In this document: positions 1-34,062 of the stretch, in pieces | How the letters are laid out: every line of letters starts with the position of its first letter | Position numbering within the stretch: position 1 is the stretch's first letter | Assembly (NCBI GenBank): GCA_025360225.1 | Contig: JANYCN010000034.1 | Location: 1-34,062, forward strand | Direction of reading: 5' to 3' | Length of the DNA stretch: 34,062 nucleotides | DNA from: Actinomycetes bacterium | GTDB lineage: Bacteria; Actinomycetota; Thermoleophilia; Gaiellales; F1-60-MAGs149 | Program-made: the position numbers and the translations under genes | The notes under the pieces: model-generated | What the model was told of the DNA's origin: nothing | Databases searched by the model: none | The model's input: only the letters and a program-made list of their open reading frames with translations

Positions 1-2
1 CG

Positions 3-461
3 ACCGTCGAGGCAGTGCTGCGGATCGCCTCCGAGCACGACGCGATCCAGGTGATCGCCAACGTCGCAACCGGGAAGCTCTGGGGAAGCCATCCTGACGC
101 AGCGACGGTCGCCGCGTACCTCGAGACGGGCGTCGACGATGGCCCCGGTCCGGACTGGCAGGTCGGCCATTTCGTCACCCTCGTCGGCACCGTGCAGGGA
201 ACGGCGGGAACGCTCGTGACGGTGGCGGACACCTACCCGTCGCTCGGTCAGCGGGCGGTGTACCAGCAGCCGATCGGTCGCGTCGCCGACGCGTTGCGTC
301 GCGACGGCTACCCGGGTGACGGTGGCATGCTCGTGCTCGCTCCGACCGGACGAGCCGCTGCGATCGCCGAGGCACTCACCGATCACGGCCTTGCAATCGG
401 AACCTGGGATAACGGCTCGCCTGATCTCGGACCGACGACGCTGCCCGGAGCCGATCAGTAA
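3..461 (+). CDS. 3' end of a C39-peptidase-like protein (partial)
   Basis: The reading frame is open to the left edge, so this is probably the last ~152 codons of a longer gene; a GTG at 15 could serve as a start but would leave a fragment. The segment GHFVTLVG (His) followed about 25 residues later by VADTYP (Asp), with alternating hydrophobic strands, resembles the His/Asp half of papain-like or C39-like peptidase folds. The expected upstream catalytic Cys would lie outside the window. No membrane segment is visible. It is convergent with the next gene: its TAA (459-461) and that gene's TGA (457-455) lie within seven bases. The family call is inference from pattern only; it could be a non-catalytic relative or an actinobacterial domain of unknown function. 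Confidence 0.5.
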   Translation, partial: TVEAVLRIASEHDAIQVIANVATGKLWGSHPDAATVAAYLETGVDDGPGPDWQVGHFVTLVGTVQGTAGTLVTVADTYPSLGQRAVYQQPIGRVADALRRDGYPGDGGMLVLAPTGRAAAIAEALTDHGLAIGTWDNGSPDLGPTTLPGADQ

Positions 462-1732
462 AGGAACCGGTGCATCGCGACGAGCGACTCCTCGTCGAGA
501 GCGCCGTGGTCGACCCACTCCTTCCGTCGGACGGCGAGGATCGACGCGTGCAGCCGCTCACCAAGCCCTGCGCGGAGGACGTCGGAGGCAGCAAACGGTT
601 GGATCGCCTCGCCAAGGGTCGTCGGCAATCGACGGATCGCTCGCGCGAGCAGCGCCGTTGCGTCGAGCGTCGTCGGATCCTCGCTCGTTGCCGCTGGCAG
701 TGGTGCCGCTCGATCGACGCCCGCAAGGCCGGCGACGAGGGCCGCGGCGATGGCGAGGTACGGGTTCGCGGCGCCGTCGACGGTCTTCAGCTCGACGTTC
801 GCCGAGCGACCGCGACTCGTCAGTGTCCCGGGAATGAACCGGAGCGCCGCCTCGCGGTTCTCGACGCCCCACGCGGTATATGCGCCGGACCAGTGGCCGG
901 GCACGAGCCGCAGGTAGCTCGGGATGCTCGGCGCGATCACCGCCATCAACGCGGGCAGCTCGGCGAGGATCCCGGCGACGAACGTCGTCGCCTCCGGATG
1001 CATCCCCGCCTGGTCGGTACCGTTCGCCATCAGGTTGACGCCGTCGCGCCAGAGCGAGAGGTGCAGGTGGTTACCGTTGCCGAGCCCGCCTGCGAACACG
1101 ACGGGCGCGAAGCTGACGTCGAGCCCGTACCGTGCTGCCACCGCCCGCGTCACGAAGCGCAGGAGCAGCAGGCGGTCGGCAGCCTCGAGCGGGGCGCACG
1201 GGCCTGTCGACACCTCGAACTGGCCGGGCGAGTACTCGGGATGCATCTGCTCGACAGGAATCCCGACGTGGTCAAGCTCGGCCGCGAGATCGCTCACGAA
1301 GGGCTCGATCGCGAGCAGCGAGCGGACGCTGTATCCAGGTCCCGGCGTCGCTGGCACGCCGTCACGCAGCAGCGTCATCTCGACCTCGAGCGTTGCCTGG
1401 ACGCTGAGCCCGCGTGCGGCAAGCGCGGCGGCTGCGCGGACGAGCGCACCTCGGGGACACGTCTCGAGCGGCACGAGCTCCTGCGTGAACAGCGAGGCAG
1501 GCACCCACGACCAGCCGGGCATGCTGCCCAACGAACGCATGCACGCGGTATCAGGGACGAGCCGATCGTCGCCGGCGGGCGTCCCGAACGGCGGCTCGAG
1601 GGCGAAGTGCTCGTCAACGGTCACGACCGCCCAGACGCTCGACCAGCCGACACCGGCACGGACGACAGACTCGATCCTTGACGCAGGCACAACCTTGACC
1701 CGTGAGATCCCGGCCACGTCGACGAAGTGCAT
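455..1732 (-). CDS. Divergent glutamine synthetase-family ligase
   Basis: About 425 residues of the GlnA superfamily, whose members activate a carboxylate with ATP and join it to ammonia or an amine. Visible family features in order: VDVAGISRVKVVP in the N-terminal beta-grasp domain, LEVEM (E-x-E metal ligands), EYSPGQFEV, NGNHLHLS (ATP/glutamate loop with its His), NREAALRF, and ANPYLAIAAAL near the C-terminus. Two positions differ from true GlnA: the usual Lys-Pro before the NG.G.H loop is Ala-Pro, and the E-x-R of the last motif is E-L-K. This suggests a gamma-glutamyl-amine or other carboxylate-amine ligase rather than housekeeping glutamine synthesis. The ATG at 1732 was chosen because longer versions run through the dehydrogenase gene; it leaves the N-terminus slightly short. 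It is the last gene of a lipid-catabolic operon, starting 20 bases after the previous stop. Confidence 0.8.
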   Translation of the reverse strand: MHFVDVAGISRVKVVPASRIESVVRAGVGWSSVWAVVTVDEHFALEPPFGTPAGDDRLVPDTACMRSLGSMPGWSWVPASLFTQELVPLETCPRGALVRAAAALAARGLSVQATLEVEMTLLRDGVPATPGPGYSVRSLLAIEPFVSDLAAELDHVGIPVEQMHPEYSPGQFEVSTGPCAPLEAADRLLLLRFVTRAVAARYGLDVSFAPVVFAGGLGNGNHLHLSLWRDGVNLMANGTDQAGMHPEATTFVAGILAELPALMAVIAPSIPSYLRLVPGHWSGAYTAWGVENREAALRFIPGTLTSRGRSANVELKTVDGAANPYLAIAAALVAGLAGVDRAAPLPAATSEDPTTLDATALLARAIRRLPTTLGEAIQPFAASDVLRAGLGERLHASILAVRRKEWVDHGALDEESLVAMHRFLY

Positions 1733-1752
1733 CGCGATCAGACGGGTGCCGC

Positions 1753-3522
1753 TCAGAACGCTGCCTCCGGGAATCCCATGACGCTCGCCTTGCCGGCGGT
1801 GATCTCCCGGGCGAGCGCACCGGCCTCTGGGAGCACGCGGGCGATGTAGAACCGTCCGGAGGCGAGCTTCGCCTCGCGGAAGGCTGGCGTGCACGTCGCC
1901 TGCGGGTCAAGCGCGGCGGCAGCCATCCGGGCCCACATGTAGCAGGAGGCGGTCAGGAAGAAGAGCCGCAGGTAGTCAGTGGCTGCCGCGCCAGCCTCCT
2001 CGCGATCGCTCGCGCCGCGCTCGCCAAGCCAGAGCGTCGTGGCGCGTAGCGTGTCGATCGCCCGCGTCGTGGGGTCGACGAACTCGGCCAGCGTCGGGTT
2101 CCCGCGTTGTCTCTCGAGCCAGGCGTCGGCTGGGTGGAAGAACCGTCGCAGCAGCCGACCGGCGCCTTCCGGCAGCTTCCGACCGACGAGGTCGAGCGCC
2201 TGGATGCCGTTCGTTCCCTCGTAGATCGGGGCAATTCGTGCATCGCGAACGTACTGCTCGATGCCCGTCTCGCGGATGTATCCGGCGCCGCCGAAGACGC
2301 CGAGGGCGGTCGACGTCGCCTCCCAGCCGAGCTCGGTGAGGCCGGCTTTGAGGATCGGCGTCATCAACGCAACGAGGTCGTCCGCCGCGGCGCGGACGAC
2401 CGGGTCGTCGTGACGGTGCGCCACGTCGAGCTCGATCGCCGTCCAGAGGGCCAGCGCCCGTCCCGCCTCCACCTGCGAGCGGACGCGCAGGAGCGCGCGC
2501 CGGACGTCCGGGTGCACGATGATCGGGTCCGCCTCGAGGTCGGGCCGCGCCGCGCCGCCGAGGGCGCGGCCCTGGAGACGCACTCGCGCGTAGCGGACGG
2601 CGCGCTGGTACGCGCCGTCGGCGAGTCCAAGCCCGTGGATCCCCACCGACAACCGGGCGGCGTTCATCATCGTGAACATCGCTCGCATCCCGCCATGTGG
2701 CTCTCCAACAAGCTCACCCCAAGCGTCCTCGAAGGTGAGCACGCACGTCGCCGATGCCCGGATGCCCATCTTGTGTTCGAGCGACGTGCAGGTCACGCCG
2801 TTTCGCTTCCCGTCCGCGGCGATCTTCGGCACGATCAGCAGCGAGATGCCCTTCGTCCCCGATGGTGCGCCGGGGAGACGGGCGAGGACGAGGTGGACGA
2901 TGTTCTCCGTGAGGTCGTGGTCGCCGGCCGTGATGAAGACCTTCGTCCCCGACACGCGGTATCCACCGGCCTCGTCGGGATCTGCGCGCGTGCGGATCAG
3001 ACCCAGGTCAGTGCCTGCGTGCGCCTCGGTCAGGCACATCGTGCCGGCAACCCGACCGCTGGCGAGGAGCGGCAGGAGCCGGTCGCGCTGCTCCGCTGAC
3101 CCGTGCAGACGAAGGGCGTGGTACGCGCCGTGGCGGAGCGTGAGGTAGGTGGCGAAGCTGAGGTTCGTCGCACAGAGAAATTCCTCGAACACGACCTGGG
3201 TGGTGTGGGGGAGACCGCTCCCGCCGTACTCTGGGTCGCAGGTCAGGCCCGGCCATCCGCCGGCGACGAGCGTCCGCCACGCCTCGCGGAAGCCGGCTGG
3301 CGTGGAGACGCCATCAGGGCCGAGCGTCGCACCAGCCCCGTCACCTGGCAGGTTGAGCGGCGCGAGCTCGTTCGCGCAGAACGTTCCAGCCTCGGCGAGC
3401 ACGTCGAGCACCGCGTCGAGCGTCGACTCAGCCTGGCCAGGAAGCCCCGTGACCCGCCCGTCAAAGTCCAGCACGTCGCCAAGCAGGAAGCGCACGTCCT
3501 CCAGTGGTGGGCGGTAGGACAT
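1753..3522 (-). CDS. Long-form acyl-CoA dehydrogenase (DmdC-like)
   Basis: A 589-residue FAD acyl-CoA dehydrogenase of the long type, which includes 3-methylmercaptopropionyl-CoA dehydrogenase (DmdC) and several uncharacterised FadE proteins. It introduces the alpha-beta double bond into an acyl-CoA. The N-terminus (PPLEDVRFLLGDVLDFDG) is typical of this subgroup. GGWPGLTCDPEYGGSGLPH, CLTEAHAGTDLGL, TKVFITAGDHDLTENIVH and IYEGTNGIQALDLVGRKL follow in the expected order, and a roughly 140-residue C-terminal helical extension (YLRLFFLTASCYMWARM) completes the long form. Length matches the family (about 590-600). Its ATG overlaps the upstream hydroxyacyl-CoA dehydrogenase stop by one base (TGATG), so translational coupling is likely. 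The substrate cannot be read from sequence; DMSP-pathway function is not implied. Confidence 0.88.
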   Translation of the reverse strand: MSYRPPLEDVRFLLGDVLDFDGRVTGLPGQAESTLDAVLDVLAEAGTFCANELAPLNLPGDGAGATLGPDGVSTPAGFREAWRTLVAGGWPGLTCDPEYGGSGLPHTTQVVFEEFLCATNLSFATYLTLRHGAYHALRLHGSAEQRDRLLPLLASGRVAGTMCLTEAHAGTDLGLIRTRADPDEAGGYRVSGTKVFITAGDHDLTENIVHLVLARLPGAPSGTKGISLLIVPKIAADGKRNGVTCTSLEHKMGIRASATCVLTFEDAWGELVGEPHGGMRAMFTMMNAARLSVGIHGLGLADGAYQRAVRYARVRLQGRALGGAARPDLEADPIIVHPDVRRALLRVRSQVEAGRALALWTAIELDVAHRHDDPVVRAAADDLVALMTPILKAGLTELGWEATSTALGVFGGAGYIRETGIEQYVRDARIAPIYEGTNGIQALDLVGRKLPEGAGRLLRRFFHPADAWLERQRGNPTLAEFVDPTTRAIDTLRATTLWLGERGASDREEAGAAATDYLRLFFLTASCYMWARMAAAALDPQATCTPAFREAKLASGRFYIARVLPEAGALAREITAGKASVMGFPEAAF

Positions 3523-5648
3523 CAGTTCCGCAACGCCTTCCCGGTGGCGAGCATGTGCTCCATCCGCGCGAGGCTCTTGTCCTGATGGAGGAGCGCGACG
3601 AGGGCGTCGCGCTCCAGGTCGTAGACCGCCTGCAGCTCGACCGGTGTCGTCACGTCCGCGTCGCCGCCGGAGAGGACGTGCGCGAGCGCGCCGGCGACGA
3701 CGGCGTCGTGCTCGAGCGCCTCCCCGGCAGCAACCCGTTGGGCGATCGATAGACGTAGGGCGGCGGCGCCTGCCTGACCGGGAAGGCGCAACGGCGGCGG
3801 CGCGGCTGGCCGGTACCCGTCCGCGAGCTCCAGCGCACGGCGCTTCGCATCGCCGAGCACGCGCTCCCGGTTCATCGTGATCCCGTCCGTCGGACGGAGG
3901 AAGCCGAGCTCGCGTGCGTGTGCCGCAGAACGCGACACCTGTGCGAGGGCGATCACCCGGAAGGCCTCAGCGACCGGCGGCATCGGCCCCTGGTGTCCGT
4001 GGCGCTCCGTCATGCGGACGAGCATCTGGACGCAGCCGCCCCAGCCCGGGACGATCCCCACCCCTGCCTCGACGAGCCCCATGTACAGCTCGGCATGGGC
4101 CTGGATCGCGTCCGCGTGCAGACAGATCTCGCAACCACCGCCGAGGGCCATCCCGGCGGGTGCCGCCACAACCGGAAACGCGGCTGCACGGAGCGCGGCG
4201 AACGCTCCCTGGCCAGCCTGCACGCCAAGCGCGAGCTGGTTCCAGGCGCCAACGTTGGCCGACAGGAGGACACCGGCGAGGTTCGCGCCGACGGAGAAGC
4301 TCTCCGCCTCGTTGGCGATCACCAACGCGCGGAACCCGTCGGACCCGCACAGCACCAGCGTCTCGAGGGCCAGCGAGATGATCGCGCCGTCGAGCGCGTT
4401 CATCTTCGTCGTGAACTCGAGGCAGAGGACGCCGTCACCGATGTCCCAGAGGCACGCCGAACGGTTCCGGCGAACGGGCTCGGCATCCTGGCGCAGCGCG
4501 CGCAGCGAGATGATGCCCGGCCTCCGAGGCGGTCGGCGTGGGGCCGGCGCTCCTCGCCGATCAGCGAGCATCGTGAACGGCCCGGCTCGCCAGCCGTAGC
4601 CGGTCTCCATCGCCTGGTCGACGACCGCCGGGTCGCCGCTCACCTCGTCAAGCACGTGCTCCGCGTAGGCGAGCGTCGCTGCAACGACGTCGCGGGCGTA
4701 CTCGGCGCTCGTTGGATCATCACCGCGCGAGCGCGTGCTCGGGCGGTAGGTCCCCGTCGCGAGATCGAGCGCCTCCTTCCGCTTCCCGCTGGCATCCCGC
4801 TCGAGGCGGTAGAAGCCGCCGTCACCCTTGCGGCCCGTGTGGCCGCCCGCGACGAGCTGCTCGAGGAGGCCGATCGGCCTCGCGATCGACCGCATCGGAT
4901 CGTCCGGAGCGAGTCGCTCGTCGAAGCTACGCGTCACGTGGAGCGAGAGGTCGATGCCGACCAGGTCAAGGAGGCCGAAGACCCCCGACCTCGGTGATCC
5001 GAAGGCATGGCTGATCGCGGCGTCGGCGGCCTCGATCGCCAGCCCTCGTTCGGCGGCGAGCGCGACAGCCGTATCGATCCAGTAGCCGCCAAGGCGGTTG
5101 GCGATGAACCCCGGGGTGTCGTTGCTGCGCACAACGACCTTCCCGAGCATCACATCGGCGAACGCCTCGACCGCGGCGACGGCGTCCGACCGTGTGTGCG
5201 CGGCCGCAACGACCTCCAACAGCCGGAGGTACCGTGGCGGGTTGAAGAAGTGCGTGATGAGGATGTCCGGATCGTCCGGCGCGAGCTCGCAGAGGGGGAT
5301 CGTGGACGTGTTCGAGCTGACGATCGACCGGTCGCCGCGCACCTGTGCGAGGTCGTCGTAGAGCGTCCGTTTCGCGTCGACGTCCTCGCGCACGGCCTCG
5401 ATGATCCAGTCGCAGCCGGCGACCAGCGCGAGCGCGTCGGGGAGGTCGCCGGTCGTCACGAGACGCACGGCCTCGCGGGTCATGAACGCCTCTGGCTCCT
5501 CCCGAAGCGCACGCCCGATCGCGGCCTCGGCACCGCCCCGGACGACGTCCAGCAGCACGACGGGCACGGAGGCGTTCGCAACCTGTGCGGCGATGCCGGT
5601 GCCCATCACGCCGGCACCGATCACGGCGACGCGGTTGATCGTGGTCAC
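3522..5648 (-). CDS. 3-hydroxyacyl-CoA dehydrogenase / enoyl-CoA hydratase fusion (FadN-like)
   Basis: A 708-residue bifunctional beta-oxidation enzyme in the FadN arrangement, dehydrogenase first and hydratase second. Residues 7-18 hold the NAD-binding GAGVMGTG; SSNTSTIPL and ITHFFNPPRYLRLLEVV are the dehydrogenase substrate motifs. The C-terminal third has the crotonase signatures, with the oxyanion-hole segment GMALGGGCE and the catalytic-Glu segment GLVEAGVGIVPGWGG. The start is GTG at 5648, overlapping the thiolase stop as GTGA; the frame extends upstream, but only into thiolase coding sequence. An oddity lies at about residues 356-388: the region between GPFTML and ISLRAL is an Arg/Pro-rich linker, roughly 45 residues shorter than I remember in FadN, so the second dehydrogenase helical lobe looks trimmed. 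Confidence 0.88.
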   Translation of the reverse strand: MTTINRVAVIGAGVMGTGIAAQVANASVPVVLLDVVRGGAEAAIGRALREEPEAFMTREAVRLVTTGDLPDALALVAGCDWIIEAVREDVDAKRTLYDDLAQVRGDRSIVSSNTSTIPLCELAPDDPDILITHFFNPPRYLRLLEVVAAAHTRSDAVAAVEAFADVMLGKVVVRSNDTPGFIANRLGGYWIDTAVALAAERGLAIEAADAAISHAFGSPRSGVFGLLDLVGIDLSLHVTRSFDERLAPDDPMRSIARPIGLLEQLVAGGHTGRKGDGGFYRLERDASGKRKEALDLATGTYRPSTRSRGDDPTSAEYARDVVAATLAYAEHVLDEVSGDPAVVDQAMETGYGWRAGPFTMLADRRGAPAPRRPPRRPGIISLRALRQDAEPVRRNRSACLWDIGDGVLCLEFTTKMNALDGAIISLALETLVLCGSDGFRALVIANEAESFSVGANLAGVLLSANVGAWNQLALGVQAGQGAFAALRAAAFPVVAAPAGMALGGGCEICLHADAIQAHAELYMGLVEAGVGIVPGWGGCVQMLVRMTERHGHQGPMPPVAEAFRVIALAQVSRSAAHARELGFLRPTDGITMNRERVLGDAKRRALELADGYRPAAPPPLRLPGQAGAAALRLSIAQRVAAGEALEHDAVVAGALAHVLSGGDADVTTPVELQAVYDLERDALVALLHQDKSLARMEHMLATGKALRN

Positions 5649-6781
5649 CCGATTGCCTCGAGGAGCGTCGCGATGCCCTGACCACCACCGATGCACTGGG
5701 TCGAGACCGCAAACCGTCCGCCGTCGCGGCGGAGCAGCGAGGCTGCCTTGCCGGTGATGCGCGCGCCGGTCGCTCCGAGCGGGTGACCGATCGCGATCGC
5801 TCCACCGTCGACATTGACCCGGGCGGGGTCGATTCCGAGCTGCTCGATGACGACGATCGACTGGCTCGCGAATGCCTCGTTGAGCTCCATCACGTCGATC
5901 TCGGCGATGCCGATCCCGGCGCGCTCCAGCACCTTGCGGGTTGCCTGGATCGGACCGATCCCCATCACCTCCGGGTCGCAGCCGGAGACGGCGAACGAGC
6001 GGATTGCCGCTAAGGGCTCGAGCCCGTTGCGCCTTGCGTAGCCCTCGCTACAGACGAGGACGGCGGTCGCCCCGTCCGTGAGCGGCGAGGACGTGCCGGC
6101 CGTCACCGTCCCGTCCGCGCGGAAGGCCGTGCGCAGCGCAGCCAGGCCGTCTGCCGTCGTGTCGGGCCGCAGGCAACCGTCCTCGACGACGTCGTCGATC
6201 GCGACGATCTCCGCCGCGAGCCGCCCATCAGTCCGCGCAGCCGCTGCCTTCTGCTGGCTGCTCACGGCAAACGCCTCCTGACGCTCCCGCGTGACGCCCC
6301 AGCGATCAGCGACGTTCTCCGCGGTCTCGCCCATCGAGAGGTAGATCTGCGGGTAGCGTTCAACGAGGCCAGGGTGCGGCAGGAAGTTGAACCCGGCCAT
6401 CGGAACGCGCGACATCGACTCGGTACCGCCGGCGACGTGCGCCTCGCCGTTTCCCATCGCGATCGCCCCAGCGGCAGAGTGGATTGCCTGCATCGCCGAG
6501 CCGCAGAACCGGTTCACCGTCGCGCCGGCGACCGTGCGGGGCAGTCCCGCAAGGACACCGACGATCCGCCCGATGTTCATCCCCTGCTCGCCTTCGGGAA
6601 AGGCGCAGCCCATCGTCACGTCCTCGATCGTTGCCGGGTCGACGCCGGTGCGCTCGATCAGGGCACGGACGACACGGCCGCCGAGCTCGTCCGGGCGCAT
6701 CCGGGTGAACGCCCCCCGGTGGGCAGGCTGAAATGGGCTGCGCACGTAGCCGGCGATCACCACACGATCAGACACGGTCAC
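5645..6781 (-). CDS. fadA: Acetyl-CoA acyltransferase (thiolase)
   Basis: A 378-residue degradative-type thiolase that cleaves 3-ketoacyl-CoA with CoA, the last step of the beta-oxidation spiral. The three catalytic residues are visible: nucleophile Cys93 in NRFCGSAMQ, His333 in GHPLGATG, and Cys363 in CIGGGQG. NEAFA is also present. Length is a little under the usual 390. The start is GTG at 6781, four bases after the preceding FAD-oxidase stop. It lies directly before the hydroxyacyl-CoA dehydrogenase/hydratase gene with a 4-base overlap, the usual fadA/fadB-type pairing. The gene symbol is by family; paralogous thiolases with other chain-length preferences are possible. Confidence 0.9.
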   Translation of the reverse strand: MTVSDRVVIAGYVRSPFQPAHRGAFTRMRPDELGGRVVRALIERTGVDPATIEDVTMGCAFPEGEQGMNIGRIVGVLAGLPRTVAGATVNRFCGSAMQAIHSAAGAIAMGNGEAHVAGGTESMSRVPMAGFNFLPHPGLVERYPQIYLSMGETAENVADRWGVTRERQEAFAVSSQQKAAAARTDGRLAAEIVAIDDVVEDGCLRPDTTADGLAALRTAFRADGTVTAGTSSPLTDGATAVLVCSEGYARRNGLEPLAAIRSFAVSGCDPEVMGIGPIQATRKVLERAGIGIAEIDVMELNEAFASQSIVVIEQLGIDPARVNVDGGAIAIGHPLGATGARITGKAASLLRRDGGRFAVSTQCIGGGQGIATLLEAIG

Positions 6782-6785
6782 CTCG

Positions 6786-8162
6786 TCAGTTGGGCAGAAG
6801 GATCTTGCCAGGGTTCATGATGCCGGCGGGGTCGAGCGCGCCCTTGATCGTCCGCATCAACGCGACGCCGCTCGCACCGAACTGCGGCTCGAGAAACGCG
6901 CGCTTACCAAGCCCGACACCGTGCTCGCCGGTACAGGTGCCGCCCATCTCGATGGCGCGGTGCGCAAGGCGCGCCGAGAAGGCCTTCGCCGCGGCGAGCT
7001 CAGCCTCGTCATCGGGAAGCACGAGCACGGCGCAGTGAAAGTTGCCGTCAGCAACGTGGCCAACGATCGGCGCGGGCACCGCGAGGTCGCCCATGTCCGC
7101 CACGGTCTGCTCGATGCAGTCGGCGAGGCGTGAGACCGGGACGCACGCGTCGGTCGTCACGCTCCGCGAGCCAGGCCGCGAGCCGACCTGGGCGAAGTAC
7201 ACGTCGTGACGCGCCTTCCAGAGCGCACCACGTTCCTCGGCTCGCGTGGCGAAACGAAGATCACTGCCGTCATGGTCGGTGACGATCGCCGTGACGGCCT
7301 CGATCTGGTCGGCGACCGCTGCTGGGGAGCCGTGGAACTCGAGAAACAGGGTTGGCACCTCCTTGAACGAGCGCCCCTGGAACGCGTTCACGCAACGCAC
7401 CGTGTTCGCATCCAAGAGCTCGCACCGCGCGACGCCGATGCCGGACTGGACGACCGTGATCGCAGCGTCAACCGCAGCCCGGACGGAGGGAAAGCAGACG
7501 ACGGCCGCGGCGGTCTCCTCGGGGATGCCGTGAAGGCGAACGACGATCTCGGTGATCACGCCGAGCGTGCCCTCCGAGCCGAGCAGCAGGTGCGTCAGGT
7601 CGTAGCCGGCGGCCGACTTTCGCGCGCGCGAGCCAGTTCGAACGATCTGGCCGTCCGCGAGGACCACCTCGAGAGCGAGGACGTTCTCCCGGATCGTGCC
7701 GTAGCGCACCGTCATCGTCCCGGAGGCGCCGCTCGCCGCCATCCCACCGATCGTGGCGTCGGCGCCCGGATCAACGGCGAAGAAGAGGCCCCTGTCGGCG
7801 AGCAGGGCGTTCAGCTGGTTCTTCGTCACCCCGGGCTGCACCCGAGCATCCAGGTCGGCGTCGTTCACCTCGATCACCCGGTTCATGCGCGCCGTGTCAA
7901 CGACGAGCCCGCCGTTGATCGGGAGCGCCTGGCCCTCAAGCGAGCTACCGATGCCCCAAGGGACGACGGGGATCGCGTGCGCCGAGCAGATCCGTAGCAG
8001 CGCCGAGACCTCCACGGCCGACGTGGGAAACGCGACGGCGTCCGGTGGCGCGGCAGGCCAGGACGACTCGTCGCGGCCGTGGAGGTTGCGGATCGAGTCA
8101 GCGGTCGAGACCCGGTCGCCGAGGACCGTCGCGAGCTCGGCCAGCGCCCCCTCGGAGATCAT
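6786..8162 (-). CDS. FAD-linked oxidase, D-lactate dehydrogenase / GlcD type
   Basis: A 458-residue flavoprotein of the FAD_binding_4 plus FAD-oxidase_C architecture, which oxidises 2-hydroxy acids such as D-lactate, glycolate or D-2-hydroxyglutarate. Seen are the PCMH FAD segment (PWGIGSSLEGQALP, DPGADATIGGMAASGASG, GYDLTHLLLGSEGTLGVITE) and the C-terminal GGTCTGEHGVGLGKR. There is no Fe-S domain. The ATG at 8162 overlaps the preceding stop as ATGA; the longer open frame upstream is Arg-rich shadow sequence over the dehydrogenase gene. Placing a 2-hydroxyacid oxidase between an acyl-CoA dehydrogenase and a thiolase is unusual and suggests the pathway meets a 2-hydroxyacid, or that electrons are shared. 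The substrate is not determinable here. Confidence 0.87.
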   Translation of the reverse strand: MISEGALAELATVLGDRVSTADSIRNLHGRDESSWPAAPPDAVAFPTSAVEVSALLRICSAHAIPVVPWGIGSSLEGQALPINGGLVVDTARMNRVIEVNDADLDARVQPGVTKNQLNALLADRGLFFAVDPGADATIGGMAASGASGTMTVRYGTIRENVLALEVVLADGQIVRTGSRARKSAAGYDLTHLLLGSEGTLGVITEIVVRLHGIPEETAAAVVCFPSVRAAVDAAITVVQSGIGVARCELLDANTVRCVNAFQGRSFKEVPTLFLEFHGSPAAVADQIEAVTAIVTDHDGSDLRFATRAEERGALWKARHDVYFAQVGSRPGSRSVTTDACVPVSRLADCIEQTVADMGDLAVPAPIVGHVADGNFHCAVLVLPDDEAELAAAKAFSARLAHRAIEMGGTCTGEHGVGLGKRAFLEPQFGASGVALMRTIKGALDPAGIMNPGKILLPN

Positions 8163-9310
8163 CCGCGCGCCGCGTCGCCGAGCAATGAGCGGGCGATCAC
8201 GAGGCGCTGAATCTGGCTCGTCCCCTCGTACAGCTCGGTGATCTTCGCATCGCGGTAGCAACGCTCGGCGGGAAACTCCGCCGAGTACCCGTAGCCGCCG
8301 AGGGTCTGTACGGCGACGTCGGCGGCGTCGACAGCGACGCGGCTCGCGACGAGCTTGGCCCGGGCACCAGCCTGTGCGTGGGGGAGTCCGCCGTCGCGGA
8401 GCGCCGCGGCGTGCAGCACCATCAGCCATGCTCCGTCAAGGCGGGCGGCGATCTCAGCAATCGGGAACTGCACGCCCTGGAAACGGGCGATCGGCCCGCC
8501 GAACGCCGACCGGTCCTGCGCGTAGCTGACGGCGATCTCCAGCGCCGCGCGGGCGATCCCGCAGGCCTGCGCGGCGATCGTGATCCGTCCGCCATCGAGC
8601 GTCGCGAGCGCGACCTTGAGCCCCTCGTTCTCCGTCCCGACGAGACCATCCGTCGGTACCGCAAACCCGTCGAGAACGATCTCGGCCGTGGAGGACGTGT
8701 GGAGACCGAGCTTCGGGATCTCCTTCCCGGAATCAAGGCCAACACCGCGCTCGGCGACGAACGCGGAGATCCCCCGCGCACCTGCGCCGCCCGTCCGAGC
8801 GAACACCACGAAGAGGTCGGCGAAACCTCCGTTGGTGATCCACGTCTTCGTGCCGTCAAGACGCCAGCCGCCTTGCGACCGTACGGCGCGAGCACGGATG
8901 CTCGCTGTGTCCGACCCGGCGTCTGGCTCGGTCAACGCGTACGCGCCGAGCAACGCGCCCGTCGCGAGACGCGGCAGAAACGCGGCCTGCTGCGTTGGCG
9001 TGCCGAAGCGAAGGAGCGGCGCGACGCAGAGCCCGGCATGGACGGCGACAGCAACCGAGACGCCGGCGTCGTGTCGGGCCAGTTCCTCGACGACGAGACA
9101 GAGGGAGGTGTAGTCGAGGCCCGAGCCGCCGTGCTCCTCGGGGACGATCACGCCGAGCAAGCCGATCTCGCCGAGGCGGCGGATCACGTCGAGCGGCACG
9201 TGGTGCTCGCGATCCCAGCTGGCGGCGTGGGGCGCGATCTCGCCCTCGGCGAAGGTACGAACGAGGTCTTGCACGTCACGCTGGGCGTCGGTCAGGAGCG
9301 CTGCCTCCAT
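8159..9310 (-). CDS. Acyl-CoA dehydrogenase
   Basis: A 383-residue acyl-CoA dehydrogenase of normal length, probably delivering electrons to ETF. Motifs in order: GLLGVIVPEEHGGSGLDY near the N-terminus, YALTEPDAGSDTAS in the flavin-binding middle domain, KTWITNGGFADLFVVFA, QTLGGYGYSAEFPAERCYRD and the C-terminal YEGTSQIQRLVIARSLLG. The catalytic base cannot be fixed by eye, though LYEGT gives the Glu used in short/medium-chain types. The start is ATG at 9310, sharing one base with the mutase stop (TGATG). It lies directly after an isobutyryl-CoA-mutase-like gene, which suggests it oxidises the rearranged acyl-CoA, such as butyryl- or a branched acyl-CoA. Confidence 0.9.
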   Translation of the reverse strand: MEAALLTDAQRDVQDLVRTFAEGEIAPHAASWDREHHVPLDVIRRLGEIGLLGVIVPEEHGGSGLDYTSLCLVVEELARHDAGVSVAVAVHAGLCVAPLLRFGTPTQQAAFLPRLATGALLGAYALTEPDAGSDTASIRARAVRSQGGWRLDGTKTWITNGGFADLFVVFARTGGAGARGISAFVAERGVGLDSGKEIPKLGLHTSSTAEIVLDGFAVPTDGLVGTENEGLKVALATLDGGRITIAAQACGIARAALEIAVSYAQDRSAFGGPIARFQGVQFPIAEIAARLDGAWLMVLHAAALRDGGLPHAQAGARAKLVASRVAVDAADVAVQTLGGYGYSAEFPAERCYRDAKITELYEGTSQIQRLVIARSLLGDAARG

Positions 9311-10887
9311 CAGTACCGGCCCGGGTCGCGGTAGACGCCGAACACGGTGCGGAAGACGTCGCACATCTCGCCGAGCGTGGCGCCGGCGCGGCTCGCCGCG
9401 ATCAGCGGCCCCATCACGTTCGTGTCGCCGGCGCAGGCCGCGCGCAGGTCAGCGATCGACGCCGCCCAGCGGTCCGCGTCACGGGCGACGCGATGGGCCA
9501 TGACTCGCGCGATCTGGTCGCGCTCGACGGCGGGGTCAGCGCGATGCAACGCGATCGGCGCTGGGGCATCTGACGCGAAGGCGTTGACGCCGACGATCAC
9601 CCGTTCGCCAGCATCGACCGCCTGCTGGTGTCGATAGGCGGCCTCGGCGATCTCTCCCTGAGGGTACCCCTGCTCGACCGCGACGACCATCCCGCCAAGG
9701 CGATCGATCTCGTCGATGTACGCCTGCGCCTGGGCCTCGACCTGGTCGGTCAGCTGTTCAACGAACCACGAGCCGCCGAGCGGATCGGCGACGCTCGCCG
9801 CGCCGGTCTCGTAGGCGATCACCTGCTGGGTTCGCAGCGCGATCGTGGCCGCCGCGAGGGTGGGGATGGCATAGGTCTCGTCCCACGCGTTCGTGTGCAG
9901 CGACTGCGTCCCGCCGAGCACGCCAGCGAGCGCCTCGATCGCCGTCCGCGCGATGTTCACGAGCGGGTCCTGTGCCGTCAGCGAGACGCCCGAGGTCTGG
10001 CAGTGGGTGCGCAGCAGCCAGCTGCGCGGGTCCGTCGCGCCGAACCGCTCACGCGTGATCCGCGCCCACATGCGCCGCGCGGCGCGCAGCTTCGCGATCT
10101 CCTCGAAGAGGTCGGAGTGGCAGTTGAAGAAGAACGAGAAGCGAGGCAGGAAGGCGTCCGGCTCGAGCCCTCTGCCAACCATCTCCTCGATGTAGGCGAT
10201 CCCGTCGGCGAGGGTGAACGCGAGCTCCTGGGCCGCCGTCGCGCCAGCCTCGCGGATGTGGTATCCCGAGATCGAGACGGCGTGCCAGCGCGGCATCTCG
10301 GCGGAGCAGAAGGCGATCAGGTCGCCGACGAGGCGCATTCCCGCGCGCTCCGGCACGATCCACTCCCGTTGCGCGATGTACTCCTTGAGGATGTCGGTCT
10401 GGAGCGTCCCGGCGAGCACGGCGCGGGGGATCCCGCGCTCCTCGGCGGCAGCGATGAAGAGCGCGAGCGCGACCGGCGCCGGGCCGGAGATCGTCATCGA
10501 GGTCGAGACAAGCGCAAGATCGATGTCGGCGAACAGGCGACGGAAGTCGTCGACGGTCGCGACGGAGACGCCCTCACGTCCGACCTCGCCCTCCGACAGA
10601 GCATGGTCCGGGTCGTACCCCATCAACGACGGCATGTCGAACGCCGTCGAGAGCCCCGTCTGCCCGCCGGCGAGGAGCTCGTGGAAGCGTCGGTTCGTGT
10701 CCTCCGGGGCCCCGAAGCCGGCAAACATCCTCATCGTCCACAGGCGCGACCGGTACGACTCGGGATGAAGCCCGCGGGCGAACGGGTAGCTACCCGGGTC
10801 GGGTTCCGCTTCTCGGCCACGCTGCTCCGCGTAGGTGGCGGCGAGCGGCGTCCCGGAGATGGTCGTTGTCGGCACGTCGGGCGGCAC
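9310..10887 (-). CDS. Acyl-CoA mutase large subunit, isobutyryl-CoA-mutase-like
   Basis: A 525-residue substrate-binding TIM-barrel subunit of the methylmalonyl-CoA mutase family, a B12-dependent carbon-skeleton rearrangement. It ends before any cobalamin-binding domain (no DxHxxG), so it needs a separate small subunit that is not in this window. Active-site Tyr-His is kept ([10 protein letters not shown], Tyr209-His210). Aligned by hand on the Propionibacterium enzyme, the two substrate-selecting residues are changed: Tyr89 becomes Phe55 (MRMFAGFG) and Arg207 becomes Gln173 (IAQREW). Phe/Gln is the isobutyryl-CoA mutase pattern; methylmalonyl-CoA mutase needs Tyr/Arg. The start is GTG, six bases downstream of a -10-like GATAAT, so it may be leaderless. 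First gene of the seven-gene minus-strand operon. Confidence 0.88.
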
Positions 10888-10899
10888 ATCTCGATTATC
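10885..10899 (-). promoter_or_regulatory. Candidate leaderless promoter for the mutase operon
   Basis: On the minus strand GATAAT (10899-10894) stands six bases before the GTG start (10887-10885), the spacing at which transcription would begin at or next to the start codon. No Shine-Dalgarno sequence and no good -35 are visible. It matches the arrangement at three nearby plus-strand genes. Confidence 0.4.
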
Positions 10900-10961
10900 T
10901 CCGATCCGCCCCGCCGCGCGCTCCCCCCGCCGCGACCGCCATGGCGGTGGTCGCGCGACGT

Positions 10962-10976
10962 CATACTCCTGAGGTG
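10962..10976 (+). promoter_or_regulatory. Candidate leaderless promoter before the pgsA-like gene
   Basis: CATACT (10962-10967) is followed by six bases and GTG (10974). No ribosome-binding sequence precedes this GTG. No clear -35 element is seen, so support is the -10 form and spacing only. Confidence 0.35.
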
Positions 10977-11534
10977 GAGGAGGCCGAGACGATCGCGACG
11001 CGTGGCGTGGTGCACCATCTCCCGAACGCGCTGACGGCGGCGCGGCTGCTCGCGATCCCGTTCTTCGTCGTGCTCGAGCTCGATGCCCGCGGTGGCCACT
11101 CTTGGCCGGCCGGCCTGCTCTTCGCGGCGGCCTCGCTGACTGACTGGTTTGACGGCTACCTCGCGCGACGCTTGAACGTGTCGTCCCGCTTTGGCCGCCT
11201 TGCCGACCCGCTCGCCGACCGGCTGCTGATCGGGGCGGCAGTGCTGCTCCTGTGGCATAACAACCGCGTCCCGCTGCTCGTTCTCGCGCTCGTCATCGGG
11301 CGCGACCTGATCCTGATCGGTGGCTTCTCCGTCGCTGCCGACCGGGGCTACGAGCTCAGCGTTCTCTATCTCGGTAAGACGGCGACCTTCGTGCTGATGA
11401 TGGGGCTCGGGCTGATCATGTTCTCCCACCCGGGCGCGACCGTTCCCGACGTCGTGCTCGACGTTGGCGTCGTCCTGTCTCTCGCCGCCGGCGCCGTCTA
11501 CGTCGTGACCGTCGGGCGTCGCCTGCGCACCTAA
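10974..11534 (+). CDS. CDP-alcohol phosphatidyltransferase (PgsA-like)
   Basis: About 186 residues, an integral membrane enzyme that transfers a phosphatidyl group from CDP-diacylglycerol to an alcohol, probably glycerol 3-phosphate, in phospholipid synthesis. The CDP-OH-P signature is complete: DGYLAR, then G, then ADPLAD (D-G-x2-A-R-x8-G-x3-D-x3-D). Several hydrophobic helices follow. The N-terminal [10 protein letters not shown] is typical of PgsA. GTG 10974 is preferred because of the -10 six bases upstream; ATG 10941 is an in-frame alternative adding 11 residues. The gene is divergent from the mutase operon. In mycobacteria a pgsA paralogue also lies a few genes upstream of garA and the MerR gene, as here, which supports the assignment; the exact alcohol is not certain. 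Confidence 0.85.
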
Positions 11535-11548
11535 CCCTCAACTCTGTC

Positions 11549-11577
11549 TTGAAGCTTCCTGCATCTGCAGGTATGCT
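11549..11577 (+). promoter_or_regulatory. Sigma-70-type promoter before the RsiG-like gene
   Basis: TTGAAG (11549-11554), 17 bases, then TATGCT (11572-11577) form a good housekeeping promoter. A perfect inverted repeat, CCTGCA-TC-TGCAGG, fills the spacer (11557-11570) and could be an operator. Transcription would begin at about 11584-11585, on the GTG at 11585, which suggests a leaderless message. Confidence 0.6.
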
Positions 11578-11584
11578 GAGCGTG

Positions 11585-12073
11585 GTGACAAGCGAACCCG
11601 ATCCCACGCTCACTGACGACGACGTCCGCGAGCGCCTACGTGCCGCGCGGCGAGCGGAGGAGGACCTCTCGTTCCAACGGCGCATCCTGCACGGGCGCAT
11701 CGACGTCGTGCGGAGCGAGATCCTTGCCCGGGTCGACCGGGGGCGCGGCGTTGACCACGTCGTCGGTGACCTCGACGATCTCGTTGCTCGCCTCAAGGAG
11801 GCGTTGACGCACAAGGGGCCGCCGCCAATCGAGGCCGAGCTAGCGGAGTTCGGTCACGCCGACGACGGGGCAGGCGCGCCAGTCACCGTCGAGGACGAGC
11901 TTCCCGACCTGACCGAGCTGAGCGACTCCGACCTCGCGGGGCTCGTCCGCTCGCTCGGTGACGAGGAGCGGCGTACCTCAGCCGAACGACAGGAGCTACA
12001 CCGCGCGCTCGACGTGCTGCGGGCGAGCCACGTTGCGCGCCTGCAGAAGAAGTTCGCAGGCGACGGAGGCTGA
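11585..12073 (+). CDS. rsiG: RsiG-like c-di-GMP-responsive anti-sigma factor
   Basis: About 162 residues, mostly two long charged helices with a loop between, the shape of RsiG, which in Streptomyces uses c-di-GMP to hold sigma-WhiG inactive. The RsiG ligand signature is E-x3-S-x2-R-x3-Q-x3-D on each helix. Here it is seen twice with His for Gln: Glu25, Ser29, Arg32, His36, Asp40 (EEDLSFQRRILHGRID) and Glu128, Ser132, Arg135, His139, Asp143 (ERRTSAERQELHRALD). Two motif copies suggest it works as a monomer, as in Streptomyces, rather than as the one-motif homodimer described from Rubrobacter. GTG 11585 is chosen because the promoter -10 ends seven bases before it; the longer frame would start inside the -35. 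Four WhiG/FliA-type promoters further along the window are its plausible indirect targets. Confidence 0.8.
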   Translation: MTSEPDPTLTDDDVRERLRAARRAEEDLSFQRRILHGRIDVVRSEILARVDRGRGVDHVVGDLDDLVARLKEALTHKGPPPIEAELAEFGHADDGAGAPVTVEDELPDLTELSDSDLAGLVRSLGDEERRTSAERQELHRALDVLRASHVARLQKKFAGDGG

Positions 12074-12077
12074 CGTC

Positions 12078-12527
12078 ATGTTCTGCGGCGAGTGTGGGTT
12101 TCAGAACGGCGATGCCGCGAACTTCTGCTCGAAGTGTGGCTCGATGCTCGATCCAGACGAGGTCGCCGGCCAGACGACGGTGCTGTTTGGGGCAGGCGAC
12201 GTCGATGCCGCCGCGGCCGCCGCTGACGCCGCCGACCGCCCGACGCTCCTGATCCGCTCGGGCGGCGGTCGCGCCGGCGAGCACCTGCCGCTCCAGGCAG
12301 CGCGGGAGACGATCGGACGGGCGACGGAGGCTGACCTGTTCCTCGACGACGTGACGGTGTCGCGCGAGCATGCCGCGATCGAGCGCGAGCGCGACGGGTT
12401 CTACATCCGCGACCTCGGATCGCTGAACGGCACGTACGTGAACCGCTTGCGCGTCTCGCGCCAACGTCTCACCGACGGTGACGAGGTGCAGGTCGGAAAG
12501 TTCAAGCTGACCTTCCTGGAGCGCTGA
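12078..12527 (+). CDS. Zinc-ribbon FHA protein, GarA/OdhI-like
   Basis: 149 residues. An N-terminal zinc ribbon (Cys3, Cys6, Cys17, Cys20) is followed by a linker with TTVLF at 33-37, then a forkhead-associated domain at about 57-149 with the phosphothreonine-binding residues GR (80-81), S-R-x-H (95-98) and LNGTYVN (116-122). The FHA domain closely resembles mycobacterial GarA (DDVTVSR, GSLNGTYVN, GDEVQVGKF). GarA is a phospho-switch that inhibits 2-oxoglutarate dehydrogenase and glutamate enzymes until its N-terminal ETTS motif is phosphorylated; TTVLF may be the equivalent, but the zinc ribbon is not part of GarA. ATG 12078 has GGAGG nine bases upstream. It precedes the MerR gene as garA precedes Rv1828. 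Confidence 0.82.
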   Translation: MFCGECGFQNGDAANFCSKCGSMLDPDEVAGQTTVLFGAGDVDAAAAAADAADRPTLLIRSGGGRAGEHLPLQAARETIGRATEADLFLDDVTVSREHAAIERERDGFYIRDLGSLNGTYVNRLRVSRQRLTDGDEVQVGKFKLTFLER

Positions 12528-13207
12528 TGACGACGAACAGCGCCACCAAGCCTCTGACGATCGGCACCGTCTGTCGCACGCTGCGTGACGAGTTCGATGA
12601 CGTCTCGATCTCGAAGATCCGCTTCCTCGAGGACCAGGGGCTGCTGACGCCGCGCCGGTCTCCGGGCGGGTACCGCCAGTACGGCGTCGAGGAGGTCGAT
12701 CGCCTGCGGACGATCCTCCGGCTCCAGCGTGACGAGTTCCTGCCGCTGCGGGTCATCCGCGAGGAGCTCGCGACGGGCATCGCCGCACCCGACCGTCCCG
12801 CACGGCGGCGTGCGACGGCCGGCGGGGACGGCGCTCGGCGCTACGCCCGCGACGACCTGATCGCAGAGACGGCTGCCGACGGCGAGCTGGTGGACGAGCT
12901 CGCCGAGTTCGGGCTGATCGTCCCTGCGGCGAGCGACCGGCAGTACGGCGACGTCGACGTCGAGATCGTCCGTCTGGCGATGCAGCTCGCGCCCTTCGGG
13001 CTCGGACCCCGTCACCTGCGCCAGTTCCACGCCGCGGTCACGCGGGCGTCGGGGATGCTCGAGGGCGTCGTCTCGCCGGCGCTGCGCTCGCGCAACACCG
13101 ACCGCCGCGAAGCGGGACTTGACGATCTCTCCGCGCTCGCACGCATCTCCGCCGATCTCGCCGAACGGTTCCTGGTGCGCGAGGTGCTGAGCGCTGCCGG
13201 TGGCTGA
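12527..13207 (+). CDS. ftsR: MerR-family regulator, FtsR-like
   Basis: 226 residues. The N-terminal MerR winged helix (LTIGTVCRTLRDEFDDVSIS, then IRFLEDQGLLTPRRSPGGYRQY) matches the actinobacterial Rv1828/FtsR group, including the acidic insertion after the first helix. FtsR activates ftsZ in Corynebacterium. The C-terminal half (about 105-226) is helical, with an FGLGPRHLRQFH segment also characteristic of the group, and no metal-binding Cys pair typical of classical MerR sensors. Its ATG overlaps the FHA gene stop by one base (TGATG). The pair FHA-MerR is conserved across Actinobacteria, which supports the name; the target here is not shown. Confidence 0.82.
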   Translation: MTTNSATKPLTIGTVCRTLRDEFDDVSISKIRFLEDQGLLTPRRSPGGYRQYGVEEVDRLRTILRLQRDEFLPLRVIREELATGIAAPDRPARRRATAGGDGARRYARDDLIAETAADGELVDELAEFGLIVPAASDRQYGDVDVEIVRLAMQLAPFGLGPRHLRQFHAAVTRASGMLEGVVSPALRSRNTDRREAGLDDLSALARISADLAERFLVREVLSAAGG

Positions 13208-13970
13208 CGCGCCTGCCCGGTTCACCGGCTGGCACGTTGCCGTCACCGGGGCAGGGACCGGCATCGGTCGCGCGATCGCGGAGCGGCTCTCTCGGGAGGG
13301 CGCGGCGCTGACGCTGATCGGTCGTGACCGTGCCCGCCTCTCCGCCGTCGCTGAGGCCGTCGCCGCGCACGCGACACCGTGTGACATTCGCGACCGCACC
13401 GCGCTCGACGCGACCTTCGCCGCCGCAGCCTCGGAGCGCGGCCCGTTCCACGCCGTCGTCGCGAGCGCCGGGGCAGGCGGTGGAAACGTCCCTGGCCCCA
13501 ACGACCGGTTTGACGATCTGATCGCGACGAACCTGACCGGGACATACAACACGGTACGAGCTGCTCAGCGCTCCCTCTCCCCGGCCGACGGCACCCGTCA
13601 CGTGGTCGTGATCGCCTCCATCCTGGCGCGGATCGGCGTGCCGGGCTACACCGGCTATTGCGCCTCCAAGGCCGGGCTTCTTGGCCTCGTGCGAGCGCTG
13701 GCCGCCGAGCTTGCTGAGGAGGCCGTGCAGGTGAACGCGATCTGCCCTGGATGGGTCGACACGGAGATGGCGTGGGAGGGCATCGACGCGATGGCGAACG
13801 GGCGCGGGATCAGCCGTGAGGAGGCGCTCGCGGACGCGATGACGAGCGTCCCGCTCGGCCGGATGTCCCGTCCAGCCGACATCGCCGGCACCGTTGCGTG
13901 GCTCCTGTCAGAGGACGCGAGAGGTGTAACCGGGCAGTCGATCGATGTCAACGGTGGGGCGTGGATGTAA
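13200..13970 (+). CDS. Short-chain dehydrogenase/reductase
   Basis: 256 residues of the classical SDR family, NAD(P)H-dependent. Seen are the cofactor loop TGAGTGIGR, the structural NLTGTYN, catalytic Ser in VVIASIL, the Tyr-x3-Lys of YTGYCASK, the PG of NAICPGWVDTEM, and a C-terminal SIDVNGGAWM. This resembles 3-oxoacyl-ACP reductases and 3-hydroxyacyl-CoA dehydrogenases. The start is GTG at 13200, overlapping the MerR gene by eight bases, so it is co-transcribed with it. The substrate is not deducible; SDRs of this length include many alcohol, sugar and ketoacyl enzymes. Confidence 0.88.
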   Translation: MADAPARFTGWHVAVTGAGTGIGRAIAERLSREGAALTLIGRDRARLSAVAEAVAAHATPCDIRDRTALDATFAAAASERGPFHAVVASAGAGGGNVPGPNDRFDDLIATNLTGTYNTVRAAQRSLSPADGTRHVVVIASILARIGVPGYTGYCASKAGLLGLVRALAAELAEEAVQVNAICPGWVDTEMAWEGIDAMANGRGISREEALADAMTSVPLGRMSRPADIAGTVAWLLSEDARGVTGQSIDVNGGAWM

Positions 13971-13974
13971 TGGG

Positions 13975-13989
13975 TACGCTTCGCGCGTG
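13975..13989 (+). promoter_or_regulatory. Candidate leaderless promoter for apt
   Basis: TACGCT (13975-13980) lies six bases before the apt GTG (13987), and no ribosome-binding sequence is present. A -35 is not evident. It repeats the spacing seen before the mutase, pgsA-like and rsiG genes. Confidence 0.35.
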
Positions 13990-14511
13990 ACCGACCTCCG
14001 TAGCCTCATCCGTGACGTTCCCGGTTTTCCCCGTGCCGGGATCGTGTTCAAGGACGTCATGCCGCTCCTCGCAGACGCCGGCGCGCTCCGTGCGACGGTC
14101 GAGGAGCTCGCGGCGTTCGCACGGCCGCTGGCGCCTGACATCATCCTCGGCGCCGAGGCACGCGGGTTCATCTGTGGCGCAGCGCTCGCGTACGAGCTCG
14201 GCGTCGGTTTCTGCGCTGCACGAAAGCCAGGAAAGCTCCCAGCGTCAACGGTTCGGGCCACCTACGCGCTCGAGTACGGCACCGACTCGCTGGAGCTGCA
14301 CGCCGACGCGTTTCCGGCCGGCAGCCGCGTCCTGATCCACGATGACCTGCTCGCTACCGGCGGGACGGCCAAGGCGAAGGTCGACCTCGTTCAGCAGCTC
14401 GGCGGCGTCGTGGTCGGCGCGGCGTTCATCGTCGAGCTTGCGTTCCTCGGCGGGCGGCCGGCGCTCGCGCCCGTCCCGGTGCACAGCCTGATCGCGTACG
14501 ACGGGGAGTGA
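13987..14511 (+). CDS. apt: Adenine phosphoribosyltransferase
   Basis: 174 residues. It converts adenine and PRPP to AMP in purine salvage. The PRPP-binding loop VLIHDDLLATGGTA is at 115-128. LRSLIRDVPGFPRAGIVFKD at the N-terminus, GAEARGFI and ARKPGKLP are Apt hallmarks. Length agrees with the family (about 170-180). GTG 13987 starts the conserved N-terminus; the longer frame upstream overlaps the SDR gene and is not conserved-looking. The gene lies 16 bases after the SDR stop and overlaps the next gene by four bases. Confidence 0.93.
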   Translation: MTDLRSLIRDVPGFPRAGIVFKDVMPLLADAGALRATVEELAAFARPLAPDIILGAEARGFICGAALAYELGVGFCAARKPGKLPASTVRATYALEYGTDSLELHADAFPAGSRVLIHDDLLATGGTAKAKVDLVQQLGGVVVGAAFIVELAFLGGRPALAPVPVHSLIAYDGE

Positions 14512-14942
14512 TCCGGCCCGGCCGACCGACGGACGCGGCCGCGATCCACGCGCTCGCCGCGATCTACGGGTCGGAGCTGACGGCGGCAGGCCTCGAGGCT
14601 CCTCCGCTCGACAACGAGTGGCGCTCCTGGCTAACCCGACGGATCGCCGCCGGCGACGTGCGCGTCGCTGCGTCCGGGGAGGAGCTGGTCGGCTACATCG
14701 TCTGGCAGGCACGGTCGCGGCCGACCGGCCGTCTTCTCGTCGTGAGCGACCTGTACGTCCGCAGCCAGGAACGAGGCAACCGGCGGGGCAGCGGCCTGCT
14801 CGCCCGAGCGCTCGATCGTGCACGGGCCGACGGGCTGCGCGAGATCGAGCTCGCCGACGGCCTCCGGGACGTTGCAGCAAGCGCGCTGCTGCGAAGCTTC
14901 GGCTTCGCCGCGAGCGAGGGACGCCTCGTCTGGCGCACCTGA
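14508..14942 (+). CDS. GNAT-family N-acetyltransferase
   Basis: 144 residues. The acetyl-CoA-binding motif A is visible as LYVRSQERGNRRGSGLL (R-x-x-R-x-G-x-G form), preceded by the beta-strand LLVVSDLYV and followed by LLRSFGF of motif B. The start GTG overlaps the apt stop as GTGA, so it is translationally coupled. The acceptor substrate is not known. It is the last gene of the plus-strand group and is followed by a large inverted-repeat element that may end transcription. Confidence 0.8.
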   Translation: MIRPGRPTDAAAIHALAAIYGSELTAAGLEAPPLDNEWRSWLTRRIAAGDVRVAASGEELVGYIVWQARSRPTGRLLVVSDLYVRSQERGNRRGSGLLARALDRARADGLREIELADGLRDVAASALLRSFGFAASEGRLVWRT

Positions 14943-15031
14943 GGGCTCCTCGTGGTGTGATTGTCAAATGGCATGGTCATCGGGTGTCTGGAGCGAGCGG
15001 AGCGTTGCGCGTCACGCAGGGGTTGCCGATC

Positions 15032-15057
15032 GCGGGCGTGCTGGATAGCACGCCCGC
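15032..15057. terminator. Perfect 11-bp hairpin inside the inverted-repeat element
   Basis: GCGGGCGTGCT, a GGAT loop, and AGCACGCCCGC pair perfectly. No T-run follows on either strand. Being between convergent genes it may terminate in both directions, but it could equally be part of a repeat element. Confidence 0.4.
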
Positions 15058-15063
15058 TCGCAC

Positions 15064-15091
15064 GCGTGTCAAGGCGAAGGCCTTGACACGC
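15064..15091. terminator. Second perfect 11-bp hairpin inside the element
   Basis: GCGTGTCAAGG, a CGAAGG loop and CCTTGACACGC pair perfectly, starting seven bases after the previous hairpin. There is no T-run. Same interpretation as its neighbour. Confidence 0.4.
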
Positions 15092-15269
15092 TAAGCGCAA
15101 GCGGCGCGCGACGCTCCCGCGAAGCCCACGAGCCGGCACGCTGAGCGGGCCGGATCGTGGTCGCCGCAGCCCGCTGGCGGAGCCAGCCGACGGGTGGCAG
15201 AGCCGGCAAGCGCAGGACGATCCAGGCAGTCGGACGACCACGCCATCTCACAATCAGACCACGAGCAGG

Positions 15270-15884
15270 TCAGGCTGCGAAGCGGTTTCGCTCGTGGTCA
15301 AACGCCCCGGACCAGAGCTCGTGGGTGAACCGTTCGACGAGGCCGGCCCCTGGCGCCAGCGGACGGTCGACGAATCGAACGGTCGGGTCGTGGTAGAAGG
15401 GCTCGTCGAGGTGACGTTCGGAGACGATGTTGATCGAGACGCCGTCGCACGCCGCGCAGCGAACGGCGACGCCCACGAGACCCGGATGGCGGGTTGGTGC
15501 GAGCCGTGCGAGCCGGGATGGATAGCCGGGTCGCACGTCGTGCTCGCATGCGCAGTAGAAGGTCCACGGCCACACGCCTCGCCGGAGCTTGCGCTCGGTC
15601 CGGTCGGCGAGCTCTGGCGCGACTGGCTCGTCTCGACCCGTCAGGAGGTTACGAAACGTCGTGCTCTCGCGCGGGGCCACCGGGTCGACGTCGAGGTCCC
15701 GCTCCGTCAGCAGAGCGGCGTGCTCGCCAGCGCAGGCGGCACAACCGTAGGTGACGCGGTACACCGGTGGGGACGCCGCTCCAGCAAGGCGCTCGATCGA
15801 CCGGAGCGCCGAGAGCGGCCGCTCGACGTTCCCGTCGGTCGACGGACACGTGAACCGGTAACGGTTGCGTAGCGCGTCGTACAA
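15270..15884 (-). CDS. Conserved-looking cysteine-rich protein of unknown function
   Basis: About 204 residues, not recognised. Cysteines occur as single residues and pairs: FTCPSTDG, YGCAACAGEH, FYCACEHD and VRCAACDG. Two C-x-x-C units (CAAC) suggest zinc binding. The C-terminus is rich in aromatic and acidic residues. No signal peptide or membrane helix is visible. TTG at 15884 is preferred as the start because AGGAGGT lies six bases upstream; an in-frame ATG at 15929, overlapping the diguanylate cyclase stop as ATGA, would add 15 residues and has no good ribosome-binding site. It is probably co-transcribed with the cyclase, or driven by its own sigma-28-like promoter. Confidence 0.7.
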   Translation of the reverse strand: MYDALRNRYRFTCPSTDGNVERPLSALRSIERLAGAASPPVYRVTYGCAACAGEHAALLTERDLDVDPVAPRESTTFRNLLTGRDEPVAPELADRTERKLRRGVWPWTFYCACEHDVRPGYPSRLARLAPTRHPGLVGVAVRCAACDGVSINIVSERHLDEPFYHDPTVRFVDRPLAPGAGLVERFTHELWSGAFDHERNRFAA

Positions 15885-15903
15885 CGAGGCACCTCCTGCT
15901 GGA

Positions 15904-15932
15904 GTATCGGCGATTCGCCGTCGCGTCATGAG
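15904..15932 (-). promoter_or_regulatory. Weak sigma-28-like promoter on the minus strand
   Basis: CTCATG (15932-15927), 15 bases, GCCGATAC (15911-15904), followed by AGGAGGT and the TTG start at 15884. The -10 and spacing match the four better sites in the window, but the -35 is weaker and the site overlaps the end of the cyclase gene, so it may be chance. Confidence 0.3.
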
Positions 15933-16756
15933 GCCGCGCGTACCCGCCGGGGCGCAGCTGCACCAACGACCTCGACCCGGTCGCGGCCCCCACCCTTCGC
16001 GCGGTACAGCGCCGCGTCCGCGGCGGCGAAGAGCGCTTCGGCACTGCGCCCGTTTCCAGGGCACTCTGCGACGCCGGCGCTGATCGTCGTGCCGACGGGG
16101 CGCCGTCCCTGTCCGATGGGCACGACGATCTCGCCTACCGCGGCGCGGATCCGCTCCGCGAGACCGGCTGCCTGGCGCGCCGAGCCGGGCACGAGGACGA
16201 CGAGCTCCTCACCGCCAAAGCGACACGCGACGTCAGAGTCGCGAACGAGCCCGGTGATCGTCGCACCTACGCGAGCGAGAAGGGCGTTGCCGGCGGCGTG
16301 CCCGTAGCGGTCATTGAACTCCTTGAACCGATCAAGGTCGAGCAGCACGAGCGAGCACGTTCCCCCGTACCGTCGAACCCTGCCGACCTCACGGGCGAGC
16401 GCGTCGGCGAAGTAGGCGTACGTGTGCAGACCGGTCAGGCGGTCAACGTCCACCTGCTCGGCGAGCCGGTCGGTGGCGTCGTCCCGGCGCGACGTGCGAT
16501 CGTAGATCGCCACCGCGCCGACGCCGAGCGCGACGCGAACGGGGCCGTCGATCGGCACGAGCCCCGCTCCGACGCAGGAAACGACGAGCCCGACAAGACC
16601 GCCGCCCGCTGCAGCGAAGCCGACGCCAGCCGCTGCAAGCGCCGGTGCGGCGACAGGCTGCCAGTGATCCGCGAGGCCGCTCAGCACCAGCAACAGGACG
16701 CCGCCAACGACCGAGACGAGCCGGAAGCGCCGTTGGCGGATCGAGAGGGCCGTCAC
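15926..16756 (-). CDS. Membrane-bound diguanylate cyclase (GGDEF)
   Basis: 276 residues. It makes cyclic di-GMP from two GTP. Two or three hydrophobic helices (about residues 13-85) are followed directly by a GGDEF domain (about 100-265) with no sensory domain between. Active-site GGEEL is at 181-185 and the metal/substrate segment DLDRFKEFND at 140-149. The inhibitory I-site RxxD is intact (Arg172, Asp175, five residues before GGEEL), so product inhibition is expected. The start is GTG. It is divergent from the flagellar operon across 141 bases that carry a sigma-28-type promoter. With an RsiG-like c-di-GMP reader about 4 kb away it is a natural candidate for setting the signal. Confidence 0.9.
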   Translation of the reverse strand: MTALSIRQRRFRLVSVVGGVLLLVLSGLADHWQPVAAPALAAAGVGFAAAGGGLVGLVVSCVGAGLVPIDGPVRVALGVGAVAIYDRTSRRDDATDRLAEQVDVDRLTGLHTYAYFADALAREVGRVRRYGGTCSLVLLDLDRFKEFNDRYGHAAGNALLARVGATITGLVRDSDVACRFGGEELVVLVPGSARQAAGLAERIRAAVGEIVVPIGQGRRPVGTTISAGVAECPGNGRSAEALFAAADAALYRAKGGGRDRVEVVGAAAPRRVRAAS

Positions 16757-16802
16757 CTAGAGCGTTGTATCAAGGCCGCCGGACGGCGCCGACCAGCCGG
16801 CG

Positions 16803-16831
16803 CTCAAGCTCGTTACGAGCGGTGCCGATAC
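16803..16831 (+). promoter_or_regulatory. Sigma-28/WhiG-type promoter P1 (flgF operon)
   Basis: CTCAAG (16803-16808), 15 bases, GCCGATAC (16824-16831). The -10 matches GCCGATAA in seven of eight bases. It lies 66 bases upstream of the flgF GTG and would drive flgF to csrA. Confidence 0.72.
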
Positions 16832-16897
16832 TGCTTTCAAACCGTACGCGTACCGCTCTGGCGAGCGTCGACGGGTACCGGATCCGGAGGCGCCCCC

Positions 16898-17629
16898 GTG
16901 GAACGAGGGCTCTACATCGCCGCATCAGGGATGCTTGCGGCAGAGATCCGACAGGACGTCATCGCGAACAACCTGGCGAACGCCACCAACCCCGGCTTCA
17001 AGGGCGACAAGCTCGTGCAGCAGGCGTTCGGCGACCTCCTTCTCTCGAACACGCAGACCGGCAATCTGATCGGTCCGCTCTCCGTCGGCACGCAGGTGAA
17101 GACGATCAGCGTCGACCTCTCGAACGGTGGGCCGCAGTTCGACGGACGTCCGCTCGACCTTGCGGTGACCGGCGATGGCTGGTTCGCTGTTGGCGCTTCC
17201 GGCGGCACCACCTACACCCGCAATGGAGCGTTCACGACGAACGCGTCGGGGCAGATCGTCACCGCCCAGGGAGACCCGGTGCTCGACGCGAAGGGGAAGC
17301 CGATCACGATCACCGGCACCGGGCAGGTCTCGATCGCACGAGACGGCACCGTCTCCGTCGGCGGTGCGGTGGCCGGCAAGATCGGGCTCGTCGCCCTCAC
17401 CCCGTCCTCCGTCACGCACCTCGGCATGAACCAGTACGCGGGAACGCCGACCGGGAAGCCCGCCTCCGGCTCGATCGCCCAGGGGGCGCTGGAGTCCTCG
17501 AACATCAACACCGTCACCGAGATGGTGTCGCTGATCCAGAACATGCGCGAGTTCGAGGCCGATCAGAAGGCGATGCGGGCCCTCGACGACACGATCGACA
17601 AGGCTGTCAACCAGGTCGGGAGGGTCTGA
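16898..17629 (+). CDS. flgF: Flagellar basal-body rod protein FlgF
   Basis: 243 residues of the FlgE/F/G rod-hook family, exported by the flagellar type III system to build the rod. The N-terminal IAASGMLAAEIRQDVIANNLAN is the family heptad motif, and the C-terminal VTEMVSLIQNMREFEADQKAM is the conserved coiled-coil end. The middle includes VTGDGWFAV and TYTRNGAFT. Called FlgF because a second, longer family member (FlgG) follows at once. GTG 16898 has GGAGG seven bases upstream; the open frame extends far upstream but over the non-coding promoter and the antisense cyclase gene. The two paralogues could in principle be swapped. Confidence 0.86.
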   Translation: MERGLYIAASGMLAAEIRQDVIANNLANATNPGFKGDKLVQQAFGDLLLSNTQTGNLIGPLSVGTQVKTISVDLSNGGPQFDGRPLDLAVTGDGWFAVGASGGTTYTRNGAFTTNASGQIVTAQGDPVLDAKGKPITITGTGQVSIARDGTVSVGGAVAGKIGLVALTPSSVTHLGMNQYAGTPTGKPASGSIAQGALESSNINTVTEMVSLIQNMREFEADQKAMRALDDTIDKAVNQVGRV

Positions 17630-18414
17630 TGTTGGACGCGCTCTACACGGCGGCAAGCGGCATGCTCGGGCAGCAGACGGCGCTCGACACGATCGCGAAC
17701 AACCTGTCGAACGTCAACACCGTCGGCTTCAAGTCAGGTCGTACGGCGTTCGAGGACCTCCTCTACAACCAGCTCATGCCGTCCGCGGGCGCGGCGCAGG
17801 GCAACCAGATGGGTCTCGGCTCAGCGGTGAGCGCGATCCAGGTGCAGATGGACCAGGGGAACCTGCAGGCGGCGTCGGGCCAGCTCGACATGGGGATCGA
17901 TGGTTCAGGGTTCTTCCGCGTTCAGAAGGCCGACGGCACGACGTTGTACTCCCGCGCCGGCAACTTCGACCGCGATGGCGCCGGGCAACTGGTGACCGCG
18001 CGCGGCGAGCTCGTCCTCGGCACGGACGGCAAGGCGATCGCCTTCCCGCCGGACGCGAACATGGCGACGCTGAACGTCGAGGCGAACGGTGCGATCCGTG
18101 TCGACTCGGCGACGAAGGGTGCGAAGTTCCTCGTCGGCACGATCTCCCTGGCGACGTTCCGCAACGCGGCGGGGCTCGTGCCGCTCGGCGGAAACGCGTA
18201 TGGCGAGAGCCCAAACTCCGGTCCGCCGGTGACCGGCGCGCCGACGACGCCCGGCTTCGGCACGCTCAAGCCGGGCACGTTGGAGATGTCGAACGTGAGC
18301 GCGGTGAACGAGATGGTCGGCATGATCACGACCCAGCGTGCGTTCGAGGCGGTCTCGAAGGTCGTCCAGGCGTCTGATGAGATGCTCGGCATCGCTGACG
18401 GGTTGCGCCGCTGA
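17629..18414 (+). CDS. flgG: Flagellar distal rod protein FlgG
   Basis: 261 residues. YTAASGMLGQQTALDTIANN at the start and MSNVSAVNEMVGMITTQRAFEAVSK near the end are the terminal domains that form the D0 coiled coil; IDGSGFFRV and TLYSRAGNF are in the core. The length matches FlgG (about 260). ATG shares one base with the flgF stop (TGATG). It assembles on the FlgF rod section outside the membrane, exported without a Sec signal. Confidence 0.9.
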   Translation: MLDALYTAASGMLGQQTALDTIANNLSNVNTVGFKSGRTAFEDLLYNQLMPSAGAAQGNQMGLGSAVSAIQVQMDQGNLQAASGQLDMGIDGSGFFRVQKADGTTLYSRAGNFDRDGAGQLVTARGELVLGTDGKAIAFPPDANMATLNVEANGAIRVDSATKGAKFLVGTISLATFRNAAGLVPLGGNAYGESPNSGPPVTGAPTTPGFGTLKPGTLEMSNVSAVNEMVGMITTQRAFEAVSKVVQASDEMLGIADGLRR

Positions 18415-18722
18415 TGGCCGGGATCGGCGGCATCGACGCGGTCGGCCCGCTCCCGAACGGCGTCAAGCCGCCAGCAACGGCGGCCGAGAAGGCGCTCTAC
18501 GAGGCCTGCAAGAGCTTCGAGGCCGTCTTCGCACGCCAGATCGTCGACGGCTGGATGAAGGCCGCCCGCGGCGACGATGCCGCGACCGGCGGCGAGGGGA
18601 TCTACCAGAACATGGCCGACGAGCAGATGACGAAGTCGTTGGTCGACGGCGGCAGCTTCGGTCTGGCGGGCACCCTCTACGGACAGCTTGCTCCGACGGT
18701 GCGGACGGCGCCCACGTCATGA
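18414..18722 (+). CDS. flgJ: FlgJ-type rod-binding protein (no muramidase domain)
   Basis: 102 residues. AEKALYEACKSFEAVFARQIVDGWMKA and MADEQMTKSLVDGGSFGLAGTLY match the rod-binding (Rod-bind) domain of FlgJ, the cap for rod assembly. The C-terminal peptidoglycan hydrolase domain of enterobacterial FlgJ is absent, as is usual in Gram-positive and many other lineages. ATG overlaps the flgG stop by one base and the next start by four. Confidence 0.85.
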   Translation: MAGIGGIDAVGPLPNGVKPPATAAEKALYEACKSFEAVFARQIVDGWMKAARGDDAATGGEGIYQNMADEQMTKSLVDGGSFGLAGTLYGQLAPTVRTAPTS

Positions 18723-19210
18723 CCAGCGAGGCGCTCCGCCATCTCGTCGCGGTGCTGCGCAGCCAGGCCGACTCGGTCGAGGCAGCGCTCGAGCTGTGCG
18801 AGGCCCAGACGTCGGCGATCGTACGGCGCGACCTGGAGGCGATCAACCGGCTCTCGCACGGGCTGGAGCGCGAGGTCGTGGAGGGACGCGTGCTCGAGGA
18901 GCGCCGCCAGGGCTTCGCGGCCGAGCTGGCACACGCCCTCGGGATCGACGCAGGCGAGACGACGCTGTCGACGATTGCCGGCGCTCTTCCGGCGAACGAG
19001 AGTCGTGCGTTGCTCCGCGCCGGCGAGACGGTGATCCGTGCCGTCGAGCGGCTCGCGCGCCAGTCGTCGGCGAACCGCCAGCTGCTCGAACACGAGCTGA
19101 CGATCATCGACCAGGTCGTGAGGATCGCTCACCGGGGCGAGCGCACCGTCTACGCAGGGTCGGGCACCTACGCAGCGACGACGATCGCGCTCCTGGACGC
19201 GAGGGCCTGA
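18719..19210 (+). CDS. flgN: FlgN-family export chaperone
   Basis: 163 residues, almost entirely helical with heptads (LRHLVAVLRSQADSVEAALELCEAQTSA begins it). Size, charge and position immediately before flgK and flgL match FlgN, the cytoplasmic chaperone for the two hook-filament junction proteins. The ATG overlaps the flgJ stop as ATGA. Sequence identity in this family is low, so position is much of the evidence. Confidence 0.78.
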   Translation: MTSEALRHLVAVLRSQADSVEAALELCEAQTSAIVRRDLEAINRLSHGLEREVVEGRVLEERRQGFAAELAHALGIDAGETTLSTIAGALPANESRALLRAGETVIRAVERLARQSSANRQLLEHELTIIDQVVRIAHRGERTVYAGSGTYAATTIALLDARA

Positions 19211-19213
19211 GCC

Positions 19214-20671
19214 GTGGCAGTCTCGACGTTCAACGGCCTAAACATCGCCCTGCGCGGGCTGCTCGCCCAGCAGCGGGCACTCGATGCGACGACGCATAAC
19301 ATCGCGAACGCCAACACCGTCGGCTACACGCGACAGGAAGCGGTCCTCGAGGCGGAGCAGCCGCTCTCGAACGTGTCGGTCTGGGGCATGCAGTTCCCTG
19401 GACAGATCGGTCAGGGCGTGACGGTTTCCTCCTACCGACGCATCCGCGACGTCTTCAACGACGCGCAGCTCCGCGACGCCTCCAGCCAGCAGTCGTCGCT
19501 TGACGTGCAGTACCGCGAGCTCCACGGGACGACGCTCGCGATGCCCGAGCCGTCCGACCGCGGCCTCCAGGCGCTGATGCAGAGGTTCTTCACGGCGTGG
19601 CATGACGTCGCGAACTCGCCGGAGTCGGTCGCCGCGCGTCAGGCACTCGCACAGTCCGCCCAGTCGTTGACGACGGCGATCTCAAGCGCCGCCTCCTCGA
19701 TGGCGCGATCGCGCACGAACGATGACAACGAGATCGACTCCGGCGTCACGAACGTGAACACGATCACCGCCCAGATCGCGACGCTGAACCAGCAGATCGG
19801 CGACACGGTTCTTGCCGGCGCGCAGCTCGACCCGACGACTGGCGCGGTCGTCAAGCCCGGACAGTCGCCGAACGACCTGCTCGACAAGCGCGACAAGCTG
19901 CTTGACGACCTCGCGACCCACATCAACATCACGAGCGTCACCTACGACGATCAGCAACGCGCGACGGTCGTCGTCGCAGGGCTCGCGGTCGTCGCACCCG
20001 GCACCGGCGCAACGCCGATCACGCGAAGCCAGATCGACACGGCATTCGCCTCGGGAGCACTGACCGCCGGCTCGCTGCACGGGCTCGAGACCGCGTGGTC
20101 GACGAAGCTCAACGAGGCGAACCCCACCTCGTACGCGTCACAGCTGAACACCCTCGCGCAGGCGTTGCACGACACCGTCAACGCCCAGCACGCCCTTGGC
20201 GTCGACCTCGCGGGAACGGCCGGCTCGCTGTTCTTCGACATGACCTCACCAACCGGGCCGCCCGGTGCTGCGTCTCGCCTGACGGTCGCCTCCGGGATCC
20301 TCGCGAACCCATCGACGATCGCAGCAGCCGCCGCCGGCGAAGGTCCGGGATCATCCGGCAACGCGAACGCGATCATCGCCCTGCAGCAGGCCGTGACGAC
20401 GGGCTCGACGACGTTCAAGGACTTCTACAACGGCCTGCAGTCTGCGCTTGGTACGGCAACGGCCGGCGCCAACTCGAGCCTCGGCTCGCAGGCGATCGTC
20501 GTGAACGGCCTCACCGACCGTCGGACACAGTCGTCGGGCGTCTCGCTCGACGAGGAGATGTCGAACATGATCAAGTTCCAGCACGCCTACTCCGCCGCCG
20601 CGCGCGTCCTCTCTGCGATGGATGACAACCTCTCGAAGCTGATCAACAGCACCGGCCGGGTCGGTCTCTGA
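19214..20671 (+). CDS. flgK: Flagellar hook-associated protein 1 FlgK
   Basis: 485 residues. The N-terminal FNGLNIALRGLLAQQRALDAT followed by THNIANANTVGYTRQ is the FlgK version of the rod/hook family motif. LDEEMSNMIKFQHAYSAAARVLSAMD at the C-terminus is diagnostic. Forms the first hook-filament junction ring. The start is GTG, three bases after flgN. Length is at the low end of the family, with a reduced middle domain. Confidence 0.93.
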   Translation: MAVSTFNGLNIALRGLLAQQRALDATTHNIANANTVGYTRQEAVLEAEQPLSNVSVWGMQFPGQIGQGVTVSSYRRIRDVFNDAQLRDASSQQSSLDVQYRELHGTTLAMPEPSDRGLQALMQRFFTAWHDVANSPESVAARQALAQSAQSLTTAISSAASSMARSRTNDDNEIDSGVTNVNTITAQIATLNQQIGDTVLAGAQLDPTTGAVVKPGQSPNDLLDKRDKLLDDLATHINITSVTYDDQQRATVVVAGLAVVAPGTGATPITRSQIDTAFASGALTAGSLHGLETAWSTKLNEANPTSYASQLNTLAQALHDTVNAQHALGVDLAGTAGSLFFDMTSPTGPPGAASRLTVASGILANPSTIAAAAAGEGPGSSGNANAIIALQQAVTTGSTTFKDFYNGLQSALGTATAGANSSLGSQAIVVNGLTDRRTQSSGVSLDEEMSNMIKFQHAYSAAARVLSAMDDNLSKLINSTGRVGL

Positions 20672-21567
20672 TGCGGGCAACCGGCTCCGAGCTCGCGTCG
20701 CACGTCCTCTACGACGTCCAACAGGCATACGAGCGCCTGTCGAACACGCAGCGCAAGCTCTCGACGGGCAAGCAGGTCAGTCAGGTCGAGGACGACCCGG
20801 TGGCCGCCGGACGGGCGATGTTCCTGCGCGGCGAGGTGTCGAACCTCAAGCAGTACCAGACGAACGTGGGGGAGGCGCTTGGCTGGTTGAACGCCTCGGA
20901 CTCCGCCATCAGCTCGGTGCAGGACGTCCTGAAGCGCGCGAAGACGTTGCTCGTGCAGGCGGCGAACGGTGCAGTCGACCAGAAGGGGCTGAACGCGATC
21001 GCTGCCGAGGTAACGAAGCTGATCGACGGTGCACGGGGGGACATGAACGCCTCGTTTGCGGGTCGTTACCTGTTCGGCGGCACGCAGACGCTTGCGCCAC
21101 CGTACCCGGGCGCCTCCCTCACCTACGCTGGCGACGGGAACCAGATGCAGCGCGTGATCGGCGACGCGCAGACGGTGCCGCTGAACATGCTCGGCTACCA
21201 GGCGTTCTCGGTGCCGAACACCGCCGGAGGGCAGAACGTGCTGCAGCTCCTCGACCAGATCCGCGTCGACCTGCAGGCAGGGAACCAGACCGCGATTCAG
21301 AACGCCGACTTGAAGGCCGCAGACGCGATGGTCGACCAGATCTCAGGTGCCCGCGCCGAGATCGGGTCACGCGTCAACCGGCTCGAGACGGAGGACTCCC
21401 GGCTCAAGGACCTGTCGCTCAACGTCGCGGGACTCCTGTCGAAGACCGAGGACGCCGACATGGCAAAGACGATGATCGAGTACTCCACCCAGCAGGCCAC
21501 CTACCAGTCCGCGTTGCAGTCCGGCGCCCGTGTCGTCCAGCCGTCACTGCTTGACTTCCTGCGCTAG
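20671..21567 (+). CDS. flgL: Flagellar hook-associated protein 3 FlgL
   Basis: 298 residues. The flagellin-like N-terminus includes LSTGKQVSQVEDDPVAAGRAM, the FlgL signature, and AGRYLFGGTQT and the C-terminal EDADMAKTMIEYSTQQATYQSALQ agree. Second junction ring between hook and filament. ATG overlaps the flgK stop (TGATG). Confidence 0.93.
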   Translation: MRATGSELASHVLYDVQQAYERLSNTQRKLSTGKQVSQVEDDPVAAGRAMFLRGEVSNLKQYQTNVGEALGWLNASDSAISSVQDVLKRAKTLLVQAANGAVDQKGLNAIAAEVTKLIDGARGDMNASFAGRYLFGGTQTLAPPYPGASLTYAGDGNQMQRVIGDAQTVPLNMLGYQAFSVPNTAGGQNVLQLLDQIRVDLQAGNQTAIQNADLKAADAMVDQISGARAEIGSRVNRLETEDSRLKDLSLNVAGLLSKTEDADMAKTMIEYSTQQATYQSALQSGARVVQPSLLDFLR

Positions 21568-21580
21568 CCCGAGGAGCACC

Positions 21581-22087
21581 ATGGCGTCCGTCACCATCGA
21601 GTCCACCCGCTTCGGCCCCGTCGAGATCGACGAGGCGATCATCCTTGACCTGCCGAGCGGCATGATCGGCTTCGCCGAACAACAGCGCTTCGCGATCCTC
21701 AAGCAGCGCGAGGACTCCGTCTTCATGTGGCTGCACTCGGTCGATGACCCGGCGCTGGCGTTCCCGATCGTGTTGCCCTGGGTGTTCTACTGGGACTACG
21801 AGGTCGACCTTGCGGACGCGGACATGGAGGCGATCGGCGTCTCCCGCGCCGATCAGATCTCGATCTACTGCGTCGTCAACGTCGGCGCGGACGTGCGCAA
21901 CGCCACCGTGAACCTGTTCTCGCCGGTGGTGATCAACAACGCCGAGCGGCGGGCGCGCCAGGTGATCAACACGATCGCCGGCTACTCGACCCGCGACCGC
22001 CTGTTCCGTGACGCGGACAGCCCGACGCCGGTCGCGATGCACGAGTCGGAAGCGCCGAACGTCACCGTCCTCTCCGCCAGCCGCTGA
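21581..22087 (+). CDS. fliW: Flagellar assembly factor FliW
   Basis: 168 residues. [21 protein letters not shown] and [10 protein letters not shown]-like [11 protein letters not shown] mark FliW, which binds flagellin or the CsrA protein and so links filament assembly to flagellin translation. ATG 21581 has GAGGAG seven bases upstream; the longer frame overlaps flgL. It is followed by csrA, the usual order. The C-terminal tail beyond about residue 145 is Ser/Pro-rich and looks disordered. Confidence 0.93.
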
Positions 22088-22139
22088 GCCGCGAACCGCC
22101 AGCTACGCTCCCAGTCATCCACGAGCCAGGGAGGGCCTC

Positions 22140-22367
22140 GTGCTCGTACTTACCCGAAAGGTCGGCGAGACGTTTCTCGTCGGCGACGACATCACCGTCA
22201 CCGTGATCGACATCGTCGGTGGGAACAAGGTGCGCATCGGCATCAACGCGCCGTCGAGCGTCCCTGTCTACCGCGAGGAGATCTGGCACGCGATCCAGGA
22301 GGAGAACCGTGCCGCCGCTGCAGCCGGGACGGCCGACCTCGACGCCCTCGAGGCGGACGGTCGCTGA
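22140..22367 (+). CDS. csrA: Translational regulator CsrA
   Basis: 75 residues. [40 protein letters not shown] is split here as [15 protein letters not shown] and [12 protein letters not shown], the three CsrA signatures. It is an RNA-binding dimer that blocks ribosome access at GGA-containing hairpins. GTG 22140 has GGGAGGG just upstream. The Ala/Asp-rich C-terminal tail resembles the extended CsrA of FliW-containing bacteria, where the extension is needed for FliW binding. Its likely target is the fliC leader, which begins about 50 bases downstream. Confidence 0.94.
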
Positions 22368-22382
22368 CCCTGCACCCGGTCG

Positions 22383-22411
22383 CTCAAGTGTCACCGATCG
22401 TACGCCGATAA
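22383..22411 (+). promoter_or_regulatory. Sigma-28/WhiG-type promoter P2 (fliC)
   Basis: CTCAAG (22383-22388), 15 bases, GCCGATAA (22404-22411), a full match to the sigma-28 -10. It begins 15 bases after the csrA stop and would give a fliC leader of roughly 125 bases. Confidence 0.85.
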
Positions 22412-22459
22412 GCACGATGCATACCGCTTTCAAGCGATAGGCATAGGAGAACCGGAGGA

Positions 22460-22521
22460 GCTGGCGCTCTCCGTTGACGCGACCGGCTTCTGGCGAGGCG
22501 GGTCGTCGAGGAGGCGCCAGC
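22460..22521 (+). promoter_or_regulatory. Long-range stem in the fliC leader
   Basis: GCTGGCGC (22460-22467) pairs perfectly with GCGCCAGC (22514-22521), enclosing 46 bases with a GGA at 22510-22512. Its right arm shares 22520-22521 with the next hairpin, so the two folds compete at their junction. Confidence 0.4.
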
Positions 22522-22539
22522 ATCCCCAGGAGAGGATGC
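22520..22539 (+). promoter_or_regulatory. Putative CsrA-binding hairpin over the fliC ribosome-binding site
   Basis: GCATCC (22520-22525) and GGATGC (22534-22539) form a 6-bp stem with loop CCAGGAGA. The loop exposes AGGA, the preferred CsrA target, and the second GGA (22534-22536) with the Shine-Dalgarno AGGAGAGGA lies within or beside the stem, seven bases from the fliC GTG (22544). Bound CsrA would block initiation. Further GGA motifs lie upstream at 22446, 22454, 22457 and 22510. Confidence 0.6.
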
Positions 22540-22543
22540 AACG

Positions 22544-23359
22544 GTGGCGCTTCGGATCAACACGAACATCGGGTCGTTAACGGCGCACCGCATGCTCGAG
22601 CGGACGCAGAGCGAGCTCTCGGGCTCGATCGAGAAGCTCTCGAGCGGCCTGCGGATCAACCACGCCTCCGACGATGCGGCGGGACTCGCCGTGTCCGAGA
22701 AGCTGCGGGTCGGCATCCTCGGCCTGCAGCAGGCGGCGCGCAACACCCAGGACGGGATCTCGCTCGTCCAGACCGCGGAGGGTGCGCTGAACGAGGTGCA
22801 CTCGATCGTGCAGCGCGTGCGCGAGCTCGCCGTCCAGTACGCGAACGGCACCCTGTCGGCGAACGATCGCTCGGCGATCGCCACGGAGGTCGGCCAGCTC
22901 TCCGCTGAGGTCGGTCGGATCGCCGGCTCGACGAGCTTCAACGGCATCGACCTGCTCTCTGCCAGCACCGTTCTGACGTTCCAGGTCGGTGGCGTCGCAG
23001 GCGAGACGATCACGATGTCGACCGTCGGCATGTACGCAGGTTCGCCTCCGGTGATCGACCCGGCGATCTTCAACCTCGCCTCGACGACCTTCGACGTCGG
23101 CCTCGTCGACGCGGCGATCGCTTCCGTCGCTGACGCTCGCTCGGGGCTCGGCGCGGTGCAGAACCGCCTCGAGCACACGATCGCCAACCTCAACGTCTAC
23201 CAGGAGAACCTGCAGGCGTCCGAGTCGCGGATCCGCGACGTCGACGTCGCGCAGGAGATGGCGAACCTCACCCGCCTGCAGATCCTCTCCCAGTCCGGCG
23301 TCGCGATGCTTGCTCAGGCGAACCAGGCACCGCAGAGCGTGATGCAGCTGCTGAAGTAG
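22544..23359 (+). CDS. fliC: Flagellin
   Basis: 271 residues, a compact flagellin made almost only of the conserved D0/D1 ends. N-terminal ALRINTNIGSLTAHRML and EKLSSGLRINHASDDAAGLA, and RVRELAVQYANGT in D1, are textbook. C-terminal NRLEHTIANLNVYQENLQAS and LSQSGVAMLAQANQAPQSVMQLL complete the terminal coiled coil. The variable domain (about residues 145-195) is only some 50 residues. GTG start with SD seven bases upstream, inside a putative CsrA hairpin. It is transcribed alone or with the next gene from P2. A sugar-nucleotide gene block downstream shares the promoter type, so the filament may be glycosylated. Confidence 0.95.
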   Translation: MALRINTNIGSLTAHRMLERTQSELSGSIEKLSSGLRINHASDDAAGLAVSEKLRVGILGLQQAARNTQDGISLVQTAEGALNEVHSIVQRVRELAVQYANGTLSANDRSAIATEVGQLSAEVGRIAGSTSFNGIDLLSASTVLTFQVGGVAGETITMSTVGMYAGSPPVIDPAIFNLASTTFDVGLVDAAIASVADARSGLGAVQNRLEHTIANLNVYQENLQASESRIRDVDVAQEMANLTRLQILSQSGVAMLAQANQAPQSVMQLLK

Positions 23360-23365
23360 CAGATC

Positions 23366-23815
23366 GTGCCCTCCGCGCCACAAGGTGTTCAGGTCGATGG
23401 CGAATCCGCCGATCCCTTGAGCGTGGCGATGCCAACGCGAGCGTGTCGTACCTGCAGCGAGCGGTTCATCCCGCTGCGCTTCGACCAGGCCCACTGTCCG
23501 CCGTGCGACGCCGCGCGCCGTGACGTCGATCTGATCGACGCCTGTCTCCGGAGCTCGCCCGGTCAGAACGTCGACTGGGTCGCCCTCGCGACCGGAGTAC
23601 CGATCGAGCGGGTGCTCGAGCTAGCGGCCGAAGGCCGTCTCGCCGCCGCACCGATCGGCGCCGACGTACCGCGCTCGTGCCGTTGTGAGCCTAGCTCGCC
23701 CGGTCGCTGCGCCTACTGCACGCTGCAGCTGCGTGGCCGCCTTCGCGACGCCGCGTTCGACGCTGCGAAGGCCGCGTCAACACCGGTGCGCGGCATGCGC
23801 ATGCGCGGCGAGTGA
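23366..23815 (+). CDS. YvyF-like flagellar zinc-finger protein
   Basis: 149 residues from GTG 23366, or 128 from ATG 23429; neither has a good ribosome-binding site. The N-terminal zinc ribbon (CRTC, CPPC) leads into a helix-turn-helix-like segment VDWVALATGVPIERVLELAAEGRL, then a second Cys group (CRC, CAYC). This order matches the Firmicutes YvyF/TIGR03826 flagellar operon proteins, in which VEATGVPEDLIVKFIRKGRL occupies the same place. The role of that family is poorly known, possibly late flagellar regulation. It begins seven bases after fliC and probably shares the P2 transcript. Assignment is by architecture rather than strong identity. Confidence 0.68.
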   Translation: MPSAPQGVQVDGESADPLSVAMPTRACRTCSERFIPLRFDQAHCPPCDAARRDVDLIDACLRSSPGQNVDWVALATGVPIERVLELAAEGRLAAAPIGADVPRSCRCEPSSPGRCAYCTLQLRGRLRDAAFDAAKAASTPVRGMRMRGE

Positions 23816-23843
23816 GGCAAACGGTCCGGGTCTGCCGACGTCG

Positions 23844-23872
23844 CTAAAGCAGGCGGCCCGGAACGCCGATCT
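23844..23872 (+). promoter_or_regulatory. Sigma-28/WhiG-type promoter P4 (chemotaxis operon)
   Basis: CTAAAG (23844-23849), 15 bases, GCCGATCT (23865-23872). The -35 contains TAAAG, the classical sigma-28 form, although the last two -10 bases differ. It lies 44 bases before the cheW GTG. Confidence 0.68.
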
Positions 23873-23916
23873 ACGTGCGTGCACCGCCGCTCACCGGCAC
23901 AAGAAGGAGCCCTCTC

Positions 23917-24345
23917 GTGCAGCAGCTCGTCGTGTTCTCACTCGGTTCGGAAGAGTACGGCCTGCCGATCACGCAGGTACAGGAGATCATCCGCTACTCG
24001 CGCCCGCGAACGGTTCCATCCGCGCCCATGAGCGTGCGCGGCGTGATCAACCTGCGCGGCAAGATCATCCCGGTCGTCGACCTGAAGTCACGCCTCGGGC
24101 TCGACGCGGTCGAGCCGGACGAGGCAAAGATCGTCATCATCGAGGCGGGAGCGGTCACCGCCGGTCTGATCGTCGACGAGGTCGATGAGGTGCTCACCGT
24201 CGACGAGGATCAGCTTGAGCAAGCCCCGACCGGAGACGTCGGCTACATCCAGGCCGTCGCGAAGGTTGGCGATCGGTTGCTCGTCCTGCTCGACCTCGAT
24301 GCGATGTTCGCCAGCGATGCCGACTCCGACCTGATGGCGGCCTGA
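23917..24345 (+). CDS. cheW: Chemotaxis coupling protein CheW
   Basis: 142 residues, one CheW/SH3-like domain that bridges chemoreceptors and CheA. VVFSLGSEEYGLPITQVQEIIR, RGVINLRGKIIPVVDL and LIVDEVDEVLTV are typical. GTG 23917 has AGAAGGAG upstream at good spacing. First gene of a chemotaxis operon reaching cheY. No receptor gene is present in the window. Confidence 0.93.
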   Translation: MQQLVVFSLGSEEYGLPITQVQEIIRYSRPRTVPSAPMSVRGVINLRGKIIPVVDLKSRLGLDAVEPDEAKIVIIEAGAVTAGLIVDEVDEVLTVDEDQLEQAPTGDVGYIQAVAKVGDRLLVLLDLDAMFASDADSDLMAA

Positions 24346-24352
24346 TCAGCTG

Positions 24353-25522
24353 ATGGCCTTGCTCAGCGCCAACGCGTCCCGCGCGAGGATCCGGGCAGTC
24401 GTCTGCGACGACTCCCCTTTCATGCGCAAGCTCCTCTGCGACGCGCTCGGCGCGTGCGGTGTCGAGGTCATCGGCCAGGCCGCCAACGGCGCCGAGGCGC
24501 TTGCCGCGTGCGCCAAGCTGCGCCCCGACGTGATGACGCTCGACCTGCAGATGCCCGGCATCTCCGGGATGGAGGTCCTCCGAAAGCTCCCGCCGGGCGG
24601 ACCGGGCGTGATCGTCGTCTCGGCGTACACCGATGAGGGCTCGGCGCTCGCCGTCGAGGCGTTGTCGATCGGCGCGGCCGAGGTGATCCGCAAGCCCGGC
24701 GCCGACACGCCGCTCGCGCGTTTCGCGGCGGACATCGGTGCCAGCGTGCAGGCAGCGGCTGCATCGCGGACCGGCGGTCGCGTCGGTGCGAGCGTGCGCC
24801 GTGCTCCCGCACCGCCGCCCCCGGCGAGACGCGACGAACGCGTTCCGCCGCGTCCCGATCGCGCGGCGCCGCCGCGGTTGCGACACGCTCCGTCCAACGC
24901 CCCTGTCGCGCCGGTCGCGCCGGTACGCCTCTCGGCGCCGTCAGGATCAGGCCGCAGGATGCAGCGACCGCTCGTCGTCGTCGCATCGTCCACCGGTGGC
25001 CCGAAGGCCCTGGCCGAGTTCCTACCGAAGCTGCCGAACCCGTGCGGCGCGGGCGTCGTCGTCGTGCAGCACATGCCACCGGGCTTCACCGGCTCGCTCG
25101 CGAAACGCCTTGACTCGCTCAGCCGTCTGAACGTGCGGGAAGCGGTTTCCGGTGACAAGATCGAGCCAGGCGTGGCGCTTCTCGCCCCTGGCGGGTATCA
25201 CCTCCGCGTCCGCGCGTCCTCGGTGCAGCTGACCGAGGAGGCCGCGATCGGCGGGTTGCGGCCGCGCGCCGACATCACCATCGAGGACGCCGCTCGCGAG
25301 TGGCCAGACCGCTGCGTGCTGGTGGTCCTCACCGGGATGGGGAACGACGCGACGAAGGGCGCGAAGGCCCTTAAGGCGGCCGGTGGGATCGTCCTCGCCG
25401 AGTCCGAGGAGACGTGCGTCGTCTACGGCATGCCCCGCGCCGTGTACGAGGCTGGCTTGACCGACATCGTGCAGCCCCTCAACCAGCTACCGCTCGCCCT
25501 CGCAGGAGTGATCCGGCCATGA
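24353..25522 (+). CDS. cheB: Protein-glutamate methylesterase CheB
   Basis: 389 residues. The receiver domain holds Asp19/Asp20, phospho-acceptor Asp64 (LDLQMPG) and Lys114. A Pro/Arg-rich linker of about 70 residues (135-203) precedes the esterase domain with Ser213 (ASSTGG), His240 (QHMPPGF) and Asp332 (GMGNDA). It removes methyl groups from receptors for adaptation. The linker is longer than in enteric CheB. Starts seven bases after cheW and overlaps cheR by four bases. Confidence 0.94.
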   Translation: MALLSANASRARIRAVVCDDSPFMRKLLCDALGACGVEVIGQAANGAEALAACAKLRPDVMTLDLQMPGISGMEVLRKLPPGGPGVIVVSAYTDEGSALAVEALSIGAAEVIRKPGADTPLARFAADIGASVQAAAASRTGGRVGASVRRAPAPPPPARRDERVPPRPDRAAPPRLRHAPSNAPVAPVAPVRLSAPSGSGRRMQRPLVVVASSTGGPKALAEFLPKLPNPCGAGVVVVQHMPPGFTGSLAKRLDSLSRLNVREAVSGDKIEPGVALLAPGGYHLRVRASSVQLTEEAAIGGLRPRADITIEDAAREWPDRCVLVVLTGMGNDATKGAKALKAAGGIVLAESEETCVVYGMPRAVYEAGLTDIVQPLNQLPLALAGVIRP

Positions 25523-26295
25523 CGGACGACTACATCGAGTTCACGACCGGGTTAAAGCGCCTCACCGGCGTCGACCTGTCGTCCTACAAACGTGGCCAGA
25601 TGGAGCGGCGGATCCGCAGCTACGTGCAGCGAAAGAGCGCGCGAACGCTTCCGGAGTTCCTCCGCGAGCTCGGATCGTCGCAGGAGGAGCTCGATGGGTT
25701 CCTCGACCGCATCACGATCAACGTGTCAGAGCTCTACCGCAACCCGGAGCAGTACGAGACCCTGCGAACGAAGGTGATCCCCGAGCTGAAGCGGTCTGGT
25801 GGCTCGTTGAAGGTCTGGAGCGCCGGCTGCAGCTACGGCGCGGAGGCCTACACCCTCGCCTGCATGTTGAACGAGGAGCTCGCCGGCGGTCGGTTCGAGA
25901 TCGTCGGCTCTGACATCGACAAGCGGATCGTGGCGCGCGCACAGCGCGGCTGGTTCAGCGAGGCCGACATGCGTTCGGTGCCAGCGAAGATCCGGGAGAA
26001 GTACTTCGACCCGTTTGACGGCGGCTACCAGGCAAAGGCGTTGCTGAAAGGCCATCTGCGCTTCAAGCTCGAGGACCTCCTGCGCGATCGCTACCAGACG
26101 GGCTGGGACATGGTCCTCTGCCGAAACGTCGTGATCTACTTCACGGATGAGGCGCGCGACCAGGTGCACGAGGGGATCGCGCGTTCGCTGCGCCCCGGCG
26201 GCTACCTGATGGTCGGCGCGACCGAGCGTGTCACCGACCCCAAGGCGGGCGGCCTCGAACCTGTGTACCCGTTCATCTACCGGAAAGCGGCGTAA
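25519..26295 (+). CDS. cheR: Chemotaxis methyltransferase CheR
   Basis: 258 residues. It methylates receptor glutamates with S-adenosylmethionine. The N-terminal helical domain (YKRGQMERRIRSY) precedes NVSELYRNPEQ, WSAGCSYGAEAYTLA (SAM loop; Ser-Tyr in place of the more common Ser-Thr-Gly) and CRNVVIYF. ATG overlaps the cheB stop as ATGA. Confidence 0.94.
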   Translation: MTDDYIEFTTGLKRLTGVDLSSYKRGQMERRIRSYVQRKSARTLPEFLRELGSSQEELDGFLDRITINVSELYRNPEQYETLRTKVIPELKRSGGSLKVWSAGCSYGAEAYTLACMLNEELAGGRFEIVGSDIDKRIVARAQRGWFSEADMRSVPAKIREKYFDPFDGGYQAKALLKGHLRFKLEDLLRDRYQTGWDMVLCRNVVIYFTDEARDQVHEGIARSLRPGGYLMVGATERVTDPKAGGLEPVYPFIYRKAA

Positions 26296-28373
26296 TGGAC
26301 ATCTCTGACTACCTGCCGATGTTCCTTGCCGAGGGGCGCGAGCATCTCCAGACGCTCAACCTCTCGCTGGTGAAGATCGAGCAGGAACCGAAGGACCGAG
26401 AGACGATCAACGACATCTTCCGCGTCGCGCACACCTTGAAGGGGATGAGCGCGACGATGGGCTTCGCGCGCATGGCGGCGTTGACGCACGAGATGGAGAA
26501 CGTCATGGAGGGCATGAAGACGAGCGAGCACGGCCTCGGTCGCGACGCCCTTGATGCCCTCTTCGGCTGCCTCGACGTGCTCGAGAGCCTCGTTGATGAG
26601 ATCGAGGAGAGCGGGTCGGAGGTGTCTGACCCGTCCGACCTCGTTGCCAAGCTGAAGCAGATCCGCACCGGCGAGATCGCCGCCGAGGCAGCGTTGCAGG
26701 GCGCCGCCCACGAGACGGCGAGCAGCGAGGTCGCTGAGGAGGACCTGAGCGACGCGAACGGCCCGGATGCCGAGGTCATCGCCTCGGTCGAGGCCTCCGG
26801 AATGGTCGTCGCCCGGGTCGACTTCGTCCTCGCCGCTGACGTCGACATGCCCGGCGTCCGCACCTACCTCGCGGTGCGCAAGGCCGAGGAGCACGGCGAG
26901 CTCTTGGCCTGCGAGCCCGACATCGGCGTGATCGAGCGCGGCGAGATCGAGACGACGGAGATCACGGTCTGGGTCGCGACGTCGGACGAGCTCGCCGCGG
27001 TTGCAGAGACGGTTCTGACGCAGGACGGGATCGCGACCTGCACGGCGACCCGCGCCGTCGCTGGCAAGCGACCAGCGGCCGCAGTGACCGCGAAGCCCGC
27101 CGAGCTGGTCGCAGCCGCCCCGCCCCTCGCAGCCGCCCCGACCCTCGCAGCAGCACCGCCACCGGTCGCCGCAAAGGAGACCGCGCCAGCCGCCGGTGGA
27201 GCGAAGCAGCACAAGGCGCAGACGGTGCGTGTCGAGGCCGAGCGCCTCGACCAGCTGATGCACATGATGGGCGAGATGGTGGTGCAGCGCACGCGGCTCG
27301 AGTCGATCGCGCAGCATGCCGGCCAGCCCGACCTGCAGACGGCAGTGAACGATCTCTCGCGCGTCGCCCAGTCGCTCCAGCAGATGGTCATGCAGGTACG
27401 GATGGTGCCGGTCGAGAGCGTCTTCATGCGCTTCCCGCGGATGGTGCGCGACATCGCATCGAAGCTGGGGAAGACGGTCGACCTGCAGATCAAGGGCGAG
27501 GACACCGAGCTCGATCGCACGGTCGTCGAGGCGCTCGGTGACCCGCTCGTGCATCTCGTGCGCAACGCGATGGACCACGGCCTTGAGGGGCCGGACGAGC
27601 GCACGGCGAACGGCAAGCCACCGGGAGGCACGCTCGAGATCTCGGCCGAGCACGCAGGCGGCGAGGTGCTGATCCGCGTGCGCGAGGACGGACGCGGCAT
27701 CAACGCCGCACGGGTCGCGAAGATCGCGGCCGAGCGCGGTCTGATCACCGCCGACCAGGTGCCGAACATCACGACGGAGGACGCGATCGAGCTCCTCTTC
27801 GAGCCCGGCTTCTCGACAGCAGAGGTGACGACGGACATCTCCGGACGCGGCGTCGGGATGGACGCGGTGCGCACGATGGTGCGCAACCTCGGCGGTGACT
27901 GCACGATCACGTCGGTCCTTGGCAAGGGCTCGACGGCGACGATCCGCCTGCCGCTGTCGCTGGCGATCCTGCCGGCGCTGCTGGTCGAGGTGAACGACGC
28001 GCCGTACGCCCTCCCCCTCGAGCGTGTCGAGCAGACGATCCGCATCTCCGACTACACGCTGCGCTCGATCAAGGGTGCGAAGGCGATCGTGCTGCGGGAG
28101 AAGATCCTGCCCCTCTACGACCTCGGCTGGCTCCTTGGCGGCACGTCGATCGACCCGACGAACGCCGCGGCGGTCGTCTGCCGCGCCGGTGCAAACCGCG
28201 TCGGCCTGCTCGTCGAGAAGCTCGTCGGCCAGCAGGAGCTGGTGACGCGACCGCTGCCGGCCGTGACCGACGCGCAGCGCGCGCTCGTCTCTGGCGGCGC
28301 GGTCCTCGGCAACGGGCAGATCGCGCTGATCGTCGACCTCGACGCCCTCGGCAAGCAGACGAAGGCGGCGTGA
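26295..28373 (+). CDS. cheA: Chemotaxis histidine kinase CheA
   Basis: 692 residues. Domains in order: HPt with phospho-acceptor His46 (RVAHTLKGMSATMGF); a CheY-binding P2-like domain at about 170-255; an Ala/Pro linker (about 262-300); dimerisation helices (LDQLMHMMGEMVVQRTR); HATPase with N-box LVRNAMDHGLE, REDGRGI and GRGVGMDAVR; and a C-terminal CheW-like regulatory domain. It phosphorylates CheY and CheB in response to receptors. ATG overlaps the cheR stop (TAATG). Confidence 0.95.
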   Translation: MDISDYLPMFLAEGREHLQTLNLSLVKIEQEPKDRETINDIFRVAHTLKGMSATMGFARMAALTHEMENVMEGMKTSEHGLGRDALDALFGCLDVLESLVDEIEESGSEVSDPSDLVAKLKQIRTGEIAAEAALQGAAHETASSEVAEEDLSDANGPDAEVIASVEASGMVVARVDFVLAADVDMPGVRTYLAVRKAEEHGELLACEPDIGVIERGEIETTEITVWVATSDELAAVAETVLTQDGIATCTATRAVAGKRPAAAVTAKPAELVAAAPPLAAAPTLAAAPPPVAAKETAPAAGGAKQHKAQTVRVEAERLDQLMHMMGEMVVQRTRLESIAQHAGQPDLQTAVNDLSRVAQSLQQMVMQVRMVPVESVFMRFPRMVRDIASKLGKTVDLQIKGEDTELDRTVVEALGDPLVHLVRNAMDHGLEGPDERTANGKPPGGTLEISAEHAGGEVLIRVREDGRGINAARVAKIAAERGLITADQVPNITTEDAIELLFEPGFSTAEVTTDISGRGVGMDAVRTMVRNLGGDCTITSVLGKGSTATIRLPLSLAILPALLVEVNDAPYALPLERVEQTIRISDYTLRSIKGAKAIVLREKILPLYDLGWLLGGTSIDPTNAAAVVCRAGANRVGLLVEKLVGQQELVTRPLPAVTDAQRALVSGGAVLGNGQIALIVDLDALGKQTKAA

Positions 28374-28969
28374 TGTCGGCCGATCCTGCCTACAACGAGC
28401 TCGAGCTCTCGGCGATCCAGGAGGTCGCGAACATCGGCACCGGTAACGCCGCAACGGCGCTCGCCCAGCTGATCAACCGTGCCGTTGACATCGGCGTGCC
28501 AAAGGCGGAGCTCGTGCCGCTCGCCGAGGCGGCCGAGCGCATCGGGCCGCTCGAGAGCATGGTCGTCGCGGTGTTGACCCCGGTGAAGGGCATGATGCCG
28601 GCTTCGATGTTGCTGGCCTTCCCGTACGAGTCGGCGGACGCGCTGTGCGGCATGCTCGGGTGCGCCGCCGACACGGAGATCGGCCACTCCTGCCTGCAGG
28701 AGATCGGCAACATCCTCACCGGGTCGTACACGACGGCGATCGCCGGAATGACGGGGATTGACATCGAGCCCGAGCCGCCGCTGCTGGCGTTCGACATGCT
28801 CGGCTCCGTGATCGACTCGGTCCTTGCACTGTCGGTCGAGACGAGCGACTCCGTGTTGTTCCTGCAGACCGCGATCACCGTCGAGGGCGAGCCGTGCAAC
28901 TTCGGCTTCCTCTTCGTCCCGCGCGAGGGTGCCGTTGACCAGCTCCTGATCGCGCTCGGGCTTGGGTGA
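28373..28969 (+). CDS. cheC: CheY-P phosphatase CheC
   Basis: 198 residues. Both CheC active sites are intact and match S-x3-E-x2-N-x22-P exactly: Ser13/Glu17/Asn20/Pro43 and Ser106/Glu110/Asn113 with Pro136. It dephosphorylates CheY-P and pairs with CheD in receptor adaptation. The start is ATG 28373 (TGATG with cheA); GTG 28370, immediately before, is equally possible. It is followed directly by cheD, as in Bacillus-type chemotaxis. Confidence 0.92.
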   Translation: MSADPAYNELELSAIQEVANIGTGNAATALAQLINRAVDIGVPKAELVPLAEAAERIGPLESMVVAVLTPVKGMMPASMLLAFPYESADALCGMLGCAADTEIGHSCLQEIGNILTGSYTTAIAGMTGIDIEPEPPLLAFDMLGSVIDSVLALSVETSDSVLFLQTAITVEGEPCNFGFLFVPREGAVDQLLIALGLG

Positions 28970-28976
28970 GCGGTCG

Positions 28977-29465
28977 ATGAGCGAGCGACACATGGTGCGG
29001 ATGGCCGAGCAGGCGATCTCGAACAAGGGAAGCGACGTCCTCGTCTCCCTCGGGCTCGGCTCCTGCATTGGCCTTGCGCTGATCGACGAGAGCGCCGGCG
29101 TCGCCGGACTCGTGCACATCGTTCTCCCGAGATCACCGGATAGCGGTCCCGGTTCGACGCCGTCGAAGTTCGCTGACACGGCGGTTCCCGGGCTGCTCGA
29201 GGCGGTGATGCGGGCCGGCGGCCGGAACGGTCGCCTGCGCGCCGTGCTCTGCGGCGGGGCCCACATGTTCGGCACCGCCGGGACGAACCCCGTCATGCAG
29301 ATCGGCGCGCGGAACGCGGAGAGCACGCTCGAGGCTCTCACGAGGCTCCGTATCCCGGTTCGCGCGAAGGACACGGGCGGTTCTTCCGGTCGCTCGATCG
29401 AGGTCAACGTCGCCTCCGGGGCCGTGTCGGTGCGCGGCGTCGGGCAACCATCGAAGCAGCTCTGA
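28977..29465 (+). CDS. cheD: Chemoreceptor glutamine deamidase CheD
   Basis: 162 residues. Catalytic Cys30 (GLGSCIGLAL) and His47 (GLVHIVLP) are present; the Thr that completes the described triad appears to be Ser24. FADTAVPGLLEAV and GGAHMF are also family motifs. It deamidates receptor glutamines and binds CheC. ATG 28977 is chosen over a TTG at 28962 that overlaps cheC. Confidence 0.91.
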   Translation: MSERHMVRMAEQAISNKGSDVLVSLGLGSCIGLALIDESAGVAGLVHIVLPRSPDSGPGSTPSKFADTAVPGLLEAVMRAGGRNGRLRAVLCGGAHMFGTAGTNPVMQIGARNAESTLEALTRLRIPVRAKDTGGSSGRSIEVNVASGAVSVRGVGQPSKQL

Positions 29466-29472
29466 GGAACCA

Positions 29473-29637
29473 ATGGCTGACGCGAAGCTCTCCCAAGGAT
29501 CGATTGACGACCTGATCGCCCAGTTGCTCGCTGGCGGCGGCGGTAGCGCGGCTGGCGATGGACCGGCGTTTGGAGATGACGGCCCTGTTGGCTTCGCCGA
29601 TACACCGGCTGACGCTCCCGAGGCGGACGCGGCGTAG
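29473..29637 (+). CDS. 54-residue free-standing FliM/FliY N-terminal-like peptide
   Basis: ATG with GAGGAA upstream, seven bases after cheD and two before fliM. The first 20 residues read KLSQGSIDDLIAQLLAGG, which follows the LSQxEIDxLL pattern that FliM and FliY use to bind CheY-P. The rest is a Gly/Ala/Asp-rich, acidic, probably disordered tail. It is in a different frame from fliM (29473 and 29640 differ by 167 bases), and fliM has its own LSQSEIDALL, so it is not a broken fliM start. The following FliY lacks this peptide. Likely a small CheY-P-binding protein or a detached FliY N-terminus; no family known to me. Confidence 0.7.
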   Translation: MADAKLSQGSIDDLIAQLLAGGGGSAAGDGPAFGDDGPVGFADTPADAPEADAA

Positions 29638-29639
29638 CG

Positions 29640-30650
29640 ATGGCGCACGGCAGCGACACCCTTAGCCAGTCCGAGATCGACGCGCTCCTCGCGGCGGTCG
29701 CGACGGCCCCTCCGTCGGCTGCGGGGGCCGAGCTGTCGACCGGCGTACGCGTCCAGAACATGGACTTCCGACGCCCGTCGAAGTTCAACAAGGACCAGCT
29801 GCGCACGCTCGAGATGCTGCACGACACGTTCGCCCGCCTCGGCTCGACCTACCTCTCGGGCGCGATGCGCAGCGTCGCCGACATCTCGGTGCTCGGCGCC
29901 GAGCAGGTCACCTACGGCGAGTTCATCTCGTCCCTGCCGGTCCCGGCGCTCACGGCGATCCTCGAGCTCGAGCCGCTCGGTACGAACGCGATCCTCGCGA
30001 TCGACCTACCGCTGGTCTTCTCGCTGATCGACCGTTTGCTCGGCGGCACGGGCCAGGGGGCGCCTCGCCTGCGCGAGCTGACCGACATCGAGCTCTCCCT
30101 CTCGCGCACGATCATCAACCGGCTCCTCGCAGAGCTGTCGACATCATGGTCGGAGCTCGTCGGCGTCGACTTTCGCCTGCGCCACACCGAGATGAACCCC
30201 CAGTTCGCGCAGATCGCGCCGCCGACCGAGCTGTCAGTGCTGCTGTCGTTCCAGCTCCGTGTTGCCGATTCAACAGGAGTGATGACGCTCTGCCTGCCCT
30301 GGCGGTCGATCGAGACCGTCGCTCCGAGCCTGACGGCAAACTCCTACTTCTCCGGCGTGCGCGCCGGCGTCGCTGGCCTTGACCTCACCGAGCCCCTTGC
30401 CAACGTCCTGATCGGCGTCCGGGCCGAGGTAGGGGCCGTCGACCTCTCGATCTCGGAGGTCCTGTCGCTGCGCGAGGGCGACGTCGTGCGCCTTGGCGTG
30501 CCCGTCGAGGACGGCATCACGTTGTTTGCCGGAGAGACCGCTGCCTACCGGGTCGTGCCGGGCGCCCATCGCCGACAGCTCGCCGTGCAGGTGCACGACC
30601 GGATCACACGGCCGCTCCCGCCCGCCGATGCCGATGGGGTCACACCGTGA
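29640..30650 (+). CDS. fliM: Flagellar motor switch protein FliM
   Basis: 336 residues. N-terminal CheY-P-binding peptide LSQSEIDALL (8-17), then the CheC-like middle domain (FNKDQLRTLEMLHDTFARLGSTYLS in its first helix, DRLLGGTG) and a C-terminal SpoA domain (LSISEVLSLREGDVVRLG, DGITLFAGETAAYRV). It forms the C-ring and transmits CheY-P binding to rotation. ATG 29640 stands two bases after the small peptide gene and its stop overlaps fliY by four bases. Confidence 0.94.
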   Translation: MAHGSDTLSQSEIDALLAAVATAPPSAAGAELSTGVRVQNMDFRRPSKFNKDQLRTLEMLHDTFARLGSTYLSGAMRSVADISVLGAEQVTYGEFISSLPVPALTAILELEPLGTNAILAIDLPLVFSLIDRLLGGTGQGAPRLRELTDIELSLSRTIINRLLAELSTSWSELVGVDFRLRHTEMNPQFAQIAPPTELSVLLSFQLRVADSTGVMTLCLPWRSIETVAPSLTANSYFSGVRAGVAGLDLTEPLANVLIGVRAEVGAVDLSISEVLSLREGDVVRLGVPVEDGITLFAGETAAYRVVPGAHRRQLAVQVHDRITRPLPPADADGVTP

Positions 30651-32170
30651 ACCACATCGAGGCGGTCGAACGGGCGACGGAGCTCACCGCCGGGGCGTGC
30701 GCCGAGGTGCTCGGCATCCTCGTCGGTGCCCCCGGGTCGTTCACCGACGTCAGCGTTGACGAAGAGCCTGATCCGTGGGGCTCGGTGACGTTCCCGCTCG
30801 TCGCGGTGCGCATCGGCTTCATCGAGGGGATTACCGGCGAGGACATGTTCGTGATCGAGCCGGAGCAGGCGCGACAGCTCGCCACATCGATGATGGGGAT
30901 GGCGGAGACCGACGCGACGGGCGAGCTGAACGAGATCGAGATCTCGGCGGTGTCCGAGGCGATGAACCAGATGATGGGGAAGGTCGCGACGGCGCTCGCC
31001 GAGGCCCTCTCCCGAACGACGGACATCGCAACGCCGCAGACCCGCTACCTCAAGAACCAGGAGGCAGCCGAGGCGCTCGGCGAGGCACGCTACACCTCGC
31101 GTTTCACGCTGAAGGCCGGCAAGCTCACCGCGAGGATCGTCCAGCTCGTGCCGCAGGATCTCGCCGACGTGCTGCTCGCGGCGTTCGACAGCGCCGCGCT
31201 CGCAGAGGCGGTGCTTGGCAGCGAGCACGCGAACAAGATCGCCCGGCTCAACGACGAGACCTACGCGGCGGTGGAGCGCACCGCAAGGATCGCCGCTGAG
31301 TCATCGGCCGAGGTGTTGACCACCCTCCTCGGCTCGAAGGTGACGGCGACGCTGCCGGAGATCGACGTGAAGCCCGTCGACCCGCTCGGCGAGCTCAGCT
31401 ACCCGCTCGTCACCGTCGAGGTCTCCTACGTCTCGGGCGTCAACGGCGCGAACCTGTTCGCCCTCACGCCGGCGCAGTCAGCGACCTTGGCCGCCGTGAT
31501 GATGGGGTCGGACGAGCCGACCGGCGACGGGCTCTCGGAGCTCGAGCTCTCGGCGGTCTCTGAGGCAATGAACCAGATGATGGGCTCGGCGACGAACATT
31601 CTCGCCGACACCCTGAGCCTTGACATCGAGGTTGCGCCGCCGGTCTGCGAGGTGATCCAGAACGTCGAACAGGCACGTGCGACGTTCGAGCATCCGGCGT
31701 ACTGCGCGCGGTTCCGGATCGTCTCGGACAAGCTCACGGCGGACGTCGTGCAGCTCGTGCCGGCCGACTTCGCGCTGCACCTGCAGTCTGCGTTCGCCGC
31801 TGCAGACGTCGGACGCGCTGTAGCCGCTGCCCCGATCGGCGGGGACGTCGCGCCCGCAGCGAGCGCGAGCAGCGCGACCGCGGCGGCGAACAAGGCGGCA
31901 GCGACGGCGCCTGCAGGAGCGCTGCATCCCGACACGTTCCGCACGGTGAAGGTGCGTGTCTCGGCCGAGCTCGGCCGCTCCAAGCTCGAGGTCGCGCGGG
32001 TGATGAACATGCCTCCCGGAGCGATCGTCGAGCTCGATCGCACTCCCACTGACCCCATCGACATTCTCGTCAACGGCCGGCCGTTCGCCCGAGCGCGCCT
32101 GGTCCTCGTGGACGGCGAGTACGCCGCCCAGATCGTATCCCTGGAACCACCGCTGCTCAAGACAGCGTAG
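30647..32170 (+). CDS. fliY: Enlarged FliY/FliN-type switch protein with two CheC-like modules
   Basis: 507 residues against about 380 for known FliY. Two tandem CheC-like modules (about 1-190 and 205-390, period 202) are followed by an Ala-rich linker (390-425) and a C-terminal SpoA/FliN domain (432-507: VRVSAELGRSKLEVARVM). Each module keeps one S-x3-E-x2-N-x22-P phosphatase signature (Glu104/Asn107/Pro130 and Glu306/Asn309/Pro332), inside SAVSEAMNQMMG. The first half of each module lacks a second site. There is no N-terminal LSQxEIDxLL peptide. GTG start overlaps the fliM stop. It is the C-ring component and probably the main CheY-P phosphatase. Confidence 0.9.
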   Translation: MNHIEAVERATELTAGACAEVLGILVGAPGSFTDVSVDEEPDPWGSVTFPLVAVRIGFIEGITGEDMFVIEPEQARQLATSMMGMAETDATGELNEIEISAVSEAMNQMMGKVATALAEALSRTTDIATPQTRYLKNQEAAEALGEARYTSRFTLKAGKLTARIVQLVPQDLADVLLAAFDSAALAEAVLGSEHANKIARLNDETYAAVERTARIAAESSAEVLTTLLGSKVTATLPEIDVKPVDPLGELSYPLVTVEVSYVSGVNGANLFALTPAQSATLAAVMMGSDEPTGDGLSELELSAVSEAMNQMMGSATNILADTLSLDIEVAPPVCEVIQNVEQARATFEHPAYCARFRIVSDKLTADVVQLVPADFALHLQSAFAAADVGRAVAAAPIGGDVAPAASASSATAAANKAAATAPAGALHPDTFRTVKVRVSAELGRSKLEVARVMNMPPGAIVELDRTPTDPIDILVNGRPFARARLVLVDGEYAAQIVSLEPPLLKTA

Positions 32171-32186
32171 AAGGAGGAACATCGGT

Positions 32187-32546
32187 ATGGCACGAGTGCT
32201 CATCGCAGACGACGCAGCCTTCATGAGGATGATGATCAAGAACATCCTCAGCCAGAACGGCCACGAGGTGGTCGGAGAGGCCGAGAACGGTGCGCAGGCC
32301 GTCACGAAGTACGCCGAGCTGAAGCCCGACGTGACCACGATGGACATCACGATGCCCGAGATGGACGGCATCGCCGCCCTCAAGGGCATCCTCGCGGCCG
32401 ACCCGACCGCGAAGATCGTGATGTGCTCGGCACTCGGCCAGGAGGCGAAGGTGATCGAGTCGATCCGCTCCGGCGCGAAGGACTTCGTCGTGAAGCCCTT
32501 CCAGCAGGATCGCGTCCTCTCGGCGGTCGCCAAGGCTCTGGGGTGA
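32187..32546 (+). CDS. cheY: Chemotaxis response regulator CheY
   Basis: 119 residues, a single receiver domain. Asp8/Asp9, phospho-acceptor Asp53 (MDITMPEMDG), Ser81 and Lys103 (VKPF) are all present. AAFMRMMIKNIL is typical of Gram-positive CheY. AGAAGGAGG precedes the ATG with good spacing. It binds FliM, perhaps the 54-residue peptide, and is dephosphorylated by FliY and CheC. Last gene of the operon; a hairpin follows. Confidence 0.94.
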   Translation: MARVLIADDAAFMRMMIKNILSQNGHEVVGEAENGAQAVTKYAELKPDVTTMDITMPEMDGIAALKGILAADPTAKIVMCSALGQEAKVIESIRSGAKDFVVKPFQQDRVLSAVAKALG

Positions 32547-32603
32547 TCCGGGATCCCGTCGCGGCACGCGGCGGGTCGTCCCGCGACAATCGACGAACGG
32601 GCT

Positions 32604-32632
32604 AAGCCCCGCGGGTCCGCCCTGCGGGGCTT
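32604..32632 (+). terminator. Hairpin terminator after cheY
   Basis: AAGCCCCGC and GCGGGGCTT form a 9-bp stem around an 11-base loop, 57 bases after the cheY stop. The base sequence after it is TGCC rather than a T-run, as is common in high-GC Actinobacteria. It separates the chemotaxis operon from P3. Confidence 0.65.
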
Positions 32633-32655
32633 GCCTGCGTTCAGGGCCGTAAACG

Positions 32656-32684
32656 CTCAGGTCGCGGTGAGGCCGTGCCGATAC
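32656..32684 (+). promoter_or_regulatory. Sigma-28/WhiG-type promoter P3 (sugar-nucleotide genes)
   Basis: CTCAGG (32656-32661), 15 bases, GCCGATAC (32677-32684). It is nine bases before the ATG of the epimerase gene, so the message would be almost leaderless. Bases after the -10 (CGCTT) resemble those after P1 (TGCTT). Confidence 0.65.
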
Positions 32685-32693
32685 CGCTTGTAG

Positions 32694-33662
32694 ATGGTAC
32701 GGACATCCTCTGAGAGCGCTGCGCTCGTTGGCCGAACGCTCGTCACAGGGAGCGCCGGCTTCGTTGGCGCCCACCTCCTCTCGACGCTCGACGCGGCGGG
32801 GTTCGAGGTGGTCGGCGCGAGCCGGGCAGAGGCTGACCTCGCTGACCGCTCTGCCGTCGTTGCCCTTCTCCGGCGCGAGAAGATCGTCACCGTCGTCCAC
32901 GCCGCCGGGCGTGTCGGCGGTATCGCGGCGAACGTCGCCGACCCGGTTGGCTTCTTCACGGAGAACCTCGCCGTCGGGCAGGCGGTCGTGCTCGGCGCGC
33001 ACGAGGCCGGTGTCGAGCGTCTCTTGAACCTGTCGTCAAGCTGCGTCTACCCCCGCGACCGCTCGCGGCTCGTCGAGGAGGACCTGCTCACCGGTCAGCT
33101 CGAGCCGACGAACGAGGGGTACGCGCTGGCGAAGCTCGCGGTGATGCGGCTCTGCGACTGGCTCGCGGCGACCTCAGACGACCGCTGGTACCGCACGCTC
33201 GTGCCGTGCAACCTGTACGGGCCCGGCGACTCCTTCGACCCGGTGCGCGGCCACCTCGTGAGCCGTGCGATCGCGAAGGTCGTCGACGCGCTGGACGCGG
33301 ACGCCTCGGCGGTCGAGATCTGGGGAGACGGCATGGCGCGACGGGAGTTCCTCCACGTACGAGACCTCGCGCGCGCGGTCGCGTTCACGTTGCCGCTGCT
33401 CGAGTCGCTCCCGCAGGCCCTGAACGTCGGCAGCGGCGAGGACCGCTCGGTCAACGGGTGGTACGAAGCCGTCGCGGCCGCCGCTGGGTTCGGCGGCCGC
33501 TTCACGCACGACCTCGACCGGCCGGTGGGAATGGCGCGGAAGCTCCTCGACGTGTCGCGCCTGACGGCGCTCGGGTTCACGCCGAGCACGACCGTCGACG
33601 TCGGGTTGCGCGAGACGATCACGCACTACCGGACGTTTTGCACGCAAGCCGTGGCGGCATGA
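32694..33662 (+). CDS. NAD(P)-dependent epimerase, GDP-L-fucose-synthase-like
   Basis: 322 residues of the extended SDR family. Cofactor loop GSAGFVGAHL (19-28), active-site Ser115, Cys117, Tyr143 and Lys147 (SSSCVYP, YALAK), and the fucose-synthase hallmarks AAGRVGGIAANVADP, LEPTNEGYA, PCNLYGPGDSFDP and REFLHVRDLA. It probably makes GDP-L-fucose or a related GDP-deoxyhexose by epimerisation and reduction. ATG 32694 lies nine bases from the P3 -10. It overlaps the next gene by four bases. With a flagellar-type promoter it may supply sugars for flagellin or surface polymer glycosylation; this is inference. Confidence 0.87.
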   Translation: MVRTSSESAALVGRTLVTGSAGFVGAHLLSTLDAAGFEVVGASRAEADLADRSAVVALLRREKIVTVVHAAGRVGGIAANVADPVGFFTENLAVGQAVVLGAHEAGVERLLNLSSSCVYPRDRSRLVEEDLLTGQLEPTNEGYALAKLAVMRLCDWLAATSDDRWYRTLVPCNLYGPGDSFDPVRGHLVSRAIAKVVDALDADASAVEIWGDGMARREFLHVRDLARAVAFTLPLLESLPQALNVGSGEDRSVNGWYEAVAAAAGFGGRFTHDLDRPVGMARKLLDVSRLTALGFTPSTTVDVGLRETITHYRTFCTQAVAA

Positions 33663-34062
33663 GCTATCCCCTGGCGTTGCCGTCGTGGGACGGCGAGGAG
33701 CTTGCCGCGCTGCAGTCGGTGATCGACTCGGGCCGGTTCACGATGGGCGAGCGGGTACGCGAGCTCGAGCAGCGGTTCGCAACCGTCGTCGGGTCGCGTT
33801 TCGCCGTGATGGTGAACTCTGGTTCGTCGGCGAACCTGCTGATGGCGGCGGCGTTGCGCTACCGGACGGTCGGCCCGGCCCAGCCTGGTGACGAGATCAT
33901 TGTCCCGGCCGTTGGCTGGGCGACGACGTACTACCCGTTTGCGCAGCTTGGCTTCCGCCTCGTCCTCGTTGACGTCGATCCAGCCACCTACAACCTCGAC
34001 CCGGCCGCGCTCGCTGCGGCGATCGGGCCGCGAACGCGGGCCGTCTGCGTCGTCCACGCCCT
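33659..34062 (+). CDS. DegT/DnrJ/EryC1-family aminotransferase (5' part)
   Basis: The first 134 codons, running off the window. SGRFTMGERVRELEQRFA, MVNSGSSANLLM and EIIVPAVGWATTYYPFAQLGFRLVLVDVD are typical of PLP sugar aminotransferases and of the related RfbH (CDP-6-deoxyhexulose 3-dehydrase) group. The PLP Lys would be beyond the edge, so aminotransferase and dehydrase cannot be told apart (RfbH has His at that place). ATG overlaps the epimerase stop as ATGA; same operon, likely making an amino- or deoxy-sugar. Confidence 0.85.
   Translation, partial: MSYPLALPSWDGEELAALQSVIDSGRFTMGERVRELEQRFATVVGSRFAVMVNSGSSANLLMAAALRYRTVGPAQPGDEIIVPAVGWATTYYPFAQLGFRLVLVDVDPATYNLDPAALAAAIGPRTRAVCVVHA

What the first reader, a model, noticed from the sequence alone, without database searches (positions are those of the whole stretch)
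11585..12073. RsiG-like c-di-GMP anti-sigma factor in a flagellated actinobacterium, with His replacing Gln in both motifs
Two copies of E-x3-S-x2-R-x3-H-x3-D sit on the two helices. The known RsiG signature is E-x3-S-x2-R-x3-Q-x3-D. In Streptomyces, RsiG and c-di-GMP control WhiG and sporulation. Here the same window carries WhiG/FliA-type promoters before motility genes, suggesting the ancestral job may be flagellar control. The paired Gln-to-His change could alter c-di-GMP recognition.
Basis: partly seen in the sequence, partly recalled or inferred. Interest (0 to 1): 0.85.

Follow-up and report, generated by a model that had tools for sequence, protein, structure and literature searches.

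The report
Twin-motif RsiG switch in flagellated Thermoleophilia

Summary
Window 11585-12073 (+) encodes a 162-aa RsiG (Pfam PF22802, 69.7 bits against a cut-off of 27) with two E-x3-S-x2-R-x3-H-x3-D motifs on two long helices. The model's best structural matches are S. venezuelae RsiG. The Gln-to-His change is not special: all 44 single-motif RsiGs sampled in this class (Thermoleophilia) have His, and a His-type RsiG (Conexibacter woesei) is published to bind c-di-GMP. His/His is one inherited His, duplicated.

What is unusual is that the protein is twin-motif. The 2021 study found only single-motif, homodimeric RsiG in Thermoleophilia. All 40 single-motif RsiGs whose surroundings I checked lie at an rsiG-FHA-FtsR locus; none of 24 twin-motif RsiGs from other classes does; the twin-motif genes of three Thermoleophilia lineages do. 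So the twin form probably arose in place, repeatedly, although half-protein trees cannot reject a shared origin.

Partner: the genome has one FliA/WhiG sigma factor, 17 GGDEF domains and no detected FlgM. TCARG-N15-GCCGATAM sites precede flagellin, flgFG, fliP, cpaB and a PilZ gene; close variants precede fliL and an MCP. Best reading: at high c-di-GMP, RsiG holds WhiG and switches off flagella and Tad pili. RsiG is far commoner than flagella, so flagellar control as the ancestral job is not shown.

The parts
11585..12073 (+). rsiG: twin-motif RsiG, 162 aa (GTG start; in-frame GTG 11582 and ATG 11573 also possible)
   Evidence: PF22802 69.7 bits, two stretches; 6pfj_T E 8.4e-7; models; structural matches
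11657..11704 (+). c-di-GMP motif 1 on helix 1: EEDLSFQRRILHGRID (E25 S29 R32 H36 D40)
   Evidence: read from the sequence; E25, S29, R32, H36 and D40 invariant among Thermoleophilia twins in A1
11966..12013 (+). c-di-GMP motif 2 on helix 2: ERRTSAERQELHRALD (E128 S132 R135 H139 D143)
   Evidence: read from the sequence; E128, S132, R135, H139 and D143 invariant in A1
11536..11577 (+). likely rsiG promoter region: palindrome CCTCAA-N7-TTGA overlapping -35 TTGAAG (11549), 17-nt spacer, -10 TATGCT (11572)
   Evidence: sequence, conserved in L118 and, for the palindrome, in same-order loci; palindrome pattern at 11536. The strict sigma-70 scan did not call it
10938..11534 (+). CDP-alcohol phosphatidyltransferase (pgsA-like), conserved upstream neighbour
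   Evidence: PF01066 121.6 bits, TIGR00560 above cut-off; synteny
12078..12527 (+). zinc-ribbon plus FHA-domain protein (GarA/OdhI-like), conserved downstream neighbour
   Evidence: PF00498 75.8 bits; synteny
12527..13207 (+). FtsR-type MerR regulator, conserved downstream neighbour
   Evidence: NF050798 201 bits, cut-off 150; synteny
16804..16831 (+). WhiG/FliA-type promoter TCAAG-N15-GCCGATAC before flgF/flgG
22384..22411 (+). WhiG/FliA-type promoter TCAAG-N15-GCCGATAA before flagellin (22544)
32657..32684 (+). WhiG/FliA-type promoter TCAGG-N15-GCCGATAC before an NAD-dependent epimerase (32694)
15926..16756 (-). diguanylate cyclase (GGDEF domain), divergent from the flgFG operon: a possible local c-di-GMP source
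   Evidence: PF00990 133.7 bits
16898..18722 (+). flgF/flgG-type rod genes and a rod-binding (FlgJ-type) gene behind the first promoter
   Evidence: PF00460, PF22692, PF06429, PF10135
22544..23359 (+). flagellin
   Evidence: PF00669 151.8 bits, PF00700

Best explanation
The gene encodes a c-di-GMP-dependent anti-sigma factor of the RsiG family in an uncultured, flagellated Thermoleophilia. One polypeptide supplies both helices of an antiparallel coiled coil, each carrying an E-S-R-H-D motif, and together they hold a c-di-GMP dimer. When c-di-GMP is high, the loaded protein sequesters the genome's single FliA/WhiG sigma factor and shuts off promoters of the form TCARG-N15-GCCGATAM and close variants, which serve flagellin, the flagellar rod and export genes, a chemoreceptor, a Tad pilus operon, a PilZ protein and surface-sugar genes. 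When c-di-GMP falls, the sigma factor is freed and the cell becomes motile. The twin-motif form arose inside Thermoleophilia by head-to-tail duplication of the class's own single-motif, homodimeric RsiG at its native locus (pgsA-rsiG-FHA-ftsR), separately from the Streptomyces-type twin. Shown: family, motifs, locus, sigma gene, sites, GGDEF genes. Inferred: c-di-GMP binding, sigma binding, direction of control, independent duplication.
For: Family. Fold: two long helices, pLDDT about 93-96 in the deep-alignment model; Foldseek ranks only S. venezuelae RsiG chains at the top in both models (ranks 1-4, 1-3). Chemistry: published His-type RsiG binds c-di-GMP. Partner: one TIGR02479 protein over the cut-off, 289.6 bits, next best 116.7. 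It aligns to S. venezuelae WhiG over residues 6-253 at 291 bits, and its R36/G40/R41 align with the c-di-GMP-contacting K57/G61/R62. RsiG and WhiG co-occur in 217 of 299 class genomes, with 16 RsiG only, 11 WhiG only and 55 neither. Regulon: 12 sites in the genome against 0 for the reversed pattern, before fliC, flgFG, epimerase, fliP, fliL, cpaB, MCP, PilZ and a TPP enzyme. In G179, sites also lie before fliL and an FlhB-like gene. 17 GGDEF domains. No FlgM at E <= 1. Independent duplication: synteny, 40 of 40 singles and all Thermoleophilia twins at rsiG-FHA-FtsR against 0 of 24 twins from other classes. The tree puts both halves among same-order singles. The C half has 44% mean identity to class singles against 30% to canonical C halves. 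The N half runs into a single-type tail (LKEALTHKGPPP; in L006 LTEILAHKGPPP) and the C half starts like a single (LPDLTELSDSDL).
Against: AU tests do not reject grouping the halves with the canonical twins (p 0.51, 0.48, 0.32), and even the obvious f12 duplication gives p 0.39, so the trees have little power. Replacement of the native gene in place by a transferred twin is not excluded. The -35 form TCARG was chosen after seeing sites; only the -10 was set beforehand. Most RsiG genomes lack flagella. K57 of WhiG is Arg here. Motif 2 of the relative L119 has Glu for Asp. No binding or expression data exist. The genome is a draft (96.9% complete), so a missed FlgM or second sigma factor is possible.
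Confidence: 0.72

Rival explanations
1. Same c-di-GMP anti-sigma mechanism, but the twin gene descends from the canonical twin-motif RsiG (one duplication, inherited or transferred) and replaced the native single-motif gene at its locus.
For: AU tests cannot reject it. The 2021 paper invokes horizontal transfer for scattered twins. The two halves are as far apart (28-34% identity) as those of canonical twins, so an old duplication is possible.
Against: No canonical twin of 24 lies at this locus. Both halves are more similar on average to class singles than to canonical halves. His/His matches the class, whereas canonical helix 1 is mostly Gln (17 of 24). Two further Thermoleophilia lineages show halves of 52-66% identity, so duplication in this class demonstrably recurs.
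Confidence: 0.2
2. The RsiG is real but its main output is not flagellar: it controls pili or other surface traits through WhiG, and the flagellar sites are a side branch.
For: 177 of 233 RsiG genomes in the class lack flagellin. Rubrobacter RsiG-WhiG controls type IV pili. Sites also precede cpaB here and a PilT-like gene in G130.
Against: In this genome most well-placed sites precede flagellar or chemotaxis genes and there is no other FliA-type sigma factor. 56 of 58 flagellated genomes have RsiG.
Confidence: 0.25
3. The paired His alters ligand recognition, giving a different nucleotide or lost binding.
For: His replaces the Gln that stacks on guanine in the Streptomyces structure.
Against: His is universal in the class. 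C. woesei RsiG with His binds c-di-GMP, not c-di-AMP. The authors judge His able to stack.
Confidence: 0.04
4. A degenerate twin in which only helix 1 binds c-di-GMP, or which no longer responds to it.
For: Many canonical twins have lost the Gln/His in motif 2 (F, L, I or M in 13 of 24). In L119 motif 2 ends in Glu.
Against: All ten key residues are intact here and in G179.
Confidence: 0.1

Closest known systems
Streptomyces venezuelae RsiG (PDB 6PFJ, 6PFV)
   Same: Two E-S-R-[Q/H]-D motifs in one chain, similar length, tail-to-head order, top structural match, WhiG partner gene present
   Different: His/His instead of Gln/Gln; different gene neighbourhood; predicted targets are motility genes, not sporulation
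Single-motif homodimeric RsiG of Thermoleophilia and Rubrobacter (C. woesei, R. radiotolerans; PDB 7LQ2-7LQ4)
   Same: Same locus (rsiG-FHA-FtsR in all singles checked), same His (Thermoleophilia), same N-terminal and tail sequences
   Different: One motif per chain, about 90-110 aa, works as a homodimer; here both motifs are in one chain
FlgM, the classical anti-sigma-28
   Same: Works like it: holds back the flagellar sigma factor
   Different: Unrelated sequence; FlgM is relieved by export through the hook (established knowledge), RsiG by falling c-di-GMP; no FlgM detected in this genome

Membership tests
RsiG (PF22802) | Match above the curated family cut-off | tested here: met
   69.7 bits against 27, two stretches
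RsiG (PF22802) | E-x3-S-x2-R-x3-[Q/H]-x3-D c-di-GMP motif | tested here: met
   two copies, all ten residues present
RsiG (PF22802) | Antiparallel coiled coil with one motif on each helix | tested here: met
   predicted only: helices 11-53 and 114-159; closest fold 6pfv/6pfj; long-helix matches are otherwise unspecific
RsiG (PF22802) | WhiG/FliA sigma factor in the same genome with the c-di-GMP-contacting residues | tested here: met
   one sigma factor, 289.6 bits; K57/G61/R62 correspond to R36/G40/R41, one conservative change
RsiG (PF22802) | Binds c-di-GMP, and binds sigma in a c-di-GMP-dependent way | not testable with these tools
   needs fluorescence polarisation and copurification
Canonical (Streptomyces-type) twin-motif RsiG lineage | Halves group with canonical N and C halves | tested here: inconclusive
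   free tree: outside both clades; AU tests p 0.32-0.51
Canonical (Streptomyces-type) twin-motif RsiG lineage | Gene lies away from the FHA-FtsR locus (24 of 24 canonical twins) | tested here: not met
   the window gene lies at rsiG-FHA-FtsR
Thermoleophilia single-motif RsiG | Located at rsiG-FHA-FtsR with His in the motif | tested here: met
Thermoleophilia single-motif RsiG | Only one motif per chain | tested here: not met
   two motifs
FlgM | PF04316 match | tested here: not met
   the RsiG protein's Pfam scan lists no FlgM, and no FlgM was found in the whole genome at E <= 1

The most novel reading that the evidence does not exclude
Single-motif homodimeric RsiG has been turned into a one-chain twin at least three more times, independently, inside Thermoleophilia (families f1 and f12, genus g4 of f2), and in the window's lineage this twin directly brakes the only flagellar sigma factor, so that c-di-GMP replaces FlgM as the signal controlling late flagellar genes together with Tad pili.
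Probability: 0.5. Interest if true: 0.72.

Novelty: new variant of a known kind. Interest (0 to 1): 0.55.

Why it matters
The published account has one intragenic duplication giving the twin RsiG and only single-motif proteins in Thermoleophilia. Repeated duplications at the native locus, at different ages (halves 62-66%, 52% and 28-34% identical), would make this class a natural series for watching a homodimer become an asymmetric one-chain protein. A c-di-GMP anti-sigma factor acting on the sole flagellar sigma factor would be a direct transcriptional route from c-di-GMP to flagella. I found no paper linking RsiG to flagella in the open-access library searched.

Tried and rejected
(1) Altered recognition through His: rejected, because His is the class norm and is published to bind c-di-GMP. 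(2) The textbook TAAA-N14-16-GCCGATAA promoter: no hit in the window or genome; the form found is TCARG-N15-GCCGATAM. (3) AU tests on half-domains, and on N halves with tails, to prove independent duplication: not decisive. (5) FlgM: none in this genome or G179; weak, scattered hits elsewhere in the class. (6) Promoter sites in f12 (no flagellin found): 8-11 per genome against 1-4 for the reversed control, so little signal, though one precedes a PilT-like gene. (7) Fold comparison alone is weak for coiled coils: many unrelated long-helix chains score a similar Z.

Full report
Observation. The ORF at 11585-12073 (+) and both motifs are as described. The protein is a confident RsiG: PF22802 at 69.7 bits against a cut-off of 27, in two stretches, and the sequence of S. 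venezuelae RsiG (6pfj) at E 8.4e-7. A structure predicted from an alignment of Thermoleophilia twins alone gives two long helices, and Foldseek's four best matches are all S. venezuelae RsiG chains. With a deeper alignment (30 twins, including canonical ones) the helices reach pLDDT of about 93-96 and the same chains stay on top, at E 2.9e-3. VIA-align gives Z 9.8 over 125 residues, 4.2 A. Long-helix proteins of no relation score nearly as high, so the fold supports the sequence evidence but does not replace it.

The histidines. In a sample drawn by whole-protein or family search, so not chosen for His, all 44 single-motif RsiGs of the class read E-S-R-H-D. Canonical twins from other classes have Gln (17) or His (7) in helix 1, and Gln, His or hydrophobic residues in helix 2. 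The 2021 paper notes that His is frequent in helix 1 and suitable for stacking on guanine (PMC8325347). It measured a His-type RsiG, from Conexibacter woesei (Thermoleophilia), at Kd 25 uM alone and 1.7 uM with WhiG, without c-di-AMP binding. The double His is therefore best read as an inherited residue that was copied, not a paired innovation.

What is unusual. The same paper reports that Thermoleophilia and Rubrobacteria have only single-motif RsiGs that work as homodimers, and that one intragenic duplication gave the twin inherited elsewhere. In the class sample here most RsiGs are indeed single. Twins occur in the window's family f1 (own genome; G179, which is Bin_62_12; and AVDCRST_MAG79 by similarity), in f12, and in a genus of f2 (G003). 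In f12 the two halves are 62-66% identical, and each is a complete copy of the single-motif protein. In G003 they are 52% identical. In f1 they are 28-34% identical.

Locus. Using the window's neighbours as queries, all 40 single-motif RsiGs checked by that scan, inside and outside the class, lie beside an FHA gene and an FtsR-type gene, up to overlapping stop-to-stop frames. None of the 24 twin-motif RsiGs from other classes does. The Thermoleophilia twins of all three lineages do. The simplest reading is duplication in place, at the ancestral single-motif locus. Consistent with this, the N half of the window protein runs into a tail like that of same-order singles (LKEALTHKGPPP; LTEILAHKGPPP in L006), and the C half begins like a single-motif protein (LPDLTELSDSDL). 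The free tree puts both halves among same-order singles and outside the two canonical clades. AU tests, however, do not reject the alternative, nor do they reject it for the obvious f12 case. With 50-95 columns the tree cannot settle it. I hold independent origin as likely (about 0.8 for f1), on synteny and similarity.

Partner and targets. The genome has one protein over the FliA/WhiG cut-off (289.6 bits; the next best, 116.7, is below it). It aligns nearly end to end with S. venezuelae WhiG, and its R36, G40 and R41 match the WhiG residues K57, G61 and R62 that touch c-di-GMP. In 299 class genomes RsiG (233) and WhiG (228) occur together in 217. Flagellin occurs in 58, of which 56 have RsiG, while 177 RsiG genomes have no flagellin. 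The switch is therefore wider than flagella, and flagellar control cannot be called the ancestral job on this evidence. Many flagellated relatives have two or three such sigma factors (42 of 58); the window's genome and G179 have one. No FlgM was found in the genome, with the caveat that FlgM is short and divergent and was found only weakly elsewhere in the class.

Promoters. The exact textbook form is absent. Three sites in the window share TCARG-N15-GCCGATAM; with at most one mismatch there are 5 against 0.10 expected. The related pattern TMAR-N15-17-GCCGATAM occurs 12 times in the genome and 0 times reversed. Downstream genes, by Pfam or by reading: flagellin, flgF/G, an epimerase, fliP, fliL, cpaB of a Tad pilus, a methyl-accepting chemotaxis protein, a PilZ protein and a TPP enzyme. 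The fliL site (TAAG) and the chemoreceptor site (one base shorter) are variants of the main form. About three hits look like chance (L048, L049 and L051). In G179 sites lie before fliL and an FlhB-like gene. The -35 form was fitted after seeing sites; the -10 was known beforehand. c-di-GMP enzymes are plentiful (17 GGDEF domains), one of them in the window, divergent from flgFG.

Mechanism. Inferred: at high c-di-GMP the twin RsiG holds a c-di-GMP dimer across its coiled coil and sequesters WhiG, so flagellar, chemotaxis and Tad genes are off; at low c-di-GMP WhiG is free. Nothing here tests binding or the direction of control.

Verdict. This is a member of the RsiG family, a new variant by architecture and history, with a likely flagellar and pilus regulon.

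Noticed in passing
window 11536-11577: Palindrome CCTCAA-N7-TTGA overlaps the likely -35 of rsiG and recurs, with small changes, upstream of rsiG in same-order loci (L006, L007, L010, L014, L118); it could be an operator for the neighbouring MerR-type FtsR. The -10 (TATGCT) lies about 8 nt before GTG 11585, suggesting a leaderless message.
   Followed up: partly
L116 (G003): Another Thermoleophilia twin RsiG, halves 52% identical, both His; this genome has six PF22802 matches, so paralogues exist.
   Followed up: partly
L120, L121, L122, L044, L045 (family f12): Near-perfect tandem duplication of the single-motif RsiG (halves 62-66% identical, full tails in both) in genomes where no flagellin was found.
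   Followed up: partly
class sample: 42 of 58 flagellated Thermoleophilia genomes carry two or three FliA/WhiG sigma factors; the window's genome has one.
   Followed up: no
window 15273-15941 (-): Protein of about 223 aa with no Pfam match, downstream of the diguanylate cyclase; a one-mismatch WhiG-type site (15904-15931, -) lies near its start.
   Followed up: no
family f1, genus g2 (11 genomes): A related genus of the same family lacks RsiG, WhiG and flagellin together, which fits joint loss of the switch and the flagellum.
   Followed up: no

What the first reader, a model, noticed from the sequence alone, without database searches (positions are those of the whole stretch)
22412..22546. 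fliC leader hairpin with GGA loop over the ribosome-binding site: a FliW-CsrA flagellin switch
A 6-bp hairpin (22520-22539) presents AGGA in its loop and covers the Shine-Dalgarno, seven bases from the GTG. Several more GGA motifs lie upstream, and fliW-csrA are the two preceding genes. This matches the hag control logic of Bacillus subtilis, here in an actinobacterium.
Basis: partly seen in the sequence, partly recalled or inferred. Interest (0 to 1): 0.7.

Follow-up and report, generated by a model that had tools for sequence, protein, structure and literature searches.

The report
Flagellin leader with CsrA-type control
The RNA in front of this actinobacterial flagellin gene holds the reported hairpin over its ribosome-binding site, and the bacterium's other flagellin genes and those of its relatives carry a clearer two-hairpin version of the same signal, so the known FliW-CsrA flagellin brake very probably works in these bacteria, although this one leader is an unusual and weaker example.

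Summary
The hairpin is where stated: GCATCC-CCAGGAGA-GGATGC, 22520-22539, GTG at 22544. Alone it is weak (p 0.036). In the full leader its pairs have a probability of only 0.004-0.05, because a long rod takes its 5' arm.

fliW and csrA are real, in the Bacillus order. Flagellin leaders of 13 FliW-positive genomes of the order have an upstream hairpin with GGA in its loop in 18 of 35 cases (1.3 expected) and an SD hairpin with an NNGGAN loop and at least 4 bp in 19 of 35. Named flagellin loci of many phyla have the upstream hairpin in 35 of 80 (2.0 expected): 34 of 65 FliW-positive, 0 of 14 FliW-negative genomes. The window's own leader lacks it. Two of three other own flagellins with readable leaders fold the SD hairpin at p 0.99.

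Verdict: a known kind of switch, here in actinobacteria; the reported leader is its atypical copy.

The parts
20671..21567 (+). flgL-type hook-filament junction gene (Flagellin_N/Flagellin_C)
   Evidence: Pfam PF00669 7.5e-21, PF00700 4.6e-08; follows flgK (19214-20671, PF22638)
21581..22087 (+). fliW, ATG start
   Evidence: PF02623 2.9e-33; phmmer 2.2e-23 to chain 5dmb_A, FliW
22140..22367 (+). csrA, GTG start, only csrA found in the genome; carries the C-terminal extension
   Evidence: PF02599 1.1e-22; single match in own genome; aligns to 5dmb_D over residues 2-70
22384..22411 (+). sigma-28-type promoter TCAAG-N15-GCCGATAA
   Evidence: same type of site in 13 of 35 flagellin upstream regions of the order, 0.07 expected
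22419..22543 (+). predicted fliC 5' leader, about 125 nt (5' end inferred)
   Evidence: inferred from the promoter; fold of 22412-22600 z -3.5
22446..22459 (+). upstream GGA cluster (GGA at 22446, 22454, 22457); the segment 22452-22461 competes for the 5' arm of the SD hairpin
22457..22524 (+). long rod hairpin (GCTGGCGC...GCGCCAGC and inner stems), the predicted ground state
22520..22539 (+). SD hairpin GCATCC[CCAGGAGA]GGATGC, candidate CsrA site overlapping the Shine-Dalgarno
   Evidence: p 0.036; in-context probability 0.004-0.05
22528..22535 (+). Shine-Dalgarno region AGGAGAGG
22544..23359 (+). fliC flagellin, GTG start
   Evidence: PF00669 1.5e-44, PF00700 1.3e-30

Best explanation
The locus is a FliW-CsrA-flagellin control unit. 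CsrA binds GGA sites in flagellin leaders, one of them over the Shine-Dalgarno, and blocks ribosomes. FliW takes CsrA off when flagellin is exported; when flagellin builds up it holds FliW, and CsrA represses again. In this genome at least two further flagellins carry the clear form of the target. The fliC behind csrA has its own sigma-28-type promoter and an atypical leader: its SD hairpin is predicted to form only when the rod formed with the upstream segment 22452-22461 is opened, so CsrA may have to hold upstream GGA sites for the SD hairpin to appear, or may bind the SD GGA outside this hairpin. Shown: genes, gene order, conserved hairpins in the other leaders, predicted competition of folds. 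Inferred: CsrA binding, FliW antagonism, repression of this fliC.
For: Gene order flgK-flgL-fliW-csrA-fliC. FliW and CsrA both match chains of the FliW-CsrA complex 5dmb. Upstream GGA-loop hairpin in 18 of 35 leaders of the order, 1.3 expected; no other triplet exceeds 6 of 35. 35 of 80 named flagellin loci, 2.0 expected, next triplet 6. FliW-positive 34 of 65, FliW-negative 0 of 14. SD hexaloop register: 19 of 35 leaders with at least 4 bp, at most 2 in registers not nested in the same stem; among strong SDs 17 of 24 against 2 of 55 control RBSs. Own paralogues C74:630 and C74:1 fold the SD hairpin at p 0.99.
Against: The window's fliC leader has no upstream hairpin that meets the test, and model R1, searched down to E 10, finds none in 22412-22546. 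Its SD hairpin is nearly absent from the predicted ensemble. 23 of 35 SD hairpins of the order, taken one by one, are not below p 0.05. Model R1 does not single out flagellin leaders in the own genome (best E 1.17). No binding or expression data.
Confidence: 0.62

Rival explanations
1. The genome's other flagellins are under FliW-CsrA control, but this csrA-adjacent fliC is not: its SD hairpin is a chance stem and the leader does something else, for instance stabilise the mRNA or insulate fliC from csrA read-through.
For: p 0.036 only for the hairpin; hairpin out-competed; model R1 misses the leader; csrA-adjacent flagellins of relatives with a gap of 18-31 nt have no upstream hairpin, 0 of 5 in the order and none in L055 and L057, against 18 of 30 of the rest of the order set.
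Against: Unlike those, this gene has its own promoter and a leader of about 125 nt; 5 AGGA against 0.7 expected by mononucleotide shuffle; G056, the other csrA-adjacent one with a long gap, has an SD hairpin TCCATC[AAGGAG]GATGGA.
Confidence: 0.25
2. The leader is a plain structure-based control (rod against SD hairpin) without CsrA, such as a thermosensor.
For: Two exclusive folds within about 5 kcal/mol; fold of 22412-22600 z -3.5.
Against: No conservation to support it; no Rfam family reaches its threshold in the region; csrA directly upstream and GGA-loop hairpins in sister flagellins.
Confidence: 0.08
3. Chance: a GC-rich leader with a purine-rich SD gives such stems often, and nothing binds.
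For: 3 of 13 control RBSs reach a score of 15 or more with free choice of loop, and 1 of 13 reaches the window's 16 (some of these controls are not real starts).
Against: Order-wide and phylum-wide excess of GGA loops over all other triplets; tie to FliW.
Confidence: 0.05

Closest known systems
Bacillus subtilis hag leader with FliW-CsrA (review PMC7652899, passages read)
   Same: Same gene order (recalled for B. subtilis), CsrA site over the SD plus an upstream site, FliW as antagonist; nearest FliW structure and one of the CsrA matches are those of the FliW-CsrA complex.
   Different: Window leader has no upstream GGA-loop hairpin in the usual sense and a long rod instead; several flagellins instead of one main Hag; GTG start.
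Campylobacter jejuni flaA leader SL1/SL2 (PMC4894983, passages read)
   Same: Two stem-loops with ANGGA loops, the second over the ribosome-binding site, supported there by compensatory changes: the pattern found here in flagellin C74:630 and in many relatives.
   Different: Another phylum; in the window's own fliC only the second stem is present and its loop is 8 nt (or AGGA with an inner C-G pair).
Clostridioides difficile fliC CBS1/CBS2 (PMC11898703, passages read)
   Same: Two predicted hairpins; only the SD site CBS2 was needed for control, which is the situation the window's leader would require.
   Different: Tested there by reporters, not here; another phylum.

Membership tests
FliW-CsrA flagellin switch | fliW gene with FliW family match | tested here: met
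   PF02623 2.9e-33; 5dmb_A
FliW-CsrA flagellin switch | CsrA with RNA-binding arginine and the C-terminal extension used by FliW | tested here: met
   Alignment with three Bacillota CsrA keeps the arginine in YREEIW/HRKEIY and the IQEEN helix; 5dmb_D aligned over query residues 2-70. The role of the arginine is recalled; that of the C-terminus is from PMC7652899.
FliW-CsrA flagellin switch | CsrA site (GGA in a hairpin loop) overlapping the SD of the flagellin gene | tested here: inconclusive
   Present as sequence in the window (p 0.036) but not in the predicted fold; clear in own C74 paralogues
Two-hairpin flagellin leader (SL1/SL2 type) | upstream hairpin with GGA in a short loop | tested here: not met
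   Window fliC: none. Own C74:630 and C37:801 have one. The window leader is therefore not filed under this type.
FliW-CsrA flagellin switch | flagellin binds FliW; FliW releases CsrA; CsrA binds the leader | not testable with these tools
   needs protein and RNA
FliW-CsrA flagellin switch | absence of CsrB/RsmZ-type antagonist sRNAs | not tested
   Rfam was run on 22000-22900 only

The most novel reading that the evidence does not exclude
These actinobacteria run a split flagellin brake: flagellins away from csrA carry the two-hairpin CsrA target, while the copy placed behind fliW-csrA has lost the upstream hairpin independently in several lineages. In this genome that copy has a promoter of its own and a leader in which an upstream GGA-rich segment holds the SD hairpin apart, so that CsrA binding upstream would itself build the SD hairpin and its second binding site.
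Probability: 0.13. Interest if true: 0.6.

Novelty: new member of a known kind. Interest (0 to 1): 0.4.

Why it matters
A 2015 survey suggested that Actinobacteria, among others, may use FliW against CsrA, on gene presence alone (PMC4682653, passages read). The leaders found here give that idea RNA targets in an actinobacterial order and across FliW-bearing phyla. They make it testable in cultured relatives such as Patulibacter or Solirubrobacter, and would mark FliW-CsrA-flagellin control as the common, perhaps older, job of CsrA (an idea already voiced in PMC4894983).

Tried and rejected
Rfam on 22000-22900: only a sub-threshold SrbA match, rejected. Model R1 of the upstream hairpin as a genome-wide finder: too little information, best own-genome E 1.17 and none of its 12 hits lies on a flagellin contig stretch (C74, C37, or C78 in the window), so it is not used as evidence of specificity. 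Covariation counted on A2 (84.9% of cells paired): not used as proof, because the 43 rows had been chosen for having a stem; the shuffle and triplet controls and the unselected register test carry the argument. The idea that CsrA on GGA 22457 specifically triggers the SD hairpin: holding 22456-22460 unpaired raises the hairpin from 0.006 to 0.99, but 25 of 96 five-base blocks raise it over 0.5, so this site is not special. The idea that csrA-adjacent flagellins are one lineage: rejected, 8 changes on the tree, as many as with shuffled labels. First control set of 13 RBSs contained wrong starts and one stretch of a flagellin leader; replaced by 55 strong-SD controls, which are themselves picked by a script, not by annotation. 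Rows dropped: of the 49 hairpins, six (five with an AGGGA or ATGGA loop in a shifted register, and L134) were left out of A2; L070's genome is not held; of 80 named leaders a few starts (L072, L088, L102) are doubtful and were kept as misses.

Full report
WHAT IS THERE. The window lies in a 3.24 Mb draft genome of 89 contigs. Pfam gives flgK, flgL, fliW, csrA, fliC, then cheW, cheB, cheR, cheA. The hairpin GCATCC[CCAGGAGA]GGATGC is at 22520-22539 as reported and the GTG is at 22544. Upstream, TCAAG-N15-GCCGATAA (22384-22411) is a sigma-28-type promoter (the consensus is recalled); sites of this kind precede 13 of 35 flagellins of the order, 0.07 expected by shuffling. The transcript would begin near 22419 (inferred), giving a leader of about 125 nt.

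IS THE HAIRPIN MORE THAN CHANCE. Alone, hardly: with the SD core kept and the rest shuffled, 3.6% of sequences do as well. In context it is not favoured. RNAfold places 22457-22520 in a long rod whose foot pairs with the 5' arm of the SD hairpin. Forcing the SD hairpin costs about 5 kcal/mol. Its probability stays at 0.004-0.05 for ten 5' ends tried from 22412 to 22452, and is 0.999 for the three tried from 22462 on. How far the SD itself is free changes with one base at the 5' end (22419 against 22420), so no firm on/off reading follows from the fold.

OTHER FLAGELLINS OF THE SAME GENOME. FliC has six matches: the gene itself, four others on C74 and C37, and flgL. Three of the four others have readable leaders. 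C74:630 has CGACCCGA[AGGGAC]TCGGGTCG followed by GAGATC[AAGGAG]GATCTC over the SD; C74:1 has TCAGGTC[AAGGAG]GATCTGA over the SD and no upstream hairpin that meets the test; C37:801 has CCCGAC[AGGAT]GTCGGG upstream and no good SD hairpin. The two C74 SD hairpins fold at p 0.99 in context, C37's at 0.00, the window's at 0.03.

RELATIVES. FliW occurs in 13 of 129 genomes of the order; all 12 besides the own one have flagellin matches. I took 35 leaders: four from the own genome and 31 from the 12 others, leaving out flgL-like and headless matches. Of these 35, 18 have an upstream hairpin (weighted stem score 13 or more, loop with GGA, -150 to -20) against 1.3 expected in dinucleotide shuffles. 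Any other triplet in place of GGA gives at most 6 of 35. For the SD, all 35 leaders were used without selection: with loop NNGGAN 70% of pair cells are standard pairs and 19 leaders have 4 or more pairs in a row; registers not nested in the same stem reach at most 2. Taken singly, only 12 of 35 SD hairpins are below p 0.05. Among strong SDs, 17 of 24 flagellins of the order and 13 of 62 named flagellins have such a stem, against 2 of 55 other genes. Paralogues are related, so these counts are not independent events, but the stems differ in sequence.

BEYOND THE ORDER. In 80 named flagellin loci the upstream hairpin occurs in 35, 2.0 expected, next triplet 6. It is seen in Actinomycetota (for instance Patulibacter, Solirubrobacter, Microbacterium, Mobiluncus), Bacillota, Chloroflexi, spirochaetes and others. 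FliW was sought in 79 of these 80 genomes: 34 of 65 FliW-positive and 0 of 14 FliW-negative have the hairpin, Fisher p 1.7e-4. The FliW-negative set is mostly Proteobacteria, myxobacterial groups and lactobacilli, so descent is a confounder. CsrA was sought in 49 of them and is present in 41.

POSITION EFFECT. Flagellins that follow csrA by 18-31 nt have no upstream hairpin: 0 of 5 in the order, and L055 and L057 likewise, against 18 of 30 of the rest of the order set. They are not one lineage. G056, with a gap near 117 nt, and the window, 176 nt, are the two csrA-adjacent genes of the order set with room for a leader; G056 has a good SD hairpin. The window's fliC is thus of the class in which the signal is weakest.

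MECHANISM. CsrA binds GGA sites, often in hairpin loops, and at the SD shuts out ribosomes; FliW takes CsrA off when flagellin leaves the cell. This is established for Bacillus, and in large part for Campylobacter and C. difficile (PMC7652899, PMC4894983, PMC11898703: passages read). The own FliW and CsrA match the partners in the solved complex. For the reported leader a CsrA contact at AGGAG 22528-22532 is plausible (inference). Whether the SD hairpin forms would depend on opening the rod, which holding 22456-22460 unpaired achieves in the model (0.006 to 0.99), as do 24 other blocks of 96 to over 0.5.

PRINT. Searches for CsrA with FliW or flagella and actinobacteria or Microbacterium (listings read) found no report on such leaders in Actinobacteria. 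PMC10746217 names CsrA and FliW only among the proteins searched for (passages), and PMC4682653 lists Actinobacteria among groups that may use FliW (passages). The library holds open-access papers only.

Noticed in passing
window 23845-23870 (+); L015:2682-2707: A second sigma-28-type site, TAAAG-N15-GCCGAT, stands before cheW in the window, and a like one at the same place in the same-family genome G015, suggesting a late-class chemotaxis operon.
   Followed up: no
window 16804-16829 (+): A perfect TCAAG-N15-GCCGAT inside a flagellar rod/hook gene frame (16645-18414), ahead of the rod-binding, flgN and flgK genes; could be an internal late promoter.
   Followed up: no
L021, L033, L034, L035, L036, L055, L057: Flagellin genes 18-31 nt behind csrA lack the upstream GGA hairpin that other flagellins of the order carry, and are not one lineage.
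   Followed up: partly
L015:1978-2760: G015, the only other FliW-positive genome of the same family, has no flagellin behind csrA; a small cysteine-rich protein gene like that at window 23366-23815 and then cheW follow.
   Followed up: partly
window 8884-8910 (+): Best match of hairpin model R1 in the window (17.7 bits, E 0.067), away from the flagellin leader; probably chance.
   Followed up: no
L030, L031 upstream of the flagellin start: Some leaders carry two upstream GGA hairpins (about -44/-50 and -68/-75) besides the SD one, so perhaps three CsrA sites.
   Followed up: no

Follow-up and report, generated by a model that had tools for sequence, protein, structure and literature searches.

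What is a gene of only 54 codons doing between cheD and fliM, and could its product dock on CheY-P without being attached to a motor protein? The window (the whole stretch of DNA that was analysed, 34,062 nucleotides) carries cheW, cheB, cheR, cheA, cheC, cheD, the small ORF, fliM, fliY and cheY in that order, all on the forward strand. We assigned cheA, cheC, cheD, fliM, fliY and cheY with Pfam, and cheW, cheB and cheR were read from the sequence. The features of the locus are as follows.

28373..28969, forward strand: cheC (Pfam PF04509), with two S-x3-E-x2-N-x22-P phosphatase motifs by motif scan
28977..29465, forward strand: cheD (Pfam PF03975, E 6e-27)
29464..29468, forward strand: possible ribosome-binding site GAGGA, proposed from sequence alone, overlapping the cheD stop codon and lying 4 nt 5' of the small-ORF ATG
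29473..29637, forward strand: small gene for a candidate free-standing, CheY-P-docking-like micro-protein; intact 54 codons plus stop (ATG at 29473, TAG ending at 29637)
29488..29517, forward strand: docking-like motif LSQGSIDDLI, codons 6-15, with the LSQxxIDxL positions common to FliM and FliY
29494..29535, forward strand: predicted helix, codons 8-21 (AlphaFold2, pLDDT about 91 over residues 11-20)
29536..29634, forward strand: Gly-rich acidic tail, predicted to be unstructured (pLDDT 55-63) and little conserved in the comparison with genome G003
29640..30650, forward strand: fliM (Pfam PF02154, E 2e-56)
29661..29690, forward strand: FliM's own docking peptide, LSQSEIDALL, seen in the sequence and with the leave-out profile
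30647..32170, forward strand: fliY, with two CheC/CheX-like domains and a SpoA domain; its GTG start overlaps the fliM stop
32187..32546, forward strand: cheY (Pfam PF00072), the presumed binding partner

The small ORF is present where the original prediction had placed it, between genes that Pfam identifies as cheD and fliM, with 7 nt from the cheD stop to its start and 2 nt from its stop to the fliM ATG. Its 54-aa product, MADAKLSQGSIDDLIAQLLAGGGGSAAGDGPAFGDDGPVGFADTPADAPEADAA, contains 10 D/E residues against 1 K/R. AlphaFold2, given an alignment of two sequences, predicted a helix only at the motif and gave the tail low confidence, in line with the acidic disordered tail that had been proposed. 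Pfam and NCBIfam searches with the small protein returned no match, whether to a CheC-like domain, to a SpoA domain or to any other family, and searches of PDB sequences and plasmids gave nothing useful; the PDB matches were agglutinins, aligned via the Gly-rich tail, and were rejected. Lacking CheC-like and SpoA domains, the product is neither a FliM/FliY switch protein nor a FliN. Nor is it a CheZ: the motif lies at the N-terminal end of the protein, and no other domain was recognised.

Within the family to which the window belongs, fliM was found in three genomes: that of the window (G000), G001 and G003. The last is represented by contig VFJZ01000007.1, from an uncultured Actinomycetota bin whose FliM is 79-80% identical to the window's. 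G003 has a syntenic ortholog of the small ORF in the equivalent slot (L002:1303-1491, 62 aa), which begins MGDEILSQSAIDALLASLAAADEP and ends 9 nt before fliM. Its peptide, LSQSAIDALL, is more canonical than that of the window, with AIDALL where the window has SIDDLI. Over the N-terminal 24 residues, 11 are identical between the two proteins, including all six that define the motif (hypergeometric P 0.003). Synonymous distances between G000 and G003 are about 0.6-0.8 in fliM and fliY, and across them the start, the frame and the six motif positions of the small ORF have been kept. In G001, only 14 nt separate the cheD stop from the fliM start, with no small gene in the slot, and the peptide profile search found no further motif ORF in this assembly, which is only 70% complete. 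Since FliY is 72% identical between G000 and G003 and 56-57% identical between either of these and G001, G001 is the outgroup; one gain before the G000/G003 split and a loss in G001 would both fit. Of the three flagellated genomes in the family, two therefore have the small gene, which was seen nowhere else in the survey, so that conservation of start, frame and motif, on which the original prediction was to be judged, extends to one relative and is very narrow.

The fliM contig of G001 (G001:C348) is unusual in other respects. We did not find cheA, cheR or cheC on it, and at about 3300-4360 of locus L038 (minus strand) the start of a CheB-like receiver runs into a C-terminal CheD end. Either a large segment was deleted here or the junction comes from assembly.

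The specificity of the motif was assessed against 4876 mechanically called ORFs, 30 aa or longer, taken from the window and every locus fetched. We looked for the pattern [LIVM][ST]Q..[IV]D.[LIM] among the first 22 residues and obtained 32 hits (overlapping loci count some genes twice or more); apart from the two small ORFs, every one is a FliM or a FliY. In both small ORFs, LSQxxIDxL occupies positions 6-14. A profile built without either small ORF gave 45.7 bits for the docking peptide of the window's FliM, whose N-terminal peptide reads MAHGSDTLSQSEIDALL, and 30.5 bits for the G003 ortholog (E 1.2e-6 for one genome). The first 30 residues of the window copy scored 0.4 bits, which is inside the shuffle range. 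The original statement that the product closely follows the FliM/FliY peptide thus needs qualifying: LSQxxIDxL is kept, but the change from EIDALL to SIDDLI retains only 3 of 6 positions and the leave-out score is poor. A low profile score does not preclude binding, because the CheY-binding helix at the C-terminus of E. coli CheZ scores 2.9 bits and an authentic FliM start, in genome G971, reads EIDDLL. High scores from profiles that included the small ORFs were discarded as circular.

The small-ORF frame has the top codon score among the six frames in the window genome and in G003 alike; the score is weakly positive in the window copy (0.06 bits per codon) and 0.42 bits in the G003 copy, which combines typical codon use with the canonical motif. 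Third-position GC is 0.67 in the window copy, compared to 0.86-0.92 in its neighbours, and 0.94 in the G003 copy. Taken alone, the window motif is poor, and it is the apparent descent from an ancestor shared with the G003 copy that carries the case.

A survey for other free-standing versions used two profiles. Peptide profile A1 was searched against 77 flagellated genomes of the class and 396 Actinomycetota, which are partly overlapping sets, and the broader profile A2 against 299 genomes from the phylum of G757, with matches in 230. Across these approximately 760 genomes, no other short version appeared among the matches listed, although one that had diverged as far as the window copy could escape. 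The sole other candidate of micro-protein size listed, a 55-aa frame in G971:C133, is a FliM truncated where its contig stops, and a weak match in the window's own genome (G000:C53, E 0.16) is not significant.

Related peptides also occur outside the window, on FliN, which in the window's family carries an N-terminal stretch, probably disordered, with LSQEEIEKLL-like peptides:

L060:1108-1743 (G000:C60): FliN with two peptides, MADGLSQEEIEKLL and LSPEEIAALI
L058 (G001:C338), minus strand: FliN with two peptides
L059 (G003:C35): FliN with four peptides and GGGS-type spacers, two units of which read GGGSLSADEIAALIA

No such peptides are present in the FliN-type proteins fetched from families f2, f3, f4, f8, f10 and f11. 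Most of the FliN repeats score poorly in the leave-out profile, and to take them for docking peptides is to interpret the pattern. The small peptide had been described as standing alone, which describes the protein accurately, but elsewhere in the genome FliM has its own copy and FliN, which the original prediction could not have seen, two similar peptides. Other N-terminal elaborations were seen among these proteins. A SpoA protein beside fliM in family f11 (G232, L054:91-732, minus strand) repeats another unit, LPTAEEMRARYADLMEED / LPSPEEMRARYADLMKDE, at its N-terminus, and the FliN of family f4 (L039-L042, L071-L073, L079) has a long N-terminal domain (…NEDATGFSDILIGG…AFSDML…) with a CheC-like look.

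We tentatively favour, as the most likely reading, that the small gene encodes a detached CheY-P-docking module, a putative soluble binder or competitor. This reading is based on the ORF and its place, one ortholog, the shared motif positions, the predicted helix and the FliN peptides of the family. We counted in its favour the canonical G003 ortholog, the six conserved residues, the specificity of the pattern, the codon scores, the helix, the T. maritima-type CheY and the multiplication in FliN. Against it we counted the failure of the leave-out profile to recognise the window copy, the low third-position GC, the restriction to two genomes, the lack of the gene in G001 and the dN/dS of the small-ORF pair, which is moderately low over very few sites.

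If the reading is right, the N-terminal helix would dock on the alpha4-beta5-alpha5 face of activated CheY, which is the face that binds the FliM N-terminal helix (PMC11528121). The CheY encoded in the operon is near T. maritima CheY (PDB 1TMY, 4IGA; E 5e-47), and 4IGA is cited in PMC9126983 as that protein complexed with the FliM N-terminal region. A single-domain protein bound at this face could compete, buffer or stabilise the active form; here it would compete with FliM and FliN for CheY-P and buffer the free CheY-P available to the motor. We propose a soluble competitor or buffer because switch, phosphatase and membrane domains are all absent from the small protein. It need not stand in for a missing motor peptide, since FliM keeps its own and FliN has two to four similar ones. 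Of the roles first suggested for the gene, that of a soluble CheY-P binder or competitor is possible. As to origin, the docking module was probably duplicated and then separated from FliM or FliN.

Almost as likely as a soluble binder or competitor is a by-product: a tandem copy of the FliM/FliN docking module that was cut by a stop codon and is now translated by default, decaying and with no selected function. The small ORF and fliM of G003 share a reading frame, interrupted by a single TAG (the frames differ in the window), and this arrangement suggests a two-peptide FliM N-terminus cut in two, a hint that bears on origin rather than on function. FliN shows module multiplication in the family, and a by-product would also account for a gene found in two genomes only, whose window copy has lost 3 of 6 EIDALL residues and has a low third-position GC. 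It accounts less well for a start, a frame and six motif positions that are kept in both genomes despite synonymous distances of about 0.6-0.8, or for the canonical motif and typical codon use of the G003 copy. A fusion of the small ORF to fliM by readthrough or frameshifting was rejected, as the shared frame of G003 is not conserved in the window.

The adjacent FliY offers another role. As originally predicted, no docking peptide is present in the sequence of the window's FliY (30647-32170), which has an S-x3-E-x2-N-x22-P phosphatase motif in each CheC/CheX-like half, ahead of the SpoA domain. A hidden upstream N-terminus was rejected, since the G003 FliY frame opens just 12 codons before the GTG and contains no motif. 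The small protein, encoded near fliM and fliY, might attach to FliY or the C-ring and supply in trans the peptide that FliY lacks; in family f5, both FliM and FliY carry the peptide. However, families f2, f3 and f10 have the window's order cheA-cheC-cheD-fliM-fliY-cheY and a peptide-less FliY, yet no small ORF. Furthermore, FliM and FliN already have such peptides, and the tail, which would be needed for attachment, is hardly conserved. We therefore consider a trans-acting motor part, one of the original proposals, to be unlikely. The proposal of a phosphatase adaptor is likewise weakened, as no feature of the small protein indicates a phosphatase-binding element.

The two-domain FliY without a docking peptide is partly common to families f2, f3 and f10. 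FliM starts in these families (L043, L044, L053, L055) have drifted from LSQxEIDALL, for example to LSNEEVAALV and LSNEEVAALVEAA, and the profile barely recognises them. These families may have altered their CheY docking.

Less likely again is a coupling ORF, whose translation would aid ribosome start at fliM and whose peptide would be irrelevant. The 2 nt between its stop and the fliM ATG, with no clear ribosome site 5' of fliM in the window, would suit such a role, but the motif positions are preferentially conserved (P 0.003), the gap in G003 is 9 nt and G001 manages without the small ORF. That the ORF is a chance frame and no gene is highly improbable: the window copy has a non-significant leave-out score and an only weakly positive codon score, but G003 shares slot, start and motif, and the pattern occurs in 0 unrelated ORFs among the 4876.

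A detached docking module remains the preferred reading, and a free docking peptide of this kind would act on the chemotaxis signal as a buffer or competitor with a gene of its own. A bolder and rather doubtful extension treats the docking peptide of the whole family as a multiplied, separable module, with one copy on FliM, two to four on FliN and one free copy that would titrate CheY-P away from the motor's sites and thereby set the switching threshold. A free docking peptide and the multi-peptide FliN would together offer a natural experiment on how motor sensitivity depends on the number of CheY-P docking sites and on their tethering. The available part of a survey of actinobacterial flagella (PMC10746217), which sought FliM, FliN, FliY and SwrD among motor proteins, mentions no such small gene. 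In agreement with the original prediction, no free-standing docking peptide was found in the literature searched, a partial selection, and neither was a FliN with several.

Known docking peptides are tethered, either to motor proteins or to the phosphatase CheZ. The small ORF resembles the FliM/FliY docking peptide (EIDALL) in its N-terminal LSQxxIDxL, in a predicted short helix followed by a flexible stretch, and in its operon. It differs in that the peptide is unattached to a CheC-like or SpoA domain and reads SIDDLI in the window and AIDALL in G003. EIDAL motifs have been described on FliM, with sporadic occurrences on FliN and FliY (PMC6946799); the FliN motifs are the same kind of peptide, but the small protein is a separate gene product without a SpoA domain. 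The helix with which CheZ binds CheY, at its C-terminus (E. coli ...ASQDQVDDLLDSLGF), shares SQxx(I/V)DDL and is likewise a docking peptide outside the motor, and CheZ and FliM use a common CheY face (PMC3774744). However, CheZ has a phosphatase body and a C-terminal peptide, and the small protein has neither. Finally, FliY of the Bacillus subtilis type unites a docking peptide and a CheC-like phosphatase in one switch protein. The window's operon also has both elements but splits them between genes, with the one for the peptide placed upstream of fliM rather than next to fliY.

What the first reader, a model, noticed from the sequence alone, without database searches (positions are those of the whole stretch)
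30647..32170. FliY with tandem duplicated CheC modules
Two 202-residue-spaced modules each keep one complete S-x3-E-x2-N-x22-P site, then SpoA. Ordinary FliY has one CheC-like domain with two sites. This looks like a duplication followed by loss of one site per module, changing C-ring geometry or phosphatase control.
Basis: seen in the sequence. Interest (0 to 1): 0.72.

Follow-up and report, generated by a model that had tools for sequence, protein, structure and literature searches.

The report
Motor switch protein with doubled phosphatase
This gene encodes a flagellar motor switch protein (FliY) in which the domain that switches off the chemotaxis signal is present twice in a row, a rare arrangement already represented in Bacillus-type bacteria but here evolved separately from an unusual one-site version.

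Summary
Observation confirmed. ORF 30647-32170 (+, 507 aa) has two full CheC-fold modules (42% identical, 202 residues apart), each with exactly one intact S-x3-E-x2-N-x22-P site, then a linker and a SpoA domain. AlphaFold2 folds both modules confidently.

In the window's class (shared with Solirubrobacter, so Thermoleophilia) the same che-operon slot usually holds a single-module FliY that already lacks site 1. Its modules and the tandem modules form one clade (support 100/100) apart from all two-site FliY. So site 1 was most likely lost first and the module doubled later, in one family (3 genomes). Doubling restores two sites per chain.

Tandem-CheC FliY is a known architecture: NCBIfam NF005275/PRK06782, and Bacillota genomes with two or three modules. 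Those arose independently and keep both sites in most modules. What seems unreported is the one-site FliY class and a pattern: all 11 tandem genomes checked also encode a separate FliN, against 1 of 22 genomes with ordinary two-site FliY.

Likely function: a C-ring-docked CheY-P phosphatase freed from the structural FliN role. Phosphatase activity and ring geometry were not tested. New variant of a known kind.

The parts
30647..32170 (+). fliY, 507 aa, tandem CheC-CheC-SpoA
   Evidence: passes the NCBIfam FliY equivalog cut-off (237.6 vs 218 bits)
30647..31252 (+). CheC-like module 1 (residues 1-202)
   Evidence: Z 22.9 to T. maritima FliY 4hyn
31253..31858 (+). CheC-like module 2 (residues 203-404; folded part ends about residue 393)
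   Evidence: Z 16.6 to CheC 1xkr
30944..31036 (+). intact phosphatase site of module 1 (residues 100-130, S100/E104/N107/P130)
31550..31642 (+). intact phosphatase site of module 2 (residues 302-332, S302/E306/N309/P332)
30653..30724 (+). helix of the degenerate site 1 of module 1 (E and N replaced by R and E)
31253..31330 (+). helix of the degenerate site 1 of module 2 (E and N replaced by R and R)
31829..31936 (+). Ala-rich linker, predicted disordered
   Evidence: pLDDT < 50; 15-40% identity between relatives
31940..32140 (+). SpoA / FliMN_C domain
29640..30650 (+). fliM, with N-terminal LSQSEIDALL CheY-binding-type peptide that FliY lacks
32187..32546 (+). cheY
28370..28969 (+). cheC, stand-alone, two CheC half-sites
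28962..29465 (+). cheD
26295..28373 (+). cheA
23875..26295 (+). cheW (23875-24345), cheB (24353-25522), cheR (25519-26295), start of the operon
   Evidence: same gene order in relatives

Best explanation
It is a FliY-type CheY-P phosphatase docked on the flagellar C-ring through its SpoA domain, with the CheC module doubled. Shown: two complete CheC folds with one intact catalytic site each; a conserved cheW-cheB-cheR-cheA-cheC-cheD-fliM-fliY-cheY operon; a separate FliN elsewhere in the genome; an N-terminal CheY-binding-type peptide on FliM but none on FliY; single one-site modules as the nearest group. Inferred: the ancestral che-operon FliY, relieved of the structural FliN role, lost site 1 and the N-terminal tether; in this family the module was then duplicated in tandem, giving back two catalytic sites per chain. 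CheY-P captured by FliM would be dephosphorylated beside the ring by either module, swinging on the flexible linker. Module 1 evolves faster but keeps its catalytic residues, so it is probably still active.
For: Motifs and module identity; fold of both modules; one-site plus tandem clade 100/100; conserved operon; 14 of 15 one-site or tandem genomes versus 0 of 6 two-site genomes of the class have a separate FliN; no EIDALL-type peptide in one-site or tandem FliY; module 1 dN/dS about 0.34 versus 0.13 for module 2, catalytic S/E/N kept in 3 of 3 genomes.
Against: No activity data. The best tree puts module 1 with the single modules rather than with module 2 (95/87); sisterhood of modules 1 and 2 is only not rejected (p-AU 0.215), so an older duplication with later module loss in other families is open. 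Module 1 may be drifting (45-64% identity versus 70-87% for module 2). The relative orientation of the modules is unknown (pTM 0.50).
Confidence: 0.68

Rival explanations
1. One reading: an ordinary two-site module was duplicated, then each copy lost one site.
For: Two-site FliY is the common state in Bacillota and in one family of the class.
Against: The same site is lost in both modules and in 27 single-module relatives, with R/K at the former Glu in all six tandem modules and 19 of 27 singles; tandem and single one-site modules form a 100/100 clade.
Confidence: 0.08
2. Module 1 is mainly structural: a second FliM-middle-like layer or spacer, and phosphatase work is done by module 2.
For: Module 1 is less conserved; the CheC-fold modules also match FliM middle domains.
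Against: Module 1 keeps S, E, N and P of the site in all three genomes; the site helix is more conserved than the module as a whole (12/19 versus 72/188 invariant).
Confidence: 0.2
3. The duplication predates the split of the one-site lineage, and the other families lost one module.
For: Best tree joins module 1 to the single modules, support 95/87.
Against: Needs at least one further loss; module 1+2 sisterhood not rejected (p-AU 0.215); no tandem form outside the family in 399 class genomes.
Confidence: 0.3
4. Module 1 is an unrelated CheC or CheX fused to a one-site FliY.
For: CheX and CheC profiles match module 1, and stand-alone CheC is encoded three genes upstream.
Against: Module 1 is 42% identical to module 2 over 186 aa and sits in the FliY one-site clade; the stand-alone CheC keeps two CheC half-sites. 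CheC and CheX were not in the tree.
Confidence: 0.04

Closest known systems
NCBIfam NF005275 / PRK06782 'flagellar motor switch protein' (tandem CheC-CheC-SpoA)
   Same: Same domain order; one stretch aligns residues 39-497 to profile 49-513 (E=1e-70). Bacillota members have two modules, lie near che genes and coexist with a separate FliN.
   Different: Scores 239 bits against a cut-off of 681. Members checked (L086, L087, L185, L186) keep both sites in each module (four sites); here one site per module. Their modules fall outside the one-site clade, so the duplication is independent.
Ordinary FliY (NF005995 / PRK08119; T. maritima 4hyn; B. subtilis)
   Same: CheC fold plus SpoA, next to fliM, passes the model cut-off (237.6 vs 218 bits); module fold Z 22.9 to 4hyn.
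   Different: One module with two sites and usually an N-terminal EIDALL-type peptide; normally no separate FliN.
Single-module one-site FliY of Thermoleophilia (for example Solirubrobacter, L106, L126)
   Same: Same operon slot, same loss of site 1 and N-terminal peptide, separate FliN in class relatives.
   Different: One module only, so one site per chain.
FliY of Campylobacter and Helicobacter
   Same: Coexists with FliN (PMC6946799).
   Different: Lacks phosphatase active sites altogether according to PMC6946799.

Membership tests
FliY (CheC-SpoA C-ring phosphatase) | CheC-like domain followed by SpoA | tested here: met
FliY (CheC-SpoA C-ring phosphatase) | score above the NCBIfam NF005995 cut-off | tested here: met
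   237.6 vs 218 bits, summed over three stretches
FliY (CheC-SpoA C-ring phosphatase) | adjacent to fliM in a flagellar or che operon | tested here: met
FliY (CheC-SpoA C-ring phosphatase), canonical two-site form | two catalytic E-x2-N sites within one CheC domain | tested here: not met
   one per module, site 1 lost; this feature varies within FliY and is absent in epsilonproteobacterial FliY (PMC6946799), so it excludes the canonical form, not FliY as such
FliY (CheC-SpoA C-ring phosphatase) | CheY-P phosphatase activity | not testable with these tools
   needs biochemistry
PRK06782 / NF005275 tandem FliY | two CheC modules plus SpoA | tested here: met
PRK06782 / NF005275 tandem FliY | score above curated cut-off | tested here: not met
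   238.9 vs 681 bits
PRK06782 / NF005275 tandem FliY | both sites in each module | tested here: not met
CheC / CheX stand-alone phosphatase | no SpoA domain | tested here: not met
FliM | FliM profile match and N-terminal EIDALL-type peptide | tested here: not met
   only the SpoA part matches TIGR01397 (34 vs 219.6 bits); FliM is the neighbouring gene

The most novel reading that the evidence does not exclude
A separate FliN frees FliY from its structural duty, and freed FliY then evolves in its phosphatase part: repeated tandem doubling or tripling of CheC modules in Bacillota and here, and loss of one site and of the CheY-binding peptide in Thermoleophilia. CheC copy number on the C-ring would be a tunable, convergent control of motor-local CheY-P lifetime.
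Probability: 0.4. Interest if true: 0.55.

Novelty: new variant of a known kind. Interest (0 to 1): 0.38.

Why it matters
FliY is a motor-bound CheY-P phosphatase that ordinarily carries two sites per subunit. This lineage shows the number going from two to one and back to two by a different route, giving a natural set (two-site, one-site, tandem one-site) to test what number and placement of sites do to motor switching. The link between a separate FliN and altered FliY gives a testable rule for how C-ring parts are reshuffled.

Tried and rejected
Searching the family of Fictibacillus for NF005275 found none at the set threshold; the order gave two strong tandem hits. No held paper found describes tandem CheC FliY or one-site FliY in Thermoleophilia; Sircar et al. 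2013 is not held. A module-only alignment failed on wrong coordinates and was not needed. Assembly artefact rejected: three genomes share the architecture. Chance motif rejected. The 82-row tree was a quick tree with two long branches (L132 module 1, L094 module 2); the 35-row careful tree is used for the main claim. C-ring geometry could not be addressed: no multimer modelling and low pTM.

Full report
Observation. The ORF at 30647-32170 (+) encodes 507 residues; its GTG start overlaps the fliM stop and cheY follows after 16 bases. The strict motif S-x3-E-x2-N-x22-P occurs at residues 100 and 302, 202 apart; no shuffle of 20,000 gave two. The two 202-residue halves are 42% identical over 186 aa, E=2e-43. 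Pfam gives CheC twice, CheX twice and FliMN_C once. At the site-1 positions, where ordinary FliY has E and N, module 1 has R and E and module 2 has R and R.

Fold. AlphaFold2 on 24 rows (window and the search for related loci proteins only) gives two complete CheC folds at pLDDT mostly above 90, a weaker hinge at about 181-200 (pLDDT about 58), a disordered linker at about 395-436 and a moderately confident SpoA; pTM is 0.50, so module orientation is not determined. Module 1 aligns with T. maritima FliY 4hyn (Z 22.9, rmsd 2.2, 186 residues) and module 2 with CheC 1xkr (Z 16.6, rmsd 3.4, 188 residues).

Who else has it. In 399 genomes of the class, full-length tandem matches occur only in three genomes of the window's family (window, 73%, 56%). 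The class includes a genome whose FliY is identical to that of Solirubrobacter phytolaccae (L126 = L053), hence Thermoleophilia. Other families of the class carry either a two-site FliY (f3) or a single-module FliY lacking site 1 (f7, f2, f71). The one-site FliY and the tandem FliY share the operon cheW-cheB-cheR-cheA-cheC-cheD-fliM-fliY-cheY; some of the contigs show only part of it. In the f3 genome examined, the two-site FliY sits instead in motA-motB-fliL-fliM-fliY-cheY (L173).

Order of events. A maximum-likelihood tree of 35 modules puts one-site singles and all six tandem modules in one clade (100/100) apart from all two-site FliY. The former catalytic Glu is R or K in all six tandem modules and in 19 of 27 singles. 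One loss of site 1 before duplication is the simplest reading. Whether modules 1 and 2 are sisters is unresolved: the best tree joins module 1 to the singles (95/87), but sisterhood is not rejected (p-AU 0.215).

Constraint. Between the window and its two tandem relatives, module 2 is 87% and 70% identical and module 1 is 64% and 45%; NG86 dN/dS for the nearest pair is about 0.13 and 0.34. Module 1 still keeps S, E, N and P of its site, so it is under weaker constraint but is not obviously a relic.

Known relatives. NCBIfam NF005275 (PRK06782) aligns to the protein nearly end to end, below its cut-off. That model describes tandem FliY: Bacillota hits L086 and L087 and two Bacillales genomes (L185, L186) have two modules and a SpoA, with both sites kept in each module; L132 has three modules. 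These modules lie outside the one-site clade, so the duplications are independent. A B. cereus FliY homologue is reported as required for chemotaxis with exact function unknown, and Bc1629 is listed as a CheC/FliN C-ring protein beside CheA and CheY, with further FliN proteins Bc1661 and Bc1663 (PMC12848376); that Bc1629 is the PRK06782 protein is my inference.

FliN association. The window genome has three SpoA proteins: FliM, FliY, and a 212-aa FliN in a motA-motB-fliL-fliN cluster. In the class, 14 of 15 one-site or tandem genomes have three or more SpoA proteins; all six two-site genomes have two. In Bacillota, 8 of 8 tandem genomes have a short separate SpoA protein, against 1 of 16 single two-site genomes. 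Fisher tests give 1.3e-4 and 1.2e-5, but the genomes are related and were sampled by similarity, so these p-values overstate the evidence. One-site and tandem FliY also lack the EIDALL-type N-terminal peptide, which FliM in the window keeps.

Mechanism. Established knowledge: CheC, CheX and FliY hydrolyse CheY-P through the E-x2-N pair; SpoA domains build the FliN-type base of the C-ring; in B. subtilis FliY is proposed to form a ring outside FliM (PMC7355467). Inference: with FliN doing the structural job, FliY here is a motor-docked phosphatase arm; FliM captures CheY-P, and two modules on a flexible linker supply two sites per chain. Changed C-ring geometry is not supported and was not tested.

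Verdict. Real, ordinary in kind, unusual in detail: a new variant of tandem FliY. The more interesting lead is the association between a separate FliN and altered FliY.

Noticed in passing
L168:4386-5387 (-), window genome contig C16: 333-aa ORF with a CheW-like N-terminal half and a CheC C-terminal part: probable CheW-CheC fusion.
   Followed up: no
L166:7224-7862, window genome contig C60: FliN whose N-terminus carries two FliM-N-like peptides (LSQEEIEKLL, LSPEEIAALIAG); its SpoA matches the C-terminus of the FliY model with a higher score than the FliN models, so it may be a FliY that lost its CheC domain.
   Followed up: partly
L132:5806-8268: Bacillota FliY with three CheC modules and SpoA in one 821-aa frame; the first module has lost the second site (E..G).
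   Followed up: partly
L175 and L176 (G540): One genome of the window's order carries two FliM-FliY gene pairs.
   Followed up: no
L094:6264-7874: Bacillota tandem FliY whose second module has lost both sites while the first keeps both.
   Followed up: no
window 32694-33662 and about 33640 onward: NAD-dependent epimerase and an apparent aminotransferase ORF soon after cheY, possibly sugar synthesis for flagellin or surface glycans.
   Followed up: no
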